Source: Melioribacteraceae bacterium
Lineage (GTDB): Bacteria > Bacteroidota > Ignavibacteria > Ignavibacteriales > Melioribacteraceae
Reading direction: 5' to 3'
Length of the DNA stretch: 64,000 nucleotides
Assembly (NCBI GenBank): GCA_015493615.1
Contig: WGCV01000019.1
Location: forward strand, 1-64,000
A program made the position numbers and the translations under genes. Below, piece by piece: positions 1-64,000 of the stretch; position 1 is the stretch's first letter, and each line of letters begins with the position of its first letter. The notes beneath the pieces were generated by a model. That model made no database searches and was not told the DNA's origin. It worked only from the letters and a program-made list of their open reading frames with translations.

Positions 1-197
1 TATTTATATTGGATTTACTCATAATTATTATATTGTTCTTTTTAAGAATAATTTGGTTTTTATTAATGATAACATGGTATTTCTTATCAAATATGCTTTA
101 AAACGTTATAAAGAATTCATCTCAAAACTACGAAAAAAATTGGGATAAAGTCTGTCAAGAATTAGTACTCGATAGCGAAAGGAAAGAAAAATATACG

Positions 198-477
198 ATG
201 AAAAAAATTAAAGAACATACCGAAATTTAAAAACGAAGAAGAAGAAAAAGAATTCTGGGATAAAAATGATTCGTCTGATTTTATTGATTGGAATAAATCC
301 GAATTAACTTCTTTGCCAAAATTAAAGCCCTCAACAAAAACTATTTCTTTGAGACTCCCTGAGTTCTTACTAAACGACATAAAAGTAATTGCACACAAAC
401 GGGACGTTCCTTATCAGTCGTTAATAAAAATGATTTTAAAAGAACGAATCGACGAAGAATTAAGAAATTCAGTATAA
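198..477 (+). pseudogene. CopG/BrnA-type antitoxin remnant, frameshifted
   Basis: From 208 to the stop at 475-477 the frame encodes about 89 residues that look like the CopG-type antitoxins that partner BrnT-like RNase toxins: an acidic N-terminal part with an FWDKNDSSDFIDW stretch, then KTISLRLPEFLLNDIKVIA, the ribbon-helix-helix signature. The only plausible start, ATG at 198, lies just before a run of seven A residues and is one base out of frame; an in-frame TGA occupies 199-201. Dropping one A would restore a normal protein. No recognisable toxin gene lies upstream. It is therefore a one-base indel pseudogene, a slippage-expressed gene, or a homopolymer sequencing error. The family call is from motif similarity only. 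Confidence 0.6.
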
Positions 478-548
478 TATCAGAAGAGATGTAACCGATT
501 TTTCTACCCATCTCCAAGCCGAAAGCGGCAAAGAGTAACAGCGCTTAT

Positions 549-1967
549 CTATCTGAAAAACAACTTTTTAATTTCGGTTTGTTTAGGTTTGCCGAGCGGA
601 GTTCGCGGGATTTCATTCGTAAAAATTATTTTTTTTGGTATTTCAAAATTTGAGAGTTTCCCTTCCAGAGATTTTTTAATCTCCTCATAATTAGTTTTCA
701 CCGACGGAACAATTGCCGCGCACAGCATTTCGCCCCATTTGTCGTTTGGAATTCCAACAGCTTCCGCGTCTTGAACTTCGTCTAATTCAAGCAGAGCTTT
801 TTTTATTTTGTTCAAATTTATATTTTCTCCGCCCGAAATAATAAACTCCGATTTCCTCCCTGCGATATTCAGAAATCCTTTGTTGTCAAAAAATCCTAAA
901 TCGCCTGTCCTTAAAAAGCCATCTTCTGTTAAATTTGTACCGCTTTCATCCAAATAAGAGGAAGCAATTTGGCTTCCTTTAACGCAAACTTCTCCCACGC
1001 CGTTGTAATCGGGATTTTCTATTTTTATTGTAATTCCGTCAAACGGCTTTCCCGCAGATTCGGGAGCGAGTGAAAAATCTTCCGGCGTAAGAACGGTAAC
1101 CATCGAAACCGTTTCGGTTGAACCGTAAACTTTGTAAACTGGGAAACCCTTATCAATAGCCGACTTCATCAGCCCTCCGCTTACCGGACCGCCGCCGGCA
1201 AAAACCGTTTTAATATTTTCATATGGCGAAACAGAATCAAGCATTGCAATTAATGTTGTAGATACCACGGAAAAAGCCGAAGGTCGAAACTCATTTATAA
1301 CTTTAATTATCTCCTTTGAAGTAAAGGAGTCGGGAAGAAAAAGAGTTGAGCCGAGAGCAAGCGCGCGCCAGATAATTGCAAATCCGCCGATGTGAAAAAA
1401 AGGAAGCGACGCAAGCCACGAGTCTGCTTCGGTTAAATTTACTTTCTTTAAAATTGAATTTATGTTTGCATTAAGATTACTAAAAGTAATCGGAACACCT
1501 TTTGGAATTCCGGTTGAGCCGGAAGTAAATATAACCACAGCCGTTTCAGAAAATGATTTAAGCGTTGATTTTTCGGCTTTGATTTCATGTAATTTGTCCC
1601 AAAGGATTACTTCGTTTCCGGCTGAAAAAAACTCTCGTTCATCTTGAAGATCTGAAATTATTTTTCCGGTTTTGAGTTTCTCTAAAATATTAATTAACTC
1701 TTCCCCGCCCGCTGTGGGATTTAACGGCACAGGAGTTTTTCCCGCAAACCAAATCGAATACACAGCTAATGTAAATTGAAAAGGATTAAGAAATAAAAGA
1801 GGAACATATTCTGACGAATAAAAAATATTTTGAATTACAGCCGAGGTTTTCTCCGCAAAGGAATAAAGCTCTTCCCACGTTAAATTACCGCTCGCAGAGA
1901 CTAACGCCTTTTTCTGCGGGGCGGTTTTAAGCGCTTTTTCTATTTTCAGTTTGAACAGATTTTTCAT
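549..1967 (-). CDS. menE: o-succinylbenzoate--CoA ligase (MenE)
   Basis: A 472-residue ANL-superfamily adenylating enzyme, predicted to activate o-succinylbenzoate with ATP and CoA in menaquinone synthesis. Visible motifs are the P-loop FTSGSTGIPKGVP near residue 150, YGSTETVS in the middle, the TGD motif of the hinge, and the C-terminal PRTPLGKPK lysine motif. The compact length and the C-terminal GRKSEFIISGGENIN segment fit MenE better than fatty acyl-CoA ligases (usually 500 or more residues). It stands alone here; no other men gene is in the window, so substrate assignment rests on family resemblance. ATG at 1967 opens the domain normally. Confidence 0.8.
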   Translation of the reverse strand: MKNLFKLKIEKALKTAPQKKALVSASGNLTWEELYSFAEKTSAVIQNIFYSSEYVPLLFLNPFQFTLAVYSIWFAGKTPVPLNPTAGGEELINILEKLKTGKIISDLQDEREFFSAGNEVILWDKLHEIKAEKSTLKSFSETAVVIFTSGSTGIPKGVPITFSNLNANINSILKKVNLTEADSWLASLPFFHIGGFAIIWRALALGSTLFLPDSFTSKEIIKVINEFRPSAFSVVSTTLIAMLDSVSPYENIKTVFAGGGPVSGGLMKSAIDKGFPVYKVYGSTETVSMVTVLTPEDFSLAPESAGKPFDGITIKIENPDYNGVGEVCVKGSQIASSYLDESGTNLTEDGFLRTGDLGFFDNKGFLNIAGRKSEFIISGGENINLNKIKKALLELDEVQDAEAVGIPNDKWGEMLCAAIVPSVKTNYEEIKKSLEGKLSNFEIPKKIIFTNEIPRTPLGKPKQTEIKKLFFR

Positions 1968-2010
1968 TAAAATTTAAATGCAATACTCATTAATAATTCC
2001 ATAATAGATT

Positions 2011-2106
2011 AACCTTCAAAGTATAACCGATTTATTTATAAATTTGCTATTTTAAAACAACAAACAACTTCTTTAATATTTGTTGATTATTAAAAACCTT
2101 GAAGGT
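2011..2106. repeat. Dispersed repeat copy 1
   Basis: The stretch from 2011 to 2093 matches 2178-2260 closely over 83 bases, including the shared core AATTTGCTATTTTAAAACAA. It continues into AAAACCTTGAAGGTTTT, a small palindrome. The same repeat family, more diverged, lies inside the prophage at 8570-8640 and 13975-14050. No coding potential. It may be a MITE- or REP-like sequence. Confidence 0.7.
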
Positions 2107-2137
2107 TTTTTAAAATACGTTTTTAGAAACTTTTACA

Positions 2138-2188
2138 ATACCTAAAATTGTCATATGTCGTTCGCTACAAAGATGGAAACCTTCAAGG
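2138..2188. repeat. Second dispersed repeat type (TACCTAAAATTGTCATAT)
   Basis: The block TACCTAAAATTGTCATAT followed by a short variable part and GGAAACCTTC recurs, diverged, at about 61946-61995, 60 kb away between two glycosyltransferase genes. It joins the two 83-base repeat copies here. No gene is visible in 1968-2256. Confidence 0.5.
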
Positions 2189-2256
2189 TTTAACTGACTT
2201 ATTTTTAAATTTGCTATTTTAAAACAACAAACAACTTTTTCAATATTTACAGATTA
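2178..2256. repeat. Dispersed repeat copy 2, interrupted at the IS
   Basis: This copy of the 83-base repeat runs into the left end of the IS630 element, whose terminal TTAA overlaps the expected repeat sequence. The closing AACCTTGAAGGTT palindrome of copy 1 is not found on the other side of the IS, so this copy was already incomplete or was joined to prophage DNA before the IS landed. Confidence 0.6.
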
Positions 2257-3370
2257 TTAACCCGGCGGAAATAAAGCGATATGTTTAATAAAATTTTCGT
2301 ATCTTAGTATATGGAAAAACAAGATTTTAGAAAACTTAATTCGCAAGAACGTTTTGTCATTCGCAAGCGGGCGATCGTTTTACTCAAAGCCGGAAAAACT
2401 CAGAAAGAGTTATCGGAAATATTTGGCGTTAGACCAAATACAGTAAGTTTATGGGTTAAATCTTATAAAGCCCATGGACTAAAAGGTCTGCAAGATATTA
2501 AACGTGGCGTTAAACCGGAAGACAAGAAATTATTATCTTCCGAGCAAGAACTATTAATACAGAAAATGATAATAGATAAAATGCCGGACCAATATAAACT
2601 ATCCTTTTCTTTGTGGACACGCAAAGCAGTAAAAGAACTCATAGAAAGGGAATTAGGAATTGTAATTGCCATTAGAACTACCGGTGATTATTTACGCTCA
2701 TGGGGGTTTACTCCACAAAAACCAAAGAAAAAGGCTTACGAGCAGAATCCCAAAGCGGTAGAAAAATGGATAAAAGAAGAATATCCCCGAATAAAGAAAA
2801 AAGCAAAAAGTGAAAATGCGGAAATACACTGGGGAGATGAAACCGGGATTAAAAATAATCCACAACATGGCAGATCGTACTCTCCCATAGGGAAAACTCC
2901 GGTAGTTAAAACCATGGGCAAAAGGCTCTCAATAAACATGATATCTTCGATAACCAACCAAGGGAAAGTGGAGTTTATGGTTTACTCCGGGACAATGAAC
3001 GCAGATAGATTCCTTATGTTTTTACGTCAATTGATAAAAAATAGGGATAGAAAAATATATTTAATTGTTGATAACTTAAAAGTACATCACAGTAAAATCG
3101 TTAAAAAATGGGTGGAGAAAAATAAAAAAATTATAGAATTGTTTTTTCTTCCCTCTTATTCACCGGAGAAAAACCCCGACGAATATCTAAACTGTGATTT
3201 GAAATATGGAGTCTCAGAAAAACCGGCTCCTAAATCGAATGAGAACTTAAAAACAATTGTTGACCAACATATGTCAATGTTGCAAAACAATAGCAAGAGA
3301 GTTAAAAAATATTTCAACCATCCGGAAATTAACTATGCCGCTTAATAACGGTTTTTTATCGCCGGATTAA
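2257..3370 (+). mobile_element. IS630-family insertion sequence, complete
   Basis: A 1114-bp element with one transposase gene. The left end reads TTAACCCGGCG and the right end, reverse complemented, TTAATCCGGCG. Both ends are flanked by TA (2255-2256 and 3371-3372), the target duplication expected of the IS630/Tc1-mariner superfamily. The intact transposase and short clean ends suggest a recent insertion. It sits between chromosomal repeats and the last gene of the prophage. Confidence 0.85.
2311..3345 (+). CDS. IS630-family transposase
   Basis: A 344-residue DDE transposase that would cut and join the IS ends at TA targets. The N-terminal third has a helix-turn-helix (about residues 15-60, with QKELSEIFGVRPNTVSLWVKSY), followed by a winged-helix segment. 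The catalytic core shows the family motifs HWGDETGI (first Asp), LIVDNLKVHHS (second Asp) and YSPEKNPDEYLN (Glu). The last motif usually reads YSPELNPIE, so this is a slight variant. Length is normal and the frame is unbroken, so it is probably active. The stop falls just inside the right inverted repeat. Confidence 0.92.
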   Translation: MEKQDFRKLNSQERFVIRKRAIVLLKAGKTQKELSEIFGVRPNTVSLWVKSYKAHGLKGLQDIKRGVKPEDKKLLSSEQELLIQKMIIDKMPDQYKLSFSLWTRKAVKELIERELGIVIAIRTTGDYLRSWGFTPQKPKKKAYEQNPKAVEKWIKEEYPRIKKKAKSENAEIHWGDETGIKNNPQHGRSYSPIGKTPVVKTMGKRLSINMISSITNQGKVEFMVYSGTMNADRFLMFLRQLIKNRDRKIYLIVDNLKVHHSKIVKKWVEKNKKIIELFFLPSYSPEKNPDEYLNCDLKYGVSEKPAPKSNENLKTIVDQHMSMLQNNSKRVKKYFNHPEINYAA

Positions 3371-3557
3371 TAACTTCTCCGTTAAGCATTTTGTGCTGAA
3401 GCATTTTAATTTCGGGATATGGGATGAGTTTTTGCCGAATATATGATTTGCCGTCGTCTCGAACGTAGGGCATACAAATTGTTTCTATGAGCGTTCCTGA
3501 AGATGAATAGCGGTAAAGCGTCGGGTATCCGGAGCCTTGTATGAAACGAGTTTCCAT
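3342..3557 (-). CDS. Short protein after the tape measure, 3' end altered by the IS
   Basis: A 71-residue open frame directly downstream of the tape measure gene (9-base gap), in the position where siphophages keep tail-tip genes. The last nine residues, INPAIKNRY, are mostly encoded by the IS630 right end. Removing the IS and one TA gives a frame ending GEVNL followed by TAA, so the ancestral product was only about 69 residues. I do not recognise the family. The sequence starts convincingly (METRFIQGSGYPTLYRY) and could be the N-terminal part of a larger tail protein lost when the prophage edge was truncated, or a genuine small tail protein. Confidence 0.6.
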   Translation of the reverse strand: METRFIQGSGYPTLYRYSSSGTLIETICMPYVRDDGKSYIRQKLIPYPEIKMLQHKMLNGEVINPAIKNRY

Positions 3558-3566
3558 TATATCTCC

Positions 3567-6566
3567 TTATCTGGTCGAAGTTCGTTTTTGTTCAATTTTC
3601 TCACGTCTTTTGAATAACAACCATATTTCTTTGTCGGTGAGTTTTGTTTGGGCTTCAAGCTGGATTTTATCCGGTATTTGAGCTATGGCATTTTTAATGT
3701 CTTTAAGAACGCCGCTATCGCTTTGTAAAGATGTTTTCACAATTGGGAAACCGGCTATTGCCGGGGACGATAGCATCGGAGTTTTGTCGGGGGAAATGGT
3801 TTTTGCAAGGGCGTTAAACAGTTTGTCAAGCGTGCCTCCGGAGGCAAGATACCGGTACAGTTTGTCGAAGTTGGTTTTTTCTTTGCTTACCATAGCGGCG
3901 GGAAAGACATATTCTTTTTTATGAACGACGCCGGCTTCGTCATCAACGTCGCCATTTCCCGTATATCCGCCGGTTTTGAAGCCGAAAGCTTTTTTTAGCC
4001 CTTGCCACGCGGCATATCCTCCGGCAATGAGGGCGCCTACAAATAATAATGCAAATGGACCGAGGGATGCAAAAAGTTGTCCTATCGCTGTAGCTACTCC
4101 TTCGAAAATATCAACGGCTGCGAGGGTAAGTTTTTTTAATATTTCAGCTCCCATTAATGCAATGCGCGTAAGCGTGCCTGTTTCGGTTGCCGCTGTTTTT
4201 GCCGCCTCCGTTGTTTCAGCGACTGTGATTTCGGCAAGTTTATGGGCGGCGTATTTTTTAAAATAGTCGATTATAAGATTAAGCGCGAATTTGCTGCTTG
4301 CGTTCCAGATTTTTTGTAATAAGGTTTGATTTTGTTTTTCGACCTGAAGTTGGAAATCGGCGCGTTTTTTATCGAGCATCCGGAGTTTGAGGCTGTATTC
4401 TTGATAAGATATTGTTTTTTGTTCGAGTTGTTTTTTAAGGTCTTTTTGTTCTTTATCAAATTGTAAACGATTGTATTGGATTTCGGCGTCGCTGTATCTT
4501 TTTTTTTCGGTCAGGGCTTCCGTAACGGTATCGATGAGCATATCCGAGACTTGTTTGATTTGCCGTTTATATTCCTCAAGTTTTTGCGACCGGAGCGCTG
4601 CGAGGCGGTTTTGGTATTCTTCTTCGGATATAAGTTCTTTTGCAAGTTCGTCGTCGAGCAGTTGTTTTTTAAGGTTGTATGTTTTGTCGGCTATTTCCAA
4701 TTCTGTTTTGGAACTGTTGCGGTATGCTTCGAGTTCGAGGTTGATTTGCCGGGAGCGGGCAGCCATTTGCCGACGGATGTTTTTGTTTTCGTTTTCGGAT
4801 TCTTTCCGATTATATTTTTCCTCTATTTTTAATCTTAATGCCCGATATGTTTCGGTGAGTTGGTTTTGGTATTTTTCGTTTTTTTTGTGCGTTTGACTTT
4901 TTTTATCATACCATTGTTTGAGCAGGGCAAGCTCCTTGGCTTCGCCTTGCCGCATCGCTTTGATTTTAAGCGTCCGAATTTCTTCGGCGAGTTTTTGCTC
5001 GGCTCGTTTTTCCCGCATTCTGTATTTATTGTTAATTCTATTTTTCCCCGCCCGGTATATTTCGTCTATTAGTTTTAGGGCTTCAGCGTTATCCCGATGT
5101 TCTTGTTGTTGCTGCGCGTACCAGAGCTTGAGTTCCGCCAGTTCCTTTTTTTTGCCTTCGGCGTAAGTTTGTATAAGAAGCTGACTGTTCTCGAGGTTTT
5201 GTTCGTCGGCGTTGTTCTGTTGATTGCGTGCATTAATAAGTTCAAGAACGGCTTCATATTGGGTTACCAGCGACCGGGTTTGTTTATCGGTCAGTTCGAT
5301 GTAGTAAGTTGTTCCGTTGAAGTCGTATTTAAGCGCGCCGATTTGGTCGGCGTATTCTTTAAGGGTAGTTCCGGAGGCTTTGGCAGAGCGAGCCAGTTTG
5401 ATATTAGAATCAGCGAGCGCATTTGTAAGCCGGTTGTATGTTTCGTAATATTTATTTTGAAGTTGTTCGGCGGTGAGTTTTTTGTATTGCTCTACTACTT
5501 GTGAGACGGCATTTTTAACATTCAGCACGGAAGATCCTACGGTTTGTATTTGTTCACCCATTTCGGAGACAAGTGATATAAAACCGGAAAGGGCGGTAAC
5601 GATACCGCCGATTATCAGCGGTATTCCGCCGATAGACGCGGAGAAGGCGACGGCTGCGGCTGTGAGACCGGTAATGGCGATAATTGCCGCTTGGAGCGCG
5701 GGGTCGAGGTTGTTAAATCCCGTTAATATTTCTCCGAGTATTTTTACGAGGGGTGCGTATGTTTTTGTAAGGAGTTTCCCGATGGTTTCGCCGGTATCGC
5801 CGATTGTATTGTTTATGGTTTTGATGTCGGATTTCATAGCGCGCGCCGTTCCTCCGAATTTTTCGTTAATAAAGCGAAGGATAATTTCAAGCCGTTCTCC
5901 GGATGTCCGGGCGGTTTGTATCATATTCATCATTTCTTTTGACGCGCCTCGGAAGGGAGCGATACCGGACTCAACGGAGTTGGCGATCATTCTAATTGAG
6001 GTTTGGAGATCTTGGTCGAAAGCCGCCGATAGATCCATTGCACCTTCGGTTACGCGTTTCAGCCCGTTATTGTCGAGATGCATCAGTTGTTCGCCGAGCG
6101 CTCCGGATTTCATTATAACTTCGTCGCCGTAGTTGGTTACTTTCTGCATCTCGGACGCCCAAAAGGCAAAATCTTTTGCCGTTTTTTCAGCTTGTTCGGA
6201 CGCTATTACGCCCGATGTAAGGAAAGCCAATTTGAGACGCTTAAAGGCAAGTTCTTGGTTCTCGGATAGTTCTATAAGATGTTCTATCTGTCCGAGCGCC
6301 TGCCGGGTTAGGGTTATCGCCGAGGCAACTCCGGAGATTATCATTCCCCATTGTGAAAATTTTTGCCTTGTCATATCGGCGGCTACGGCTGTTTGTTTGA
6401 TTGCCGCGCCTATTTTTTCGACTTTTCTTTCGGCGGCTCCGGCGTCGGTTTTGAGATGTATCTCATCGATATTTTCGAGTTTCGAGTCAATTTCGTTTAC
6501 TACGGAACCGATATCTTTCCGAAGTCGTTCGGTGTCGATTTTAATTGTCAGGGTAATATTTTTCAT
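3567..6566 (-). CDS. Phage tail tape measure protein
   Basis: A 999-residue protein predicted to set tail length and occupy the tail lumen. Hydrophobic stretches lie around residues 290-330 (AAIIAITGLTAAAVAFSAS) and about 820-860 (FALLFVGALIAGGYAA). Between them lies a long charged alpha-helical, coiled-coil region rich in Lys, Glu and Gln. The C-terminal part has the tape-measure pattern GGYTGNGDVDDEAGVVHKKE followed by YVFPA. The gene follows the chaperone pair, as in most siphophages. Its start has no clear Shine-Dalgarno sequence and is preceded by a repeated stop-start string at 6566-6591, which suggests coupled re-initiation. By length and family rule the tail would be about 150 nm (inference). 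Confidence 0.9.
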   Translation of the reverse strand: MKNITLTIKIDTERLRKDIGSVVNEIDSKLENIDEIHLKTDAGAAERKVEKIGAAIKQTAVAADMTRQKFSQWGMIISGVASAITLTRQALGQIEHLIELSENQELAFKRLKLAFLTSGVIASEQAEKTAKDFAFWASEMQKVTNYGDEVIMKSGALGEQLMHLDNNGLKRVTEGAMDLSAAFDQDLQTSIRMIANSVESGIAPFRGASKEMMNMIQTARTSGERLEIILRFINEKFGGTARAMKSDIKTINNTIGDTGETIGKLLTKTYAPLVKILGEILTGFNNLDPALQAAIIAITGLTAAAVAFSASIGGIPLIIGGIVTALSGFISLVSEMGEQIQTVGSSVLNVKNAVSQVVEQYKKLTAEQLQNKYYETYNRLTNALADSNIKLARSAKASGTTLKEYADQIGALKYDFNGTTYYIELTDKQTRSLVTQYEAVLELINARNQQNNADEQNLENSQLLIQTYAEGKKKELAELKLWYAQQQQEHRDNAEALKLIDEIYRAGKNRINNKYRMREKRAEQKLAEEIRTLKIKAMRQGEAKELALLKQWYDKKSQTHKKNEKYQNQLTETYRALRLKIEEKYNRKESENENKNIRRQMAARSRQINLELEAYRNSSKTELEIADKTYNLKKQLLDDELAKELISEEEYQNRLAALRSQKLEEYKRQIKQVSDMLIDTVTEALTEKKRYSDAEIQYNRLQFDKEQKDLKKQLEQKTISYQEYSLKLRMLDKKRADFQLQVEKQNQTLLQKIWNASSKFALNLIIDYFKKYAAHKLAEITVAETTEAAKTAATETGTLTRIALMGAEILKKLTLAAVDIFEGVATAIGQLFASLGPFALLFVGALIAGGYAAWQGLKKAFGFKTGGYTGNGDVDDEAGVVHKKEYVFPAAMVSKEKTNFDKLYRYLASGGTLDKLFNALAKTISPDKTPMLSSPAIAGFPIVKTSLQSDSGVLKDIKNAIAQIPDKIQLEAQTKLTDKEIWLLFKRREKIEQKRTSTR

Positions 6567-6586
6567 TGGTCATTAGTCATTAGTCA

Positions 6587-6871
6587 TTAGTTGTTATTGT
6601 TTTCGCCGAGAGGCTTCATATTTGCCGCAAGGAAATAAGCTGTGTAGCGCGCAAGTTCCACCGGAGAGAGCGCGCTATAGTTTTTTTCAGCTTCAGTTAT
6701 TCTCCCTCCGGAAAGGAAGTAGATTTGATATCTGCTTCGTTCGGATTCGGGGAGGGTATATATCGGGTCAGCGTCTCGATTTGTTCCGGCGTCAGCTTGC
6801 GCAACATAGAAGATATTCCATTCAGCATAGATTCGGTTCGCTTCAGTAATCTCCCGGAGAAGGGTTCGCAA
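6587..6871 (-). CDS. Frameshift extension of the tail assembly chaperone (T domain)
   Basis: About 94 residues in the -1 frame relative to the upstream chaperone gene, overlapping its 3' part by 175 bases. The frame opens with TTG at 6869-6871, inside the run of eight T residues read by the ribosome, and has no ribosome-binding site of its own. It is best read as the extension made when ribosomes slip back one base, giving a fusion of about 182 residues (88 from the zero frame, 94 from here). The T part would contact the tape measure. The assignment rests on position, overlap and slippery site; primary sequence is not conserved in this family. Confidence 0.7.
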   Translation of the reverse strand: MRTLLREITEANRIYAEWNIFYVAQADAGTNRDADPIYTLPESERSRYQIYFLSGGRITEAEKNYSALSPVELARYTAYFLAANMKPLGENNNN

Positions 6872-7134
6872 AAAAAACCGATGAGTTCCTCGGCGTGTCC
6901 ATAGGGGATGTCGGCAAGATCTTCCGGATGTTCGGGATCGTTTTCAAGGATTACGGATAGAAGCCGACGGTACTGCTCTTCGTCAAGGGGGATATCTATA
7001 ACGGGAATTCCCTGTTCGATAGCGCCGAACTGTTCTTCACCTATGAAATTTTTAAATTCGTTTATTGCTTTAACGCTTCCTTTTTTAACATAGTAGCGGT
7101 ATTTTTTTTCTTCTTCGGTGATTTCGTATTTCAT
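6697..7134 (-). CDS. Tail assembly chaperone (gpG-type)
   Basis: A 145-residue acidic soluble protein just upstream of the frameshift extension and tape measure, the position of lambda G and its analogues. Codons 86-88 are GGT TTT TTT followed by TGC, a T TTT TTT heptamer allowing a -1 shift. Unusually, the zero frame carries on for 57 residues past the slip site (SGRLLKRTESMLNGISSML and onward), so one DNA segment encodes two different C-termini. Function is from gene order and the slippery sequence; I see no diagnostic domain. Confidence 0.7.
   Translation of the reverse strand: MKYEITEEEKKYRYYVKKGSVKAINEFKNFIGEEQFGAIEQGIPVIDIPLDEEQYRRLLSVILENDPEHPEDLADIPYGHAEELIGFFCEPFSGRLLKRTESMLNGISSMLRKLTPEQIETLTRYIPSPNPNEADIKSTSFPEGE
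6868..6879 (-). promoter_or_regulatory. Programmed -1 frameshift site (T8 slippery tract)
   Basis: On the minus strand this reads GGTTTTTTTTGC. In the chaperone frame it is GGT TTT TTT TGC; a slip of one base gives GGT TTT TTT TTG CGA and enters the 94-codon extension exactly. It fits the X XXY YYZ rule with all positions T. Confidence 0.7.
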
Positions 7135-7160
7135 TTTACGCTCGCTTTTTTTGTTCGTAA

Positions 7161-8048
7161 TTAATTGTTGTTTAATTCCGTATAGTCTTTATCGTCTATG
7201 TATGATTTGTTGAAGTCTTTATTATGAAAGTTGTAATTATAATCGTTGATGATATTTTTTATGAATTTTCGGGATTTGTCTTCCGGAAGCGAAGGAAAGT
7301 TTTTTCTGCATTTGGCAAGGAGAAGGGCAAGTTCGTTTTTTGCCTCGAGGAGTTCCCGATTTTCTTCGGCGAAAGTTTGGTTTTCGGCGGTAAGTTTTTC
7401 AACATCGTTTGTAAGTTCGATAATTTGCGCGCCGGTTTTATATGGGTCTGCGGGTATATCGCATTTGTACTGCAGCGCGTTTTGGACATTGATTTTGCCG
7501 TAGCCGTTTTGCTCGGAACGGCATTGCGCGCCGGGGCTGCCGGCTGTTTGCCTTGCGCGCCAGCGGGCTTCCCACCAAGAACATTGCAGCTCGTCTTTAA
7601 TCCGGAGCATTTTCCCGAGGATAATCCCGTTGGAAAAGCTTGAAAGGTTGGCTTCGCCTTCTTCGGTATAGTTATCGAAAAACTCGAGAGCGGGTCCGAA
7701 AGCGGTTTGGTTTTCTTCGGTTCCGGCGCCGGCGGTAATTATTACGGGTATTTCGGAAGGCGAATCTATACGAATATGATCGTTGCTTCCGAGCGGCATA
7801 AATGTTTGTATGTCGTTCAGGATATAATATTGAAGGGCTTGGTCAATATGAGACGATAATCCGGTTGTGGAACGAATGAGCGCTTCGGCTCCGATTTGCG
7901 CCGCGTATGCGATATCTTCCGAGAATCCGAAATTGCGTATTTCTATATTGGAGCTAACATCTTCTCCGTAACCGGTTGAAACGGCATCCCGAATTATTTC
8001 GGGATGCCCGTGGAGGGTAAAGTCCGATATAATTATCCTCGCGTTCAT
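7161..8048 (-). CDS. Subtilase-fold-like phage protein with C-terminal coiled coil
   Basis: A 295-residue protein between the tail-tube-like gene and the chaperones. Residues 1-200 align by eye with subtilisin-like (S8) peptidases: IIISDFTLHGHP near the N-terminus resembles the Asp segment; SHIDQALQYYILNDIQ then MPLGS (85-89) resembles the helix and strand ending in MSLG; VIITAGAGT (102-110) matches the oxyanion AAGN region; SSFSNGIILGKML (136-148) matches TSFAAPIVAGVAA with Ser137 at the nucleophile position; and NGYGKINVQNAL (181-192) matches the GYG.vNv.kA end of the domain. The HGTHVAG His motif is not evident, so catalysis is doubtful. Residues about 207-246 form a coiled coil. It could be a virion protease or a structural protein using the fold. 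Confidence 0.55.
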   Translation of the reverse strand: MNARIIISDFTLHGHPEIIRDAVSTGYGEDVSSNIEIRNFGFSEDIAYAAQIGAEALIRSTTGLSSHIDQALQYYILNDIQTFMPLGSNDHIRIDSPSEIPVIITAGAGTEENQTAFGPALEFFDNYTEEGEANLSSFSNGIILGKMLRIKDELQCSWWEARWRARQTAGSPGAQCRSEQNGYGKINVQNALQYKCDIPADPYKTGAQIIELTNDVEKLTAENQTFAEENRELLEAKNELALLLAKCRKNFPSLPEDKSRKFIKNIINDYNYNFHNKDFNKSYIDDKDYTELNNN

Positions 8049-8055
8049 AAAATTT

Positions 8056-8508
8056 TTAATTTATGACGACATTATCCCGAAAACCGGTTATTAGTATCGA
8101 AATAACTGTCGGTTTGTTCGTCTCCGTTACGAGATTTACTTTTTCGTAGGCAAATTCCACCGCAGGGTAGTCTTCGCCGTCCGGAGTCGATAGCGTATAT
8201 TCTTGTCCGCTATTGGTAACCATTTGAACTTGTTTAACGGTTTTTGTAACGAGTTCGTGAGCAAATGTGCGTATAGCGGACGAGCCGGCGTAAAGAATAA
8301 GTTTACCGGTTATTTTTTGTCCGACGGTTACGGTTCCGTGCGCGCCTTCGTCGTTTTCTCCTTCGATATCCAGCACGAGGGATTTCAGGGCAGCCGGGGG
8401 CGCCGCTACCGCGGTATCGGCAAGTTCTTCTTTAACTTCGAGCTTGAGTTGACGCCCGGATTTTACGGCGTCGGTTTTTTTTATTCCGGTTAGCGGAGTG
8501 AATGACAT
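8056..8508 (-). CDS. Putative major tail (tube) protein
   Basis: A 150-residue beta-rich protein with no signal peptide or membrane segment. It lies at the head of the block that runs through the subtilase-like protein, chaperones and tape measure, which is where siphophages place the tube subunit. The sequence alternates hydrophobic beta strands (VTVGQKITGKLILYAGSS, PTVISILITGF) with polar loops. No sheath gene accompanies it, favouring a non-contractile tail. I do not recognise the family from sequence; the call is by size, composition and position. The gene begins with ATG behind a GGAG-type site, and the gap upstream holds a dispersed repeat. Confidence 0.5.
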   Translation of the reverse strand: MSFTPLTGIKKTDAVKSGRQLKLEVKEELADTAVAAPPAALKSLVLDIEGENDEGAHGTVTVGQKITGKLILYAGSSAIRTFAHELVTKTVKQVQMVTNSGQEYTLSTPDGEDYPAVEFAYEKVNLVTETNKPTVISILITGFRDNVVIN

Positions 8509-8569
8509 TTTATTTTCTCCTTTTTTTATTGGTTGTTCGCATTATTTTCTTTGATTTATTTAATATTAT

Positions 8570-8640
8570 TCAAACCTTCAATGTTTGTAGGGCTCAACAA
8601 ATATTAAAAATTCGATTATTGTTTTTTTTGACAGCGAATT
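8570..8640 (-). repeat. Dispersed repeat, prophage copy A (inverted)
   Basis: Reverse complement of this stretch matches the copy at 13975-14050. Thirty bases, 8594-8623 against 13999-14028, are identical, with AATTCGCT shared further out. The chromosomal copies at 2011-2106 belong to the same family. It lies in the 145-base gap between two minus-strand gene groups. Confidence 0.65.
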
Positions 8641-8653
8641 CCAGAATAATTAT

Positions 8654-9580
8654 TTAGATGTCAAAATAGACATCAGCCCAATCTTCCAAAGATATTATCT
8701 CGATGGAGAACTGCACGGCGCAGGCGTCTGAAATATCGGGATAATATTTTTTATTCCCGTCGGCATCTATGCCGTAAGGTTTTAATTTAACTGCGCTATC
8801 ATCGTCTATATAATCGGGAGTTACCGACGTCTGCACTTCAACTCCAATTATATGACTTGCATGAGGATAATCCGGCGTAAAAATCGGTCGAGCGTTTATA
8901 TAAATATTCCAATCATCAAACGTTTTTAAGAATGAGTTTTGGTGTTTGTTTAATTTTATAACAGCTTCTCCGGCCGCCCCATCGGTAATGTTGAAAATGG
9001 AGTCCTCCGCATCCAACATCATTCCGTTTAACCTCACGCCCGCAGATGCACCGTCGAGATTTCCGTTATCGTCGAAATAGATATATCCTTTTAACTCTAT
9101 TTTACCCCCGTATATTTTTTGTTTATTTGTAGTGGATTTAAATATAGGTCCTCCTTCATAGGTAACTCTATGGGCATTTTCAATATGTACGGAGCAGCCG
9201 TTTTCAGAAAAATCCACGAGGGGAAGGAATGTTACTTGCGCCCTTTTTATATAGGATGAAAGGTTTATTTTGGTTTCGCCGTCGAGCGTAACGCCGCTTC
9301 CGATTATGACATATATTTTATCGTCGGGACTTTTTATCTCGATATCGGTCTGCGCGTTAGGTTGGGCGTAATAATAGGCGGCTTTCTTTGTCGCGGCTTC
9401 GATATTAATTATAAGTATTCTGCCGTAAAGGGATTCTCCGAATCCGGCGGCGGCGTGCGCAGGATCGCTTAGGATGAGGTCTTCTCCAATATTGAGCGTA
9501 TTTTTCTTTGTGTCGAGAAAGGGTTCGCCCTGTTGAAGATCGGGTTTTGTTTCGCCTCGTTTAATTTGTAAGATTCCCAT
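8654..9580 (-). CDS. Tail fibre or minor structural protein
   Basis: A 308-residue protein whose start, MGILQIKRGETKPDLQQGEP followed by FLDTKKNTLNIGED, follows the pattern seen at the N-termini of many phage fibre and host-recognition proteins (IQ.KRG...LP.L..GEP.F.TD...LYIG). The rest is predicted beta-rich and low in Cys, with repeated short strands such as KIELKGYIYFDDNG. It sits beside the lysis genes rather than in the tail block, as receptor-binding genes often do in mosaic phages. No coiled coil or signal peptide is apparent. Receptor-binding function is inferred from the N-terminal motif only. Confidence 0.6.
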   Translation of the reverse strand: MGILQIKRGETKPDLQQGEPFLDTKKNTLNIGEDLILSDPAHAAAGFGESLYGRILIINIEAATKKAAYYYAQPNAQTDIEIKSPDDKIYVIIGSGVTLDGETKINLSSYIKRAQVTFLPLVDFSENGCSVHIENAHRVTYEGGPIFKSTTNKQKIYGGKIELKGYIYFDDNGNLDGASAGVRLNGMMLDAEDSIFNITDGAAGEAVIKLNKHQNSFLKTFDDWNIYINARPIFTPDYPHASHIIGVEVQTSVTPDYIDDDSAVKLKPYGIDADGNKKYYPDISDACAVQFSIEIISLEDWADVYFDI

Positions 9581-9597
9581 TATAATGCTCCTTTTTT

Positions 9598-10056
9598 TTA
9601 TTGATTGTCGGTTCTTTTTTTGCAGCGGTTAGCAATTGTTTTGATTTTTTCAAATCCGCGGGACCCGTAGTAAAAAATATATCCCGTAGTCAGCAGAGTG
9701 GTAAGCAGAGGAATCCATACTTTGACTTTTTCGACTTCGGAAACATTGAGTTCGAAAATCGTGAAATATGCAAGCGTTATTGTTGTAACGGTTAGTATCA
9801 GAAGCAGCAGAGGGCGTATATTTTTGGACAGCCAGCTGTCGCTTGTCATATCGGCTTTGAGCCGTTCGGTAAGCTGTTTTTCGTACTGATTCCGAGCTTC
9901 GATTACCGATATTTTGTAGTCGTTGATTTCGGCTTCGAGTTTGTTTTTAAGCGCAATTTTTTCTTCGTCGGTTGTCGTCAGTTTATCGATAGCCGCGCCC
10001 ACGCTATCTATTATTTTAGAGGCTCCTCCGGACAAGATATCGGCGATTATACTCAT
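9598..10056 (-). CDS. Holin, three-transmembrane type
   Basis: A 152-residue membrane protein resembling the 3TM holin family found in prophages and gene-transfer agents. Residues 1-35 form an amphipathic or hydrophobic helix (ADILSGGASKIIDSVGAAID), residues about 35-70 are a charged helical linker, and two clear membrane helices follow (RPLLLLILTVTTITLAYFTI and WIPLLTTLLTTGYIFYYG). The SWLSKNIRPLLL entry to the first of these is typical of the family. It overlaps the stop of the upstream peptidase gene by four bases, giving a lysis cassette of small membrane protein, endolysin and holin. Confidence 0.75.
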   Translation of the reverse strand: MSIIADILSGGASKIIDSVGAAIDKLTTTDEEKIALKNKLEAEINDYKISVIEARNQYEKQLTERLKADMTSDSWLSKNIRPLLLLILTVTTITLAYFTIFELNVSEVEKVKVWIPLLTTLLTTGYIFYYGSRGFEKIKTIANRCKKRTDNQ

Positions 10057-10538
10057 TTTGTTTCCCTTTTTTGTTGTTTGTCATTTTCCGGATTGTATTT
10101 GCGGTATTTAATTTTTCCATGCTCGAAAAAAGCGATCAATGTCGATTTTCTGTTTTTTTTTCCGTTCCAAGATACGTGTATCCATTCTCCGAACTCGTAG
10201 ATAAGCTGGTCGTAATCGAAGTCTTCGGCAATTATTCGAAAAAGGTTTTCCAACGGCATACAAGTAATATCAATATCAGCCGCTTTACCTTCCATATGCT
10301 GCGAATGAATCGAACCGCCGGCGAGAAAGTTAACGCGGAAGGATCTATATCCGGAGGTTACCGTAATAGGACATTTAACGCGGTCGCGCAACGGCTGCAA
10401 TAAGTTTTGCACAAGCTCTTTTAGGTTCTCGATTTGTTTTTCGTCGGGCGTATTGTCGATGTTATTCCTTCGGGCAATTTGCGAGCGTGTAAATTCTTTT
10501 AAGCTGAAGTTTTTCCCGAGTTTTTGATTTTTATTCAT
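10053..10538 (-). CDS. Peptidase M15 endolysin
   Basis: About 161 residues from the ATG at 10538, chosen because it has a GGAG site seven bases upstream; an earlier ATG at 10577 has none. The fold is the M15 zinc D-Ala-D-Ala carboxypeptidase/endopeptidase type: VTSGYRS, then SIHSQHMEGKAADIDI with the first His and Asp zinc ligands, and WIHVSW with the third ligand. The N-terminal NFSLKEFTRSQIARRNNIDN segment is usual for phage and host members. It would cut peptide stems of peptidoglycan at lysis. No signal peptide, so release depends on the neighbouring holin. Confidence 0.88.
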   Translation of the reverse strand: MNKNQKLGKNFSLKEFTRSQIARRNNIDNTPDEKQIENLKELVQNLLQPLRDRVKCPITVTSGYRSFRVNFLAGGSIHSQHMEGKAADIDITCMPLENLFRIIAEDFDYDQLIYEFGEWIHVSWNGKKNRKSTLIAFFEHGKIKYRKYNPENDKQQKRETK

Positions 10539-10734
10539 CTGGGGCTCCGGCTTTTTTTTTGTATTTGCGTATTTCAATAATTATTCGCAAAAGGGTATAG
10601 AGAAATGTGATTATTAGTACGAGTACTTTCATATAGTTTTCCGCTATTGTTACCGTCGGCACATTGTCGGCGAATAGCAACGCCGATATGTTGATTGTGT
10701 TTATCAGCAATATATCGTGCAATCGTTTTATCAT
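10531..10734 (-). CDS. Small membrane protein of the lysis cassette
   Basis: A 67-residue protein with a weak first hydrophobic stretch (LLINTINISALLF) and a clear membrane helix (VLVLIITFLYTLLRIII), ending in a basic tail (EIRKYKKKAG). It precedes the endolysin and overlaps its start by eight bases, so the two are probably translationally coupled. Size and topology would suit a second holin, an antiholin or a spanin-like factor. I cannot tell which, and the family is not recognised. A strong terminator lies just upstream, so this gene heads its own transcription unit or relies on read-through from the head genes. Confidence 0.55.
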   Translation of the reverse strand: MIKRLHDILLINTINISALLFADNVPTVTIAENYMKVLVLIITFLYTLLRIIIEIRKYKKKAGAPDE

Positions 10735-10776
10735 CGGTTATTGTTTCCGGTTATACGATACGGGCAAGTTGGAGCG

Positions 10777-10806
10777 ATAAAAACAAGAGCGGGCGAACCC
10801 GCTCTT
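10777..10806 (-). terminator. Intrinsic terminator after the head operon
   Basis: Arms AAGAGCGGG (10785-10793) and CCCGCTCTT (10798-10806) with a four-base loop give a perfect nine-pair stem. On the minus strand it is followed by GTTTTTAT. It would end transcription from 13186 through the capsid gene. A short T-rich stretch on the plus side could make it bidirectional. The remainder of 10735-10910 shows no gene. Confidence 0.85.
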
Positions 10807-10910
10807 ATTTTCGGAGATAGCGTTTGAAGCAGGCTGGTCGGGCCATATGCCGCCGTTGGGAAAAAATCCCCGGCGACTGAGGGTTGCTATTTCGGAGGCT
10901 GTTTTCAATT

Positions 10911-11777
10911 TTATTGCTCGGTTTTTTGTACCGCGGCTTCGCTGCGTTCCAATTTAACTCCGTAGCGGGTTGTAAATGCATATACTCCGCCGAGGTATTC
11001 GGCTCGTTCGCTTCCTACAACTTCAATGTCGGTTTGGATTACAAGGTGCATATGCTGCTTGCGCCACCCGAGGACGTTTCGTTTTACGTTGTTTTCCGGC
11101 GCGGCGTCGTCGATTGTTCCGTCGGCTTTGGTTTTGGGTATCAGCGTGGTTTTTGTAAATCCGAAACCGAATAGCTCCGGCAGCTTGCCCGCGGTTAGCG
11201 CCGCTTGCTGCTGCGCAAAATACGCCGCCATGCCGTCTTCGGTAAGCACCGAACTGGCGTCGTTGGATTTCATCATTGCAAACCGGTTGTTTGAGAGGAT
11301 TTTGGCGTTGTCGAGCAATACTTCCATTTCCGCGAGATCTTCTTTGGAGAACGCGTTTGACTTCCACGGGCTTTTGTTGGCGGCGGCGACGTTGCGGATT
11401 ATATGGTCGGCGACGGATTGCAGAATATGCTCTTTGAACATTTGGGCGATTTCGTCGGTGTTGTCCTTGAGCAGATTCTCGTTGGATTGTATCACGTCAA
11501 TATTGCGGATTACAATGGGATCGGTGGAGTATTCGTATATGTCAAAATCAGCCGCGTCTTTATCGATATCTTTTATCGGGAGAGGCAATCCGGCTCCGAC
11601 GGTAAGGTTATCGGTGCGTTTTACGGCGGCGTTTGCGGCAATTTTAGGAATTGTGATTTTATTGCCTCCTTTACGTACAAGTATTTCGAGCGAACGGTTG
11701 AAGAGTGTTTTAAGTTGCGGATCTTCATACAGGTTCTGATATATTTTATCCGCCCAAAGCGTTTTAATGAATCCCAT
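10911..11777 (-). CDS. Major capsid protein (Mu-type, HK97 fold expected)
   Basis: A 288-residue protein downstream of the protease/scaffold gene, in the place of the Mu major head protein. Features fit a capsid subunit: an N-terminal helix segment (FIKTLWADKIYQNLYEDPQL), a long spine-helix region around residues 75-150, a P-loop-like turn region, and a C-terminal strand giving VYAFTTRYGVKLERSEAAV, a typical closing of phage capsids. The sequence NRFAMMKSNDASSVLTEDG resembles the A-domain strand of related capsids. Starts with ATG behind GAAGGAAAA. Identification relies on size, position and general pattern. Confidence 0.8.
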   Translation of the reverse strand: MGFIKTLWADKIYQNLYEDPQLKTLFNRSLEILVRKGGNKITIPKIAANAAVKRTDNLTVGAGLPLPIKDIDKDAADFDIYEYSTDPIVIRNIDVIQSNENLLKDNTDEIAQMFKEHILQSVADHIIRNVAAANKSPWKSNAFSKEDLAEMEVLLDNAKILSNNRFAMMKSNDASSVLTEDGMAAYFAQQQAALTAGKLPELFGFGFTKTTLIPKTKADGTIDDAAPENNVKRNVLGWRKQHMHLVIQTDIEVVGSERAEYLGGVYAFTTRYGVKLERSEAAVQKTEQ

Positions 11778-11778
11778 T

Positions 11779-11952
11779 TTATTTTCCTTCTTCTTTATTG
11801 TCGGTTTTATTTTTTTTCTTTTCCTCGTTTTCGTCGTCTTCTGAGGGACGTCGGCTGAGGTCGGATATGATTACTCCGAATTCTTCCCGGGTGTAAGGTC
11901 TTCCGGTAAGGCGGCTCATATCTTTGAGAAATGTTTTAGTTATTTCTTCCAT
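11779..11952 (-). CDS. 57-residue head-operon protein
   Basis: A short gene between the protease/scaffold and the capsid genes, reading MEEITKTFLKDMSRLTGRPY at the start and ending in a highly charged, Lys/Glu-rich tail. It begins behind an AGGAG-like site (GGAGAAGAAAATG) and ends just before the capsid start, so it is coupled to it. Mu carries small genes near this point; no domain is recognised. It may be a head decoration or assembly factor. Confidence 0.6.
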   Translation of the reverse strand: MEEITKTFLKDMSRLTGRPYTREEFGVIISDLSRRPSEDDENEEKKKNKTDNKEEGK

Positions 11953-11961
11953 TTTCTTCTC

Positions 11962-12447
11962 CTATTCTTTACCCGGATCCGTTAACCATTGTTCGCGCAA
12001 TCGGTTGAAAAGGGCGGGATTTTCGTTTTTGGTTTTTTCGTAGAGCGCAGGGTTCTGAAGCAGGTTTTTGTACGTCAAAGGTTTTTTGCCATCTGTTTCC
12101 GGAGGCTCGAGAATATTAGCCGAGAGGGCGAGGGCGGGTTGTTTTTCCGCGAAGGTTTTAAAGTCGGCTATCTTTCCGGCGTATGTATTAAGCAGATTTT
12201 CTTTCTGGGAAGGGAGGAATTTTTTTTCTTTTATCGCTTGGTCGATTGCGTCTTCGAGTTCTTTTTTCTCGTACGCGTCCAGGCGTTGTTCTATTTTCCC
12301 AATTCGTTCGTCTTTACCGTTATAATCGGCGGCGCCTTGATCAGACTGATTTGTAAGCCGCTCAACTTTTTCAATAATTTTTTCGGCGTCGGCTTTTTCG
12401 TCGAGTCCGAGAATTTTGTTCAGGCGTTTAATTTGTTCTTCGTTCAT
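11962..12447 (-). CDS. Nested scaffold protein, in-frame internal start
   Basis: Within the protease gene an in-frame ATG at 12445-12447 is preceded, nine bases away, by a clean GGAG (CCGGAGAAAATAATAATG). It opens MNEEQIKRLNKILGLDEKAD and would give a 161-residue helical protein covering only the scaffold half. Mu makes its scaffold Z from the 3' part of gene I in just this way. The Shine-Dalgarno is better than that of the full-length start. Confidence 0.7.
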   Translation of the reverse strand: MNEEQIKRLNKILGLDEKADAEKIIEKVERLTNQSDQGAADYNGKDERIGKIEQRLDAYEKKELEDAIDQAIKEKKFLPSQKENLLNTYAGKIADFKTFAEKQPALALSANILEPPETDGKKPLTYKNLLQNPALYEKTKNENPALFNRLREQWLTDPGKE

Positions 12448-12999
12448 TATTATTTTCTCCGGATTAATTTCGGTTTTTGTGTTTAAGTTGTTTACTTGCG
12501 CGGGAACTTTTCCGGACATTTTGACGGGTTTCCCGTAGAGAACGGTTCCTTTTTGTTCTTGGGAGTACTGCAATGATATTTTCGGGATTTTTGCCGCCGG
12601 AAAATTTGTTACGGCTACCGCGGCAAGATAGGGCTTGTTTTTCCCTTCTATTTCCACAGTCTCGATTTCAACGGATGCATATCGGTATGATTTGCCGTCG
12701 TAGTACCACGAAAGATCATCGACGGCTTCAGGTTTGACGAAGAGAAATTCTCCGTCGGTTTTAACTTCTTCAATCCACGCAAGGGCGCGAAGGTTGTTCT
12801 GCATTTCTCCCTTTTCGTTGAATTTTCGGTGTTCGGAAATAAAAGGCGCTCCGATGAGTTCTTTATCGTAATTTTCCGCAAGCTGAGTAAATAGTTCGGG
12901 AGTAATATCTCCCTGAGGATATTTCCCGATTTGCGAGACGGCAATCCACGGCATTACCGAAGCCGAACCTATTTGATTTTTCGCTATATTATCAGACAT
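11962..12999 (-). CDS. Mu gpI-like prohead protease with scaffold domain
   Basis: A 345-residue protein with the Mu-type two-part design. Residues 1-160 resemble Mu-like prohead proteases (GASVMPWIAVSQIGKYPQGD region, then PFISEHRKF and a YRYASVEIETVEIEG strand leading to LAAVAVTNFPAA). The second half is a helical scaffold (KIEQRLDAYEKKELEDAIDQ) ending in a capsid-contact-like tail. It would guide shell assembly and then cut itself and the scaffold away. Its ATG overlaps the upstream 64-residue gene. A strong internal start at 12447 probably makes the scaffold alone. Confidence 0.8.
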   Translation of the reverse strand: MSDNIAKNQIGSASVMPWIAVSQIGKYPQGDITPELFTQLAENYDKELIGAPFISEHRKFNEKGEMQNNLRALAWIEEVKTDGEFLFVKPEAVDDLSWYYDGKSYRYASVEIETVEIEGKNKPYLAAVAVTNFPAAKIPKISLQYSQEQKGTVLYGKPVKMSGKVPAQVNNLNTKTEINPEKIIMNEEQIKRLNKILGLDEKADAEKIIEKVERLTNQSDQGAADYNGKDERIGKIEQRLDAYEKKELEDAIDQAIKEKKFLPSQKENLLNTYAGKIADFKTFAEKQPALALSANILEPPETDGKKPLTYKNLLQNPALYEKTKNENPALFNRLREQWLTDPGKE

Positions 13000-13186
13000 T
13001 GAAATCTCTGCTTGGCGCGTTTATTTTAGAATAATCATAAGAGGAGATATTGCGTTCGAAGTCGAACGGAGGGTATTGATTGTCGGAATTATTGATGATA
13101 AATGTATCTGCCGAGCGCTCGGCATTATCGCATTCAAGTCCGTTTTTTGGGGTTGTTTCTTCAATATTAAGTTTATCGATTCCCAT
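12992..13186 (-). CDS. First gene of the head operon, 64 residues
   Basis: A short acidic, Asn- and Asp-rich protein (MGIDKLNIEETTPKNGLE start; SRDFNV end) that opens the minus-strand head operon and overlaps the protease start by eight bases. It is preceded by AAGGGAAAA, a usable ribosome site. No domain is recognised, and low complexity leaves function open. It sits next to the divergent promoter region shared with the gp36-like gene. Confidence 0.5.
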   Translation of the reverse strand: MGIDKLNIEETTPKNGLECDNAERSADTFIINNSDNQYPPFDFERNISSYDYSKINAPSRDFNV

Positions 13187-13337
13187 TTTTCCCTTTTCTT
13201 CTCTTTTCTTTTCGGAAAGATGTTTGTCGTATTATTTTTTTCAAAGAGAAAAAAGTATAGATACGGTATTTAGATTTTTTTTGTTTCTAATCAAGATGAT
13301 GGAGATTTACTTTTATAAAGGAATTTATAGGAAATTA
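13187..13337. promoter_or_regulatory. Divergent late-gene control region (unresolved)
   Basis: About 150 bases separate the minus-strand head operon from the plus-strand gp36-like gene, so promoters for both directions must lie here or upstream. The stretch is T-rich on the plus strand. No convincing TAnnTTTG or TTGACA pair was found, which would be compatible with dependence on a phage activator (the Mor/C role in Mu). Confidence 0.4.
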
Positions 13338-13766
13338 ATGAATTATATTGACGAAATTTATCTTACGACCTACATCGAAGAATCGCTTCTTAATGAAATT
13401 ACTACAGAAGCCGACGACGAAGGGCTTACAAACGTAAGCCGCGCTATTAGGAACAGATGTTCGTTCGTAGATTCGATGTTAAGCGATAGATACGATACGC
13501 CTTTCCGGGACGGGTCGAAATATATTACGGACTCGCTAAAAATGAATATTGCTCATTTGGTTTTATTCGACTTACTTCCTTTTATTTCCTCGATTTCGGA
13601 ATCTGAAATGAATATTAGAAAAACCAATTACAATTCCGCTTTGAATTTTTTTAGCGATATCCGGAACGGAAAAGTGTCGCTTGTATCGGAAAGTAATCCC
13701 GAAACCGGAGAGAAAGTCGAGAGGTTTTATTTCGGCTCGACACGAAGGATAAACGGATTTCATTAA
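13338..13766 (+). CDS. Mu gp36-like head-tail protein (DUF1320)
   Basis: A 142-residue protein starting MNYIDEIYLTTYIEESLLNE, with the DUF1320 layout: N-terminal helix, a stretch RAIRNRCSFVDSMLSDRYDTP matching the family's ID..L..RY..P motif, a helix for subunit contact (LKMNIAHLVLFDLL), and ALNFFSDIRNGKVSLV close to the end. The ATG at 13338 has AGGA seven bases upstream; longer in-frame starts exist but would add a poorly coding hydrophobic extension. Family members act at the head-tail joint. It is the first plus-strand late gene. Confidence 0.75.
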   Translation: MNYIDEIYLTTYIEESLLNEITTEADDEGLTNVSRAIRNRCSFVDSMLSDRYDTPFRDGSKYITDSLKMNIAHLVLFDLLPFISSISESEMNIRKTNYNSALNFFSDIRNGKVSLVSESNPETGEKVERFYFGSTRRINGFH

Positions 13767-13809
13767 ACAAACTGTTATGCGTAGTTATTGTTCATAAAAA
13801 GGGATAATT

Positions 13810-13944
13810 ATGACATTAGATGACGCTATGAAGCACGCAAAAGAAAAATGGTTGGAATTAAAAGGCACAAAATGTGGAGATGAACACAAACAATTATATG
13901 TATGGCTAAAAGAATTGAAGAAACTAAAGAAATTAAATAAATAA
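13810..13944 (+). CDS. 44-residue phage protein
   Basis: A short frame, MTLDDAMKHAKEKW at the start and CGDEHKQLYVWLKELKKLKK at the end, behind AGGGA. Phages of several phyla carry small proteins of this layout (MTLDEAI.HA.E.... C..EH.QLA.WL.EL), usually near structural genes; their role is unknown. The match is by pattern memory and not by search. The rest of the gap up to 14096 contains a dispersed repeat. Confidence 0.6.
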   Translation: MTLDDAMKHAKEKWLELKGTKCGDEHKQLYVWLKELKKLKKLNK

Positions 13945-13974
13945 TTATGCACAACGCCCAATAGATCAACCTCA

Positions 13975-14050
13975 AGGTCAGAAATTCGCTATCTAAAGAA
14001 CAATAATCGAATTTTTAATATTTGTTGAATCTTAAAAACTTGAAGGCTTA
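13975..14050 (+). repeat. Dispersed repeat, prophage copy B
   Basis: Matches the reverse complement of 8570-8640, with thirty identical bases at 13999-14028, and matches the chromosomal copies at 2011 and 2178 less closely (shared elements AACCT.CAAGGT, TTAATATTTGTTGA and AACTTGAAGG). It lies between the 44-residue gene and the next small gene. Confidence 0.65.
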
Positions 14051-14096
14051 AATAATAAAATGGAAATAAGAAAAACGAAAAGCATCGGTGATTATA

Positions 14097-14279
14097 ATGA
14101 GTTGCGAACACGATTTTAAGCTGCTCGACGTTGTATATGCCAAAAAGGCTGTGAGCGTTGATACTTTTATTTTTTCACGAACAGCCGCGTTCTACTGCAG
14201 AAAGTGTCTTGTTATAAAAGAGAACCGAAAAGAAAAACGGGGAAAACAAAAACCTGAATGGTTTCCCTTAGGAATTTAG
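14097..14279 (+). CDS. Small Cys-containing phage protein
   Basis: About 60 residues from the ATG at 14097 (GGTGA five bases upstream): CEHDFKLLDVVYAKK at the start, AFYCRKCLVIKE in the middle, PEWFPLGI at the end. The single upstream Cys-His and the CRKC pair suggest a small zinc knuckle. Similar short proteins with an FYCxKC motif occur in phage genomes near head-completion genes. Function unknown. It overlaps the long form of the next frame, but the chosen start of that gene avoids this. Confidence 0.55.
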   Translation: MSCEHDFKLLDVVYAKKAVSVDTFIFSRTAAFYCRKCLVIKENRKEKRGKQKPEWFPLGI

Positions 14280-14290
14280 CGGGAAGAGAA

Positions 14291-14722
14291 ATGTATTTTT
14301 TTGAACTATTTTTAGAAAATCTGAAAAATGTTCCGGATTTTGTTACAGAGCCGAAGGTTGGGGAATTCGGAAAACTTACGGTTGGCAAGGCTCCGACGGC
14401 TATTGTAGTATTTGACGTAGGAACTCCGAGCGACGCGGACGACGAGGAAAACGGGACCGGAAAAGTTAAAAAGGCCCCTTTTACGGCGAGCGTTTTCGTT
14501 TTCAGCGGCCGCCATAAAACTCAGTACGAAAGCGACATTGAAGCCATGAAACTTGCCTTGAGCGTAATAAAGAAGTTTTCAAATCCGGGCGACGAGTATC
14601 TTCTTGAAATCAACGAAGGGGAAGAATACGGTTTTTGGGAGTTCCGGAACTGGGAGTTTGTGGAGCGCAGCGCAACCGGCAGCGTTTTATCGGTCGATTT
14701 TGAGATAAGCGCGTATTTGTGA
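14291..14722 (+). CDS. Mu gp37-like tail-completion protein (DUF1834)
   Basis: About 143 residues, starting at the ATG at 14291 with GGGAAGAGAA just upstream; an earlier in-frame start overlaps the previous gene. The pattern YFFELFLENLKNVPDFV, then a hydrophobic strand (TAIVVFDVG), SGRHKTQYESDIEAMKLALS and GFWEFRNWEFVERSATGSVL is consistent with the gp37/DUF1834 group of transposable phages. These probably finish the tail-joining end of the head. Assignment rests on the neighbouring gp36-like gene and overall pattern. Confidence 0.55.
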   Translation: MYFFELFLENLKNVPDFVTEPKVGEFGKLTVGKAPTAIVVFDVGTPSDADDEENGTGKVKKAPFTASVFVFSGRHKTQYESDIEAMKLALSVIKKFSNPGDEYLLEINEGEEYGFWEFRNWEFVERSATGSVLSVDFEISAYL

Positions 14723-14820
14723 GCGGATATAAGCATAGGATTGTTTTTAAGGCGGTGCGAAGGCGGTTAGTTTTAACGAACGGAGGCGGAGGCTACATTT
14801 TACACTAATGCGAGAAAATA

Positions 14821-15612
14821 ATGGACGAGAAAGCAATTATTCTGAAATTCATAAATTTGGGACGGGGAAACATACCGGAAAAGGAAAAACTTGCAGCCGA
14901 GCTGGGTATTACGCTATCGGCGCTGAAATACCGCGTGAGAAAATTTAAGTCGGGAGAGGGAATAGGGAGAAAGAAGCGGAAAGACGCCGGCAAACCGAAA
15001 AAAACAATTAAAGATGAAATTAAGATGAGTTTTTTTGCGGAACTTGCCATGGGGAAATCCGCAGACCAAGCCGGGCGGGAACTAAGATTGTCGGACTGGC
15101 AAATTAATAAGTTTTTAAGAGAATATGAAAGGATAGACAAATGGGCGGCGTTAAGAAACGCTCCGCAACTTAACAATCTGAAAAATTTGCTTTCCGACAT
15201 ACTCCGTTTTGACATTGCTCTTGTTAACGCCGAACTGAACGGCGCGTTCCATTTTAAGGCGAACGGAATTGATTTTGCAATACCCGCCGAAGAGCTGAAG
15301 GACATTCTTACCGTTCTTGCTCATTCGATGCAGCGCGACATTATGGGAAAGGCAGACGAACGCTTTGTGAATTTGAGTAAGGACGAATTGCTCAGAGTAA
15401 GAATCACTTACCTGAAGGAACTATTACTTGAGAATAAAAACATCAAGGAATTTACGCAGCTTGAGCGAGCGACAAGGATTAATAAACCGGAACGTGAAAT
15501 CGACTTAAAGATAGCGTACGCCATAATTGACAAGTTTAAGCCGGGTTTGGACGAGAATGACAAGATATTGGCGCTGCGCGAGATTATCGCAAAAGTAAGG
15601 AGCGAGAGTTGA
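14821..15612 (+). CDS. Terminase small subunit-like protein
   Basis: A 263-residue protein directly before the large terminase, with which it overlaps by four bases. The N-terminal 60 residues form a helix-turn-helix (NIPEKEKLAAELGITLSALK), followed by a basic linker GRKKRKDAGKPKKT and a second helix-turn-helix-like segment (MGKSADQAGRELRLSDWQIN). This two-part DNA-binding layout suits recognition of phage ends for packaging. The C-terminal half is helical and acidic, likely for oligomerisation and contact with the large subunit. In Mu the equivalent is gp27. No family signature was certain. Confidence 0.65.
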   Translation: MDEKAIILKFINLGRGNIPEKEKLAAELGITLSALKYRVRKFKSGEGIGRKKRKDAGKPKKTIKDEIKMSFFAELAMGKSADQAGRELRLSDWQINKFLREYERIDKWAALRNAPQLNNLKNLLSDILRFDIALVNAELNGAFHFKANGIDFAIPAEELKDILTVLAHSMQRDIMGKADERFVNLSKDELLRVRITYLKELLLENKNIKEFTQLERATRINKPEREIDLKIAYAIIDKFKPGLDENDKILALREIIAKVRSES

Positions 15613-17177
15613 ATTTCAGCCTGATTGAAAAACAGTTGAAAGAGAGGGAAGCGTTTTTCGCCGAAAGGCGAATGGAACTTGAGAGCCTTGCAATCGATAT
15701 TACCGAAAGCGAGAAGAAGAAAATCCTTCGCAAGTCGGCAAAGGGTTTGCAAGGTTTTTGGTTTTTTGCGAAGAAGGTTTTTCCCGAGTATTTCCAATAT
15801 CCTTTCGGCAGGCTGCATAAAAGGATAATAAAAGCCGCGCTTGAGAAAAAACGAGTAGTTGACGTTTTTGCCGCTCCGCCGGAGCACGGTAAGACTACGC
15901 TGCTGAGAGTGTTTAAGATTTGGGCGGCGTTATTCGGCCATTATCATTATTTTATCAAGGTAGCGGAAACAGACGCGCTTTCGTCTCTGGATTTATCGAT
16001 TATGAGATTGGAGTTCGAAGAGAATCCGAGAATCAACTTTCTGTTTGGGAATCTGAAGAAAAAAGGACGCTGGGAGGAGAAGCAGTTTGCCATCGCCCCG
16101 ACAGCGTATAACAAGCACGGAGCTTTTTTTGAGGCGTTTGCTTTCGGAATTCCTCCCACCGGAAGGGTTTGGAAACAGTTCCGACCGGATTTCTGCGATA
16201 TAGACGATCTGGAAAATTACAGAAAATCAGCTAATCCGGATATCAGCAGGGAAAAACTTCATTTTATCCAAAACGACATTATACCAAGAGTAAGCGAGAA
16301 AGGGCACATAATATGGTTCGGGAACAACGCCCGCAAAACCATGGCGATGAATATGATTATCGAGATGAATCCGAAAGAGAGGAAGCATGAGTTTCCGGCT
16401 TTCCGAATAAACATTTTTCCCGCTTGGAACAGAAAGAAAAACGAACCGGAATGGATTGAGAGATTCGGGAAGAAATACGGAAGCGAAGAGGAGATGAGAA
16501 TAGAGCTGGGAGTAGGAACGGCTACTTGGCTGGGAAATTATCAACAGACGCCGGTTATCGCCGAGGGGACAGAGTTCCGGAGCGAGCATTGGCGGACATA
16601 TTCAAAGCTGCCCGAGGACGCTGTCGGGATTATGTTTTGCGATCCGGCAAGCGGTAAAACGGGCTGCTACAAGGCGATAGCCGCTTTGCTGTATTCGAAA
16701 ACGAAGCGGAAGTTTTATTCGCCTACTTGTTATGTGCGTCAGTCGGGTTGGGAGCCTTATTTTAAGGCAATGTATGAGATATACGAAGCGCTTTTCGGAA
16801 GAATTTTATGGGTGGGCTGGGAAAAGAATTTTCATCAGGATCAATTTTTGAAGTTTATGCAGCTTTATCCTTCGGTAAAGGATTTGCCGCGGTTACCCAT
16901 ACGCCCGATTGACGTTACGGGAAATAAGGACGAACGCATCAGGGCGCTGGCTGTGCCGTACGAGTTCAGCCATATTCTGTTCGCGGAAGATTTTACGGAT
17001 ACCGCGGACGGCGCCGAAGCGAGAAATCAACTAATAGGTTTTCCGGATCATCCCTACAAGGATTGGCCCGACGCGCTTGCAAGCGCATATAACAAAATGT
17101 TCTCAATAGCCGCCGGTTTTGAGAAGGAAGTTAAAGGATATGAAAGTTTGGGAAAGTTACGAACGCAGAGAATATAG
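15609..17177 (+). CDS. Terminase large subunit
   Basis: A 522-residue packaging motor. Residues about 84-95 carry the P-loop variant AAPPEHGKTTLL, a form typical of terminases; the Walker B region is FCDIDDLENY near 195-205; the coupling motif IIWFGNNARKTMA follows. The C-terminal nuclease has VGIMFCDPASGKTGCY with the first metal-binding Asp near residue 345. Starts with TTG at 15609, overlapping the small-subunit stop (GTTGA), so the two are coupled; no closer ATG keeps the N-terminal helix. Corresponds to Mu gp28. Portal and head genes follow. Confidence 0.85.
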   Translation: MNFSLIEKQLKEREAFFAERRMELESLAIDITESEKKKILRKSAKGLQGFWFFAKKVFPEYFQYPFGRLHKRIIKAALEKKRVVDVFAAPPEHGKTTLLRVFKIWAALFGHYHYFIKVAETDALSSLDLSIMRLEFEENPRINFLFGNLKKKGRWEEKQFAIAPTAYNKHGAFFEAFAFGIPPTGRVWKQFRPDFCDIDDLENYRKSANPDISREKLHFIQNDIIPRVSEKGHIIWFGNNARKTMAMNMIIEMNPKERKHEFPAFRINIFPAWNRKKNEPEWIERFGKKYGSEEEMRIELGVGTATWLGNYQQTPVIAEGTEFRSEHWRTYSKLPEDAVGIMFCDPASGKTGCYKAIAALLYSKTKRKFYSPTCYVRQSGWEPYFKAMYEIYEALFGRILWVGWEKNFHQDQFLKFMQLYPSVKDLPRLPIRPIDVTGNKDERIRALAVPYEFSHILFAEDFTDTADGAEARNQLIGFPDHPYKDWPDALASAYNKMFSIAAGFEKEVKGYESLGKLRTQRI

Positions 17178-17186
17178 GAGTTTAAG

Positions 17187-18572
17187 ATGAATCTTTTCGG
17201 TTATTTCAAAAATAAAAAGGATAAAAAAGATAAAAATATAGTTGTAAAACTTCCGCCCGAAGCAAAGATGGCAGAACAGGCAGGCAAAGGAGATTATATC
17301 TACACTCCTTTGCGTACGGCGCTGCTTCCGCTTCCGGCGGAACTTCAGTACGCCTTGACGATAAGACGCGCCGACCCGAGACCGCTGCTCGACATAATAA
17401 GAAAGCTGCCCCAAGCGGCTTCGCATCTTACCGGCTTGATAGGGAAAAGGCACGACGCCGTTTTGAGTTTGCAGTACGAAGTGAAACCCGCAAAACTTAA
17501 CGGCAAGGATAAACGCGAGTTGAAACGCTCCGACGAAATTACGAACAGATTGGTAAAATCGAATTTCGGAAAACTTCTGAAGAACCTTACGAACTCCAAT
17601 ATTTTCGGGCATTCGGTAACTATACCGCACTGGTCGCTTGATAATAACAATCAATATATCGCAAATTACGAGCCGGTGGATTTTGTGCATTTTGCCCCTC
17701 GCGGAGGGAAGGTAAAGCTGTTAATAGATAAAAGCGATAGAGCTTATGCTGCGGATATCGGAGATAACGCGCGGCTGCTCGGGTTCAATGATAAAAACAG
17801 TCTGCTTGCCGCAATTGAAGGAAGCAGAGGAATTTATTGGGCGGATTTGAATCCGGATTTTGTTTTGACAAGTTTTGTTAATCCGTTTGAAGGACTTGAA
17901 CGCGACTATCTCGGCGGATATATGCGGGTTTTACTTTATTACACGCTGCTGCTTCATTACGACATTCTCGATTGGGCAAAGTTCAACGAGATGTATCAGA
18001 TGCCTTTAAGGGTAGGGAAATATGATTCCTACGCCGGAGATAAAGCGGTGGAGGTTCTGCGCCAGGCGGTGCGGAATTTAGGAAGCGACGCGTCCGCGAT
18101 AATAGATAAGACAACGGAGATAGAATTTATCGAAACCAAATCGGCGAAAAACGGAGACGGATATGCAAAGTTTGCCGAATATGTAGAAAGGAAGCAGAGC
18201 GTTCTGATACGTGGGGAAACGCTTACGACGCAGGTTGACAGAACCGGCGGCAACCGAGCGCTTGGGCAAGTGCACCAGCAAGTAGGCGAAGATAAGCTGA
18301 TTGCCGATATAAAAACTATTTCCGAAACAGTGAATAAATTGATAAGAAAGGATTACTTCCTTAATTACGGGCAGCCTCCTATGGGAAGATTTCCGTCGTT
18401 CTCAATATTCCCTAAGGAATATAAGGATTTGGAGCTGTATGCGAATATCATTTCAACATTATCCGGAGCCGGGGTAGAGTTCAGCAAGGCATGGATCCAT
18501 GATACATTCAAAACCAAACCTCCGGAAAGCAAGGACGACGCGGTAGGAGGAAAACAAAGCCTTTTATTATAG
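17187..18572 (+). CDS. Portal protein (DUF935, Mu gp29-like)
   Basis: A 461-residue protein of the DUF935 portal family of transposable phages, forming the dodecameric ring at the packaging vertex. Supporting segments are YTPLRTALLPLPAELQYALT, PFEGLERDYLGGYMRVLLYY, KFNEMYQMPLRVGKYDS and a C-terminal RTGGNRALGQVHQQVGEDKL, which is close to the family pattern (TGS.ALG.VH..V...). It begins ten bases after the terminase stop. The early plus-strand order terminase small, large, portal, gpG is that of Mu, except that the MuF-like gene is missing from its usual place and lies at 29955. Confidence 0.9.
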   Translation: MNLFGYFKNKKDKKDKNIVVKLPPEAKMAEQAGKGDYIYTPLRTALLPLPAELQYALTIRRADPRPLLDIIRKLPQAASHLTGLIGKRHDAVLSLQYEVKPAKLNGKDKRELKRSDEITNRLVKSNFGKLLKNLTNSNIFGHSVTIPHWSLDNNNQYIANYEPVDFVHFAPRGGKVKLLIDKSDRAYAADIGDNARLLGFNDKNSLLAAIEGSRGIYWADLNPDFVLTSFVNPFEGLERDYLGGYMRVLLYYTLLLHYDILDWAKFNEMYQMPLRVGKYDSYAGDKAVEVLRQAVRNLGSDASAIIDKTTEIEFIETKSAKNGDGYAKFAEYVERKQSVLIRGETLTTQVDRTGGNRALGQVHQQVGEDKLIADIKTISETVNKLIRKDYFLNYGQPPMGRFPSFSIFPKEYKDLELYANIISTLSGAGVEFSKAWIHDTFKTKPPESKDDAVGGKQSLLL

Positions 18573-18581
18573 GGGAAATTT

Positions 18582-19121
18582 ATGAACGAAAACGCGATGA
18601 TACGGGAAATTGTAAACAGGTCTCTCCTTGCAAAAATAGGAAGCAGAACGGTCTTAATAATCAAACGGAGAACGGCTAAGGGCGTTTTTCTGAAGGGGAG
18701 TTCAGCCGGAGGCGAGAAGTACTCGACAAAACCTTTCGTAATGCCGATAGGCGCAGTAAAGAAGAAAGACGTAATGATGAAAATGCTGAAGGGAGGCTAC
18801 GGAAAAGAGGATGTAATGATTTTTAAAACGAAAGGCGGCGGAACTTGGGCGCTGCTGAAAAAAGGCTACAAATGGCTTAGGGAGCAGAGCGGAAGACAAT
18901 CGGAAAGAGTTGACTTGAGATGGTCCGGAACGCTGATGAGAAGTTTGCGGGTAATTGATGTATCCCCGGAGAAAGGAGAGGTGGTTATCGGGCACGGCGA
19001 GGCTCGAAGCCGAAAAATCGCAGAGTATCATAATGTTTCGGGCGCGGGAAAAGGAAAAACCATCAGGAAGTATCTCGGAGCTACCGAAAAGGAAATGATT
19101 GAGATACTGAAGGGGCTGTGA
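18582..19121 (+). CDS. Virion morphogenesis protein (Mu gpG-like)
   Basis: A 179-residue basic protein matching the phage virion morphogenesis family (Mu gpG, P2 gpS relatives): an N-terminal helix, then RVDLRWSGTLMRSLRVIDVS, GEVVIGHGEARSRKIAEYHN and a closing RKYLGATEKEMIEILKGL, the RxxLGLT..D motif of the family. It contributes to tail-head completion. It follows the portal by nine bases. The N-terminal 80 residues, rich in Lys and Gly, are longer than in the smallest members and may add nucleic-acid or capsid contact. Confidence 0.75.
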   Translation: MNENAMIREIVNRSLLAKIGSRTVLIIKRRTAKGVFLKGSSAGGEKYSTKPFVMPIGAVKKKDVMMKMLKGGYGKEDVMIFKTKGGGTWALLKKGYKWLREQSGRQSERVDLRWSGTLMRSLRVIDVSPEKGEVVIGHGEARSRKIAEYHNVSGAGKGKTIRKYLGATEKEMIEILKGL

Positions 19122-19153
19122 AATTATTTGTATTATGTTAGGAATTTGTAATT

Positions 19154-19906
19154 ATGAAAAATAAAAATATAGCGGTCTGGTTTAGCTGTGGCGCTGCGAG
19201 CGCCGTTGCTGCAAAGTTGGCGGTTGAAAAATACGGCGATGACAATAGCGTGATGATTGTGAATAACCCGGTCGATGAAGAACACGAAGATAATCGGCGT
19301 TTTCTCAAAGATGTGGAAGATTGGATTGGACGCAAAATAATTATTGCGAAAAATACTAAAGTAAGCACTACTTCGGCAAAAGAAGTTTGGGCTCGACGAA
19401 AATATATGAGCGGGGTAACCGGCGCACCGTGCACAATTGAGCTAAAAAAAGAAGCAAGATACCAATTTGAGAAAACACACAAAATCGATTATCATATATT
19501 AGGTTTCACGGTTGATGAATGGAAACGGGCTAAAAGATTTAAAGAATACGAGAGTGATAATCTAATCCCTATATTGGTGTCTGAATTATTGACGAAAGAA
19601 GATTGTTTTGAAATTTTGCACAAAGCAGGAATTAAATTACCGGAAGTCTATTCGTTGGGTTTCCCGAATGCTAATTGTATTGGGTGTGTGAAAAGTTCAA
19701 GCCCGACTTATTGGAATTTAGTACGAAAGTATTTTCCGGATGTATTTGAAGATAGAGCAAAGCAAAGTAGAAAAATCGGAGCAAAATTAGTAATAAGAAA
19801 AGGTAAACGAATATTTCTTGATGAGTTGTTGCCAAGCGATAAAGGCGGGAAAATTAAAAACTGGAATTGCAGCACATTTTGTGAAAATAATAAACATAAT
19901 TTTTGA
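19154..19906 (+). CDS. PAPS-reductase-like PP-loop enzyme (phage cargo)
   Basis: A 250-residue protein of the adenine nucleotide alpha hydrolase fold. The PP-loop is WFSCGAASAVAAKLA near the N-terminus, where canonical enzymes have SxGKDS. Other marks are PCTIELKKEARYQF, DYHILGFTVDEWKRAKRF, and Cys clusters NANCIGCVKSS and NCSTFCE that could bind Zn or an iron-sulphur cluster. Phages often carry such genes, annotated as phosphoadenosine phosphosulphate reductase, but the altered loop makes that activity uncertain; a role in nucleotide or RNA thiolation is possible. It interrupts the structural genes, and its codons are visibly more AT-rich than its neighbours, fitting a late-acquired cargo gene. 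Confidence 0.75.
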   Translation: MKNKNIAVWFSCGAASAVAAKLAVEKYGDDNSVMIVNNPVDEEHEDNRRFLKDVEDWIGRKIIIAKNTKVSTTSAKEVWARRKYMSGVTGAPCTIELKKEARYQFEKTHKIDYHILGFTVDEWKRAKRFKEYESDNLIPILVSELLTKEDCFEILHKAGIKLPEVYSLGFPNANCIGCVKSSSPTYWNLVRKYFPDVFEDRAKQSRKIGAKLVIRKGKRIFLDELLPSDKGGKIKNWNCSTFCENNKHNF

Positions 19907-19948
19907 CTTAAAACGAGACGCTTTTTATTATTTATTTGGAGTTCAGAT

Positions 19949-21190
19949 TTGAAAAGGTATATACATCCGGATTTCAATCTGCCGGCGGGCAAGGTTTCGG
20001 TAGTGTTTTTTGACGATTCAAAATCCGGAGACGACGTTTTACTTCCTAATATAATAGAATCTATCGGAGACGTTGAGGAAGGGTACGATTACGCCATAGG
20101 CGATTATTATTCGCCTGATTGCAGCTTTAGGATAAGGCAATGCCCGGAAGCGCGCGAAATGTTTGATACTTTGAGTTTGCGCGTTTTAACGACGCTCGAC
20201 GATTCCGATTTGTATTTTTACGGTTTTGTCTCAATGGATACTTTATCCCCGAGTATATTGGAAATAGGCGAAAGTAGATACGGGCATTATGAATTTGAAG
20301 CTATCGGAATATTATCGCTGCTGAAAAAAATGACTCTTTGGGATGTCTATTCAAATTCCGAAAATTACACGATCGGAGCAATATACGCCGCTTTGGCTGA
20401 TTTTGTTTTTGCTTCCGGGGTCGATTGGGATGTTGAACGAAAGTATCAGTGGGAGGATACGGACGGAAATATTTACGACGCTTTTTTGGATTCCGTAGAG
20501 ATTGAGGATATTGCGCTTCATACTACGGCAAGGGAAAATTATTACGCCCAAAGATTGGAAAACGCTTTTGATATGCTTGCCGAACAAGCTCGGGAATTCT
20601 TCTTTTTTCCGGTTCTCTATTTTACCGGGAACGAATTAAGATTAAGCATAATGGAAAAGGATGTTTCCCGTTTGATTGAGCTGCCTCCTTTTAGCGATAA
20701 AAGAAGTTTCGTGAAATACGCTATCGACAGTATGAGCAGTTATCTCGAGAACACGCCGGACGGAATGGATTTATCCGGACTGGAATATTACAGCGAAAAT
20801 CCTAATCCTTTCGTAGGGGAAAAACTGGAACTACCGATGCACCATACCAATATTTTGCGGACTTACGGGGACGGATACCGAACAAGCATAATAATCAGAG
20901 TGAAATACAGCGCGGATTACGAGATGATAGACCATATTTCGAAAAACGGCGCTACCTACGACAGCTTTACCGAAGCGATTCACAATGCGTATAAAAACGT
21001 TTATTTCGGGAAGTTTGATTGGAAAAGAGCGGATCTTTACGGGCTTAAGGCAACGCGCAACGGGGTTTCATCGGGGAGGTTCCTTGCGCCGGGATATAAT
21101 TGCTTTATTGACGGAGACGATTATAAAATTTTAACGGTAAGGAAAAGTCTGAAAAAAAACGAGAGCCGTATCGAGGCGGTTAGGGTGTAG
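19949..21190 (+). CDS. Large phage protein, possible tail hub or tip component
   Basis: A 413-residue protein starting with TTG at 19949, with GGAG eight bases upstream. It is beta-rich and acidic with many aromatic residues and no signal peptide or membrane helix. Segments such as NYTIGAIYAALADFVFASGV followed by DWDVERKYQW, and a C-terminal YNCFIDGDDYKILTVRKSLK, recall hub or baseplate proteins that have a two-lobed beta structure, but no family is recognised. It is the last gene of the plus-strand late block. If correct, it would supply one of the tip functions missing after the tape measure. Its 3' end overlaps the convergent gene by 11 bases. Confidence 0.5.
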   Translation: MKRYIHPDFNLPAGKVSVVFFDDSKSGDDVLLPNIIESIGDVEEGYDYAIGDYYSPDCSFRIRQCPEAREMFDTLSLRVLTTLDDSDLYFYGFVSMDTLSPSILEIGESRYGHYEFEAIGILSLLKKMTLWDVYSNSENYTIGAIYAALADFVFASGVDWDVERKYQWEDTDGNIYDAFLDSVEIEDIALHTTARENYYAQRLENAFDMLAEQAREFFFFPVLYFTGNELRLSIMEKDVSRLIELPPFSDKRSFVKYAIDSMSSYLENTPDGMDLSGLEYYSENPNPFVGEKLELPMHHTNILRTYGDGYRTSIIIRVKYSADYEMIDHISKNGATYDSFTEAIHNAYKNVYFGKFDWKRADLYGLKATRNGVSSGRFLAPGYNCFIDGDDYKILTVRKSLKKNESRIEAVRV

Positions 21191-21617
21191 GCGGCTGTTT
21201 TTTGTTATAAATGTAGATGCCTATTAAAGTGGCAACGCTGCCTACTAAGGTGGCAATCCCTTGTGCGTCTTTATTAATCGAGATTAGGTAAAAACCTCCT
21301 AATAATGCTACAATACCTAAAAAGAACCCAAGTAATTGCCCAAACACCAAAAGAAACGGATAAATCTTTTGTTCTCTTCTTTCCATAGCGGTGCGATGGG
21401 CTTGTTGTTTTTCAGCCATTGTCATAATTCTATCAGGCAAACCCGGATCAATGTCTTTATATTCTTGCATTACCTCGGGGGAAGGTATCGGGCCTGCAAA
21501 GAATTTTTGTTGTTCAATTATTGTATGATTCTTTTGAGGTTTATTTTTAACAATAGAGAAAGAAGAACTATTGTGTTTTTGTTTACGCTTTTTCGGCTTT
21601 TTTTTCTTTTTTCCCAT
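21180..21617 (-). CDS. DUF2335-family membrane protein
   Basis: A 145-residue protein. The first 45 residues are extremely Lys-rich; residues about 40-90 carry the DUF2335 signature (FAGPIPSPEVMQEYKDIDPG, then LPDRIMTMAEKQQAHR); two membrane helices follow (LVFGQLLGFFLGIVALLGGF and TLVGSVATLIGIYIY). The family is found in bacteria and prophages and has no established role. The gene lies downstream of the repressor on the same strand, together with two other small genes, so it may be expressed in the lysogen. It overlaps the upstream 72-residue gene by 35 bases. Confidence 0.8.
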   Translation of the reverse strand: MGKKKKKPKKRKQKHNSSSFSIVKNKPQKNHTIIEQQKFFAGPIPSPEVMQEYKDIDPGLPDRIMTMAEKQQAHRTAMERREQKIYPFLLVFGQLLGFFLGIVALLGGFYLISINKDAQGIATLVGSVATLIGIYIYNKKQPPTP

Positions 21618-21801
21618 ATCTCGACTTTACCGTTATATTTGTTGCCTCCGCAATATCCATGCCTACTTTTTTCCAGTCTTCGTAAATAGCTTCGGAATCG
21701 TTTCTTATCCAAGTTATTTTGGTTAAAATGGTCTTATCTCCGTAAAAGAGACTGTTAACTCCATCGAGAATGCCGGAAAAAACTTTGTTTGCCGCTATCA
21801 T
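21583..21801 (-). CDS. 72-residue partner of the DUF2335 gene
   Basis: A short, soluble, mixed-charge protein (MIAANKVFSGILDGVNSLF start; a Lys-rich KKEKKAEKA end) that overlaps the start of the DUF2335 gene by 35 bases, which implies coupled translation. A MIAANKVF opening behind an AAAGAAAATAAAATG leader is acceptable but not strong. No domain is recognised. Proteins of this size beside membrane proteins in lysogeny regions may act in superinfection exclusion, but nothing in the sequence proves that. Confidence 0.5.
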   Translation of the reverse strand: MIAANKVFSGILDGVNSLFYGDKTILTKITWIRNDSEAIYEDWKKVGMDIAEATNITVKSRYGKKEKKAEKA

Positions 21802-21906
21802 TTTATTTTCTTTTTATTTTTCATTGTTAATTTACATATAATCGATAGTTTATACAAATTTGTTTAGGTTTCGGTTGCAAAAAACTTTATGTAAATTTAA
21901 TGGCGG

Positions 21907-22434
21907 TCAGAAACGATACGACAGCCCTATCCCGTTTTTTTGGGGGTTAATCCGGATTTTCTCGAAAGCAAAGTATGTATTTAAGATTACAGCCGCAACG
22001 GTTAGGGTAAGCATAATATATTTTTCCGTAAGCTCATCGTTCAAATTAAACATCGGCAAATCATTGAGGTCGTCAATAGACTTAATTTGTTGGATAAGGT
22101 CGTAAGCGTAAACCCCGCCGAGAAGCGTAACCGGCAAAAGATAAAGCCTTTGTTTGTATCCGGAGATAGAGGGATTGCCGGAAAAATCGGCGGGGACGTA
22201 GTCTTTTATAATTTCAGTGGGTTTGCCGGGGTTAAATTTTACGGGCATTATATAGAGAATAACATTTTTATTGAGCTTGAACGTTTTTTTATTTTGCCGC
22301 ATAAGGACAAGATATTCGGAGGTTTCTTTAACGATTTTTACGTTTTTAATAAAGCTTCCGTTTTTTAATTTGATGTTTTCAGCGTTAAGAGTTACAGCAA
22401 GCAAAAAAACAAATAATAGGATTCCTTTTTTCAT
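21907..22434 (-). CDS. Secreted or membrane protein next to the repressor
   Basis: About 175 residues from the ATG at 22434, preferred over 22446 because GAGG lies just upstream. A signal peptide (KKGILLFVFLLAVTLNAEN) is followed by a basic beta-strand part (IKLKNGSFIKNVKIVKE) resembling the short beta-barrel leader seen in some Bacteroidota surface proteins, and two hydrophobic helices (LLPVTLLGGVYAYDLI and YIMLTLTVAAVILNTYFAF). Thirty-six bases separate it from the repressor stop, on the same strand, so lysogenic expression is likely. Function unknown; an envelope change in the lysogen is a reasonable guess. Confidence 0.6.
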   Translation of the reverse strand: MKKGILLFVFLLAVTLNAENIKLKNGSFIKNVKIVKETSEYLVLMRQNKKTFKLNKNVILYIMPVKFNPGKPTEIIKDYVPADFSGNPSISGYKQRLYLLPVTLLGGVYAYDLIQQIKSIDDLNDLPMFNLNDELTEKYIMLTLTVAAVILNTYFAFEKIRINPQKNGIGLSYRF

Positions 22435-22470
22435 TTTATGCCTCATTTTATTGTAGTTAAGTGTTTTTCT

Positions 22471-22815
22471 TTACTTTTTACGCCTTTTGGGTTTATCCTT
22501 TTTTTCTATTTGGTTCGCGATAATAACCATACGGCTAATGCTATCGCGCAGTCGTTGGTTCTCCTCTTCCAAGTCCGCAAGGCGTTTTTTTACAAGCGCG
22601 TCCGTCTCCGGAGGCGGATTGTCGTCTTCGCTTAAAAGCCAGTTTATATCGCAGCCGAGATTCTTTAATTTTAATAAAAATTCGCTGCCTGGAAGTACCT
22701 TGCCGTTGAAATAAGGGTATAGCTGTTCTCTTTTTATACCCAAAGCTTCTGCGAATTCCCTCATAGAAGGGAATTTTTTTTTGCCAAATTCCTTGATTTT
22801 GCGCCCTATAGCCAT
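22471..22815 (-). CDS. XRE-family lysogeny repressor
   Basis: A 114-residue DNA-binding protein. Residues 1-60 form an XRE-type helix-turn-helix (FPSMREFAEALGIKREQLY, then PYFNGKVLPGSEFLLKLKNL), and residues 75-100 a coiled coil (VKKRLADLEEENQRLRDSIS) for dimerisation, ending in a basic tail. It is read away from the Ner-like gene across a 110-base operator region, the layout of Mu c and ner. A perfect 18-base palindrome starts at the base next to its start codon, so it probably represses itself. It is small for a Mu c protein (196 residues) and lacks a visible C-terminal degradation domain. Confidence 0.8.
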   Translation of the reverse strand: MAIGRKIKEFGKKKFPSMREFAEALGIKREQLYPYFNGKVLPGSEFLLKLKNLGCDINWLLSEDDNPPPETDALVKKRLADLEEENQRLRDSISRMVIIANQIEKKDKPKRRKK

Positions 22816-22833
22816 TTACTATCCCGATAGTAA
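22816..22833. promoter_or_regulatory. Operator palindrome next to the repressor start
   Basis: TTACTATCCCGATAGTAA is a perfect inverted repeat with eight-base arms and a two-base centre. It touches the repressor start codon, in its 5' untranslated region, as expected for autoregulation. Further TTACT half-sites occur at 22842 and 22875. Confidence 0.7.
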
Positions 22834-22852
22834 GAAAAATATTACTCTAATC

Positions 22853-22883
22853 TTGACAAGGTGTAATAAATATATTACTTTTG
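22853..22883 (+). promoter_or_regulatory. Early promoter for the Ner/MuA operon
   Basis: TTGACA at 22853-22858 is followed after 17 bases by TACTTTTG (22876-22883), which fits the Bacteroidota TAnnTTTG -7 box exactly. The transcript would start about 35 bases before the Ner-like gene. An operator overlaps the -7 box. Confidence 0.65.
22863..22878. promoter_or_regulatory. Second operator palindrome, within the early promoter
   Basis: GTAATAAATATATTAC has six-base arms and a four-base centre, shares the GTAAT/ATTAC half-site with the first operator, and covers the spacer and start of the -7 box of the early promoter. Binding here would block transcription of the transposition genes. Confidence 0.6.
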
Positions 22884-22925
22884 CGTAAACAATTAATTTT
22901 TTAATCCAATAGAAAATAAGAAAAT

Positions 22926-23126
22926 ATGGTAAAAGAGCAAAAGAAAAGAATTACGAAAGTAAGAATTGAGCTGGCAAAGAGGGGAATGCGCATCAACGAG
23001 CTTACGGCAATGCTTCGCAAAAAATATCCCGATCTTAAAATTACGCCGCCTTACATATCAAGGGCGTTGGCGGGCAAGTATGACGCCTTTCTTTCAAAAA
23101 TAGAAAAAGAGCTGGGGATAAAATGA
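22926..23126 (+). CDS. Ner/Cro-like small regulator
   Basis: A 66-residue basic protein, the first gene of the early operon, opposite the repressor. It reads as a single helix-turn-helix domain (RIELAKRGMRINELTAMLRK, then TPPYISRALAGKYDAFLSKI), in the size range of Mu Ner (75 residues) and Cro proteins. It would turn down early and repressor transcription. The gene overlaps the next by four bases. No other domain fits in its length. Confidence 0.65.
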   Translation: MVKEQKKRITKVRIELAKRGMRINELTAMLRKKYPDLKITPPYISRALAGKYDAFLSKIEKELGIK

Positions 23127-23335
23127 AAAAAGAAGAACTGCAAACGCCGGTATTGGAATGCCCCAAGTGCAGAGCTTACGGCAAGTACGGGTCGGGCGGA
23201 AAAATAGAGATAGCCACGGGCAATATGACGGATTACGAGTTTCGTTGCCGCGAATGCGGACATACTTGGGGGGCAAACGCTTACTTCGGAAACAGGCAAA
23301 ACCTAAGCAATAAAGGCGATGGCGGGAAAGTATGA
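23123..23335 (+). CDS. Zinc-ribbon protein
   Basis: A 70-residue protein with two Cys pairs, LECPKCRAYGKYGSGG and FRCRECGHTWGANAYF, spaced about 30 residues apart, making a single zinc ribbon. Ribbons of this form bind nucleic acid or act as adaptors in transcription. It is placed between the Ner-like gene and MuA and overlaps both by four bases, so all three are translated together. Function unknown; a role in early transcription or in assisting transposase is plausible by position. Confidence 0.65.
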   Translation: MKKEELQTPVLECPKCRAYGKYGSGGKIEIATGNMTDYEFRCRECGHTWGANAYFGNRQNLSNKGDGGKV

Positions 23336-25317
23336 AAACGAAAAGCTGGTTTACGGTTGATGATTTTGCAAAATTGGAGGGCGTTTCGACGGCGGCGATA
23401 CACAAAAGAATTAAGCGGGGCGCTATTAAAGCCGAGTTTTTGAAACGAGAATCCCGTCAAGCGGGGGGATATCGATATTCGATACACGCCGGAGCGCTGA
23501 GCGCCGAAGCTAAAATGAGAATGGAAGTTTTTTCGGTTACAGCCGGAGCGGAGCGGGAAACGATAAAAAAGAGAAAGGAGCGAAAGGATAAGGGATCAAG
23601 CTCCGTTCCGGCTCATATAATAGTAAAGACGGCGGCAGTAATTACAATGAAGCGGGTATCGTCCCCGAATAAGCTGAAAAGAAACGGCTACGGATATAAA
23701 GAGGGCTGGGATTATTTTAAGGACATCTGCCTGGAGGAAAAGATAAAGCCGGTAGGCTACAGGCGTTTCCTTGATTTGGTAAAGCCGTTTGTGGATAAAG
23801 AGGTTCAGCGGTTAAACAACAAAGGGGTAGTTAAGTTCAGGAACGAAAACGAGCTTGTTCTGCTGCACGATCATTCGGTTTGGGAACCGATGCAGTTTAT
23901 CCAGAACGACCACACGCAGTTTGACTGCGTATGCATTCACGAGGGAAAGATAATACGACCGTGGGCGGCTTTTCACGGTTCGGTAGGAGATAGAATAGTT
24001 TATTATCCTACAATAGTGGAGCGTCCGGATTCATTTTCGCTGGCCGATAACATCGCCAATTTTGTTCTTCAGTACGGACTAAGCCGTAAGCCGGTTTTAT
24101 ACAAAAGCGATCACGGCAAAGCGCAGAAATCGAAGTTAATGACGGATAACAAAACATCCGTTGAACTGCGTCCGTACAAACTTGAGGAGCGGCACGAAAA
24201 AATAATGAGGCTTATGGGAATAGGGCTGTCGCACGAAAAAGGCATCATTGAAAATATGGGTATGGTGGAATCCCATTCCACGGTAAAGCTGCCGAGGACG
24301 AAATGGCTTGAGAGAACATTCGGCATCGGCGGCACGATGGAATGGTTTAAGGACCGACCGGAATATACGGGGCGTAATTACCGCGAAAAACCGGAGGGAC
24401 TGGAAAAGAGGATAAAGAACCGCGAGATATGGACTTCGGAAGAGATGGTCGATTATGTGATAGGAGAAATTGATAAATATAACAACCGATTCCATTCCGC
24501 GATTAAGAAGGAAAGGGGAGGCAGATTTGCAATACCAGCCGATTACGATGTGGATTTGGAATATTTCCGGACCGACGCAAGGGCTTTAAGGGCCTTCGGG
24601 GGATATTACCCGAAAAGTATGAACGATGTTATTAAGATTTTCAATTCGGAAGAATTTGCAAAAAGCATAAAAACGGAACTTTATTCGCCAATGTGGGCGC
24701 GTAAGGTTTACGAGATATGCGGCTGGGAAAGCAGACCGCTGCCGGCGCGGGAAACGTTATCGATGCTGGCAATGAAGGCTGTGGAACGCACCGTGCACAA
24801 CTACGGAATATTAATCAATAATAACGCGTATATCAATATGAAGCTGCGCCGTTATATCGGGGAAAAGGTTGTGGTAAGATATTCCCCGGACAACATAACT
24901 AAGATTAGGGAGCAATCGGGCAAGGAAGTGATTTTTATTAAGGAAATTGCGGTTTTTGAAAGAGTAAGCGAAAAGTTTATCTGTATCGCCGAACCGCATC
25001 CGCGAGTAGTTACCGAAACGCACGCTTACGGTTATGCAAAAACATTTATCAGAGCGCGCGCCGACGAGATGAAGGAACTGATTGAAACTCGTAAAATAAC
25101 GACCGAATATGCCAAGGGTAAGATAGAGGCTGACAAGAGACCCACGAACATCGTAGGCATTCAGCCGAACAGGGAAATAGCGGCTTTAAGACTGAAAGAG
25201 GCGACGATATTGAAAAAGCATAAATCGGAAAATAAGAAAAAGGAAAAAGTGGAATTAATTACGGAACTCGAAGATTTATACGGTACAAAAATCAAAATAG
25301 AAGGAGGAGAAAGCTAA
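23332..25317 (+). CDS. Transposase MuA-like
   Basis: A 661-residue DDE recombinase, almost the length of Mu A (663). The N-terminal winged helix (SWFTVDDFAKLEGVSTAAIH) corresponds to the enhancer-binding domain. The rve core has Asp193 in NDHTQFD, Asp260 in YKSDHGK and Glu327 in WLERTFGIGG; the first spacing (67) is the same as in Mu A. A Mu-type beta barrel and a basic C-terminal tail (KKHKSENKKKEKVEL) for MuB contact follow. It joins phage ends to target DNA at integration and replication. The stop overlaps the MuB start by one base. Confidence 0.95.
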   Translation: MKTKSWFTVDDFAKLEGVSTAAIHKRIKRGAIKAEFLKRESRQAGGYRYSIHAGALSAEAKMRMEVFSVTAGAERETIKKRKERKDKGSSSVPAHIIVKTAAVITMKRVSSPNKLKRNGYGYKEGWDYFKDICLEEKIKPVGYRRFLDLVKPFVDKEVQRLNNKGVVKFRNENELVLLHDHSVWEPMQFIQNDHTQFDCVCIHEGKIIRPWAAFHGSVGDRIVYYPTIVERPDSFSLADNIANFVLQYGLSRKPVLYKSDHGKAQKSKLMTDNKTSVELRPYKLEERHEKIMRLMGIGLSHEKGIIENMGMVESHSTVKLPRTKWLERTFGIGGTMEWFKDRPEYTGRNYREKPEGLEKRIKNREIWTSEEMVDYVIGEIDKYNNRFHSAIKKERGGRFAIPADYDVDLEYFRTDARALRAFGGYYPKSMNDVIKIFNSEEFAKSIKTELYSPMWARKVYEICGWESRPLPARETLSMLAMKAVERTVHNYGILINNNAYINMKLRRYIGEKVVVRYSPDNITKIREQSGKEVIFIKEIAVFERVSEKFICIAEPHPRVVTETHAYGYAKTFIRARADEMKELIETRKITTEYAKGKIEADKRPTNIVGIQPNREIAALRLKEATILKKHKSENKKKEKVELITELEDLYGTKIKIEGGES

Positions 25318-26297
25318 TGAATTTACGGGCAAAATGGAACCAGTACTGCAGTCATAACGGAATATATCCGGAAGGAGCGGCAAGCCTGCTCGGACTGGAT
25401 AACCGAACTTACAACGAGATAATGGAGAAGAAACACTCAATTCCGGAAGCGATAGCCGAAAAGATGATGACTATTATCGACAATCGGGACATAGCGTGGG
25501 GATATATTATAAAAACCCAGCTTCTTACGGAACTTGAAAAGATTGTCAGACTGGGGAAAACGAGCAAGGTGATGATTACCGCAACGGCTCCTACGGGACA
25601 GGGAAAAACACTTGCGGCAAGATATCTTGCGGCAAAATACAACGCGAGATATTATCACGCTCTGACTGAACTGCAGAAGGAAAAGAAGGCGACCGTATCG
25701 AAATTAATCGGCGATCTTTCGGCTTCGTTCGGATTAAGAAAAAGCAACGAGAGAAAATTGATAGAGCGGCTTCGCAGCGATACGCGAAATGTTTTGATTA
25801 TAGACGAAAGCCAAAGGCTGATTACGGAGGATTGGGGATATTTTAAGGTAATGCAGGATATTTTCGATTCCGTGCCTAATCTTTCGGTTCTAATGTTAGG
25901 GAACTTCCGTTTTTACGACGCAATGTTTACTTCGTCAGATACGGTAACGACGGGGGTTACAGACGACGAACAATTTCTCCGACGGATATCGTCGGTAGTT
26001 AAGCTGCCGAGATTATCCGCGTCCGACGTGAAATTATACTGCAGCTACAATCGCATAACTTTCCGGAGCGACGCCGAATATAAGCAGGTGGCGGACTTTT
26101 TCGGGCTGCGAGCCGGACTTGCCGATCTCGAGACGGTAAGAAAAGAGATAGTTAGGAACGTGCTCGGAAAAGGAAAAAGGAAGAGTTTATCGGATATTTC
26201 CTACGGGGATTTTATTGCGGTATTTAAAAAACTTCACAGTCATATAGCTTTCGGCGAAGAAGAGAAAAAATATTTCCGCGAGCTGGCAAATGCGTAG
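25317..26297 (+). CDS. Transposition target-DNA ATPase MuB-like
   Basis: A 326-residue AAA+ protein that would bind target DNA, deliver it to the transposase and give target immunity. An N-terminal helix-turn-helix (GAASLLGLDNRTYNEIMEKK) is followed by Walker A TAPTGQGKTL near residue 90 and Walker B VLIIDESQR near 159, then sensor region VLMLGNFRFYD. The C-terminal 70 residues form the helical domain typical of Mu B and related AAA_22 transposition proteins. It abuts MuA (ATGA-type junction) as in Mu. Confidence 0.92.
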   Translation: MNLRAKWNQYCSHNGIYPEGAASLLGLDNRTYNEIMEKKHSIPEAIAEKMMTIIDNRDIAWGYIIKTQLLTELEKIVRLGKTSKVMITATAPTGQGKTLAARYLAAKYNARYYHALTELQKEKKATVSKLIGDLSASFGLRKSNERKLIERLRSDTRNVLIIDESQRLITEDWGYFKVMQDIFDSVPNLSVLMLGNFRFYDAMFTSSDTVTTGVTDDEQFLRRISSVVKLPRLSASDVKLYCSYNRITFRSDAEYKQVADFFGLRAGLADLETVRKEIVRNVLGKGKRKSLSDISYGDFIAVFKKLHSHIAFGEEEKKYFRELANA

Positions 26298-26505
26298 GCA
26301 AAAATATTCAACGGATTGCCTGAAGCGGAAAGTATTCGCCTATATGAATGAAAGCTGGGCGCGCAACGCTATTACCGTAAAAGAACTATCCGATAAGTTA
26401 AAGGTTACGAAAAAAACGGCTAAGAAATATTTAGAGAGGCTTGCAGAGACGGGCTACATTATAAAAGACGAGAAAAGGAACGATTTGTATTGGAGAGAGT
26501 TATGA
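26290..26505 (+). CDS. Winged-helix regulator
   Basis: A 71-residue protein with one winged helix-turn-helix (NAITVKELSDKLKVTKKTAK, then KYLERLAETGYIIKDEKRND). It overlaps MuB by eight bases and the next gene by four. Such a protein could be an early-to-late switch or a host-transcription modulator. No closer family match. The basic N-terminus (RRQKYSTDCLKRKV) could aid DNA binding. Confidence 0.6.
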   Translation: MRRQKYSTDCLKRKVFAYMNESWARNAITVKELSDKLKVTKKTAKKYLERLAETGYIIKDEKRNDLYWREL

Positions 26506-26930
26506 AAAAGAAGACGCGCCGAGTAAGTATGATGAGAGCGCTGCACGCTTACATCGGAAAAATATACGGCGCCGAAAAAGCTCATAGCGTATTAAAGGAA
26601 CTATCGGCGGCGTATTTCGGAACGGGAAGTATGAGCAAGCTTACGGAAAAACAGCTTAACTATTTATGGAACGCGGTTTATGTGAAAGATGCAAGTATCA
26701 AAAAAAGCGGCATTGAGAGGATGCCGCAGATGACTGAAAAACAGAAATCGCTTGTCAGAAATATCCAGAAAGAATTAAACTGGAGCGATGAGTATTTGTA
26801 CGAATTAACCATTAGGCGTTACGGCGTAATGGATTGGGAGTTTCTTTCAGGGAAAAAAGCGTTTGCGTTTATAAACTACCTTATTAAACGGAACAGGGAG
26901 AAACAGAAGCGTAACAAAGTTCATAAATAA
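26502..26930 (+). CDS. Mu gp16/GemA-like protein (DUF1018)
   Basis: About 142 residues from the ATG at 26502, which overlaps the previous stop as ATGA. It fits the phage GemA/DUF1018 family: HAYIGKIYGAEKAHSVLKEL, SMSKLTEKQLNYLWNAVYVK, then MTEKQKSLVRNIQKELNWSD and KKAFAFINYLIKRN at the close. In Mu these early proteins alter host gene expression and DNA topology. Its location after MuB is the usual one for transposable phages. The domain occupies the whole protein. Confidence 0.85.
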   Translation: MKKKTRRVSMMRALHAYIGKIYGAEKAHSVLKELSAAYFGTGSMSKLTEKQLNYLWNAVYVKDASIKKSGIERMPQMTEKQKSLVRNIQKELNWSDEYLYELTIRRYGVMDWEFLSGKKAFAFINYLIKRNREKQKRNKVHK

Positions 26931-26946
26931 CGGAAGGAGAAGCAAA

Positions 26947-27225
26947 ATGAAACAACTATCGGATGTAGCAAAAGCGACCTTGCAGCAATTTAACGCCGCA
27001 TTTGAGAAAATTGAAAACAGGAACAAGCAAATTGAGCGCTTGCAAACGGTGGTAGCCGATACGAACGAGGAAGCCCGGAAAAACAAAGAAGCGCGGGTAA
27101 ACATCAAGGAGCTTAAGGAGCAAAACGCTAAGGATGTTGAATTTGTTAAACAAGCGATTGACTTTTATGAAGACGTTACAGGCGAAGCCGTAGGGGTAGG
27201 CGGTCTTTTTAATCAGGACGAATAG
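26947..27225 (+). CDS. Coiled-coil early protein
   Basis: A 92-residue acidic protein that is almost wholly helical: residues about 10-60 form a coiled coil (FEKIENRNKQIERLQTVVAD). It starts 16 bases after the GemA-like gene behind AAGGAGAAGCAAA, a strong ribosome site. Position and helicity are compatible with a nuclease-inhibitor or DNA-end-protection role (Gam also lies here in Mu), but Mu Gam is longer and no sequence match is evident. Function left open. Confidence 0.6.
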   Translation: MKQLSDVAKATLQQFNAAFEKIENRNKQIERLQTVVADTNEEARKNKEARVNIKELKEQNAKDVEFVKQAIDFYEDVTGEAVGVGGLFNQDE

Positions 27226-27229
27226 AGAA

Positions 27230-27400
27230 ATGATAAGGGTTTATATAACTTCAAGAGAAAATATCACGACTGTGGGGATGCGCGCAGGTAAATATTTTGC
27301 TTTTGCAATTCAGAATGATTGTTCCGGTTTGCCCCTTAAAGCAATACGGAGATGCGTTTTACTGATTTGGAAACAGATGTTAAAATCAAAAATAAAATAA
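27230..27400 (+). CDS. Small early protein, 56 residues
   Basis: A short basic frame (MIRVYITSRENITTVGMRAG start; LLIWKQMLKSKIK end) that fills the space between the coiled-coil gene and DUF3164, with only four and nine bases on either side. The start is preceded by an AGAGA stretch, a weak ribosome site. Tight packing supports a real gene, but no domain is recognised and coding quality is moderate. Confidence 0.4.
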   Translation: MIRVYITSRENITTVGMRAGKYFAFAIQNDCSGLPLKAIRRCVLLIWKQMLKSKIK

Positions 27401-27409
27401 GAGGATGTT

Positions 27410-28039
27410 ATGGCAAAAAAGAAATGGATAACGGCGTCCGGAGACGAAGTGCCGGCAAACTTTGTTCCCAAGCTGGACAAATTAAAAGAGAGACGCGCGG
27501 AGAAAATAAAAAAAACATCGCTTGATGTAAACCGCCGCCTGAGGGAGTTGAAACAGTATGTGGAAGATGTCAGTTCGGAACTGTACGAAGAACTTCTGAA
27601 ACAGAATAAGATTAAGTCGAAGATAAAAAAAGGGAATTTTACTTGGTTTAACTTTGACAGAAGCGTGAAGATAGAAATCCAAATAAACGAAAATATAGTC
27701 TTCGACGATATGCTCATCAGCGTCGTACGCGAAAAGCTTATGCTTTTTCTTGACGAGGAAATTACTTCCGAAGATACTTTTATCAGAGAACTCGTTAAGG
27801 ACGCCTTCCAGACTCGAAACGGGAAACTCGATACCAAGCGTATCCTCGGGCTGCTGAAGTACAGAACGAAAATCAAAAACCCGCTTTATCGCGAAGCTAT
27901 GGACAAGCTGGAAGAAAGCTACGAAAGGATTTACTCAAAAACATATTCCCGAATCTGGATAAAAAATATTAAGGGGGAGTATGAGCCGGTAGAGCTAAAT
28001 TATTCGGCTATTAAAACATCCGAAAAGGTGAAAAAATGA
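27410..28039 (+). CDS. DUF3164-family phage protein
   Basis: A 209-residue protein of a family common in Mu-like phages and always near MuA/MuB, of unknown function. Visible marks are KWITASGDEVPANFVPKLDK at the start, a central FTWFNFDRSVKIEIQINENI strand pair, TRNGKLDTKRILGLLKYR (typical of the family) and a closing RIYSKTYSRIWIKNIKGEYE. It is compact and basic and probably binds nucleic acid or early proteins. Its stop overlaps the start of the next small membrane gene (ATGA). Confidence 0.85.
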   Translation: MAKKKWITASGDEVPANFVPKLDKLKERRAEKIKKTSLDVNRRLRELKQYVEDVSSELYEELLKQNKIKSKIKKGNFTWFNFDRSVKIEIQINENIVFDDMLISVVREKLMLFLDEEITSEDTFIRELVKDAFQTRNGKLDTKRILGLLKYRTKIKNPLYREAMDKLEESYERIYSKTYSRIWIKNIKGEYEPVELNYSAIKTSEKVKK

Positions 28040-28206
28040 TTACTTGGACATTTGCGGCTGCTCTGTTTCTTTTCCCGTTAGTTCGAGATTTTATAGTTGA
28101 CGACGTATTGAATAAAAACGAGAGTATGAAAACGACGGCTATTACTTATTTATTTTTCTGGATATCTGCAATTGCGGTTATCCTTTATATTTTGATTGGA
28201 GGTTAA
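28036..28206 (+). CDS. Small two-helix membrane protein
   Basis: A 56-residue protein starting at an ATGA overlap with DUF3164. Two hydrophobic helices (FAAALFLFPLV and YLFFWISAIAVILYILIGG) flank a short charged loop. Its coupling to an early operon suggests a role in host-envelope modification or superinfection exclusion, though nothing further can be read. No known family. Confidence 0.6.
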   Translation: MITWTFAAALFLFPLVRDFIVDDVLNKNESMKTTAITYLFFWISAIAVILYILIGG

Positions 28207-28207
28207 T

Positions 28208-28621
28208 ATGACAAAAGCTGATTTAAGGAAGGAAAACTTGAAGCTGAAAAAGAAAATCGAAGAGCTTACCGAGGATAAAGAATTTGCCGCGATTTCACTT
28301 AGCGTTCATCACTTTATAGGAGACGAGCTTTTTAGCAAGGCTTTTACGGATTTTTTTCTCTCCGTTACAAGCATTGACGATGGAAGCAAACATAGGATAC
28401 ATAAACCGGCATTAGACGGGGAAATATACGACAACAGATATTACAGAAAAATTGAAGCAAAATATGCCGAACCTTTACAGAAACTGTATGACGCAATTAA
28501 AGCGCTTTATCTTAGGACTTATAAAAATGGCAAAACAGATGGCATTAATTTGCTTCTGCAGCTTAACAAAGGGGAAATTACATTGGAAAAATTGGAAGAA
28601 GAAGCCAAAACAAAAGGATGA
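28208..28621 (+). CDS. Hypothetical early protein with N-terminal coiled coil
   Basis: About 137 residues from the ATG at 28208, which has GGAGG seven bases upstream. An N-terminal coiled coil (LRKENLKLKKKIEELTEDK) precedes a helical domain with a His-rich part (SVHHFIGDELFSKAFTDFFL) and an acidic C-terminus. No family is recognised. It lies in the uncharacterised second half of the early operon, where Mu keeps its own dispensable early genes. Confidence 0.6.
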   Translation: MTKADLRKENLKLKKKIEELTEDKEFAAISLSVHHFIGDELFSKAFTDFFLSVTSIDDGSKHRIHKPALDGEIYDNRYYRKIEAKYAEPLQKLYDAIKALYLRTYKNGKTDGINLLLQLNKGEITLEKLEEEAKTKG

Positions 28622-28630
28622 GACCCCGAA

Positions 28631-29002
28631 ATGAAAACTTACAGCGGCAAAGATAAGATAAACGGCGATGTATGGTATAAATATCCGGTTATTGCAAATT
28701 ATAAAACGGTTACAATTTTCAATGTTTCTTCGCATCATTTTTTCCGGATAAAAATTGGTAAACAGGATGGGAAAATCGTTTCGGGATATGATTATCAATT
28801 CAAATCCGGATTGGGCGGCGGATGCAATCCGGGGCGCAAATGGGGTGAGTTCGACAGTTATGACGAAGCGCTTGAATATGAACTTAATAAGACTGCTCAA
28901 ATCCTTCAAGAGATAAAAGAACCGGACGGCGCCGAAAAAGACGCGCTACGCCGGATTTTGAAATTCAGAGAGAAATTTATTCAAAAAGATTTATTCGAGT
29001 GA
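28631..29002 (+). CDS. Hypothetical early protein, 123 residues
   Basis: A mixed alpha-beta protein: strands YPVIANYKTVTIFNVSS and FFRIKIGKQ, then GRKWGEFDSYDEALEYELNK, a pattern found in several unnamed phage proteins where a GEF.SYDEAL helix closes a small domain, and a basic helical end. It is nine bases behind the previous gene. Function unknown. The beta-hairpin plus helix arrangement would suit a small nucleic-acid-binding or anti-host protein. Confidence 0.6.
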   Translation: MKTYSGKDKINGDVWYKYPVIANYKTVTIFNVSSHHFFRIKIGKQDGKIVSGYDYQFKSGLGGGCNPGRKWGEFDSYDEALEYELNKTAQILQEIKEPDGAEKDALRRILKFREKFIQKDLFE

Positions 29003-29012
29003 GGAAAAAGAT

Positions 29013-29243
29013 ATGAGAAGGCAAAAGGGAAAAAAGAAAAGGCGCGTAAGCTGGAAGATCAAATGCAAGAGAGATGCGCTAAAGCTGGGAAAAATGAAAA
29101 GACAAGAGTTCCTTGATTATATATGGGAAGGAATGAGCGTCGGCGAAGCGCGGAAAAAAGCCGGTATTTCTTTTGACGAGGCAAACGGAATATTGATTTT
29201 GAATATGAGAAAAACAACTCTTCTTAATAGGGAGAGCGTTTAG
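29013..29243 (+). CDS. Basic HTH-like early protein
   Basis: A 76-residue, very basic protein (RRQKGKKKRRVSWKIKCKRD) followed by a helix-turn-helix-like stretch (MSVGEARKKAGISFDEANGI). In Mu the early region ends with Mor, the activator of the middle promoter. This protein is shorter than Mor (129 residues) but is a candidate for such a DNA-binding activator. It is preceded by GAGG and separated from the next gene by one base. Confidence 0.5.
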   Translation: MRRQKGKKKRRVSWKIKCKRDALKLGKMKRQEFLDYIWEGMSVGEARKKAGISFDEANGILILNMRKTTLLNRESV

Positions 29244-29244
29244 A

Positions 29245-29502
29245 ATGACAAATATGGAACTGAGCGAGGCAATTAAGAAACTGATAATAGCCGGATGTCA
29301 AAGTAGATTTCCGGATGCTGAGAATGAAATCGTAGCCGTTGATTTGGCAATGAACTCTATTAAAAGGACAGCCGCAGTATCGGTTTTATCTGATGCTGAG
29401 ATTAGCAAAACCAAACGGGATATTCAGCTTTTAAGAGAACTTAAAAATGAATTGAACCTTGAAAGGATAAAATGGTATTCGTTCTACGATAGGAGAAACT
29501 AA
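29245..29502 (+). CDS. Hypothetical early protein, 85 residues
   Basis: A helical, roughly neutral protein (MTNMELSEAIKKLIIAGCQS start; LNLERIKWYSFYDRRN end) overlapping the following HTH gene by one base. Coding quality is good and the spacing tight, so it is probably real. No domain or motif is recognised, and the neighbours give no clue beyond membership of the early operon. Confidence 0.55.
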   Translation: MTNMELSEAIKKLIIAGCQSRFPDAENEIVAVDLAMNSIKRTAAVSVLSDAEISKTKRDIQLLRELKNELNLERIKWYSFYDRRN

Positions 29503-29783
29503 TGGGAAAAAGTATTAGACAGATATCTAAAGAGATAGGAGTTTCACATTCCACGCTTTCACGAATCCTGAACGGAAAGTATGATTCGGATCCTGCCAAT
29601 GTTATTAGAAAACTGCTGGATAATATAAACGGCGTCATTATCCGAGAAGATCAATATGATGAGATACTGGAAATGCTTGATAGCGCGAGATTTCCTTCAA
29701 AGTTCGGTAAAGCCCAAAGAACGGCTACTTATCTCTACGACTTGGTATTGAAAGCTAAGGGAATAAAGGAGAAAAAGAATTGA
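29502..29783 (+). CDS. HTH regulator, possible middle/late activator
   Basis: A 93-residue protein with an N-terminal helix-turn-helix (SIRQISKEIGVSHSTLSRIL, then NGKYDSDPANVIRKLL) resembling XRE/LacI-type recognition helices, followed by a helical part (QYDEILEMLDSARFPSKFGK). Together with the basic gene two positions upstream it is the second DNA-binding protein near the end of the early operon, where Mu encodes Mor and C. No sequence match to those is seen. The stop overlaps the next start. Confidence 0.6.
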   Translation: MGKSIRQISKEIGVSHSTLSRILNGKYDSDPANVIRKLLDNINGVIIREDQYDEILEMLDSARFPSKFGKAQRTATYLYDLVLKAKGIKEKKN

Positions 29784-29986
29784 CCGGATTAGTTTGCCCA
29801 TGGTGCGGAGCCACACAGGAAGAAGGAAAATTTCCGGTTTTAAAAACCGTACGATTATCAAAAATAATACAACGAGGAAGAGTTTGTTATGCTTGCGGAA
29901 AAACATTCATGACCGAAGAAAAAGCTCTTAAACAATCTTTCTACAAAAAAGAAAATGAACATAGCAGAATATCTAAATCTACATAA
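29780..29986 (+). CDS. Zinc-finger early protein
   Basis: A 68-residue protein starting with TTG at 29780, with AAGGAG eight bases upstream. Two Cys pairs, LVCPWCGATQEEG and RVCYACGKTFMTEE, form one zinc ribbon, like the N-terminal part of NrdR-type regulators or phage Ogr-type activators. It is the second zinc ribbon of the early operon and ends inside the next gene (32-base overlap). A role in transcription of late genes is plausible (Ogr/Delta proteins work so), but not shown. Confidence 0.6.
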   Translation: MTGLVCPWCGATQEEGKFPVLKTVRLSKIIQRGRVCYACGKTFMTEEKALKQSFYKKENEHSRISKST

Positions 29987-30695
29987 GCAACGAGCCGTTT
30001 TGAAGCACGCCTTTTCTAATACGCTCTCCAAGGAACTGGATAATGTTTACGCGCAATTTGATAAAGAAATAGATTCGATTTTGAGAAAAGGAATGTTAGA
30101 CGGATCTATTACGAGTTCAAGTTTTAAAATATTAATTAATAATTTTACGAATAGATTCAACTCCGGCATTGATTCATCGGCTGCAAAAGCCGGCAGAAGA
30201 ATTAACGTAATTTATAGAGGTCTATACAATATCTTAGGCTATGAGGATGAATTTGACGAGATTACTTTGCCTGTTCAATATATTGATAATTTTCAGATTA
30301 AACGAGAAGTACAAACCGTTATTACAAAATTACGAAACGGCGATATAACCGAAAACCGAGCAAAGAGGGCTATCCGAAGCCGCTTGAGAACTCCGGCGCA
30401 CGTTGTAAATACTATACTTAATACAAATCTTGCCGGTATCGATAACAGCTCAACACATAACGTAGCGGTATTAGCGGGATTAGATGATTATTTATACTTT
30501 GGGCCTGACTCCGAGAAGTCGCGTCCTTTTTGTCGGGAACATGTCGGGCATATTTATTCTTTACAAGAATTGGAGACGATGAACAATGGGCAAGGGCTTC
30601 CGGTTCAAAAATATTGCGGCGGATATAATTGTTTGCACGAACTTATTCCTGTTGATAGGAAATGGAAAGAACTAACGAAAATGAATATGACATGA
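29955..30695 (+). CDS. MuF/minor-head-like protein displaced to the prophage end
   Basis: A 246-residue protein. The C-terminal part, LDDYLYFGPDSEKSRPFCRE, then HVGHIYSLQELETMNNGQGL and QKYCGGYNCLHELIPV, has the Cys/His pattern of phage minor head (MuF, SPP1 gp7-like) domains. The N-terminal 150 residues are helical (AVLKHAFSNTLSKELDNVYA) as usual for the family. In Mu the equivalent gp30 lies between portal and gpG; here it is the last gene of the early operon, 11 kb from the portal. It could be an ejected protein. The start ATG has a weak ribosome site; the overlapping upstream gene probably couples it. Confidence 0.65.
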   Translation: MNIAEYLNLHKQRAVLKHAFSNTLSKELDNVYAQFDKEIDSILRKGMLDGSITSSSFKILINNFTNRFNSGIDSSAAKAGRRINVIYRGLYNILGYEDEFDEITLPVQYIDNFQIKREVQTVITKLRNGDITENRAKRAIRSRLRTPAHVVNTILNTNLAGIDNSSTHNVAVLAGLDDYLYFGPDSEKSRPFCREHVGHIYSLQELETMNNGQGLPVQKYCGGYNCLHELIPVDRKWKELTKMNMT

Positions 30696-30727
30696 TGTCA
30701 TACGCTAAAGTAAAATTCTTCTTCATT

Positions 30728-30875
30728 TGTCCGATGAGCTGTCCGATGAGTGTCCGATGAGCGGTTTTCATGTCCGATGAGATATGCGAAAATAAGCCGA
30801 AAATGCAGATTTTAAAAAAATATCATTGCACTGAATGGAGAATTATGAAAATATCATTTCACTTTGTCCGATGAG
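30728..30875 (+). repeat. Five direct copies of an 11-bp iteron
   Basis: TGTCCGATGAG occurs at 30728, 30740, 30751, 30771 and 30865, all in the same direction and identical. The first four lie within 54 bases. They sit just past the last phage gene, where a transposable phage should have transposase-binding sites near its terminus. No copy was found at the left edge. Confidence 0.8.
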
Positions 30876-30880
30876 CTATA

Positions 30881-30980
30881 ACAATATGAGCCGTATTCGC
30901 AACATTTAAAAATCATTATCACTTCACTTAACAATATGAGCCGTATTCGCAACATTTAAAAATCATTATCACTTCACTTA
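30881..30980 (+). repeat. 50-bp perfect tandem duplication
   Basis: A 50-base unit starting ACAATATGAGCCGTATTCGC repeats exactly at 30881-30930 and 30931-30980. Nothing coding is visible. It lies between the iterons and the mraZ control region, close to the expected prophage-host junction. The rest of 30981-31119 is AT-rich and otherwise featureless. Confidence 0.8.
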
Positions 30981-31119
30981 ACAACAGTATTGCTGAATAT
31001 CAAACTTTTTCAAAACCCCAAAAAAACTTCACCTCAAATCTAATCTCATAACTAATTAGAATATAATAAGTTACGATAAAACTCTTAATAAACCGGCTAT
31101 TATTTTTATGGGGATTTTG

Positions 31120-31150
31120 TTTGCAAAATCAATAAGAAAATATTATTTTG
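31120..31150 (+). promoter_or_regulatory. Candidate mraZ promoter (TTTG, 19 bp, TTATTTTG)
   Basis: TTTG at 31120-31123 and TTATTTTG at 31143-31150 (seven of eight matches to TAnnTTTG) are 19 bases apart, the spacing of Bacteroidota sigma-A promoters. Initiation would fall close to 31157, giving a leader of about 45 bases before mraZ. Confidence 0.45.
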
Positions 31151-31163
31151 GGGAGTGGTGGGG
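31149..31163 (+). promoter_or_regulatory. MraZ-binding boxes
   Basis: TGGGGAGTGGTGGGG carries two TGGGG boxes ten bases apart (31149 and 31159), the arrangement bound by MraZ in other bacteria. A further TGGGGA lies at 31109, 40 bases earlier. They overlap the -7 box and start region, consistent with MraZ repressing its own operon. Confidence 0.65.
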
Positions 31164-31202
31164 AAAAAAGATTAAAATGCAATAATATATAAGAGAGTTA
31201 AT

Positions 31203-31643
31203 ATGTTTTTAGGAAGTTATAATTATACGGTGGACGCAAAAGGAAGAGTTGCAATTCCCGCAAAGCTGCGGAAATATGTAACGCCGGAAGCAAACAATAC
31301 GTTTATTGTAACTCGGGGCGCGGGAAAATATATTGATGTTTATCCAATGGACTATTGGAAAGAACTTACCGAAGAAAAACTTGACTCTCTTAATTCGTTT
31401 AATCCGAAAGATATGTTGTTCCTCAGGATGTTTCTCGAACACGCTATCGAGGAAACGCTTGATGGACAATCAAGACTATTATTACCGAAAAGCTTAATCC
31501 AGCACGCTGAAATTGAAAAGGATGTTTTAATTCTCGGCGCAGTTAAAAAAATAGAAATTTGGAACCCGGCGGTTTACGAAGCCTATATAGAGAACAGTTC
31601 GGCAAGTTATGAAGAAATTGCCGCCGAAGTTATGAAAAAGTGA
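31203..31643 (+). CDS. mraZ: Transcriptional regulator MraZ
   Basis: A 146-residue protein made of two AbrB-like SpoVT/MraZ repeats; the first is FLGSYNYTVDAKGRVAIPAK, the second is ETLDGQSRLLLPKSLIQHAE, each with the family DxxGR/Q..IP pattern. MraZ forms a ring that binds repeated TGGGG boxes ahead of the dcw operon; two such boxes are 40 bases upstream of this gene. It is first in the operon and followed after seven bases by rsmH. Length is normal. It is predicted to act as a repressor of the whole 16-kb cluster. Confidence 0.95.
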   Translation: MFLGSYNYTVDAKGRVAIPAKLRKYVTPEANNTFIVTRGAGKYIDVYPMDYWKELTEEKLDSLNSFNPKDMLFLRMFLEHAIEETLDGQSRLLLPKSLIQHAEIEKDVLILGAVKKIEIWNPAVYEAYIENSSASYEEIAAEVMKK

Positions 31644-31649
31644 TTTGCG

Positions 31650-32570
31650 ATGAGTCCGCATAAACCGGTTTTATTAAAAGAATCTATTGAGTTTTTAATA
31701 CGCGACGGACACGGAATCTATTTTGACGGAACAATCGGTTTTGGCGGGCATTCGGGAAAGTTCTTGGAGATGTCGGATGCATCGTCGCGATTGATTGGCG
31801 CCGACAAAGACAAATCGGCTTTTGATTATTGTAAAAAGTTGTTTGAAAACGATTCTCGAGTTCAGCTTTACAACACGAGTTTCAGCAATATTGATTTGAT
31901 TTCAAAAATCGAGTTCATTGAAAGCTTTGATGTGATTTTTGCCGATCTCGGAGTTTCTTCGTTTCAGCTCGACAGCAAAGAAGCGGGTTTTACATTTCGC
32001 GAGGATGTTCCGCTGGACTTGCGTATGAACAGGGAAGAAGGTTTGAGCGCAGCCGAGCTTTTAAACGAGTTTAGCGAAAAGGAGATTGCCGATATTATCT
32101 TTAAGTACGGCGAGGAGAAAAAATCGCGAAAGATAGCTTCTAAGATTGTTGAAAGGCGTAGAATTTCGCCGATTAAATCGACTTATGATTTGCGCGAAAT
32201 TGTCGCCGAGGTTACTCCGGAGTTTTATCTGAACAAAAGTTTGTCGAGAGTCTTTCAAGCGTTGCGAATATATGTTAATAACGAGCTGGAAGATTTGAAA
32301 TTATTTCTGGAAAAATCCGTTCCTTTATTAAAGAAGGGAGGAAGAATCGGGATAATTACTTTTCACTCGTTGGAAGACAGAATAGTGAAAGAATTTTTTA
32401 AGTATGAAACATTGGACTGTATCTGTCCGCCTGAAAGTCCGGTTTGCGTATGCGATAAACAGCAGCGATTAAAAATTATTACGCGAAAACCTGTAGTAGC
32501 CGGCGAAAATGAATTAAAGGAAAACAGACGCGCGCGAAGCGCAAAGTTAAGAGTCGCGGAAAGAGTATGA
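31650..32570 (+). CDS. rsmH: 16S rRNA (cytosine(1402)-N4)-methyltransferase RsmH
   Basis: A 306-residue SAM-dependent methyltransferase that modifies C1402 of 16S rRNA. The start SPHKPVLLKESIEFLI and the SAM-binding GTIGFGGHSGKFLE are family hallmarks, with DVIFADLGVSSFQLD and a C-terminal GRIGIITFHSLEDRIVKEFF. Its companion for the same nucleotide, RsmI, is encoded at 58885. It is second in the dcw operon, and its stop overlaps the ftsL start by four bases. Nothing is unusual. Confidence 0.96.
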   Translation: MSPHKPVLLKESIEFLIRDGHGIYFDGTIGFGGHSGKFLEMSDASSRLIGADKDKSAFDYCKKLFENDSRVQLYNTSFSNIDLISKIEFIESFDVIFADLGVSSFQLDSKEAGFTFREDVPLDLRMNREEGLSAAELLNEFSEKEIADIIFKYGEEKKSRKIASKIVERRRISPIKSTYDLREIVAEVTPEFYLNKSLSRVFQALRIYVNNELEDLKLFLEKSVPLLKKGGRIGIITFHSLEDRIVKEFFKYETLDCICPPESPVCVCDKQQRLKIITRKPVVAGENELKENRRARSAKLRVAERV

Positions 32571-32893
32571 ATGAATCAATAAAGAAAAGAACCGTAATTT
32601 TTGCAGTAGTTTTTCTCTTCGCTGTTTCCGGACTCGCACACGTGTTCAATGTAAAAATATTGGACAACCTAAGCAGAAAAAAAATCAATCTGTTAAGAAA
32701 AGATAAAAGAGTAAAAAGCGAACTGGAGGATCTTCTGATTCAAAAACAAAAGCTCCTCGCTCAGTACAGAATTGAAAAAATCGCAACCGGCGAGCTTGGT
32801 TTGGTTGCCAACAAAAAAGTTAATGAAAAAATTATTATTGACGGAAGAGAATTACGGCATATTAAAAAAATAGTTAAAAGTGAATATGAATAA
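32567..32893 (+). CDS. ftsL: Cell division protein FtsL-like
   Basis: A 108-residue bitopic protein: a cytoplasmic basic start (NESIKKR), one membrane helix at about residues 8-28 (TVIFAVVFLFAVSGLAHVF) and a periplasmic coiled coil (INLLRKDKRVKSELEDLLIQ). The sequence is poorly conserved across bacteria, as expected for FtsL, so the name rests on topology and on position between rsmH and the PBP gene. It would join FtsB and FtsQ in the divisome. The 3' end overlaps the PBP start. Confidence 0.75.
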   Translation: MNESIKKRTVIFAVVFLFAVSGLAHVFNVKILDNLSRKKINLLRKDKRVKSELEDLLIQKQKLLAQYRIEKIATGELGLVANKKVNEKIIIDGRELRHIKKIVKSEYE

Positions 32894-34886
32894 AACTTTA
32901 CTGCGTGGATTACTGATTTTCGGCGTTTTTTTCCTTTTCTACATTGTAGTTGTAGGCGAGCTTTATAAAGTTCAAGTAGTCGAGCATCAAAAGTATCTTC
33001 TTATAGCGAAGCGGCAATCTACAAAACCGATAATCGTTAAGGCGCAGAGGGGAGAAATCCTTGATCGCAACGGAGAAGTTTTAGCATATACAAAAGATGA
33101 AATTTCATTTTACGTCGATAGAAAAATTGCCGACCCGAAAACAAGAGACTCAATCTGTACGGTCTTTTCGTCGATATTCGGTAAGAGCAAAAGTCATTAT
33201 TTATCTTTACTGAAGTCCAAAGTCAAAAGGCGCAATATTCTTCTTGAGGAAAAAGTTCCTCTCGCAAAAGCTACTATGCTCGATAATTACGCTTTCCGCT
33301 GCTTAATCAAAAGGGAGGATAATTCCCGCGTATATCCGTTTGGAAGCGCCGCGGCGCATATCCTCGGTTTTGTAAACAAAGAAGGAAAAGCCGTTACGGG
33401 AATAGAAAAGGAGTTCGATAAATATCTTCGCGGTAAAGACGGACGTTTAATCAGGCAGCTCGACAGCAAAAGAAGAGTTGTCGCTTTGCGCGAGGATTTG
33501 TCGAGGAAAGCCGTTAAAGGGGATAACGTTGTTCTTACGATAGATATTAACGCGCAAAAGATTTTGGAAAAAGCTTTGTCGGACGGCGTTTCCGGGTTTA
33601 AGGGGAAATCGGGAGTAGGTATAATTGAGGACCCGAATACGGGCGAGATAATTGCGATGGCTAATATCCCGAACTACGACCCGAACCACTATAATTATTT
33701 TGATAATTACAGATTGAAAAACAGAGCGATTACTGACAGATACGAACCCGGCTCGACAATGAAATCTGTAACAATGGCGATGCTGCTTGATAACGGATTA
33801 ATAAAGGGAAGCGCCAAAGTTAATACGGAAAACGGCAGATACAGATTTAAGACGGTAACGATTCGCGACGACCACAAATATCCGTGGCTGACGGTCAAGG
33901 AAGTACTTGAACATTCGAGCAACATTGGGATGATTAAACTGAGCGAGAGAATCTCACCCGAAAAATTTTATGTTTATTTGAGAAACTTCGGGTTCGGTAA
34001 TGTTACCGGAATCGAGCTTCCCGGGGAAACTTGCGGAATGCTGAAAAAACCGAATTCGTTCTCAGCCGTTTCAAAACCCTTTATGTCAATCGGCTACGAA
34101 ATAGCCGTAACTCCGCTGCAGGTTGCAAACGCCTATTCGGCAATAGTTAACGGAGGTAAACTTTATCGTCCCTTTATTGTTAAGGAGGTTGAGGATAACT
34201 CCAAAATAATTTTAAGAAAACATCCCGAAATGATTCGTAAAGTAATCAGTGAAAAAACCTCAAAAATTTTGAGGTCGTGGATGACCGGAGTCGTTAAAGA
34301 AGGAACGGCGCAAGCCGCGCAGATAAAGAGCGTAACTGTCGGCGGTAAAACCGGAACTTCCCAAAAATTAATCAGAAGAAAATATTCGCACTCTCAGTTT
34401 TATACTTCCTTTGTCGGGTTTTTCCCCGCGCAAAATCCCAAGCTGGTTTGCTACATAATGGTTGATTCCCCGCAAAAATCAAAGTACGGCGGAACGGTAG
34501 CCGCTCCGATATTTAAAAAAGTTGTGGAAGGTTTGCTTGCGCTCGATCCGACTTTGGGAACGGAAAATTCCGGAGAGGAAAACAAAGGATACGAGGAACT
34601 TCTCGTTAAAGTTAAAAAAGGAGAGAGGAATGAGGATGTTAAGTCTTTCGCAGATTTAGCGGAGAAGAACAGCAAGGTACTTAATCCTAATGAGAAGGGA
34701 TTTTTTAAACGGAGCACAATGCCCAATTTAGTCGGAATGAATAAGCGGGACGCATCGGCTGTGCTGAACGCAATGGGAGTAGATTACACAGTAAAAGGAC
34801 ACGGCAAAGTTGTTTCGCAGAATGTAAAAGCCGGCTCCATTGTGAGAAAAAATTTAACAGTTAAACTGGTTTGTAAAAGTAGATGA
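32886..34886 (+). CDS. ftsI: Division transpeptidase FtsI/PBP3 with PASTA domain
   Basis: A 666-residue class B penicillin-binding protein that cross-links septal peptidoglycan. A membrane anchor lies at about residues 8-28 (GLLIFGVFFLFYIVVVGELY), then the dimerisation domain (GEILDRNGEVLAYT), then the transpeptidase with Ser of GSTMKSV near 290, HSSNIG near 343 and GGKTGTSQ near 487. A C-terminal PASTA repeat (TMPNLVGMNKRDASAVLNAM) occupies about the last 60 residues. ATG at 32886 is preferred over a GTG two codons earlier. PASTA domains are common in Spo-type PBPs of this group. Confidence 0.94.
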   Translation: MNKTLLRGLLIFGVFFLFYIVVVGELYKVQVVEHQKYLLIAKRQSTKPIIVKAQRGEILDRNGEVLAYTKDEISFYVDRKIADPKTRDSICTVFSSIFGKSKSHYLSLLKSKVKRRNILLEEKVPLAKATMLDNYAFRCLIKREDNSRVYPFGSAAAHILGFVNKEGKAVTGIEKEFDKYLRGKDGRLIRQLDSKRRVVALREDLSRKAVKGDNVVLTIDINAQKILEKALSDGVSGFKGKSGVGIIEDPNTGEIIAMANIPNYDPNHYNYFDNYRLKNRAITDRYEPGSTMKSVTMAMLLDNGLIKGSAKVNTENGRYRFKTVTIRDDHKYPWLTVKEVLEHSSNIGMIKLSERISPEKFYVYLRNFGFGNVTGIELPGETCGMLKKPNSFSAVSKPFMSIGYEIAVTPLQVANAYSAIVNGGKLYRPFIVKEVEDNSKIILRKHPEMIRKVISEKTSKILRSWMTGVVKEGTAQAAQIKSVTVGGKTGTSQKLIRRKYSHSQFYTSFVGFFPAQNPKLVCYIMVDSPQKSKYGGTVAAPIFKKVVEGLLALDPTLGTENSGEENKGYEELLVKVKKGERNEDVKSFADLAEKNSKVLNPNEKGFFKRSTMPNLVGMNKRDASAVLNAMGVDYTVKGHGKVVSQNVKAGSIVRKNLTVKLVCKSR

Positions 34887-36352
34887 TTAAAATATCCGAA
34901 ATATTAAATAATCTAAAAGTTACGCAAGCCGCCGGAACCAAGCTTGACGCTGAGATAAAAAGAATCTCGGTTGACAGCAGAGAGGTTGACAACGAAACGC
35001 TTTTCATCGCGATTAAGGGATTTAACTTCGACGCTCATTCCGCGCTTCCGGACGTAATCAACAAAGGATGTCCCGCGGTTGTAATTGAGGAAGATAATTT
35101 ACCCGAAGAAATTTATTCGCACAACGATGCGATTAAAATTGTCGTTCCCGATACGCGCGAAGCGCTTGCAATTATTTCGGATTTATTTTACGGGCGTCCG
35201 TCAACTAAAATTAATTTAATCGGAATTACCGGAACGAAAGGAAAATCAACTTCGGCGTTTTATCTCAGAAATATTTTGAATGAAGCCGGAAGAACAAGCG
35301 GCTTGATCGGAACGATAAAAAACATTGTGGGCGAAAGAGAAATTCCTACAAAGCTTACTACGCCGGAATCATATACGATTAACGGTCTTCTTGCCGAAAT
35401 GATCGATGAAGGCGTTACCGATTGCGTAATGGAGGTAAGCTCGCATGCGCTTTCACTGAAACGGGTTTACGGACTTGACTTTGACGTCGCCGCATTTACA
35501 AATCTTGCATCCGACCATTTGGATTTTTATAAAACTCGAGAAAATTACTTTGAAGCAAAAAAGATTTTGTTCGATTCGCTGAAACCCTCAGGAGTTGCGG
35601 TTATAAACGCAGACGACGATTTCGCTGAAAAAATTGTCTCGGATTGTAAAGGTAAAATTGTCCGGTTCGGTTTTTCCTCCGGCGCGGATTATAAAATAAA
35701 AAAATTGGATTTTGATTTTAACGGTACGCGGTTTACAGTTGAAAATAAAGGGAAAGAGATATTTTTTGAGACAAATTTAATCGGTACGTTTAACGCATAT
35801 AATGCGCTTCTCGCTTTTGTTTCGGCTGTGGAAAGCGGAATTTCGGCAGCCGCCGCCGTAAAAGGAATTAAAACAATGCCGCAGGTTCCCGGCAGATTTG
35901 AAGTTATAAAAAAAGGGGGAAAGACCGTTGTTGTCGATTACGCTCATACGGCGGGAAGTTTGGAAGCGGCGTTGAAAGCGGCAAGGAAAATAGCCGGAAG
36001 CGATATGAAAATTTTAACGGTTTTCGGAGCGGGTGGGGACAGAGATAAAACCAAACGCCCGGAAATGGGAAAAGTCGCTGAAGAGTTTTCCGATGAGATT
36101 TTTGTTACGTCGGATAATCCTCGCACCGAAAATCCGGATGAGATAATCCGCGACGTTGTTTCAGGACTGAAAAATAAGAATGTTTACGTCAATCCCGACA
36201 GAGAAGAGGCAATAAAATCAGCCATTTCGGAAGCCGATGAAAATTGCGTCGTTATTATAGCGGGGAAGGGACATGAAAATTATCAGGAAGTTAACGGAGT
36301 AAGAAGCCACTTTTCCGATAAAGAGATTGCGGAGAAATATTTGAGTTTATGA
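34883..36352 (+). CDS. murE: UDP-MurNAc-tripeptide synthetase MurE
   Basis: A 489-residue Mur ligase adding the third amino acid to UDP-MurNAc-L-Ala-D-Glu. The N-terminal domain begins ISEILNNLKVTQAAG; the P-loop is GITGTKGKSTSAFYL near residue 115; the substrate-specificity motif is DNPRTENP near 412, where DNPR denotes meso-diaminopimelate. The Lys that is carbamylated lies in the middle domain (FTNLASDHLDFYKTRENYFE region). It overlaps the PBP gene (ATGA) and murF. A Gram-negative-type wall is implied. Confidence 0.96.
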   Translation: MIKISEILNNLKVTQAAGTKLDAEIKRISVDSREVDNETLFIAIKGFNFDAHSALPDVINKGCPAVVIEEDNLPEEIYSHNDAIKIVVPDTREALAIISDLFYGRPSTKINLIGITGTKGKSTSAFYLRNILNEAGRTSGLIGTIKNIVGEREIPTKLTTPESYTINGLLAEMIDEGVTDCVMEVSSHALSLKRVYGLDFDVAAFTNLASDHLDFYKTRENYFEAKKILFDSLKPSGVAVINADDDFAEKIVSDCKGKIVRFGFSSGADYKIKKLDFDFNGTRFTVENKGKEIFFETNLIGTFNAYNALLAFVSAVESGISAAAAVKGIKTMPQVPGRFEVIKKGGKTVVVDYAHTAGSLEAALKAARKIAGSDMKILTVFGAGGDRDKTKRPEMGKVAEEFSDEIFVTSDNPRTENPDEIIRDVVSGLKNKNVYVNPDREEAIKSAISEADENCVVIIAGKGHENYQEVNGVRSHFSDKEIAEKYLSL

Positions 36353-37728
36353 GCAAACGACTTTTTAACATATCGGATTTGTTTAATTTAACCGGCGCGG
36401 AAATTTTTAATCCCGACGTTTACAAGCCTTCCTCCTCTTTTGTTATTGATTCGCGCAAGGTTAAGCCGGGCGGAATTTTCGTGGCAATTAAAGGGAAAAA
36501 TTTTGACGGACATGATTTTGTTAATGAAGCCGTAAAAAAAGGCGCGGCGGCGGTAGTTATAAACGGGAGAAAACTTTCCGAGTTTGACGATATTGACGCA
36601 ACTATTGTTACCGTAAAGGATACAGTGCTTGCGTTCGGTGAATTGGCTCGGATTAAACGAGAAAAATTAAATTACAAAGTTGTGGCAATAACGGGAAGCA
36701 ACGGAAAAACAACGACAAAAGATTTTACATCGGTAATTTTGTCGCAAAGGTTTAAGGTGCATTCGACAGAAGCAAACAATAATAATCATATCGGATTGCC
36801 GCTTACAATAAGCGAGGCAAAACTAACCGATGAAGTGTTGGTCGCGGAGTTAGGAACCAACCATTTCGGCGAAATAAAATATATCGCCGAAATCGCACAG
36901 CCCGACGCCGCGCTAATTACAAACATCGGGCGGGCGCATCTTAAATTTCTTAAAGATAAAAAGAGCGTGCTTAACGAAAAGAAAGCTTTGGCGGACGTCG
37001 TCGAAAAGAGAAACGGCAAAATTCTTCTCAACTCGGACGATAAATTATTGAAAGGATTGATTGGGAAATATTCTCGCGTGCAAACTTTCGGATTTAAAGG
37101 AACGCCCGATATTAAAGGAGAAGTAACAGATTTTGATAATGACGGCTTCCCGAAAATTAAGATTACGTCGCGCCGGAAAAAACTTGAGTTTACGCTGAAT
37201 TTACAGGGGGAAGCTCAGATTGCAAACGTTCTAAGTTCGGTCGCAATTGCAATTACTTTGGGTCTGACAAAAAAGGAAATTCTTGCAGGCTTGTCAAAAT
37301 TAAAACCTACGCCGGGCAGATTTGAAGTTATTAACATGAAGGAATTTACGTTAATAAACGATACATACAATTCGAATCCTGAATCGGTGGTCGCGGGAAT
37401 TAAAAGCGTAAAACGAATTAAGAGCCGGAAGAACAGGATTGTTGCCCTCGGAGATATTTTTGAACTCGGAGAAAAAGCCGAAGAAATTCACAGAGAATTG
37501 GGAAGGAAAATAAACCGTCTGAAACCTGATGAAGTTTTGTCAATCGGTAAAATGATGAAATTTACGGATGAAGAACTTAAAGTTAAACATAAACATTTCA
37601 GAAATATAACTTCTCTTTTTGCTTATCTCAAAAAGAAGGATTTGAATGATTCGGTTATTCTCGTTAAAGGCTCGAGAGGAATGAAAATGGAACGCGTTGT
37701 TGAATTTTTGATGGAGAAAAGAAAATAA
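36349..37728 (+). CDS. murF: UDP-MurNAc-pentapeptide synthetase MurF
   Basis: A 459-residue Mur ligase that adds D-Ala-D-Ala. It has the usual three domains: an N-terminal UDP-binding part with SFVIDSRKVKPGGIFVAIKG, the ATP P-loop ITGSNGKTTTKDF near residue 110, and NDTYNSNPESVVAGIKSVKR, the MurF signature, near 340. Overlaps murE by four bases and runs directly into mraY (TAATG). No ddl gene accompanies it in this window, so D-Ala-D-Ala must be made elsewhere. Confidence 0.95.
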   Translation: MSKRLFNISDLFNLTGAEIFNPDVYKPSSSFVIDSRKVKPGGIFVAIKGKNFDGHDFVNEAVKKGAAAVVINGRKLSEFDDIDATIVTVKDTVLAFGELARIKREKLNYKVVAITGSNGKTTTKDFTSVILSQRFKVHSTEANNNNHIGLPLTISEAKLTDEVLVAELGTNHFGEIKYIAEIAQPDAALITNIGRAHLKFLKDKKSVLNEKKALADVVEKRNGKILLNSDDKLLKGLIGKYSRVQTFGFKGTPDIKGEVTDFDNDGFPKIKITSRRKKLEFTLNLQGEAQIANVLSSVAIAITLGLTKKEILAGLSKLKPTPGRFEVINMKEFTLINDTYNSNPESVVAGIKSVKRIKSRKNRIVALGDIFELGEKAEEIHRELGRKINRLKPDEVLSIGKMMKFTDEELKVKHKHFRNITSLFAYLKKKDLNDSVILVKGSRGMKMERVVEFLMEKRK

Positions 37729-38828
37729 TGTTTTATTACTTTTTTAAATATTTCAACGAAATTCCCGGCGCGAATATGTTTAAGTACATTTCGTTCCGTT
37801 CCGCGTTGGCGGCGATTACCGCGCTCTTTATTAATTTTTATATCGGTCCGAAAGTTATTCGTTATTTGCAGACGAAGCAGATAGGCGAGGAGATTAGAAG
37901 GGAAGGACCGCAGTCACATTTTTCCAAAAAAGGAACGCCGACAATGGGCGGAGTAATAATTCTTTTTTCAATTATTATTCCCGTGATTCTTTGGGGAGAT
38001 ATTTTAAGCATTTACACTCTGCTTACTCTTTTCGGCTTGATTTTTCTCGGCGGAGTTGGTTTTTTTGACGACTATTTAAAGGTAATTAAAAAATATGAAA
38101 AAGGTTTAATCGCGCGCTACAAATTGCTCGGGCAGCTTCTTGTCGGTTTTATAGTGGGCGCGGCGGTTTATTTTCTCCCGCAGTTTGACGGTTTTGCGAC
38201 GTTAACCACAATTCCCTTTTTCAAAAATTTAAATCTCGATTACGGGATATTTTATATCCCGGCTGTGATGTTTATTGTTACCGCCACTTCCAACGCGGTA
38301 AATTTGACCGATGGCTTGGATGGGCTTGCAATCGGCAACATCGTAATAGTTATGTTGGCGTTGGCTTTGATGAGTTACGTTTCCGGAAACTCGATTTACG
38401 CAAATTATCTCGACATACTTTATCTGCCGGGTTCGGGAGAGTTAACCGTATTTATCGCAGCAATCATCGGAGCGGGATTGGGTTTTCTCTGGTACAATTT
38501 TTATCCGGCGGAAGTTTTTATGGGCGATACCGGTTCGCTCGCGCTTGGCGGCGTGTTCGGGATAATCAGCGTACTGATTAAAAAGGAGCTTCTTCTTCCG
38601 ATACTCGGCGGAATATTTTTTATGGAAACGGTAAGCGTGATAATTCAACGAAGTTATTTTAAATACACAAAAAAGAAATACGGCAAAGGAAGACGAGTTT
38701 TTAAGATGACTCCGATTCATCATCATTTTGAACTGCTGAATTGGGCTGAGCCGAAAATCGTAATTCGCTTTTATATAATCACAATAATTTTATTAATAAT
38801 CAGTTTGGCGTCGTTTAAGGTAAGATGA
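37728..38828 (+). CDS. mraY: Phospho-MurNAc-pentapeptide transferase MraY
   Basis: A 366-residue polytopic membrane enzyme (about ten helices) that makes lipid I from UDP-MurNAc-pentapeptide and undecaprenyl phosphate. Diagnostic motifs are GGVIILFSIIIPVILW following KKGTPTMGG, FFDDYLKVIKKYEKGL with the catalytic Asp pair, NLTDGLDGLAIG, and the cytoplasmic MTPIHHHFELLNWAEPKI near the end. Normal length for Bacteroidota-type MraY. Starts within the murF stop (TAATG) and overlaps murD by four bases. Confidence 0.96.
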   Translation: MFYYFFKYFNEIPGANMFKYISFRSALAAITALFINFYIGPKVIRYLQTKQIGEEIRREGPQSHFSKKGTPTMGGVIILFSIIIPVILWGDILSIYTLLTLFGLIFLGGVGFFDDYLKVIKKYEKGLIARYKLLGQLLVGFIVGAAVYFLPQFDGFATLTTIPFFKNLNLDYGIFYIPAVMFIVTATSNAVNLTDGLDGLAIGNIVIVMLALALMSYVSGNSIYANYLDILYLPGSGELTVFIAAIIGAGLGFLWYNFYPAEVFMGDTGSLALGGVFGIISVLIKKELLLPILGGIFFMETVSVIIQRSYFKYTKKKYGKGRRVFKMTPIHHHFELLNWAEPKIVIRFYIITIILLIISLASFKVR

Positions 38829-40174
38829 TAAATATTAAAGAGAAAAAAATCGGAATAATAGGAGCCGCTCGCAGCGGATTAGCAGCCGCAAAACTTTGCA
38901 AGCGGATGGGAGGAATTCCATTTGTAAGCGACGGAGGAAACGCTGATAAACTTACCGAAAGCATTGCCGAACTTAAAAAGGAAAATATTGATTTTGAAAT
39001 CGGCGGACATTCGGAGAAGGTGTTTGAGAGTGATTTGATTGTCGTCAGTCCCGGAGTTCCGAGCGATGCGGACGTAATTGTAAAAGCAAGGAAACGGGGT
39101 TTGAAAGTAATCGGCGAAGTTGAGTTTGCGAGCTTGTTTAACGAATCATTCATAATCGCCATAACCGGAACTAATGGAAAAACTACAACTACCTCGCTGA
39201 TTTCACACTTGCTTAAGTTTGCCGGGAAGGAAGTCGTAACGGCGGGAAATATCGGCGTTGCGTTCTCGGATGTGGTTGATTCTATTGGAGCGGAGGGTTT
39301 TACGGCTCTGGAACTTTCAAGTTTTCAGCTTGATTTTATCGATACTTTTCGCCCCGATATTGCACTGCTGTTAAATATTACTCCCGATCACATGAACAGA
39401 TATGATAATAATTTTCAAAAATATATTGAGTCGAAATTCCGCATTGTTGAGAATCAAACCAAGGATGATGTCTTTGTTTTTAACGCCGGCGACGAAGTAA
39501 TTTTAAAAAATCTTCCGGCGTTAAAATCGCAACAGTTCGGATTCTCTATTTCCGAAAAACTTGTTAACGGCGCATATGCTGAAAAGGGTAAGATTTTCTT
39601 CAGTGAGAACGGACGCGCGGAAGAAATTTGCGACGCTGAAAAGATTTCAATAAAAGGGGAGCATAATTTAATGAACGCTTTGGCTGCGACGGTTGCGGCT
39701 AAAAAGTTGAACATTCCCAACGAAGCTATTGAAGGAGCGTTCGCAACTTTTGAAAATGTCGAGCATCGACTGGAATTTGTCAGAGAGATAGACGGGATAA
39801 AATTCATAAATGATTCGAAAGCGACAAATACTGTTTCCGTTTATTACGCGCTCAGAAGTTTTGACAAGCCCATCCGTTTGATACTCGGCGGGCGCGACAA
39901 AGGGAATGATTACGGCGATATAGAAACCGAAGTGTTAAAGCGGGTTAAAAAGATTTACACTGTTGGAGAATCCGCCGATAAAATATTTAACTTTTTCTCC
40001 GGTAAAGTTCAAACCGAAGTCTATGATTCCTTTGAGAAAACAATTAAAGGAGCGTTTAACGATGCTGATAAAGGGGACGTTGTGCTTCTTTCTCCGGCTT
40101 GCGCAAGCTTCGACCTGTTTCCCAACTATGAAGAACGCGGAAAAGAATTTAAGAGAATTGTAAATGACTTATAA
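38825..40174 (+). CDS. murD: UDP-MurNAc-L-Ala:D-Glu ligase MurD
   Basis: A 449-residue Mur ligase that adds D-glutamate. N-terminal domain with GIIGAARSGLAAAKLCKRMG (the dinucleotide-like loop that binds UDP), then SPGVPSDADVIVKA, ATP P-loop ITGTNGKTTTTSLIS near residue 115, and C-terminal NDSKATNTVSVYYAL and ILGGRDKGNDYG. Overlaps mraY by four bases and ftsW by eleven. All elements of MurD are present and in order. It supplies the substrate of MurE in the cytosol. Confidence 0.96.
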   Translation: MINIKEKKIGIIGAARSGLAAAKLCKRMGGIPFVSDGGNADKLTESIAELKKENIDFEIGGHSEKVFESDLIVVSPGVPSDADVIVKARKRGLKVIGEVEFASLFNESFIIAITGTNGKTTTTSLISHLLKFAGKEVVTAGNIGVAFSDVVDSIGAEGFTALELSSFQLDFIDTFRPDIALLLNITPDHMNRYDNNFQKYIESKFRIVENQTKDDVFVFNAGDEVILKNLPALKSQQFGFSISEKLVNGAYAEKGKIFFSENGRAEEICDAEKISIKGEHNLMNALAATVAAKKLNIPNEAIEGAFATFENVEHRLEFVREIDGIKFINDSKATNTVSVYYALRSFDKPIRLILGGRDKGNDYGDIETEVLKRVKKIYTVGESADKIFNFFSGKVQTEVYDSFEKTIKGAFNDADKGDVVLLSPACASFDLFPNYEERGKEFKRIVNDL

Positions 40175-41306
40175 ACTAAAACGATATAATAAAATTTTGC
40201 TCGGGCTGGTTACCGCACTCGTTGTGATCGGGGCGATAATTGTTTTGAGCGCAAGCAGTATGTACAGCTTGGAAAAATCTAATAATTTTACGACTTTATT
40301 TAATCACCATCTTAGAATTATTATTTTCGGCATCGGTACATTTGTAGCCGGAATGATTTTCCCGTATCAGTTTTATCAGAAGGTAACAAAGTGGCTGCTG
40401 CTTGGCGCGGTTATTGCGCTACTTGCAACATTTGCTTTCGGTACGACTGTGAAAGGGGCGTCAAGGTGGCTTGATTTAGGCTTTGTGAAATTCCAGCCCT
40501 CCGAAGCGGCTAAAATTATTTTGATTGTTCATATCTCCTATATGATTTATCGCCTCGGAGACAGAATAACAGAATTCAAACACGGTTTGCTTTATCCCCT
40601 TATCTGGATTGTCGTTACCGCGTTCTTAATTATGATTCAACCGAATATGAGCACCGCTTTTATTGTTGCGTTTGTAGGAATGACGATGTTGTTTGTAGGA
40701 GGCGCGCGGGTAAAGCATATTGCGGCTGTCTCAATTGTCGGTTTGCTGTTTGTCGTCGCAATGATGTGGGCGTATCCGCACTCGAGAGCGAGAATAGTTT
40801 CTTATTTTAATTCGCACGGAGTAGCGGAAAAAATAAACGATCAGGTTTACCAGGCAAGAATCGGATTGGGAAGCGGCGGATTAACCGGAGTCGGTTTGGG
40901 CGAAAGCTCGCAGGCAAACTTGTTCGTTTCCGAATCTTACGGAGATTTTATTTTTTCGATACTCGGCGAGGAACTCGGTTTTGCCGGAACTCTGTTTGTT
41001 ACAACGTTGTATTTGATGCTGTTTTTTGTGTCGCTTTTACAGATGAAAAATATTAGCGATAAGTTCGGGCAGATGCTGATATTCGGACTTTCGTTCAATA
41101 TAGCGCTGACGGCGTTTATAAATATTGCCGTTGTCCTCGGGATTTTTCCCACAACCGGAATTACGCTTCCCTTTATAAGTTACGGAGGAACTTCAATCGC
41201 GATGTTCGCGCTGTCGGTCGGGATAATTATTAACGTAACTGCGGAAGGAAGAGTTTTGAAATTGCGAAAAAGATTGGTGATGATAAGTGAATTCTTCGGC
41301 GATTAA
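40164..41306 (+). CDS. ftsW: Septal peptidoglycan polymerase FtsW
   Basis: A 380-residue SEDS protein with ten membrane helices, which polymerises lipid II together with the FtsI-type PBP. Typical segments are LGLVTALVVIGAIIVLSASS, GASRWLDLGFVKFQPSEAAK, the MIQPNMSTAFIVAFVG region with the catalytic-site residues, and GLGESSQANLFVSESYGDFI plus GEELGFAG. A C-terminal helix ends in a basic tail. It lies between murD and murG; its 3' end overlaps the GTG start of murG by 20 bases. Confidence 0.94.
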   Translation: MTYKLKRYNKILLGLVTALVVIGAIIVLSASSMYSLEKSNNFTTLFNHHLRIIIFGIGTFVAGMIFPYQFYQKVTKWLLLGAVIALLATFAFGTTVKGASRWLDLGFVKFQPSEAAKIILIVHISYMIYRLGDRITEFKHGLLYPLIWIVVTAFLIMIQPNMSTAFIVAFVGMTMLFVGGARVKHIAAVSIVGLLFVVAMMWAYPHSRARIVSYFNSHGVAEKINDQVYQARIGLGSGGLTGVGLGESSQANLFVSESYGDFIFSILGEELGFAGTLFVTTLYLMLFFVSLLQMKNISDKFGQMLIFGLSFNIALTAFINIAVVLGIFPTTGITLPFISYGGTSIAMFALSVGIIINVTAEGRVLKLRKRLVMISEFFGD

Positions 41307-42390
41307 ATATAGATTTTTAATCGGCGCCGGCGGAACGGGCGGTCATCTTTACCCCGCGCTGGCTGTCGCGGATAAAATTAAGGAATTGCTTCCGGAAAGC
41401 GAATTTCTTTTTGTCGGCTCTAAGGATAAGATTGAATCTCGAGTTGTTCCGGCAAAGGGATATAATTTTAAGTCGATATTGATAAGCGGTTTTGCTCGAA
41501 AGATGAACTTGAAGAACTTAATGTTTCCTTTTAAGATGCTTGCCGGATTTACGCAGGCATTGGGAATAGCAATTAAATTCAAACCGCATGTCGTTATCGG
41601 GGCGGGGTCTTATGTTTCAGGTCCGGTAGTTTGGGCGGGAACGTTTATGGGCGCAAAAGCTCTGCTGCTTGAGCAGAACAGCTATCCCGGAATAACAAAC
41701 AGATTGCTTGAGAAGAAAGCTGCCGAGATTTTTATCAGCTTTGAAGAATCGAAGGAATTTTTTAGAGAGCGGGAGAAGCTGACTTTAACCGGCAATCCCG
41801 TCAGACCCGATTTTAAGCCGATTGATAAAAAAGAAGCTCGGGAAAAATTAGGGCTTGCCGAAAACGGTAAGTATATTTTTATCGTCGGGGGAAGTCTCGG
41901 AGCGCGTTCCATAAATGAAGCGGTTGCGGAAAATTTAGAAAAGTTCTCCTCGTCCGGAATTAAAATTCTTTGGCAGACGGGAAAAAATTATTTTGATGAG
42001 TATAAAAATTTGAGTAGCAAAGATGTCAGAGTGATTGATTTTATTGACGATGTCGCTCTTTACTATTCGGCTGCCGACTTAATTGTTGCAAGAGCCGGCG
42101 CCACAACTATTGCGGAACTTTCTTATTTGGGACTGCCGGCGGTTTTAATTCCTTCTCCCAACGTCGCGGCTGATCACCAATACAGAAACGCCGAAGCTCT
42201 ACGGAAAGTTGGAGCAGCCGAGCTGATTAAAGATAACGAAGCCGCGGAGAAATTGTTTGTTGCAGTTGGGGAACTTTTAAACGACGAGAATAAGCTGGAA
42301 AAACTGAGTGAAAATATAAAAAAGTTTGCGAAACATGATGCGGCGGAAGTCATTGCCGGTAAAGCAATTGATTACGCTACGCGATTATAA
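41287..42390 (+). CDS. murG: Lipid II synthase MurG
   Basis: A 367-residue GT28 glycosyltransferase that adds GlcNAc to lipid I at the inner face of the membrane. N-terminal FLIGAGGTGGHLYPALAVAD is the classic loop, with VIGAGSYVSGPVVWAG, LLEQNSYPGITNRLLEKK, and the UDP-GlcNAc-binding IVARAGATTIAELSYLGLPA. Starts with GTG at 41287, which overlaps ftsW; this gives the full GGTGGH domain, so the start is accepted. Ends 12 bases before murC. Confidence 0.95.
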   Translation: MNSSAIKYRFLIGAGGTGGHLYPALAVADKIKELLPESEFLFVGSKDKIESRVVPAKGYNFKSILISGFARKMNLKNLMFPFKMLAGFTQALGIAIKFKPHVVIGAGSYVSGPVVWAGTFMGAKALLLEQNSYPGITNRLLEKKAAEIFISFEESKEFFREREKLTLTGNPVRPDFKPIDKKEAREKLGLAENGKYIFIVGGSLGARSINEAVAENLEKFSSSGIKILWQTGKNYFDEYKNLSSKDVRVIDFIDDVALYYSAADLIVARAGATTIAELSYLGLPAVLIPSPNVAADHQYRNAEALRKVGAAELIKDNEAAEKLFVAVGELLNDENKLEKLSENIKKFAKHDAAEVIAGKAIDYATRL

Positions 42391-42402
42391 GGAACGATTA
42401 TT

Positions 42403-43782
42403 ATGATGCAGAAATTTATTAAGAAAATACATTTTGTGGGAATCGGCGGAATAGGAATGAGCGGATTGGCTGAAATCGTTTTGAATCAGGGCTTTGAAGT
42501 TTCCGGTTCCGACATAAACGAATCCGAAATAACAAAACGATTGGAAAGTTTGGGCGTGAAAATTTCAATCGGGCACAGCGCGGAAAACGTTAAAGACGCT
42601 GATGTGCTTGTTTACAGCTCCGCCGTTACCGAAGATAACCCCGAGCTTGTCGAAGCGTTCGAGAAAAAAATTCCCGTTATTAAACGGGCGGAATTACTTG
42701 CCGAAACCATGAGAATGAAATACGGAATCGGAATAGCCGGCACGCACGGAAAAACCACGACAACGTCAATGGTCGGATTGGTGCTGACCGAAGGGGGAGT
42801 TGACCCTACAATAATTGTCGGCGGAAAACTAAGCGGTTTGGGCGGAACGAACGCGCGGCTCGGAAACGGCGAATATATTGTAGTGGAAGCGGACGAGTTT
42901 GACAGAACGTTTTTGAAGTTGACGCCGACTATCGCCGCTATCACAACGCTTGAAAAAGAACATCTTGATATCTATAAAGATTTGGACGATTTGAAATCGG
43001 CTTTTATCGAATTTGCGAATAAAGTTCCTTTCTACGGATTCGTAACTCTCTGCCTCGACGAGCCCGCCCTGCAGGAAATTATTCCCATGATTAATAAGAA
43101 GATTATTACATACGGAGTAAGTCCGCAAGCCGATGTGCGCGCTGAAAATATGCGGCACAGCGAGTTCTTCTCCACGTTCAGCGTAAATTATTTTGGTGAT
43201 GAACTCGGTGAAATTACGCTTCGGATTCCCGGTGTTCATAATATTAAAAACGCTCTCGTAGCGGTCGTAACCGGTTTGCAGTTGGGAATTCCCTTTGAAA
43301 AAATTAAAACGGCGCTTGAAAAATTTGCCGGAGTTTACAGACGCTTTGAAACCAAGTTCTCCAACGGAATACTTGTAATCGACGACTACGCTCATCACCC
43401 GACCGAAATTAACGCATCTTTAAGCGCGGTAAGAAACGGTTGGAAAAGAAGAGTCGTCGCGGTATTTCAACCTCATCTTTATTCTCGTACTCGTGATTTT
43501 TATAAGGAGTTCGGGCGGGTATTCTTAAACTCGGATATTTTTGTCTGTACGGATGTTTATCCGGCAAGGGAAAAACCGATTGAAGGAATTAGCGGAGAGC
43601 TTGTCGCGGAAGCCGCTCGAAAGTTCGGGCATAAGAATGTGTTCTACGAACCGGACAAAACAAAATTGCCGGAGATGCTTAATAATATTGTGGAAGACGG
43701 CGACATCGTATTGACAATGGGAGCCGGAGATATTTGGAAAATCGGCGAAGAGTTTATTGAACTATATAAGAGTAAAAAGTAA
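42403..43782 (+). CDS. murC: UDP-MurNAc:L-alanine ligase MurC
   Basis: A 459-residue ligase that adds the first amino acid to UDP-MurNAc. Starts MMQKFIKKIHFVGIGGIGMS with the family UDP-binding loop; ATP P-loop IAGTHGKTTTTSMVG near residue 110; then EADEFDRTFLKLTPTIAAIT, DDYAHHPTEINASL and FQPHLYSRTRDFYKEFGRV. A murB gene often follows murC, but here ftsQ follows directly, overlapping by 26 bases. The upstream ribosome site is AAGGAACGAT. UDP-MurNAc is therefore supplied by a MurB encoded elsewhere. Confidence 0.95.
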   Translation: MMQKFIKKIHFVGIGGIGMSGLAEIVLNQGFEVSGSDINESEITKRLESLGVKISIGHSAENVKDADVLVYSSAVTEDNPELVEAFEKKIPVIKRAELLAETMRMKYGIGIAGTHGKTTTTSMVGLVLTEGGVDPTIIVGGKLSGLGGTNARLGNGEYIVVEADEFDRTFLKLTPTIAAITTLEKEHLDIYKDLDDLKSAFIEFANKVPFYGFVTLCLDEPALQEIIPMINKKIITYGVSPQADVRAENMRHSEFFSTFSVNYFGDELGEITLRIPGVHNIKNALVAVVTGLQLGIPFEKIKTALEKFAGVYRRFETKFSNGILVIDDYAHHPTEINASLSAVRNGWKRRVVAVFQPHLYSRTRDFYKEFGRVFLNSDIFVCTDVYPAREKPIEGISGELVAEAARKFGHKNVFYEPDKTKLPEMLNNIVEDGDIVLTMGAGDIWKIGEEFIELYKSKK

Positions 43783-44551
43783 GTTGCGAAAAGCGGGAAA
43801 AATAGCGAGCGTTTTATTCCTGATTGTTATGGTGGGAGTGATTTTCTATTTGGCTTTCGACGTTGGCAATGAAAAGCCGTATGAAATTACTCTTGTTGAG
43901 CTAAACGGCTGCAACTATTTGCCGACGGAGAATTATTTCAAATACGCGGAGCTTGATAGAAAGGAGATATATCCCGAACTGACTTTGCCGGTTTTGAAAT
44001 CGAGATTTGAAAAACATCCTTACGTTAAACGCGCAGATGTAATTTACAAAGGAAACGGAAAGGTTGAAATCGACTTGACGGAGAAATCATTTAAGGCGCA
44101 GCTTTTTACTAACGATAAAAAATATATTGTAACCGAAGATTTTGAATTGCTGCCGATTTTAAAATATACTCAGCGCCTTGTTCTTCCGATAATCTCGACG
44201 GGAAGAAATAGTCGTTATTCGATGTTTCAGTATGTGAAGAAAAATAAGGAACTCGTCCCGGCGTTCGAAACTCTTGACGCGATTAAAATTATTAATCCGC
44301 AGCTTTACGATAATCTTTCGGAAATCGTTCTTAAGGATAGCGGAGATATGGATCTTTATTTTGCTTTTGCGGATTATCCGGTAAGGATTGAAAGGGGAAA
44401 GGAAGTTGAGAATGTTTATTATTATAATAAACTGTGGGAATATTTAGCCGGTTCAAAATTGAATAATAATATTAAATATATTGATTTGCGCTATTCGGGA
44501 AAGATTTTTTTAGGATTGGATGATAGCAACGTAGAAGGTAATAAATCATGA
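43757..44551 (+). CDS. ftsQ: Cell division protein FtsQ-like
   Basis: A 264-residue bitopic protein: basic cytoplasmic start, one membrane helix at about residues 15-37 (ASVLFLIVMVGVIFYLAFDV), then a POTRA-type domain (ELNGCNYLPTENYFKYAELD, then FEKHPYVKRADVIYKGNGKV) and a beta domain ending in YIDLRYSGKIFLG, the FtsQ pattern. It starts with TTG at 43757 inside murC; a TTG at 43784 is an alternative that would shorten the tail. FtsQ links the inner divisome to peptidoglycan synthesis. Overlaps ftsA by four bases. Confidence 0.85.
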   Translation: MNYIRVKSKLRKAGKIASVLFLIVMVGVIFYLAFDVGNEKPYEITLVELNGCNYLPTENYFKYAELDRKEIYPELTLPVLKSRFEKHPYVKRADVIYKGNGKVEIDLTEKSFKAQLFTNDKKYIVTEDFELLPILKYTQRLVLPIISTGRNSRYSMFQYVKKNKELVPAFETLDAIKIINPQLYDNLSEIVLKDSGDMDLYFAFADYPVRIERGKEVENVYYYNKLWEYLAGSKLNNNIKYIDLRYSGKIFLGLDDSNVEGNKS

Positions 44552-45783
44552 AGAAAAATATAATTGCGGGACTCGACATAGGCACCACCAAAGTCTGCGC
44601 CGTTGTGGCTCGCGAAGAAGACGGACAGAAAGTTGTAATAGGAGCGGGAGTCGTTCAATCGAACGGAATGAATAACGGGCTGATCTCCAATATCAATAAA
44701 ATGTCCTCGGCGATTAAGGAAGCCGTCACAAAGGCGACCGAACAAGCCGGAGTAAAGATAACAAGCGTAAATATAGGAATTGCGGGCGAGCATATAAGAA
44801 GTTTAAGACATCGCAATTATGTTACGATATCCAATCCTGAAGGGGAGGTAACGCAGGAAGACCTGGACAGATTGAAGGAAGACGTTAGAAAACTAAAATC
44901 ATCGTCCGAGCTTCAGATATTGCACATTATCCCCGAGCAGTATTTTCTTGACGACAAAGAAGTTGAAAGTCCGCTTGACATGGTCGGGACAAAGTTGGAA
45001 GCGGTTCATCACGTTGTGCTTGCTTCTATTCCCGCAATTGCAAATATCGAAAGAGCCGTTCAGAAAGCCGGTCTCACGGTAAACGACAGAATTCTTCAGC
45101 CGTTGGCTTCGAGTATTGCGGTACTCGATGAAAACGAAAAGGATTTGGGCGTAGCGCTGATTGATATCGGCGGAGGCACAACAGATGTTGCCGTTTTTAA
45201 GAAAAAGGTAATTAAGTTTTCAGGCGTGGTCGGGACGGCGGGTAATGCCGTAACAAACGCAATAATGGAAACATTGAGCATCGTCGGAGACGAGGCGGAA
45301 AAGATTAAGAAAGAATACGGCTACGCGCATTCACAAGCGATTATAAAACCGGAACTGATTATGCTTCCCGGAGTCGGCGCAAGAAAAAACAGAAAGGTTG
45401 ACACAACCGTTTTGTGCCAGATAATTAATCCGCAGATGAAAAATATTTTTAAGATGATTAATCATCAGTTGGAGCAGTCTAAAATAAAAGAAAAACTTCT
45501 TGCCGGAATAGTTTTAACCGGCGGAGGCTCTATGCTGCGGGGAGTTACGGAGCTTGCCGAGGAAGTTTTCGGAATTCCGGCAAAGATAGGATTGCCGTTG
45601 AACATCGAATCGGAGATAGACGATGAAATTGCTAAACCCGAGTATGCGACCGCATTAGGATTAATACAGATAGGAGGAAGCGTTCACGGAGAACCTAAAA
45701 AGTTTATAAAATTAGGGCGCGCCAAAGAGAGCGCCTTCAGAAAAGGATTAAATAAATTAATAGAAATTTTCAACGAACTATAA
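44548..45783 (+). CDS. ftsA: Cell division protein FtsA
   Basis: A 411-residue actin-like ATPase that ties FtsZ filaments to the membrane. The phosphate-1 motif is AGLDIGTTKVCAVVA; the SHS2 (1C) insertion is at about residues 80-160 (VNIGIAGEHIRSLRHRNYVT); phosphate-2 IDIGGGTTDVAVF; adenosine region VLTGGGSMLRGVTELAEEVF; and a C-terminal amphipathic helix (FRKGLNKLIEIFNEL) for membrane binding. Overlaps ftsQ by four bases and precedes ftsZ by 22. Fully typical. Confidence 0.96.
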   Translation: MKKNIIAGLDIGTTKVCAVVAREEDGQKVVIGAGVVQSNGMNNGLISNINKMSSAIKEAVTKATEQAGVKITSVNIGIAGEHIRSLRHRNYVTISNPEGEVTQEDLDRLKEDVRKLKSSSELQILHIIPEQYFLDDKEVESPLDMVGTKLEAVHHVVLASIPAIANIERAVQKAGLTVNDRILQPLASSIAVLDENEKDLGVALIDIGGGTTDVAVFKKKVIKFSGVVGTAGNAVTNAIMETLSIVGDEAEKIKKEYGYAHSQAIIKPELIMLPGVGARKNRKVDTTVLCQIINPQMKNIFKMINHQLEQSKIKEKLLAGIVLTGGGSMLRGVTELAEEVFGIPAKIGLPLNIESEIDDEIAKPEYATALGLIQIGGSVHGEPKKFIKLGRAKESAFRKGLNKLIEIFNEL

Positions 45784-45805
45784 ATGCCACAGCGAGGAGG
45801 ATTTT

Positions 45806-47077
45806 ATGACACAAACAAAAAAACGTTTCTTTAGTTTAGCTCCGGAAGAAAGGGAGAAGAAAAAATTAAACGCAAATTTAAAAGTTGTCGGAGTAGGCGG
45901 CGGCGGATGCAACGCTATTGACTATATGATTAAAAAAGGACTGTCGGGAGTTGAGTACATTGCGGTTAACACGGACGCGCAAGTGCTTGACGCAAGCTTG
46001 GCGGATACCAAACTTCAAATCGGAATTAACATAACGCGCGGTCTCGGAGCCGGAGCCGATCCGAACGTCGGACGGAAAGCAATTGAAGAAAACAGAGAGG
46101 ATTTGAAAAAGATTCTCGAAGGAAGCGACATGGTTTTTATTACCGCCGGAATGGGAGGCGGAACCGGAACTGGCGCGGCGCCGGTAATTGCCGAGGAAGC
46201 TAAAAGTTTGGGCGCGCTGGTAGTAGGCGTTGTAACCGAACCATTTGCATGGGAAGGCAAGCAACGGATGAACAACGCAAAAGAAGGAATTGCCGAGTTG
46301 AACAAACATGTTGACAGTTTGATAGTTATCCCGAACAACAGATTGCTTAATACGCTCGAGAATTCAACTTCGGCGTTCGACGCATTCTCAAAACCGAATG
46401 AAGTGCTGCTTGAAGCCACGCAGGGTATTGCGGATATTATAACGATTCGCGGTATTATCAATGTTGACTTTGCCGATGTTCGCAGAGTGATGAGCTTATC
46501 GGGAAAAGCCCTTATGGGACGCGGCACCGCAAGCGGCGAGAACCGCGCGATGGAAGCCGCCGAGAAAGCAATTTCATCGCCGCTTCTGGAAGGGATGAGT
46601 ATTACCGGAGCCAAGAAAGTGCTGATAAACATTACCGGTTCGTCGAATTTGACAATGAACGAAATCGAGATGGGAAATAACGTAATAATGAAAGCCGTCG
46701 GCGAGGAAGCCGATATAATTTTCGGCTGGGTGGTTAAAGAAGATATGGGCGAATTTGTTTCCTACACGGTTATTGCGACCGGGTTCGAAACAAAGTCTAT
46801 TAAAAAGCCGGTTGTTGAAAAATCCGTCCCGGGTGTCTCTAAAGTACGGGATGAAAATATTTCACAAGGCTCATTGTTTGACGACACGGATTTACAGCCT
46901 GAAGTTGTTCCCGAAATATTAGGCGGATTTCACGAAGACGACTCCACGTTGGATGAGACTCTCAGCGGAAGCTATCATGAACATTTTAATTCATTTGAAG
47001 AAGAGCAAAAAGCGGAGAAGAAAAAGAAAAATAAAGGAGATAACAGTTCCTCATTTCTCCGGATGATAATGGACTAA
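45806..47077 (+). CDS. ftsZ: Cell division GTPase FtsZ
   Basis: A 423-residue tubulin-like GTPase that makes the Z ring. It opens with a 25-residue N-terminal extension, then KVVGVGGGGCNAIDYMI, the GTP signature ITAGMGGGTGTGAAPVIAEE near residue 115, T7 loop INVDFADVRRVMS, and a long acidic linker (residues about 345-410) before a conserved C-terminal peptide SSFLRMIMD that would bind FtsA. GAGGAGG lies nine bases before the ATG. Last gene of the dcw operon; a terminator follows 30 bases later. Confidence 0.97.
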   Translation: MTQTKKRFFSLAPEEREKKKLNANLKVVGVGGGGCNAIDYMIKKGLSGVEYIAVNTDAQVLDASLADTKLQIGINITRGLGAGADPNVGRKAIEENREDLKKILEGSDMVFITAGMGGGTGTGAAPVIAEEAKSLGALVVGVVTEPFAWEGKQRMNNAKEGIAELNKHVDSLIVIPNNRLLNTLENSTSAFDAFSKPNEVLLEATQGIADIITIRGIINVDFADVRRVMSLSGKALMGRGTASGENRAMEAAEKAISSPLLEGMSITGAKKVLINITGSSNLTMNEIEMGNNVIMKAVGEEADIIFGWVVKEDMGEFVSYTVIATGFETKSIKKPVVEKSVPGVSKVRDENISQGSLFDDTDLQPEVVPEILGGFHEDDSTLDETLSGSYHEHFNSFEEEQKAEKKKKNKGDNSSSFLRMIMD

Positions 47078-47106
47078 AATAGAGTTTTTTTGTAGTTGTA
47101 ATTTTT

Positions 47107-47158
47107 AGCCGTACTTTCCTCGTTGTGGCAAATGGGAAAAGAGTACGGCTATTTTTTT
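47107..47158 (+). terminator. Intrinsic terminator of the dcw operon
   Basis: AGCCGTACT (47107-47115) pairs perfectly with AGTACGGCT (47142-47150) around a 26-base loop containing a weaker inner stem (CTCG...). Seven T residues follow at 47152-47158. It ends the operon 30 bases after the ftsZ stop. Confidence 0.9.
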
Positions 47159-47241
47159 AAACTGATTTTTTCAATCCTTTTTGAATTTATGAAAATATTT
47201 TATAAATTAATATCCAACATGAATTCACTAAGCAGATATCA

Positions 47242-49233
47242 TTGAGAGTAATTTTTACAATAGCGTTATTTTTTGCGTTTTTAAATTCGCAAACCGTTTT
47301 TCCGTCCCAAAATGATTCGCTTCTCCAATCAATAAAAAAATTACCGAAAAAAGAACAACTTAATGTTTTGTTAAAAAACACTTGGAAGTTAAGAGCAAAA
47401 AATTCTTTCTTAGCTCTTAAGTATGGAAGAGCAGCGTTAAAGCTGGCGAAGGAAAAGAAAGATTTTTCCAAACTTGCCGAAGCAAACAGCTACCTCGGAG
47501 TAATTTATCGCAATATCAGCAAATATGATTCTTCGATTGTTTTTTACAATAAAGCTTTGAAGTACGCTCAAATTGCAAATGATTCAACTCAGCTTGCTTA
47601 CGCTTATAATAACATCGGCGGTTATAACGGCTACAAGCATCGCTATTTTTTGGCGTTGGAAAATGTTTTTTACGCAAAGAATATTTTTAAGAAAATCAAC
47701 AATTTAAGAGGAATGGCGTACTGCGACATTCAAGCCGGTTTGTGGTTTACAATTTTGGGAGTTTATGATAAAGCCGAAAAGTATTTGATTGAAGCCTTGC
47801 AGGTAAGGCAGCGTCTTAATGATAAATTCGGGATTACCGTCGCCCAATCGTTGCTTGCCGATCTTTATTACAAAGAGGGATTATATTACAAAGCTCAAAG
47901 TTTGTATTATTTAACTTTGAGGAAGTATCAAAAGTTCGGCGATATGAAAGGAATAGCCGCGTCATACGGAGGACTTGGAGGGATTGCCTACTATCAATAC
48001 AGGTACGGCGAAGCTTTGGCGTACAGACATAAATCTTTAAAAATTTTCAAAAAACTTTCGTATAAAATCGGGCTTGTGCTTAATTACAACGGCTTGGGAG
48101 TTATTTATAACGCGTTGGGAAAATATCCTAAAGCGTTGGAATATGAAAAGAAAGCCGAGCGGCAAGCTGAAGAGATTGATTACAAAGAAGGTTTATTAAA
48201 GGTTTATAAAAATCTCATTCTCATTTATAAAAACTACGATCTGAGTAAGGTTTCCGATTACGCGATTAAATTTGTCAATCTGCAGAAGGAAATTTCAAAC
48301 AACGAGATGAAAACAAGAGCCGAGGAGCTTGAGAAATTTATCGAATCGCAGGAAATTCTGAAAAAGAACTTATATCTCACGAACGCGTTGCAAAGGTCAA
48401 GGGCGATAATTATCACCGGATTAATCATTGTGATTGTTGTTGTATTTTTGTTTGTTATGGTTTACATCGAGTATCGTAAAAGAAAGCAGAAGGAAAAAGA
48501 ACTAGAAGCCGCGCTTAATGAGAAGAATAAATTGTTCAGTATTGTGGCTCACGATTTAAAAAATCCTTTTACTTCCATTTTGGGATATTCCGATTTGGTA
48601 CTTTCCGATTTTGATAATTTTGAAAAAGAAGATCTTCGGGAAGCTTTCGCAAACATGAGAAGTTCTTCCCAAAAATTGTTAAACATGGTTGAAAATATTT
48701 TAACTTGGGCGCGTTCTCAGTCCGGCAAACTGAAAGTTCATAAAGATAAATATGATTTGAATACTCTTCTTTTTAAGGTAACTTCTTATTTTACGCAATC
48801 GGCTCAAGCTAAAAATATTGATATTAAATTACAGTTCGAAGGAAAGCCGGTTTGTTATTGCGATAAAGATTTGTTTTCCACCGCCGTCAGAAATCTTTTC
48901 AATAACAGCATTAAATTTACCAGTCCCGGAGGGAAAATAATTGTTTCGACTCGTATTGACAAAGAAAGAGGGATGGCGATTGTGATTGTCGCCGATACGG
49001 GAATCGGGATGACCGACGAACAGTTGAAGAAAGTTTGGGATGTTAATAAGGAGTCGGGTATCGGCACGATGGGTGAAAAAGGGACGAGTTTGGGGCTTGT
49101 GCTTGTAAAAGAAGCCGTGGAATTAAACGGCGGAACAATATCTGTCGAAAGCGAGAAGAATGTAGGGACTGAGTTTGTTTTTACTGTACCGATTGTAAAC
49201 ATCTCCGAGGATGAATCCGACGAAGAAAAATAA
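47242..49233 (+). CDS. TPR-containing sensor histidine kinase
   Basis: A 663-residue kinase starting with TTG at 47242 and opening with a signal peptide (IFTIALFFAFLNSQTVFPSQ). Six to eight tetratricopeptide repeats fill residues about 60-350 (LAEANSYLGVIYRNISKYDS type). A membrane helix at about 390-410 (IIITGLIIVIVVVFLFVMVY) leads to HisKA with IVAHDLKNPFTSILGYSDLV (phosphorylated His) and HATPase with NLFNNSIKFTSPGG, VADTGIGM and GTSLGLVLVKEAV. The TPR part would be periplasmic. No receiver domain or response regulator is adjacent, so its partner is encoded elsewhere. The layout is common in Bacteroidota/Ignavibacteriota. It forms its own unit after the terminator. Confidence 0.88.
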   Translation: MRVIFTIALFFAFLNSQTVFPSQNDSLLQSIKKLPKKEQLNVLLKNTWKLRAKNSFLALKYGRAALKLAKEKKDFSKLAEANSYLGVIYRNISKYDSSIVFYNKALKYAQIANDSTQLAYAYNNIGGYNGYKHRYFLALENVFYAKNIFKKINNLRGMAYCDIQAGLWFTILGVYDKAEKYLIEALQVRQRLNDKFGITVAQSLLADLYYKEGLYYKAQSLYYLTLRKYQKFGDMKGIAASYGGLGGIAYYQYRYGEALAYRHKSLKIFKKLSYKIGLVLNYNGLGVIYNALGKYPKALEYEKKAERQAEEIDYKEGLLKVYKNLILIYKNYDLSKVSDYAIKFVNLQKEISNNEMKTRAEELEKFIESQEILKKNLYLTNALQRSRAIIITGLIIVIVVVFLFVMVYIEYRKRKQKEKELEAALNEKNKLFSIVAHDLKNPFTSILGYSDLVLSDFDNFEKEDLREAFANMRSSSQKLLNMVENILTWARSQSGKLKVHKDKYDLNTLLFKVTSYFTQSAQAKNIDIKLQFEGKPVCYCDKDLFSTAVRNLFNNSIKFTSPGGKIIVSTRIDKERGMAIVIVADTGIGMTDEQLKKVWDVNKESGIGTMGEKGTSLGLVLVKEAVELNGGTISVESEKNVGTEFVFTVPIVNISEDESDEEK

Positions 49234-49296
49234 CCTGTTTTGTTGCTCATGAGCCTACTTAAAAAAGGCGATTATTTGCAAATTCAATAATTTATA

Positions 49297-49399
49297 AACC
49301 GCTGAAGCGGTTACTGATTACTTTATGTAATTGCTAACCCACGACTTAAGTCGTGGGCTAATAGAATGCTTATTATACATTGCAACCGTTTCAACGGTT
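49297..49399. repeat. Cluster of three short palindromes
   Basis: AACCGCTGAAGCGGTT (49297-49312), CCCACGACTTAAGTCGTGGG (49338-49357) and AACCGTTTCAACGGTT (49384-49399) lie in the 290-base gap between the kinase and the giant ligase gene. Two have a four-base TGAA/TTCA centre. No gene is seen in the gap. Similar palindromes occur at 54426 and 56241. Confidence 0.75.
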
Positions 49400-49524
49400 T
49401 TTAGACCTTTCTTTAGTAAACTCACTCATGTTAACCTTTTGTTTCCAATAATTAATTACTGTTTGGGCTTTGCTCTGGAAGTTTGTAGTTTTAAAACAGA
49501 TTATATTTTTTTTCGAGGAGAATT

Positions 49525-52500
49525 ATGAATAATAGTCAGATTTTGGAGTCCCTTTCCGCAGGTATTGCTTCCTACAATGACGAATCCGTAAAAGAGCTTG
49601 TAAATAAAATTTCGGAGGAGTTCTTTAAAGATGTCGATAATAAAGAATCCGTAAGATTCAAAGATTATGAAAAATTATTTTCGCTTATAATTAAAAACGG
49701 CTTTGCCGAAAAATTTGCCGAACTAATTGCGCCGAAGGATTACTATAATCTCGGCGGTTTTTTTCTGAAAGCCGAAGAAACCGATAATTCCGTTCGCAAA
49801 ACAATTCACCTTTTTCTTGATATTTTTCGCCGATCGGAATTTTTGGTAAAAATTTATAACGACAGGAAATGGGACAAGCTCATCGAAGAGCTGATTCGTA
49901 AAAGTAATTTCCGCGTTAAAGAACTCTTTTATCAGCGGAGTAACTTCTACGGAAACAAAACGCTTTTTAATATTTTGGAAGGCGAAAAGGTTACTCCTTA
50001 CTCTTGGAAAGAGACCGAAAGAAATATCGAAAAATATGCCGCCGCTCTTAAATCTCTTCTTGCCGAGTTTAACGAGGATGTAAAAGTGGCTTTTCTCCTC
50101 GAAAACAGTTTAAGAATGGCTTGGTTGGATTTGGCTTGTTTAACAAACGGAATTGTAAACATCATGATTCCCGGCAATGCGGTTGCGGAACACATCGAGT
50201 TTATTCTTAGGCAAGCGGAAGCAAAAGTGATTTTTGTCGCAAATGAAAATCAGCTGGCAAAAGTTAAATCGGTTAAGCATAAACTCCCCGAATTAAAATG
50301 GATTGTTTTTCTTTCCGGTAGTTCCCTCGACGAAGACGTGATTACATTTAACGAATTTTTATCCTATGCGGAACGTTATGATATTGAGAAAGATTTCTAC
50401 AGCGGGAAAAAATACGGCGCGGATTCTCTCGCAACAATTATGTACACTTCGGGAACAACCGGCGAGCCGAAGGGAATTGAGTTTTCCCATATGAACATTG
50501 TCTTTAAGCGGTTTGCGCGCGCTATGGCAATTCCGCAAATAGGCGATAAGGACAGATATTTAAGTTACCTGCCGCTGTTTCATACTTTCGGAAGATACTT
50601 GGAAATGATGGGCAGCGTTTTCTGGGGAGCAGAATATTCCTTTATGGAAAATCCATCCGTTGAAACAATGATTGAAAATATGAATCTAATTAAGCCGACA
50701 ATCTTTATCAGCATTCCGAAAAAGTGGATTCAGCTTTACGATCAGATAAACGAACTTGTCGATATTGCCGTTGACGACGATGAGGAAATTAAAGCGGCTA
50801 TTTCAAAGGTAACGGGAGGCGCGTTGAAGTTCGGACTTTCGGCGGCGGGATATCTGCCTCCGGATATTTTTATCTTTTTTCAGAAGTACGGCGTTAATTT
50901 GATGAGCGGATTCGGAATGACCGAGGCGACGGGCGGAATAACGATGACTCCGATAGGCGAGTACTATGAAAATTCACTCGGAAAAGCTCTTCCCGGTATC
51001 GAGCTGAAATTAGCGGGAGACGGGGAATTGCTGATTCGCGGGGCTTACGTTACAATCGGTTATTTCAAGAATAAGGAAAATACTTTTGACTCCGACGGCT
51101 GGCTCCCGACCGGCGATATTATGAAGATGGACGTAAACGGCTTCATCGAAATTATCGACAGAAAAAAGGAAATTTATAAAAACATAAAAGGGGAGACGAT
51201 TGCGCCGCAGAAAATTGAAAACCTTTTCCGCGATTTCGATTTTGTAAAACAAGTTTTTCTCGTCGGCGATCACAAGCTGTTCAATACAGTTTTGATTTAT
51301 CCCAACTACGATTCCGAAACTTTGCTGAGTAAGAACTACAACGAAGAAGAGATGCGGGATATTTTTTCGTCGGTTGTGGTAACGGTAAATAAGTTTCTCG
51401 CTCCCTTTGAAAGAATTATAGATTTTAGAATTATCGATCGTCCTTTCTCGGCGGAACTTGGAGAGCTTACTCCCAAGGGGACATACAAACGGCGCGTAAT
51501 CGAAAAAAATTTTGAGCCGGTGATAAAGCGGATGTATGTGAAACAGTTTATCGAGTTGAAAAATCAGTCGGTAAATGTGCGCGTGCCGAATTGGTTTTTA
51601 CGGGAAAAGGGAAAACTGAGCGACGATATATTTTTTGATAATGACAGAATAAAAATCGCTGATGAAAAAGTTGAACTGCTTGTGGAAAAACTCGACGAAA
51701 CTAAATTCCGGATAGGGGATTTTGTTTATGAAATCACAACGCCGAAAATTGATTTGCAGCCGTTTTTGACAAATCCGATTTACTGGGTCGGGAATAAAGC
51801 GCTTTTCGATTTTTGCGGCGAGCCGATTTTTCAGTGGTACAGGAACAGAGAGCCTGAAAAGCATATCGGCTTTTATGCCGTTGCAGGCAAGGTCGAAAGC
51901 AATGTCAAAGATCTGGAAACGATAAAAAAACTTCATCTCGGCGGAGAGAAATCTCTATACGGATTAAACCTCGCCGCTTTTCTGATTCAGTCGGAGAACG
52001 AGGCGGAAGCGATGAGCGCCGCCAACTACATAAAATTTTTAAGCTCCGATTCAACGCTCCCGATATTCAAAATAGTTAAGGATCTAACGAAGCGTCCGCA
52101 GTTGACAAAGCACAAGTCAATCAGACGGGAACTGCTGAAAACCGCTATTCACATTTGCGAAAATAACAGACTTGATTGGCTTTTGGAAAGATACTTCAAA
52201 ATTGATTACGATATTTTGGATTCGGCGATTATGCGCGCGCTGATTGAGCGGAAAGCAAAAGATATTTTGGGAATAATCGAAAGACTTCTTAACAATACGC
52301 TTGTTGATTTTGCCGGAGAGGAACTTGTCAGAACGCCTATTCCCGCGCTTTTTTCTTTCCTCGAAAAGTATGTCGAACTCCATCCCACGAGCTACAGAAC
52401 AATCAGAAGAATTTTGGTGCAATATAAAATTCAGTCCGATAGGAAAGAGGTTTCGGAAGAAGCGAGCAAAACAAGGAACAAAATCCGATTGGGATTTAGA

Positions 52501-54273
52501 AAGTGGCTTGGGACAAACCAGCGCGTTGCGGTTGACGTGGAAACCGGCGACGAATATACTTGGGAAGACGTTGTAGTTTACGAGGAAAATATTGAGCCGG
52601 ACGATTTGCAAAGGATTAAAGAAGCGCTTGTCGAAACGCCTTTGATCCGTGAAGCGATTTTTTTCTTTTCGCAGGGAACGGTTCTCCGGTTGGACGATAT
52701 TCTTCCGTCGGGAATCTGGATTAGTTTTTACAAGAAGTTTTCCACGCATACAAGCTACCGCGTTTCCGTGCAGACGCGCTTTCACGGTTCGTATAATTTT
52801 ACGATAAATCTTAATGAAACTCTATCTTCCGAAAAAGTAACTTTGGAAAGCGATTGGCTGATAATCGCATGCTCGGCTGTTTCCGGTCAAAAGCTCACAA
52901 ACAAGTTCGGCGGCTATTGGGAAAAATACGAACTCTGGACAGAAGAATACAATCCGCAGGAAAACGTCGGTCATTATCTCGAGAGAATGTCAAAACATCC
53001 GGACGAAAAGAAGAGCGAACTGGTTTATCATATCTGGAGATTTTTTGTTTGGAACGCCGCTACGGCTTCACTGAACTTTATTAAATTATCCAAATATAAA
53101 TTGCAGCTTGCCGATTATTCCCCGGACAACTTTATTATTCCCAAACATGATTATCAAGTCGGGACGAGACTTGTCTCGATTGAAGAAAGAGTTCCTTACG
53201 TTTCTTCGTCGGGTTTTATCGGGGAATTCTATAACCGGTTTATTTCCGAGTCGGTTAAAAAATATCCTTATTTGAACCGTGATTCAATTTGGAACCAGAT
53301 TTATTCGGGAATAATTTCGGCTCTCGGCGAAGTTGAAGGAGTCGAATATCTTAACGGGTTTAAGTCGGAACTTTCATCGCAGTCTGATTTTCCGGATAAA
53401 GAAAACGCACTCTTGAGATTGAATTCCTTTTTGACGGATATTTCCGACGGCGTATTTATTCCCAAAAGATTATTCTTTGCGATTAACAGATTCAGGCGCT
53501 GGCTCAATTTGAACGAGGACGCGTCTATCGAAGCGCAGGCGTCAATGCTGAACGAGCTTTATTCGACGTACAGCTTGAATGAAATGGAAAAGCAACTGCC
53601 CGAAACAAGAATTAAGTTTTATTTTGAGACCTGTTTTAGGGATAGTTCGGACGAGGTTAAAGCCGAGTTTAAAAAGATAATCAAGGAATTCCATCATCGG
53701 AAAATTAAGCGTAAAGAGCTGCTTGTAATGCTTTCCGAGATTAAAGCGAAGTTTACTCTTTCCGATAAGGAGGAATATTTCCTTACGAGAATCAGTTATT
53801 CGCATATCCGCCCTGAAGATTCGGCGCAGATTATGAAGATTGGCGCCGGCGGACATGAAAAGGAAAATTTAATTGTGGAATTTTTCGATACCGACGGGAA
53901 CCCCTTTGTAATAAGGCGTCCGGTAACTCCTAAAGAAATTTCCCGTTTGCATCGTATGTTTCTTGACGCAAATCTCATGGTGAATTTTAATTCGGATCAC
54001 CAATTCCTTGTTGCCGTTTCTTCGCGCGGATTTATTATCGGCGGTCTTTTCTATTTTCCCGTTGACGAAAGCAGAGTACACATGGATAAGATTGTCGTCG
54101 CCGATCCTTTCCGGCGAAAAGGAATCAGCGATATTCTGATGAAGGAATTTTTTAACAGAATGAAAAACGAACGCTACGAATATGTTACAACGGGATTTTT
54201 CCGACCGGAGTATTTTTATAAGTTCGGTTTTAAGGTCGAAAGGAAATATTCGGGATTGGCAAAAAAATTGTAA
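49525..54273 (+). CDS. Giant fusion: acyl-CoA-synthetase-like domain plus GNAT-like C-terminus
   Basis: A 1582-residue soluble protein. Residues 1-110 are a helical lead. Residues about 125-700 form a complete AMP-binding domain of the long-chain acyl-CoA synthetase type: TIMYTSGTTGEPKGIEFSHM, YLPLFHTFGRYLEMM, LMSGFGMTEATGGITM, LPTGDIMKMDVNGFIEIIDR and a K-containing LTPKGTYKRRVIEKNF. Residues about 700-1430 match nothing I know; they contain a segment KYKLQLADYSPDNFIIPKHD resembling the catalytic loop of kinase-like phosphotransferases. The last 150 residues resemble a GNAT acetyltransferase: SRVHMDKIVVADPFRRKGIS with the R/Q-x-x-G-x-G/A pyrophosphate loop, and YKFGFKVERKYSG. An acyl group may be activated by one end and transferred by the other (inference). 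It appears as a single gene with a GAGGAG site. Confidence 0.8.
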   Translation: MNNSQILESLSAGIASYNDESVKELVNKISEEFFKDVDNKESVRFKDYEKLFSLIIKNGFAEKFAELIAPKDYYNLGGFFLKAEETDNSVRKTIHLFLDIFRRSEFLVKIYNDRKWDKLIEELIRKSNFRVKELFYQRSNFYGNKTLFNILEGEKVTPYSWKETERNIEKYAAALKSLLAEFNEDVKVAFLLENSLRMAWLDLACLTNGIVNIMIPGNAVAEHIEFILRQAEAKVIFVANENQLAKVKSVKHKLPELKWIVFLSGSSLDEDVITFNEFLSYAERYDIEKDFYSGKKYGADSLATIMYTSGTTGEPKGIEFSHMNIVFKRFARAMAIPQIGDKDRYLSYLPLFHTFGRYLEMMGSVFWGAEYSFMENPSVETMIENMNLIKPTIFISIPKKWIQLYDQINELVDIAVDDDEEIKAAISKVTGGALKFGLSAAGYLPPDIFIFFQKYGVNLMSGFGMTEATGGITMTPIGEYYENSLGKALPGIELKLAGDGELLIRGAYVTIGYFKNKENTFDSDGWLPTGDIMKMDVNGFIEIIDRKKEIYKNIKGETIAPQKIENLFRDFDFVKQVFLVGDHKLFNTVLIYPNYDSETLLSKNYNEEEMRDIFSSVVVTVNKFLAPFERIIDFRIIDRPFSAELGELTPKGTYKRRVIEKNFEPVIKRMYVKQFIELKNQSVNVRVPNWFLREKGKLSDDIFFDNDRIKIADEKVELLVEKLDETKFRIGDFVYEITTPKIDLQPFLTNPIYWVGNKALFDFCGEPIFQWYRNREPEKHIGFYAVAGKVESNVKDLETIKKLHLGGEKSLYGLNLAAFLIQSENEAEAMSAANYIKFLSSDSTLPIFKIVKDLTKRPQLTKHKSIRRELLKTAIHICENNRLDWLLERYFKIDYDILDSAIMRALIERKAKDILGIIERLLNNTLVDFAGEELVRTPIPALFSFLEKYVELHPTSYRTIRRILVQYKIQSDRKEVSEEASKTRNKIRLGFRKWLGTNQRVAVDVETGDEYTWEDVVVYEENIEPDDLQRIKEALVETPLIREAIFFFSQGTVLRLDDILPSGIWISFYKKFSTHTSYRVSVQTRFHGSYNFTINLNETLSSEKVTLESDWLIIACSAVSGQKLTNKFGGYWEKYELWTEEYNPQENVGHYLERMSKHPDEKKSELVYHIWRFFVWNAATASLNFIKLSKYKLQLADYSPDNFIIPKHDYQVGTRLVSIEERVPYVSSSGFIGEFYNRFISESVKKYPYLNRDSIWNQIYSGIISALGEVEGVEYLNGFKSELSSQSDFPDKENALLRLNSFLTDISDGVFIPKRLFFAINRFRRWLNLNEDASIEAQASMLNELYSTYSLNEMEKQLPETRIKFYFETCFRDSSDEVKAEFKKIIKEFHHRKIKRKELLVMLSEIKAKFTLSDKEEYFLTRISYSHIRPEDSAQIMKIGAGGHEKENLIVEFFDTDGNPFVIRRPVTPKEISRLHRMFLDANLMVNFNSDHQFLVAVSSRGFIIGGLFYFPVDESRVHMDKIVVADPFRRKGISDILMKEFFNRMKNERYEYVTTGFFRPEYFYKFGFKVERKYSGLAKKL

Positions 54274-54388
54274 GATTAAGTAATGGAAAGCTTCGGCTCA
54301 TCGTTGCGCCGTTCTGTTATTGCGGGATAATTTAGAATTATTCTCTAATAGCAATGCCGTCAACATAAGAAAATAATCATTCCTATTA

Positions 54389-54439
54389 ACCCACTTATTC
54401 AACAGTGGGTAAAAGGGAAATCATAATTGCTGAAGCAAT
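54389..54439. repeat. Two short hairpin repeats downstream of the giant gene
   Basis: ACCCACT (54389-54395) pairs with AGTGGGT (54404-54410), and ATTGCTGAAGCAAT (54426-54439) is a perfect palindrome with a TGAA centre. They belong to the same group as those at 49297. The gap 54274-54603 shows no gene. Confidence 0.6.
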
Positions 54440-54540
54440 GGGGTAAAAATAAAAAATTCTTATGATGTCAATATTGTTCGATGAGAGATGAAGGCGGAGT
54501 GGGAGTTGTCCGAAATATCTCTAAATCGGTACTATTATCA

Positions 54541-54585
54541 GTTTTGAGATTCTTCTCCCGCCGAGGCGGAATCAGAATGACAAAT
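54541..54585. repeat. Dispersed 45-bp repeat with CGCC hairpin, copy 1
   Basis: GTTTTGAGATTCTTCTCCCG followed by a CCNAGGCGG core and ATCAGAATGACAAAT matches 62025-62069 at nearly every base. The centre can form a hairpin (CCGCC/GGCGG). Sequences of this type, ending AGAATGACA, recur in many bacterial genomes. Confidence 0.7.
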
Positions 54586-54603
54586 TTCGGGGTTATGCAA
54601 AGC

Positions 54604-54636
54604 CTTCTAATAATTTACAGAGGAAAAAGAAGATGA
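54604..54636 (+). pseudogene. C-terminal remnant of a second copy of the propeller lipoprotein
   Basis: Eleven codons read LLIIYRGKRR then stop. The intact gene at 54700 ends IIIYRGERK, and the flanking DNA (ATAATTTACAGAGGA) is the same at 54610 and 56059. This is best read as the 3' tip of a tandem paralogue whose body has been deleted. It sits 64 bases before the intact gene and now overlaps its leader. Confidence 0.5.
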
Positions 54637-54699
54637 AAACCCTTGAAAAACTAACTAAAAAAACTTATGTTATTATTTAACCGGACGAATGGAATTGAT

Positions 54700-56082
54700 A
54701 TGACATTTAAACAAATCTTTAAATACAAATACTTGAAGGCTTTTGGCGGTCTAATCATAATCTTGTTTTTTGCGCTTGCCTCTTGCAGAGAAGAACCCAC
54801 TCAACCGCCGGCGGGAATAACCGAAGTTAAAAACACGGTAATTTTAAGCTCGCCTTGGCAAGAGATGCACCGATACGCAATAAAATGGACAAGGTCGTTA
54901 GTTGACACAAACAAGAGATTAACCTACATACTAAAACGAAAAGATGCTGAAGGTTTAGAAACCGGAAACACTTATTACTTAACCGGAAAAGATACGACAA
55001 TAATAGAGGGAAGCGAAACAAGCCCGATACCCGAAGGGGCGTTGTTTAATTACAAAATGGAAGTTTATAACGATGCCGGAGAATTGCTTGATACGAGCAA
55101 AAGTATAATAACCGGAACGCTTAATACTACCGGCGCAAATTTTATGTGGGAAATTGATACGCTTGGGATACCAGGGGACTATCTATATGCTGTTTGGGGA
55201 ACAGATACAAATAATGTTTGGGCGGTAGGGAGAGTAAATTTTAATGAAGGCAAAACCGCAATCATTAAATGGAACGGTACAGAATGGAGTTACCATTCGT
55301 GGCCACTAGCTAGCATTTATTCAATCTATGGATTTAGTGAAAATGATATTTGGGTAGTTGGTGAATCTTCAAACCGAAGTTTTATCGGACACTATAAGGA
55401 CGGCGAATGGACGGAGTACAGAAGCGATTATTTTTACTCGCGCGGAGATACGGTTTACGCCTTGTGGGGCGTATGGGGAGCGAGTCCGGACGATGTTTGG
55501 GCGGTGGGGTATAACGGTACAATAGTGCATTGGAATGGAGAAAACTGGGATAAAGTTGAAAGCGGAACGAAAGCAAATATGACCGGCATATGGGGAGTTT
55601 CTGCAACGGAAATATATGCCGTTTCTCCATTTATTATAATAGACAATGTTATACATTTTGAAGGAAATACTTTTTTATATGACGGTGAAAGTTGGAGCAA
55701 TATACAATCAGAAGTAGGCGAATCAAGTGGGCCATTGAGGCAAACACAATTTTACCCAAATGGATGTGGAGTTGCAGTAGGCAGAAATGTTTATATAAAA
55801 GATAATACGGGATGGCATTTGCAAGTAGAAGTGCCGCGTATCGGAAATCAATGGGGCAGAGTAGGAGGAACTAATATAAATGATGTAATGATACTCGGTA
55901 TAGACGGTTCTGTAACAAGTAGAATTATGCATTATAATGGAGAACATTGGGAAACAATATCGATAAACGGTTCTACAACTATTCCAATGATAATTGGAGG
56001 AGTACAATTGTTTAAGAAGAAAGTTTTCATTGTAGGAAAAAATAATAATCACATAATAATTTACAGAGGAGAAAGAAAATAA
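54700..56082 (+). CDS. Lipoprotein with beta-propeller-type repeats
   Basis: About 460 residues from the ATG at 54700; a start 33 bases earlier lacks a better ribosome site and would lengthen the signal peptide. A lipoprotein signal (LIIILFFALASC, lipobox LAS-C) anchors it in the membrane, followed by a short Pro-rich stretch. Residues about 60-150 look like a fibronectin-III-like domain. Then repeated units of the form LWGVWGASPDDVWAVGYNGT then IVHWNGENWDKV occur about six times (for example VWGTDTNNVWAVG, IYGFSENDIWVVG), as in surface propellers of Bacteroidota and relatives. Likely faces the periplasm or cell surface; ligand unknown. A remnant of a paralogue precedes it. Confidence 0.75.
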   Translation: MTFKQIFKYKYLKAFGGLIIILFFALASCREEPTQPPAGITEVKNTVILSSPWQEMHRYAIKWTRSLVDTNKRLTYILKRKDAEGLETGNTYYLTGKDTTIIEGSETSPIPEGALFNYKMEVYNDAGELLDTSKSIITGTLNTTGANFMWEIDTLGIPGDYLYAVWGTDTNNVWAVGRVNFNEGKTAIIKWNGTEWSYHSWPLASIYSIYGFSENDIWVVGESSNRSFIGHYKDGEWTEYRSDYFYSRGDTVYALWGVWGASPDDVWAVGYNGTIVHWNGENWDKVESGTKANMTGIWGVSATEIYAVSPFIIIDNVIHFEGNTFLYDGESWSNIQSEVGESSGPLRQTQFYPNGCGVAVGRNVYIKDNTGWHLQVEVPRIGNQWGRVGGTNINDVMILGIDGSVTSRIMHYNGEHWETISINGSTTIPMIIGGVQLFKKKVFIVGKNNNHIIIYRGERK

Positions 56083-56121
56083 TATTGATGAAGTATGAAT
56101 AAGCAAAACATGTCTTGATTT

Positions 56122-56314
56122 CCGTCGGTTTTAACCGGCGGCTTAAAATTAATCAAACAGATAGGGCTTTAGCCGCATTGATACATTGCCGGGTGAAAGC
56201 GGAATGCGGCTAAAATCGTAAAAACTTTTTTACCTCTAACCCGTTGACTGAAGTCAACGGCAATAATGGCTAAAGCAGACGGCAATGTTGGCTGAAGTTA
56301 CGTCCCCAACATTG
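56122..56314. repeat. Cluster of four palindromic repeats
   Basis: CCGTCGGTTTTAACCGGCGG (56122-56141), TTTAGCCGCATT (56168-56179) pairing with AATGCGGCTAAA (56203-56214), CCGTTGACTGAAGTCAACGG (56241-56260, TGAA centre) and CAATGTTGG (56283-56291) pairing with CCAACATTG (56306-56314). They fill the 314-base gap before the convergent TSUP gene; no coding sequence is seen. Some may serve as bidirectional terminators, though T tracts are short. Confidence 0.75.
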
Positions 56315-56396
56315 GAGCAAGCTTGGCAGACTTCATTATTGATTATTTATTCTTAATTAAATTGCGGTTTACCGCAATATGTTCTGTAAGTGTCTC

Positions 56397-57200
56397 TTAC
56401 AGTGTTGTTATAATTTTCACTGCTGCAAAAATTAAATAAAGAATAAAAACCGTTTTAACTGCTTTTACCGAAATTTTATATCCGAGTCGCGCGCCGAGCC
56501 GAGCGCCGACAACAGCTCCCGCCGCCATGGGAAGTGAAGCCGTTAAATTTATTAGTCCCATTGCGGAATGTGCGCCGCCGCCCGAAGTATTAATAATCCA
56601 GTAGCTGATTGACGAAACAAGCAGAGTAAGAAAAACGGTGAAGGTTGAAGTGCCGATTGCTTTTTTGAAAGGGAGCGCAAAGAAGTATGAAAGTATCGGC
56701 ACTATAAAAACTCCGCCGCCGATTCCCGCCGACGAGGCTATTGCTCCGACGAGCGCACCGAAAAAAAAGAGATAAACGTTATTGATTTTGATCCCGGACG
56801 GCTCAACGTTGTTTCTGTCAAACAGCAGTTTAATAATTGTAACAAGGAGAGAAAAAATTAAAACTATTTTCGGATAAACCGGATTGAGATTAACAATTAT
56901 TCTCGGAGTAAAGAAGCAAGTTATGATGCTTCCCGACGCGAGGAGCAAAGCGCTTTTGTAATCGACATTTTTTAATTTCACATGATTGTAAAATGAACTT
57001 CCCGACGAAAATAAAGCCGTAAAAAGAGAAGTGGCTATTGCGGTAAAAACCAGTTTGTCGTCCGGGACGCCGAGCGCCGGAAGAAGAAGGTAGAGAAAAG
57101 GAATGTAAATCACACCGCCGCCGATTCCGATTAGCCCGGAGCCGATTCCCGCAGTCATTCCGACTAACAAAAAGATTATTAAATAAATTATGTCATGCAT
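56397..57200 (-). CDS. TSUP-family permease (TauE/SafE-like)
   Basis: About 267 residues from the ATG at 57200; a TTG ten codons earlier would also be in frame. Two homologous halves, each starting with a Gly-rich reentrant motif (TAGIGSGLIGIGGGVIYIPF and IASSAGIGGGVFIVPILSYF), and about eight membrane helices give the TSUP pattern of anion exporters for sulphite, sulphonates or related compounds. Substrate cannot be told. It is alone, facing the lipoprotein gene tail to tail, and lies downstream of a hairpin terminator. Confidence 0.85.
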   Translation of the reverse strand: MHDIIYLIIFLLVGMTAGIGSGLIGIGGGVIYIPFLYLLLPALGVPDDKLVFTAIATSLFTALFSSGSSFYNHVKLKNVDYKSALLLASGSIITCFFTPRIIVNLNPVYPKIVLIFSLLVTIIKLLFDRNNVEPSGIKINNVYLFFFGALVGAIASSAGIGGGVFIVPILSYFFALPFKKAIGTSTFTVFLTLLVSSISYWIINTSGGGAHSAMGLINLTASLPMAAGAVVGARLGARLGYKISVKAVKTVFILYLIFAAVKIITTL

Positions 57201-57261
57201 GTTTTTGTGTAATATTAACCAGAAAGTCAATAAAAAAAGTTCAAAACGCTAAATAAAAATT

Positions 57262-57290
57262 TAAAAAAATAATTGGCTTTTATTAGCCAA
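57262..57290 (-). terminator. Probable terminator after the GSCFA gene
   Basis: TTGGCT (57273-57278) pairs with AGCCAA (57285-57290). On the minus strand the stem is followed, after ATT, by seven T residues (complement of 57263-57269). It would end transcription of the operon read from 63.9 kb, before the TSUP gene. Confidence 0.55.
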
Positions 57291-57366
57291 AATGTATATT
57301 TTAGAAGTCCCCAAATACATATCTGCTTAGTAAGTAATGGTTCGCGCCTGCGGGCTGTTACTTGCT

Positions 57367-58350
57367 TTAATTTTCTTCTCCAAGGAGTTTTTTCATTTCG
57401 TCGGCAAAATTCAAATGGGGATATTTATTTGTTATCGCATTAATTTTATTAATTGTAGATTCAATGAACGATTGCGTTTCCCGAGTATTGCGGTTTCTTA
57501 TTTTGTGATTAAACGCGCTTTTTAATTTATTTATTTCATTGAGATATGAAATTGTTTCGGACGTGAAATATGCTTCGGCAAACTTTTCCCAGATGTACTC
57601 AATCGCGAGATTATTTGGGTGAACCAAATCCGTGGAGTAATAACGGTAGTCCCGCAAGTCGTCCATTACAATTTCGTAGGAAGGAAAGTAGAAAACATTA
57701 TCGCATTCCTCGATTAATTTTTCAGCGGCAAGAATCAACGTGGCTTTGCTTCTCTGGTTTTCCACGGCGCCCTCTTTCCAATGTCTTACGGGGCTGACGG
57801 TCAGCAGAACTTTAAGTTCGGGATTTATCATTTTTAATAATTTAATTGCGCGGGCGGACGCAGCCGCGGTTTCACGAAGATCAATTTTTCTCCGATTGAA
57901 TTTATTTGCCGGAATTTTATGGCAGTTGGAAACGACTTCGTTTGTCTCAATATATTCATACACCCAAGCCGTGCCGAAAGTCAGAACAATCAGATCCGCT
58001 TCTTTTATAAACTCATGCGCCGAAGAAATTCCGGCGTTTATTCGTTCGATTACATCCTCGGGATTATCCGACGAGAAAGAGCTGTGATGAAAAAAACTGT
58101 GATATTCTCCCTGATGAAAAATCAATTCATCTTCCGAAAATGATTTTTTATCGTAAATAATTTTAACGGAATTGGCTATGGAAACCGGATTGTAGAGTAC
58201 TCCGAAAGGATTTTTAAGAGTTCTGAATTTATATTCAATAAATTTTTCGGCGATGTTATCGGCAAAGCAAGAGCCGAAAGTAACAATCTTATCTTCCGGT
58301 TTAATTTTCAGTTCGCTTTTTTCGGGAAATATCTCCGTTCTGAATTTCAT
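57367..58350 (-). CDS. GSCFA-domain protein
   Basis: A 327-residue protein of the GSCFA family, relatives of SGNH/GDSL hydrolases. The naming motif is visible as VTFGSCFADNIAEKFI near residue 25, then NPFGVLYNPVSIANSV and YHSFFHHSSFSS. The block LIVLTFGTAWVYEYIE and the late YYSTDLVHPNNLAIEYIWEK (Asp and His of the catalytic pair) complete the fold. Frequent in Bacteroidota and Ignavibacteriota; the reaction is not established, probably an esterase or acyl hydrolase acting on a glycan. It overlaps the NifU-domain gene by four bases. Confidence 0.85.
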   Translation of the reverse strand: MKFRTEIFPEKSELKIKPEDKIVTFGSCFADNIAEKFIEYKFRTLKNPFGVLYNPVSIANSVKIIYDKKSFSEDELIFHQGEYHSFFHHSSFSSDNPEDVIERINAGISSAHEFIKEADLIVLTFGTAWVYEYIETNEVVSNCHKIPANKFNRRKIDLRETAAASARAIKLLKMINPELKVLLTVSPVRHWKEGAVENQRSKATLILAAEKLIEECDNVFYFPSYEIVMDDLRDYRYYSTDLVHPNNLAIEYIWEKFAEAYFTSETISYLNEINKLKSAFNHKIRNRNTRETQSFIESTINKINAITNKYPHLNFADEMKKLLGEEN

Positions 58351-58883
58351 TGAATTATTTCAATTTCAAGAGGTTTGTGAAGCTCGTTTCTTAACGTCTG
58401 CTTGATTATTTTCAGCGTGCTTTCTTCAGCCGAGCCGCAGCCGGCGCAAGCCCCGATATACTTGAGCTTTATGCTGTGATCGTCATATTCTACAATGTTT
58501 ACAGAGCCGCCGTCGTTTGTTAAATAAGGAAGAATTTTACTTTTGATTATTTTGTCGGCTTCTTTTACGAGGGGCGGAAAGGCGCGCTCTTCATTTTCGA
58601 TTGCGTCTAACGTTTTAATGTCGAAGTTTCGCATAACTTCAACAAGCGATTTTTGAACGTTTCCCCAAGGAACTTCTTTTTTCTTTTCAAGAGTTACAAA
58701 TCTTTCGGAATACCAAACGCTTGTAATTCCCTCGATGTCAAATAGTTTTTTTGCAAGAGGGTCTTTTTCCGCTTCGTCCGGATTGCCGTAACTGCGGACG
58801 TTGTTTCTAATTAATTTTTTATTCAATACAAATTTTAATGCATGAGGATTTTGCGTGGTAATTACATCAACAACGATTAGCAA
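58347..58883 (-). CDS. NifU-domain iron-sulphur carrier (Nfu-type)
   Basis: A 178-residue Fe-S cluster carrier. N-terminal Nfu_N domain (TTQNPHALKFVLNKKLIRNN, then LFDIEGITSVWYSERFVTLE) and C-terminal NifU domain with LPYLTNDGGSVNIVEYDD and the cluster-binding CAGCGSAE. The two Cys of CxxC would bind a cluster shared between two subunits. Placed between rsmI and the GSCFA gene without an obvious link; the upstream start follows the rsmI stop by one base, so they are co-transcribed. Confidence 0.88.
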   Translation of the reverse strand: MLIVVDVITTQNPHALKFVLNKKLIRNNVRSYGNPDEAEKDPLAKKLFDIEGITSVWYSERFVTLEKKKEVPWGNVQKSLVEVMRNFDIKTLDAIENEERAFPPLVKEADKIIKSKILPYLTNDGGSVNIVEYDDHSIKLKYIGACAGCGSAEESTLKIIKQTLRNELHKPLEIEIIQ

Positions 58884-58884
58884 T

Positions 58885-59571
58885 TTATCTTCTCCTTCTG
58901 TTTTCTATCATCAATACAAATGCGCCTTTCAGTTTGTTTTGTTCGGCAAATTTAAGAATTTCTCCAATTTTTCCGCGAAAAAATTTTTCATCTTCCATTG
59001 TCAAATTGTAAGCTAAAACTATTTCCCGCTCTTTGCCGAAAACCGAAGAAACTTCCGCGAGAAGTTTCCGGAGTCTGTAAGGCGTTTCCATCAAAACAAT
59101 CAACTCATTAATTTTCTTTAGCTTGATTAATCTTTGTTTACGCAAATCTTTTTTCTGCGGCAGCCATCCTGCAAAGTAGAAGCTGTCTAAATTAAATCCC
59201 GAACCGATTAGCGCCGTAATAACGGAATTAGCTCCGGGAAGAGGAACAACCTTTATCCCCGCATTCAAAACTTGTGATAATAAATAATGCCCCGGGTCAG
59301 AGAATACCGGCGAGCCTGCATCGGAAATTAAAGCCGTTTTTGAAACCTCGGAAATTTTACCAACCAGCTCGCCCGCATCTTCAACCTCGTTATGCTCGTT
59401 TAGCGAGTAGAGTTCCTTTGGCAAAATTTCAAGCTTGGCAAAAAGTCTGCGAGCTTCTTTGTACTCTTCACAGATAACAATATCCGCGTTTCGCAGAACT
59501 TCCAGCGCTCTGAGAGTTATGTCTTTGTAGTTTCCCATTGGGACGGGAACCAGAAATAATGTCGAGTTCAT
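58885..59571 (-). CDS. rsmI: 16S rRNA (cytidine(1402)-2'-O)-methyltransferase RsmI
   Basis: A 228-residue tetrapyrrole-methylase-fold enzyme that 2'-O-methylates C1402 of 16S rRNA, the nucleotide RsmH (31650) methylates on N4. Supporting motifs are LFLVPVPMGNYKDITLRALE, SDAGSPVFSDPGHYLLSQVL, PLPGANSVITALIGSGF and GWLPQKK. The N-terminal PIGN of most homologues reads PVPMGNYKD here, a minor variant. Length is slightly shorter than E. coli RsmI (286) because the C-terminal extension is missing, as in many Bacteroidota. Confidence 0.9.
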   Translation of the reverse strand: MNSTLFLVPVPMGNYKDITLRALEVLRNADIVICEEYKEARRLFAKLEILPKELYSLNEHNEVEDAGELVGKISEVSKTALISDAGSPVFSDPGHYLLSQVLNAGIKVVPLPGANSVITALIGSGFNLDSFYFAGWLPQKKDLRKQRLIKLKKINELIVLMETPYRLRKLLAEVSSVFGKEREIVLAYNLTMEDEKFFRGKIGEILKFAEQNKLKGAFVLMIENRRRR

Positions 59572-59592
59572 ATTAATTATTATCCGTTAAAC

Positions 59593-60642
59593 TCATTTGG
59601 ATTTTACCAGATATTGCGCAATCGCTTCTCCCGCTTTTCCGCTGCCGAAGGCGTCGGATTGTTCGCCGAAATCTGAAACTCCGATTTTCTCAAGAATCAA
59701 ATTTTTATCGGCTCCCACGATGAAATTCCAATTACCTTCAAGCGTTTCAATCCATTCGGTTTCGTCCCGCAAAGTAACGCAAGGTTTTTTTAAGAAATAT
59801 GCTTCCTTTTGCAATCCGCCGCTGTCGGTTAAAACTTTTGTCGAGTTTTTAAGCAAAAGAATCATTTCAAGGTAGCCGACCGGGTCAATTATTTTTACAT
59901 TTCCGGAATAATTTATTTCCGAAATCAAGTTTCGCGTTCTCGGATGAAGCGGAATAACAATCGGCAAGTCGAGTTCGGAGAACGCCTCGAATATCGAAGT
60001 TAGCCGCGCTTTATCGTCTGTGTTTTCGGCGCGGTGAATCGTCCCGAGATAATATTTCTCCAAATCAATAATGTCTGCCAAATTCTTTTTTTCGGACGCA
60101 AGATTTTGGTAATGAAGAATTGAGTCGAACATAACGTCGCCGGAAAATACAACATTATCCTTTATCCCTTCCCGCGCGAGAAGATTAATCGCGTTTTTTG
60201 TCGGAGCAAAAAGGAGTGTGGATATTCTGTCGGTTAAAATTCTGTTTACTTCTTCGGGCATGAGCATATTAAAACTTCTCAGTCCCGCTTCGACGTGAGC
60301 AATTTTAATGTGAAGCTTTGCCGCCGCAAGGGAGCCCGCAATCGTCGAGTTCGTATCGCCGTAAACCAAAACCCAATCCGGTTTTTCCTTAATCAAAACT
60401 TCTTCGATTTTTATCATCATCATTCCGGTTTGAAAAGCGTGCGAACCGGAACCGACTTCAAGGTTGTAATCCGGTTTTCTGATTTCAAGTTCGTCAAAGA
60501 AAACTTTCGACATGTTATCATCGTAGTGCTGTCCGGTGTGAACTAAAATTTCTTCTGTGTCGTCGTATTTTTCAAGCGCTTTGGAAACGACCGCCGCCTT
60601 TATAAATTGGGGGCGCGCGCCGATTATCGAAACTATTTTCAT
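59593..60642 (-). CDS. wecB: UDP-N-acetylglucosamine 2-epimerase (non-hydrolysing)
   Basis: A 349-residue enzyme that interconverts UDP-GlcNAc and UDP-ManNAc, feeding surface polysaccharide. It starts KIVSIIGARPQFIKAAVVSK with the family GARP loop, then HTGQHYDDNMSKVFFDEL, VYGDTNSTIAGSLAAAKL, HVEAGLRSFNMLMPEEVNR and TDSGGLQKEAYFLKKP, RDETEW. All catalytic segments are present. It overlaps the upstream glycosyltransferase start by four bases, so the two are coupled. wecC is not present here. Confidence 0.93.
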   Translation of the reverse strand: MKIVSIIGARPQFIKAAVVSKALEKYDDTEEILVHTGQHYDDNMSKVFFDELEIRKPDYNLEVGSGSHAFQTGMMMIKIEEVLIKEKPDWVLVYGDTNSTIAGSLAAAKLHIKIAHVEAGLRSFNMLMPEEVNRILTDRISTLLFAPTKNAINLLAREGIKDNVVFSGDVMFDSILHYQNLASEKKNLADIIDLEKYYLGTIHRAENTDDKARLTSIFEAFSELDLPIVIPLHPRTRNLISEINYSGNVKIIDPVGYLEMILLLKNSTKVLTDSGGLQKEAYFLKKPCVTLRDETEWIETLEGNWNFIVGADKNLILEKIGVSDFGEQSDAFGSGKAGEAIAQYLVKSK

Positions 60643-61922
60643 ATTAAATTATCCATTAATTTTGCAAGTTCTTCAGCGTTGGTTTTCCGTGAATATTTTT
60701 CCACGTTAAACTTAAATTGGTTTTCTCCCTTTTTCCAATTTTCGTAAAATTCTTTAAGCAATTCGTATGCGCCGGTTTTGTCGGAGTAATCAACCATTTT
60801 GCCGCTTTCGGTATCAAGCAGAATTTTGTGCGCGTCTCCATCAACCGGACCGATTGCATACACAGGTTTTCGCGTTCCGAGATATTCAAAAATTTTGCCG
60901 GTCAAAAATCCTTTGTTATTCGGCACATTATCAATTACGAGAAGCAGGGCGTCGGCTCTCTGTAATATTTCAGTCGATTCGCTGTGAGGAACAAAGCCGC
61001 GTACCTGAAAAAACTCTTCGATGTCAAGCTCTTTTATCAGCGCATAAAATTCCGGCGCAAACCTGCCGGCAAAATTCATCCTGATATTATTAACTCCTTC
61101 ATTTTTGAATTGCCGCAAAGCGTGCATCAATGGATGAGGAATTCGGTCAACCGACATCGAGCCTGTGTAAGCCATAGTAAAATTATCGTTTGCCGGATAA
61201 GGGGCGTCGTGAAAATCGCTTTCATCAAAACCGTTTGGAATGACTGAAACGTTCTTGCCCGGAACTTTTGATTCCAACAGTCCGGCTATGTCGTCGCTGA
61301 CGGTTATGATTTCGTCCGCTTTTTTCAGCGTTTTAATTTCGAGTTTTGAATCGATTAATTTAGTAAGGGAGCTTCTATTCAATTTTTGATTGTAAACAAT
61401 TTCAAGCCAGGGGTCGCGGAAATCGGCGATGAATTTTTTTCCTGTTTTCTCCGAGAGTTTGGCGCCGATTAACGCTGTTGTAGCCGGAGGAGCCGACGCG
61501 AAGATCAAATCGATTTTTACATCATCAATGATTTTTTCCCCTTCCCGGACGGCGCTTTTAAGCCAGCCGATTTTAGCGTCGGGAATAAAAAAATTAGCTC
61601 TTATAAACTTTGAAATTTTCTCTTTCACGGAGCCGCTGTTTTTTACGAGAATATCCGAGGGAATTTTCTCATCCGACTTTTTTCCGGTAAATTTTTTGTA
61701 AAGTGAAAACGGCTCGAATCCTTTAATCTTATATACCTTACAAATTTCAGGAATGTCTTTCTCCAAAGTCGGATCTTCTACGGGAGCGTCGGGATTCGGG
61801 ACAGTAAGAATTACCGGCTGCCAATCGAAAAGAGGAAGATACTTGGCAAATTTCAAAACTCTCTGAACACCCGCTCCTCCCGCCGGAGGCCAATAATATG
61901 TAATGATTAAAACTTTTTTCAT
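60639..61922 (-). CDS. Glycosyltransferase family 4-like protein
   Basis: A 427-residue GT-B transferase. The N-terminal acceptor domain opens KVLIITYYWPPAGGAGVQRV; the C-terminal donor domain shows VSVIPNGFDESDF, YTGSMSVDRIPHPLMHAL and FLTGKIFEYLGTRKPVYAIG with the E(x7)E-like region. It likely adds a sugar in surface polysaccharide or glycolipid synthesis and is coupled to wecB, which suggests a ManNAc-related donor or the same glycan. Substrate unknown. Its promoter region is the repeat-rich gap 61923-62138. Confidence 0.85.
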   Translation of the reverse strand: MKKVLIITYYWPPAGGAGVQRVLKFAKYLPLFDWQPVILTVPNPDAPVEDPTLEKDIPEICKVYKIKGFEPFSLYKKFTGKKSDEKIPSDILVKNSGSVKEKISKFIRANFFIPDAKIGWLKSAVREGEKIIDDVKIDLIFASAPPATTALIGAKLSEKTGKKFIADFRDPWLEIVYNQKLNRSSLTKLIDSKLEIKTLKKADEIITVSDDIAGLLESKVPGKNVSVIPNGFDESDFHDAPYPANDNFTMAYTGSMSVDRIPHPLMHALRQFKNEGVNNIRMNFAGRFAPEFYALIKELDIEEFFQVRGFVPHSESTEILQRADALLLVIDNVPNNKGFLTGKIFEYLGTRKPVYAIGPVDGDAHKILLDTESGKMVDYSDKTGAYELLKEFYENWKKGENQFKFNVEKYSRKTNAEELAKLMDNLI

Positions 61923-61945
61923 TTTTTATTTGGGACTTTTGCAAA

Positions 61946-62069
61946 ACCTAAAATTGTCATATTGAGTTTGCCATAGCAAAGGTGGAAACCTTCCGAAGCA
62001 TATCAAGGTTCGGTTTGATTCCCGGTTTTGAGATTCTTCTCCCGCCAAGGCGGGATCAGAATGACAAAT
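61946..62069. repeat. Dispersed repeats between glycosyltransferase genes
   Basis: The first part (61946 to about 61995) resembles 2138-2188 (ACCTAAAATTGTCATAT, then GGAAACCTTC); the second (62025-62069) is copy 2 of the 45-bp hairpin repeat of 54541. Together they fill most of the 216-base gap and split the glycosyltransferase series. No gene is visible here. Confidence 0.65.
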
Positions 62070-62138
62070 AATTAAGTTTTGTAAATCTTTCTATTTATTA
62101 GAACAAAAATTATTTTTTTATCTGCTCTAGTACATTAC

Positions 62139-63293
62139 CTATGTGAGTTTTGTGCCCGCCGGTTCAGACTCACTATTTTCATTAACAAAATTAATCAGTT
62201 CCTTTGCAAAGCGTTCCCACGAGTACATTCCGGCTCTTTGAGCCACGTTTTTTGCGTAAAAGTCTTCGTCGTAATTTTCATAAAATTTATTAATTGCTTC
62301 CGCGATTTTCGGCGGATTGTTTTTCTCGACTACAAATCCGGTTTTGCCTTCTTCGATTAATTCGCTCAACCCTCCGACGTCTGTCGCAATAACGGGTTTA
62401 CGGAAGTTGTTGGCTATCTGCAGAATTCCGCTTTGAGTCGCGTCCTTGTAAGGAAGCATCACAACGTCAGCCGCCGAGAAGAAATACTTGACCTCTTCAG
62501 TCGGAATAAAATCGTTAAACATCAGAACTTTTTCTTTGAGATTGAATTTTTCAATCATCTCGAAATATTTTTCTTTACCGGAGTAGAATTCTCCCGCGAC
62601 TACCGCAACAAGTTCCGGATCATCAATTCTGGAAAGCGCTTCAAAGAGAGTGTCCAAACCTTTGTAATCCCGAATAAATCCGAAAAAGAGAAGAACCTTT
62701 TTCGCCTTAATTCCGAGTTTTGCGCGCGCTCCTTCCTTATTTACCGGATTGCCGAAATTGGAATAAACCGGATGAAAGAGCTGTTTAACTTTCGCATCGG
62801 GAATTATTTTAAGCAGGTCTTTTTTTACGGATTCGGAAAGCGTTACAAAATAATCCCCGTATCTAAAAAACATTTTCGTCAGCTTCTCATCAAAAGGTTT
62901 TGGCTCGTGGGGAATTACATTATGGCAGAGTATCGCAATTTTTGTTTTATTGTTTTGCTTAACAATTTTTGAAATTGAAGCAAACGCCGGGGCAAAGAAG
63001 GAAAGCCAATAAGCGAAAATCACTAAATCGGGTTTATCCGCCGCAATTTTTTTACCTGCCTTTTTCCAGTTGAGCGGATTAATTGAATCGAGAAGGATCT
63101 CGGAAGGAATCGGCTCGGAACTTTTTTCCGGTTCAAGCTGCGATTTACCGGGGAAAAGAATTTTGGGATACTGCCTTTTAAAAGTAATAACTCTAACTTC
63201 GCGCTCCGGCGCAAGTTCTTTGTAAAGCAATCCTGTAAAGTGGGCTATTCCGCCCCGCAATGGATAAGCCGGAGAAACGATTGTTATTTTCAT
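62139..63293 (-). CDS. Glycosyltransferase family 4 protein
   Basis: A 384-residue GT-B glycosyltransferase with acceptor domain start KITIVSPAYPLRGGIAHFTG and the retaining GT4 donor domain: LLFFGFIRDYKGLDTLFEAL, then ADVVMLPYKDATQSGILQIA (the E(x7)E region is here with Gln/Ala) and KPVIATDVGGLSELIEEGKT. Acts on a surface glycan or lipid, substrate unknown. The start ATG lies 45 bases downstream of the GT2 gene stop, in the same transcription direction. Confidence 0.88.
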   Translation of the reverse strand: MKITIVSPAYPLRGGIAHFTGLLYKELAPEREVRVITFKRQYPKILFPGKSQLEPEKSSEPIPSEILLDSINPLNWKKAGKKIAADKPDLVIFAYWLSFFAPAFASISKIVKQNNKTKIAILCHNVIPHEPKPFDEKLTKMFFRYGDYFVTLSESVKKDLLKIIPDAKVKQLFHPVYSNFGNPVNKEGARAKLGIKAKKVLLFFGFIRDYKGLDTLFEALSRIDDPELVAVVAGEFYSGKEKYFEMIEKFNLKEKVLMFNDFIPTEEVKYFFSAADVVMLPYKDATQSGILQIANNFRKPVIATDVGGLSELIEEGKTGFVVEKNNPPKIAEAINKFYENYDEDFYAKNVAQRAGMYSWERFAKELINFVNENSESEPAGTKLT

Positions 63294-63338
63294 ATTAAGA
63301 TATTCTCTCGGGAAAAAGTTACAAATAACTTTTCCGCG

Positions 63339-64000
63339 TTATTTTGATTCCTTGATGGAAAAATCAAGATCCGTTCTGAACTTGTGCACAAAAAGTTCTC
63401 CGAGAAGTCCGATAGCAAAAAGCTGAACGCCGACAATCATCATCAAAAGTCCGAGCAGCAAAAGCGGGCGATTGCTTAGGGATGTTTTGTGCAGCAGCCA
63501 TTCAAAAGTTAAATAACCGTCGATGAGAAAACCGCCGGCAAATGAAATCGTGCCGATAAATCCGAACAGATGAAGCGGGCGCGTTGCGTATCTCGTAATC
63601 ATAAGAATTGTAAGTAGATCGACAAATCCTTTGAAGAACCGGGAAATTCCGAACTTGGTTTTTCCGTATCTTCTCGGATGATGTTTTACGGGAATTTCGG
63701 TAATCTTAAATCCCTTTTGTCCGGCAAGCACAGGAATGTAGCGGTGGAGTTCGCCGTGGACATAAACGCTTTTGATTACTTCCTTGCGGTACGCTTTTAG
63801 TCCGCAATTGAAATCATGAATTTTAACGTCGGAAGATATGCGCGTCATATAGTTGAAAAACTTTGAGGAATGCCTTTTAATAAAGGGATCGTGGCGGACT
63901 TTCTTCCAGCCGGAAACCAAATCGTAACCTTCGGAAAGCTTTCGCAGAAGATTCGGAATTTCAGCCGGGTCGTCCTGTAAATCGGCGTCCATCGTGATTA
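63339..64000 (-). CDS. Family 2 glycosyltransferase, 5' part beyond the window
   Basis: The visible 217 residues and the few codons up to the window edge are the C-terminal part of a polyprenol-phosphate-type GT2 (DPM1/ArnC/GtrB-like). The catalytic DADLQDDPAEIPNLL (DxD-like) stands at the cut edge, followed by the acceptor-loop NCGLKAYRKEVIK and ITEIPVKHHPRRYGKTKFGI. Two C-terminal membrane helix pairs (FGFIGTISFAGGFLIDGYLT; LLLLGLLMMIVGVQLFAIGL) anchor it. It transfers a sugar to undecaprenyl phosphate. The N-terminus, about 100 residues, lies outside. Confidence 0.88.
   Translation of the reverse strand, partial: ITMDADLQDDPAEIPNLLRKLSEGYDLVSGWKKVRHDPFIKRHSSKFFNYMTRISSDVKIHDFNCGLKAYRKEVIKSVYVHGELHRYIPVLAGQKGFKITEIPVKHHPRRYGKTKFGISRFFKGFVDLLTILMITRYATRPLHLFGFIGTISFAGGFLIDGYLTFEWLLHKTSLSNRPLLLLGLLMMIVGVQLFAIGLLGELFVHKFRTDLDFSIKESK

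What the first reader, a model, noticed from the sequence alone, without database searches (positions are those of the whole stretch)
49525..54273. 1582-residue ligase-acyltransferase fusion with a large unknown middle
An acyl-activating domain and a GNAT-like domain in one chain, separated by about 700 residues of no recognised family that include a kinase-loop-like stretch (LADYSPDNFII), suggest a self-contained acyl-transfer machine, for a lipid, protein or small-molecule target. No carrier or partner genes surround it, so all functions may be internal. I know of no named family with this layout.
Basis: inference. Interest (0 to 1): 0.7.

Follow-up and report, generated by a model that had tools for sequence, protein, structure and literature searches.

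The report
Fatty-acid ligase joined to acyltransferase
A long single bacterial protein joins a fatty-acid-activating enzyme at its front to an acyltransferase at its back through a middle of no catalogued family; related bacteria keep the same layout, and it may be an independently evolved counterpart of known ligase-acetyltransferase regulators, but its activity is untested.

Summary
Window 49525-54273 (+) encodes 1582 aa: an AMP-forming, long-chain-type acyl ligase (129-675), about 765 aa (676-1440) of no catalogued family, and a GNAT domain (1441-1582). It is a conserved family, not an isolated fusion: 42 full-length homologues were read, and a profile of the middle finds it in 54 of 391 genomes of the class, in one frame of at least 1515 aa in 50 of the 54. 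It was not found in the rest of a 395-genome phylum sample, in plasmids or in IMG/VR. The middle splits, tentatively, into a small conserved region, HEAT/ARM-like helices and a protein-kinase-like fold whose catalytic Asp is not conserved (D in 11 of 43), so more likely a pseudokinase than a kinase. Among solved structures the GNAT profile is closest to GCN5 histone acetyltransferase. Best reading: a protein N-acyltransferase physically coupled to an adenylating ligase. That is the plan of the Pat/PatZ acetyltransferases, built from an unrelated ligase that here looks intact. Acyl chain, target and direction of coupling are not shown. Citrate synthase lies just upstream in many relatives, but this looks like inherited gene order rather than partnership.

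The parts
49515..49521 (+). Shine-Dalgarno-like GAGGAGA before the ATG
   Evidence: read directly
49525..49908 (+). residues 1-128: variable N-terminal region
   Evidence: mean identity to window 0.30 / 0.20 / 0.11 in near / far / f4 members; no Pfam match above a cut-off
49909..51549 (+). residues 129-675: AMP-forming acyl ligase (ANL superfamily, long-chain type by resemblance)
   Evidence: Pfam AMP-binding and AMP-binding_C_3; core motif residues at least 93% identical in 43 members; K651 in 43 of 43
51550..51894 (+). residues 676-790: conserved region particular to the family, begins where the paralogous ligase L002 ends
   Evidence: invariant P688, W690, G731, W754, N757 (A1 columns 13, 15, 56, 79, 82); L002 ends at the matching place
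51895..52524 (+). residues 791-1000: helical repeats, HEAT/ARM-like (tentative)
   Evidence: helices in model 1 with block pLDDT 54-81 over residues 796-995; HEAT proteins such as PP2A A subunit among Foldseek matches, none at E <= 0.001
52642..53424 (+). residues about 1040-1300: protein-kinase-like fold with degenerate active site (tentative)
   Evidence: hhalign to protein kinases above 60 of 60 shuffles; Foldseek and VIA lists dominated by kinases, not significant
53107..53139 (+). LADYSPDNFII, residues 1195-1205: the kinase catalytic-loop equivalent
   Evidence: hhalign places it opposite the HRDxKxxN loop of kinases; Asp D in 11 of 43, Asn N in 38 of 43
53425..53844 (+). residues 1301-1440: helical connecting segment
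   Evidence: helices in model 1; invariant W1326, R1362, T1369
53845..54270 (+). residues 1441-1582: GNAT domain, GCN5-like
   Evidence: Pfam Acetyltransf_1 in 43 of 43 members; best PDB profile match Tetrahymena GCN5, E 4.9e-11
54112..54129 (+). RRKGIS, residues 1530-1535: GNAT acyl-CoA binding motif A
   Evidence: R1530 in 41 of 43, G1533 in 43 of 43, residue 1535 S 28 / G 12 / A 3

Best explanation
It is a protein N-acyltransferase (writer of lysine or N-terminal acylation) whose GNAT domain is physically coupled to an adenylating, long-chain-type acyl ligase. The ligase activates a fatty acid with ATP and CoA and either hands the acyl-CoA to the GNAT domain or reports fatty-acid/acyl-CoA status to it. 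The HEAT-like helices and the pseudokinase-like domain between them would hold the protein target and the two enzymes in place. In plan this is what Pat/PatZ/YfiQ acetyltransferases do with an NDP-forming ligase domain, reached with a different ligase superfamily. Shown here: the layout, its conservation, the family-level identity of both ends. Supported but weak: kinase-like fold, HEAT-like helices, GCN5 affinity. Inferred only: protein target, acyl chain, coupling, direction of control.
For: Both ends conserve their signature residues: ligase core motifs at least 93% identical in 43 members, K651 in 43 of 43, GNAT G1533 in 43 of 43 and R1530 in 41 of 43, acidic residue 1521 in 40 of 43. The ligase is the segment best conserved to distant members (0.62 / 0.39 / 0.36), which argues for a working enzyme. 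The GNAT profile's best solved match is Tetrahymena GCN5, a protein lysine acetyltransferase (E 4.9e-11; next unrelated GNAT 1.1e-5; human KAT2A 3.6e-5). Pat-type enzymes set the precedent: N-terminal acyl-CoA synthetase domain, C-terminal GNAT, the former sensing acetyl-CoA (PMC6456759 section 5 part 1; PMC8556138 passages). The scaffold-like middle suits a macromolecular target.
Against: No enzymatic, structural or genetic evidence for any step. The Glu of Tetrahymena GCN5 that I recall as its general base aligns with H1519 (H in 23 of 43, E in 3). The GNAT tyrosine position 1565 is Y in only 28 of 43. Distant members keep only 18-29% GNAT identity. GCN5 comes out best among PDB chains only, which is a biased sample. 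Sirtuins, possible erasers, occur in 55 of 58 relatives irrespective of this protein, and the three without one all carry it. Nothing tells acetyl from long-chain acyl.
Confidence: 0.4

Rival explanations
1. A built-in brake: the GNAT domain acetylates a lysine of the ligase in the same chain and switches it off, as Pat does to acetyl-CoA synthetase in trans. The protein is then a self-regulated fatty acyl-CoA synthetase.
For: Pat acetylates and inactivates Acs (PMC6456759 section 5). K651 in the ligase C-terminal subdomain is K in 43 of 43. Ligase and GNAT are found in one chain in all 42 homologues read.
Against: Which lysine is catalytic is not settled: the own-genome ligase L002 has K at the same column, L004 has T there and K two further on. 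It does not explain 765 residues of conserved middle. The Pat target motif I recall from the literature (PX4GK) is not present around K651 (GELTPKGTYKRR).
Confidence: 0.22
2. A one-protein N-acyl-amine or aminolipid synthase: the ligase makes long-chain acyl-CoA and the GNAT domain puts the chain on an amino acid, polyamine or other small amine.
For: GNAT acyltransferases make N-acylated amino acids in bacteria, and single-protein lipid synthases such as OlsF occur in Bacteroidetes (PMC11631085 passages). The ligase is nearest to long-chain types.
Against: The GNAT matches Acetyltransf_1 and GCN5, not the aminolipid N-acyltransferases or autoinducer synthases. No O-acyltransferase domain in the chain, and no carrier or acyltransferase neighbour was noticed in the window. 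A small-molecule enzyme does not need the large scaffold.
Confidence: 0.2
3. Citrate synthase partner: the protein regulates the adjacent citrate synthase, for example by acylating it according to acyl-CoA supply.
For: Citrate synthase (NCBIfam PRK09569) is upstream on the same strand within five genes in 20 of 42 homologous loci, and immediately upstream in 15.
Against: The citrate synthase query matches in 57 of 58 relatives whether or not this protein is present (weakly, under 35% identity, in several). In 6 of 7 related genomes of the same family that lack the protein and were examined, the order citrate synthase ... pyrG persists without it. In the window's genus it lies elsewhere. Intergenic gaps are mostly 90-240 bases.
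Confidence: 0.05

Closest known systems
Pat / PatZ / YfiQ / Pka lysine acetyltransferases (class I-alpha, types I and II)
   Same: Large single chain with an acyl-CoA-synthetase-type domain and one GNAT domain; in type I the GNAT is C-terminal (PMC6456759 section 5).
   Different: There the ligase domain is NDP-forming and reported as catalytically inactive (PMC8556138 passages). Here it is AMP-forming with its core motifs kept, and 765 residues of unknown middle stand between.
Long-chain fatty acyl-CoA synthetases (FadD11/FadD15-like, ANL superfamily)
   Same: Residues 129-675 align over their whole length with such ligases, for example L002 of the same genome.
   Different: Ordinary members end where residue 675 is; here 907 residues follow, and no NCBIfam cut-off is reached among the 25 best models shown.
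GCN5/PCAF histone acetyltransferases
   Same: Best PDB profile match of the GNAT domain, E 4.9e-11.
   Different: No bromodomain in the chain; the catalytic Glu position is H in the window; only the GNAT core (profile 46-136 of 143) aligns.
Protein kinases and pseudokinases (Bud32/PRPK highest in the VIA list)
   Same: Predicted order of elements and catalytic-loop register.
   Different: Catalytic Asp not conserved, no conserved Asp at the DFG place; significance not reached.
Aas-type acyl-ACP synthetase / phospholipid O-acyltransferase
   Same: Ligase and acyltransferase in one chain; NCBIfam models PRK06814 and PRK08633 hit the ligase part.
   Different: Their acyltransferase is of another family (recalled as PlsC-type), absent here.

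Membership tests
Class I-alpha KAT (Pat/PatZ) | one GNAT domain in a large multidomain chain, C-terminal in type I | tested here: met
   definition
[quoted passage not shown]
   Pfam at E <= 1 lists AMP-binding and AMP-binding_C_3 and no NDP-forming ligase domain
Class I-alpha KAT (Pat/PatZ) | transfers acetyl to protein lysines | not testable with these tools
   needs biochemistry
ANL superfamily, AMP-forming acyl ligase | AMP-binding domain with core motifs and C-terminal subdomain | tested here: met
   (155-514 and 554-673); motif conservation
ANL superfamily, long-chain fatty acyl-CoA synthetase | long-chain fatty acid as substrate | not testable with these tools
   resemblance only; NCBIfam cut-offs not reached
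GNAT superfamily | Pfam GNAT profile | tested here: met
   Acetyltransf_1 at E <= 0.01 in 43 of 43 members; window member 30.2 bits, cut-off 20.7
GNAT superfamily | motif A, R/Q-x-x-G-x-G/A (recalled) | tested here: inconclusive
   R 41 of 43, first G 43 of 43, last position S 28, G 12, A 3
GCN5/PCAF family | catalytic Glu of the GCN5 GNAT domain (position recalled) | tested here: not met
   aligns with H1519; E in 3 of 43
GCN5/PCAF family | bromodomain | tested here: not met
   none among Pfam families at E <= 1
Protein kinase superfamily | protein-kinase fold | tested here: inconclusive
   hhalign 0 of 60 shuffles reach it but probability 3.8%; Foldseek best E 0.34; VIA Z 7.1, rmsd 4.0, 119 aligned; model pLDDT 50.8
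Protein kinase superfamily | catalytic-loop Asp | tested here: not met
   position 1197: N 16, D 11, A 5, others 11 of 43
Protein kinase superfamily | DFG Asp | tested here: not met
   the only residue at 93% or more between 1176 and 1250 is S1218
Aas-type ligase-acyltransferase | O-acyltransferase (PlsC-type) domain | tested here: not met
   not among Pfam families at E <= 1

The most novel reading that the evidence does not exclude
A single-chain protein fatty-acylation writer: it makes its own long-chain acyl-CoA and transfers the chain to lysines of protein targets held by a HEAT/pseudokinase scaffold. This would be a self-fuelled, lineage-specific modification system unlike the acetyl-CoA-dependent KATs described.
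Probability: 0.2. Interest if true: 0.8.

Novelty: new variant of a known kind. Interest (0 to 1): 0.5.

Why it matters
If the coupling is real, two unrelated ligase superfamilies were independently joined to a GNAT acyltransferase, which would make ligase-GNAT coupling a recurrent design for tying acylation to acyl-CoA supply. Because the ligase here looks active and of long-chain type, the family is a good place to test the question, left open in a 2021 review (passage in PMC8556138), whether some bacterial GNATs prefer longer acyl chains. The middle also holds about 765 conserved residues that no library names, including a probable pseudokinase.

Tried and rejected
Active kinase: rejected, catalytic Asp and DFG Asp not conserved. 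Kinship to aminoglycoside-phosphotransferase-type kinases: not supported for the whole set (26 of 60 shuffles reach the score) nor for near members (54 of 60), though far members exceed all 60. The Pkinase signal is itself weaker in near members alone (1 of 60). Two unrelated controls came close to the kinase E-value of 0.011: the family's own N-terminal segment 0.022 and purN 0.025, of 21 controls. The kinase sets were 26 of 30 fetched Pkinase loci and 10 of 30 APH loci; the rest were dropped because no motif-bearing frame, or for APH none of 250-520 aa, was found.

Citrate synthase as partner: downgraded. Sirtuin co-occurrence: uninformative, 55 of 58. Structure prediction of the middle: only three sequences could be used, so confidence is low (46.4 and 50.8 mean pLDDT); this must not be read as an unusual fold. 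Profile search of PDB with the middle: nothing below E 2, and with the kinase-like part nothing below E 0.042. Plasmids and IMG/VR: no homologue. Other phyla were not searched apart from those and one pattern scan of genome contigs (2 loci). Dropped rows: G166 (97-aa frame, E 1.1e-4) from the class count of 55, giving 54; G418 and G486 (short frames matching only the helical part) from the phylum count of 23, giving 21. Paper searches for the layout: searches listed no paper describing it as far as titles and abstract starts show; one search was for N-acyltransferases.

Full report
What is there. The open frame 49525-54273 (+) encodes 1582 residues and starts behind GAGGAGA. Pfam recognises an AMP-forming ligase (AMP-binding 155-514, AMP-binding_C_3 554-673) and a C-terminal GNAT (Acetyltransf_1 1488-1569), and nothing above a cut-off between them. 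The ligase aligns end to end with ligases of the same genome. The 610-aa-frame paralogue L002 is the closest (38% over residues 427-708) and stops just where residue 675 is, so the unknown middle begins exactly at the end of an ordinary ligase.

Host. The 98% match L009 (middle plus GNAT) and the 42% match L010 are records titled Melioribacteraceae bacterium, a family of Ignavibacteria in NCBI taxonomy. That the window belongs there is inference.

It is a family. Single-protein search with residues 680-1582 found it in 39 of 58 relatives and 54 of 391 genomes of the class. A profile of the middle (A1, 43 members) gave 55 of 391, of which I drop one weak short match, leaving 54: 26 in the window's own family f1, 16 in f3, 3 in f2, 5 in f4, 4 in f21. 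Counts include the own genome. In 50 of these 54 the stop-to-stop frame is at least 1515 aa; the other four are 1431, 1108, 498 and, on two contigs, 543 and 869 aa. One of them starts at base 3 of its contig and was not examined further, nor were the others. In a 395-genome sample of the phylum, 21 of 23 matches are real and all lie in the same class; two are partial matches to the helical region. No match in PLSDB or IMG/VR.

Conservation. Forty-two homologues from 42 genomes were extracted and aligned with the window protein. Mean identity to the window for near, far and f4 members is 0.62/0.39/0.36 for the ligase, 0.63/0.29/0.18 for the GNAT, 0.42/0.27/0.24 for 676-790, 0.31/0.12/0.08 for 791-1000 and 0.42/0.19/0.15 for 1010-1300. 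Pairwise identities of the segments correlate at 0.73-0.96, as expected if the chain is inherited as a whole.

Ligase. The phosphate loop T308-S309-G310-T312-G313-K316-G317, the GMTE motif and D531, R546 and K651 are at least 93% identical (K651 43 of 43). Long-chain type is inferred from resemblance: the top NCBIfam models are long-chain fatty-acid ligases, far below their cut-offs, and PDB matches are led by carboxylic acid reductase adenylation domains and general AMP-binding ligases. Which lysine is the catalytic one is uncertain, because paralogues place lysines differently here.

Middle. Pfam at E <= 0.1 matches no family in more than 2 of 43 members. PDB profile search gives nothing below E 2 or, for the kinase-like part, below 0.042. 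Residues 676-790 hold invariant P688, W690, G731, W754 and N757. Residues 796-995 were modelled as paired helices with block pLDDT 54-81, with HEAT proteins among non-significant Foldseek matches.

Kinase-like part. hhalign of the family profile (1010-1345) against 26 protein kinases from relatives gives score 26.0, E 0.011, probability 3.8%, and puts LADYSPDNFI opposite the kinase catalytic loop and WTEEYNPQENVGHYL opposite the hinge. None of 60 block shuffles reaches it. Far members alone give 25.7 (0 of 60) in the same register and near members alone 22.7 (1 of 60). Of 21 other comparisons the best E-values were 0.022 and 0.025, so the margin is small. A model of 1030-1345 (pLDDT 50.8, pTM 0.52) retrieves kinases as all of its top eight Foldseek hits and, by my count, 27 of the top 50, but with E 0.34 and worse and TM-scores near 0.2 or below. 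VIA-align gives Z 7.1 to PRPK (rmsd 4.0, 119 aligned) and, by my count, kinases in 45 of 50 rows, which the tool warns is within the usual range for models without a true match. I take a kinase-like fold as likely, not shown. The catalytic Asp is D in 11 of 43 members and N in 16; the loop Asn is N in 38 of 43; no Asp is conserved at the DFG place. A working kinase is therefore unlikely.

GNAT. All 43 members match Acetyltransf_1. The profile's best solved matches are Tetrahymena GCN5 entries at 4.9e-11 to 6.1e-11, then an unrelated GNAT at 1.1e-5 and human KAT2A at 3.6e-5. Motif A is kept. The Glu that I recall as GCN5's base aligns with H1519, while residue 1521 is acidic in 40 of 43.

Surroundings. 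In the window the neighbours are ftsA and ftsZ (named by recall from the translations), a TPR histidine kinase (47242-49233) and a propeller-like protein (54667-56082). In relatives the gene sits behind citrate synthase in 20 of 42 loci, directly in 15. Other neighbours, named by recall from their sequences, are squalene-synthesis genes upstream and pyrG, purN, purH, mreB, mreC and mreD downstream, the latter run in 11 loci. Citrate synthase matches in 57 of 58 relatives, and 6 of 7 examined f1 genomes without the protein keep citrate synthase and pyrG near each other without it. I read this as inherited order.

Comparison with the known. [quoted passage not shown] The NDP-forming domain is described as inactive and acetyl-CoA-sensing (PMC8556138 passages). 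None of the classes in what I read has an AMP-forming ligase. The protein works, in my best reading, like a Pat, but is not a member of that class, because the defining ligase type was tested and not met.

Verdict. A real, conserved and unnamed multidomain family; new variant of a known kind. The acyl-transfer coupling is the most economical reading at 0.4, with a built-in brake (0.22) and an N-acyl-amine synthase (0.2) as serious rivals.

Noticed in passing
window 49293-49403: Intergenic multi-palindrome element, REP-like, between the histidine kinase and this gene. Its core palindrome CCCACGACTTAAGTCGTGGG occurs at 16 places in the genome with at most one mismatch, against 0 for the reversed control.
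   Followed up: partly
window 47242-49233: Protein with TPR repeats, a transmembrane stretch by eye, and HisKA plus HATPase_c domains.
   Followed up: no
window 54667-56082: Signal-peptide-like protein of propeller type (Rax2 weak match below cut-off), 394 bases downstream.
   Followed up: no
L010, L050, L052, L079 and similar loci: Recurrent gene order in the family: penicillin-binding protein, two squalene-synthase-like genes, an HpnE-like gene, citrate synthase, this protein, pyrG, a TPR protein, purN, purH, mreB, mreC, mreD (most names by recall).
   Followed up: partly
L051 and L076, immediately upstream of the homologue: A lytic-transglycosylase-like gene (by eye) ends 4 bases before the homologue in both loci, and similar genes occupy the citrate synthase-pyrG gap in some genomes without the homologue.
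   Followed up: partly
G358:C1:3117165-3119432: A homologue in a single-contig genome with a frame of only 1431 aa, possibly truncated or frameshifted at its start.
   Followed up: no
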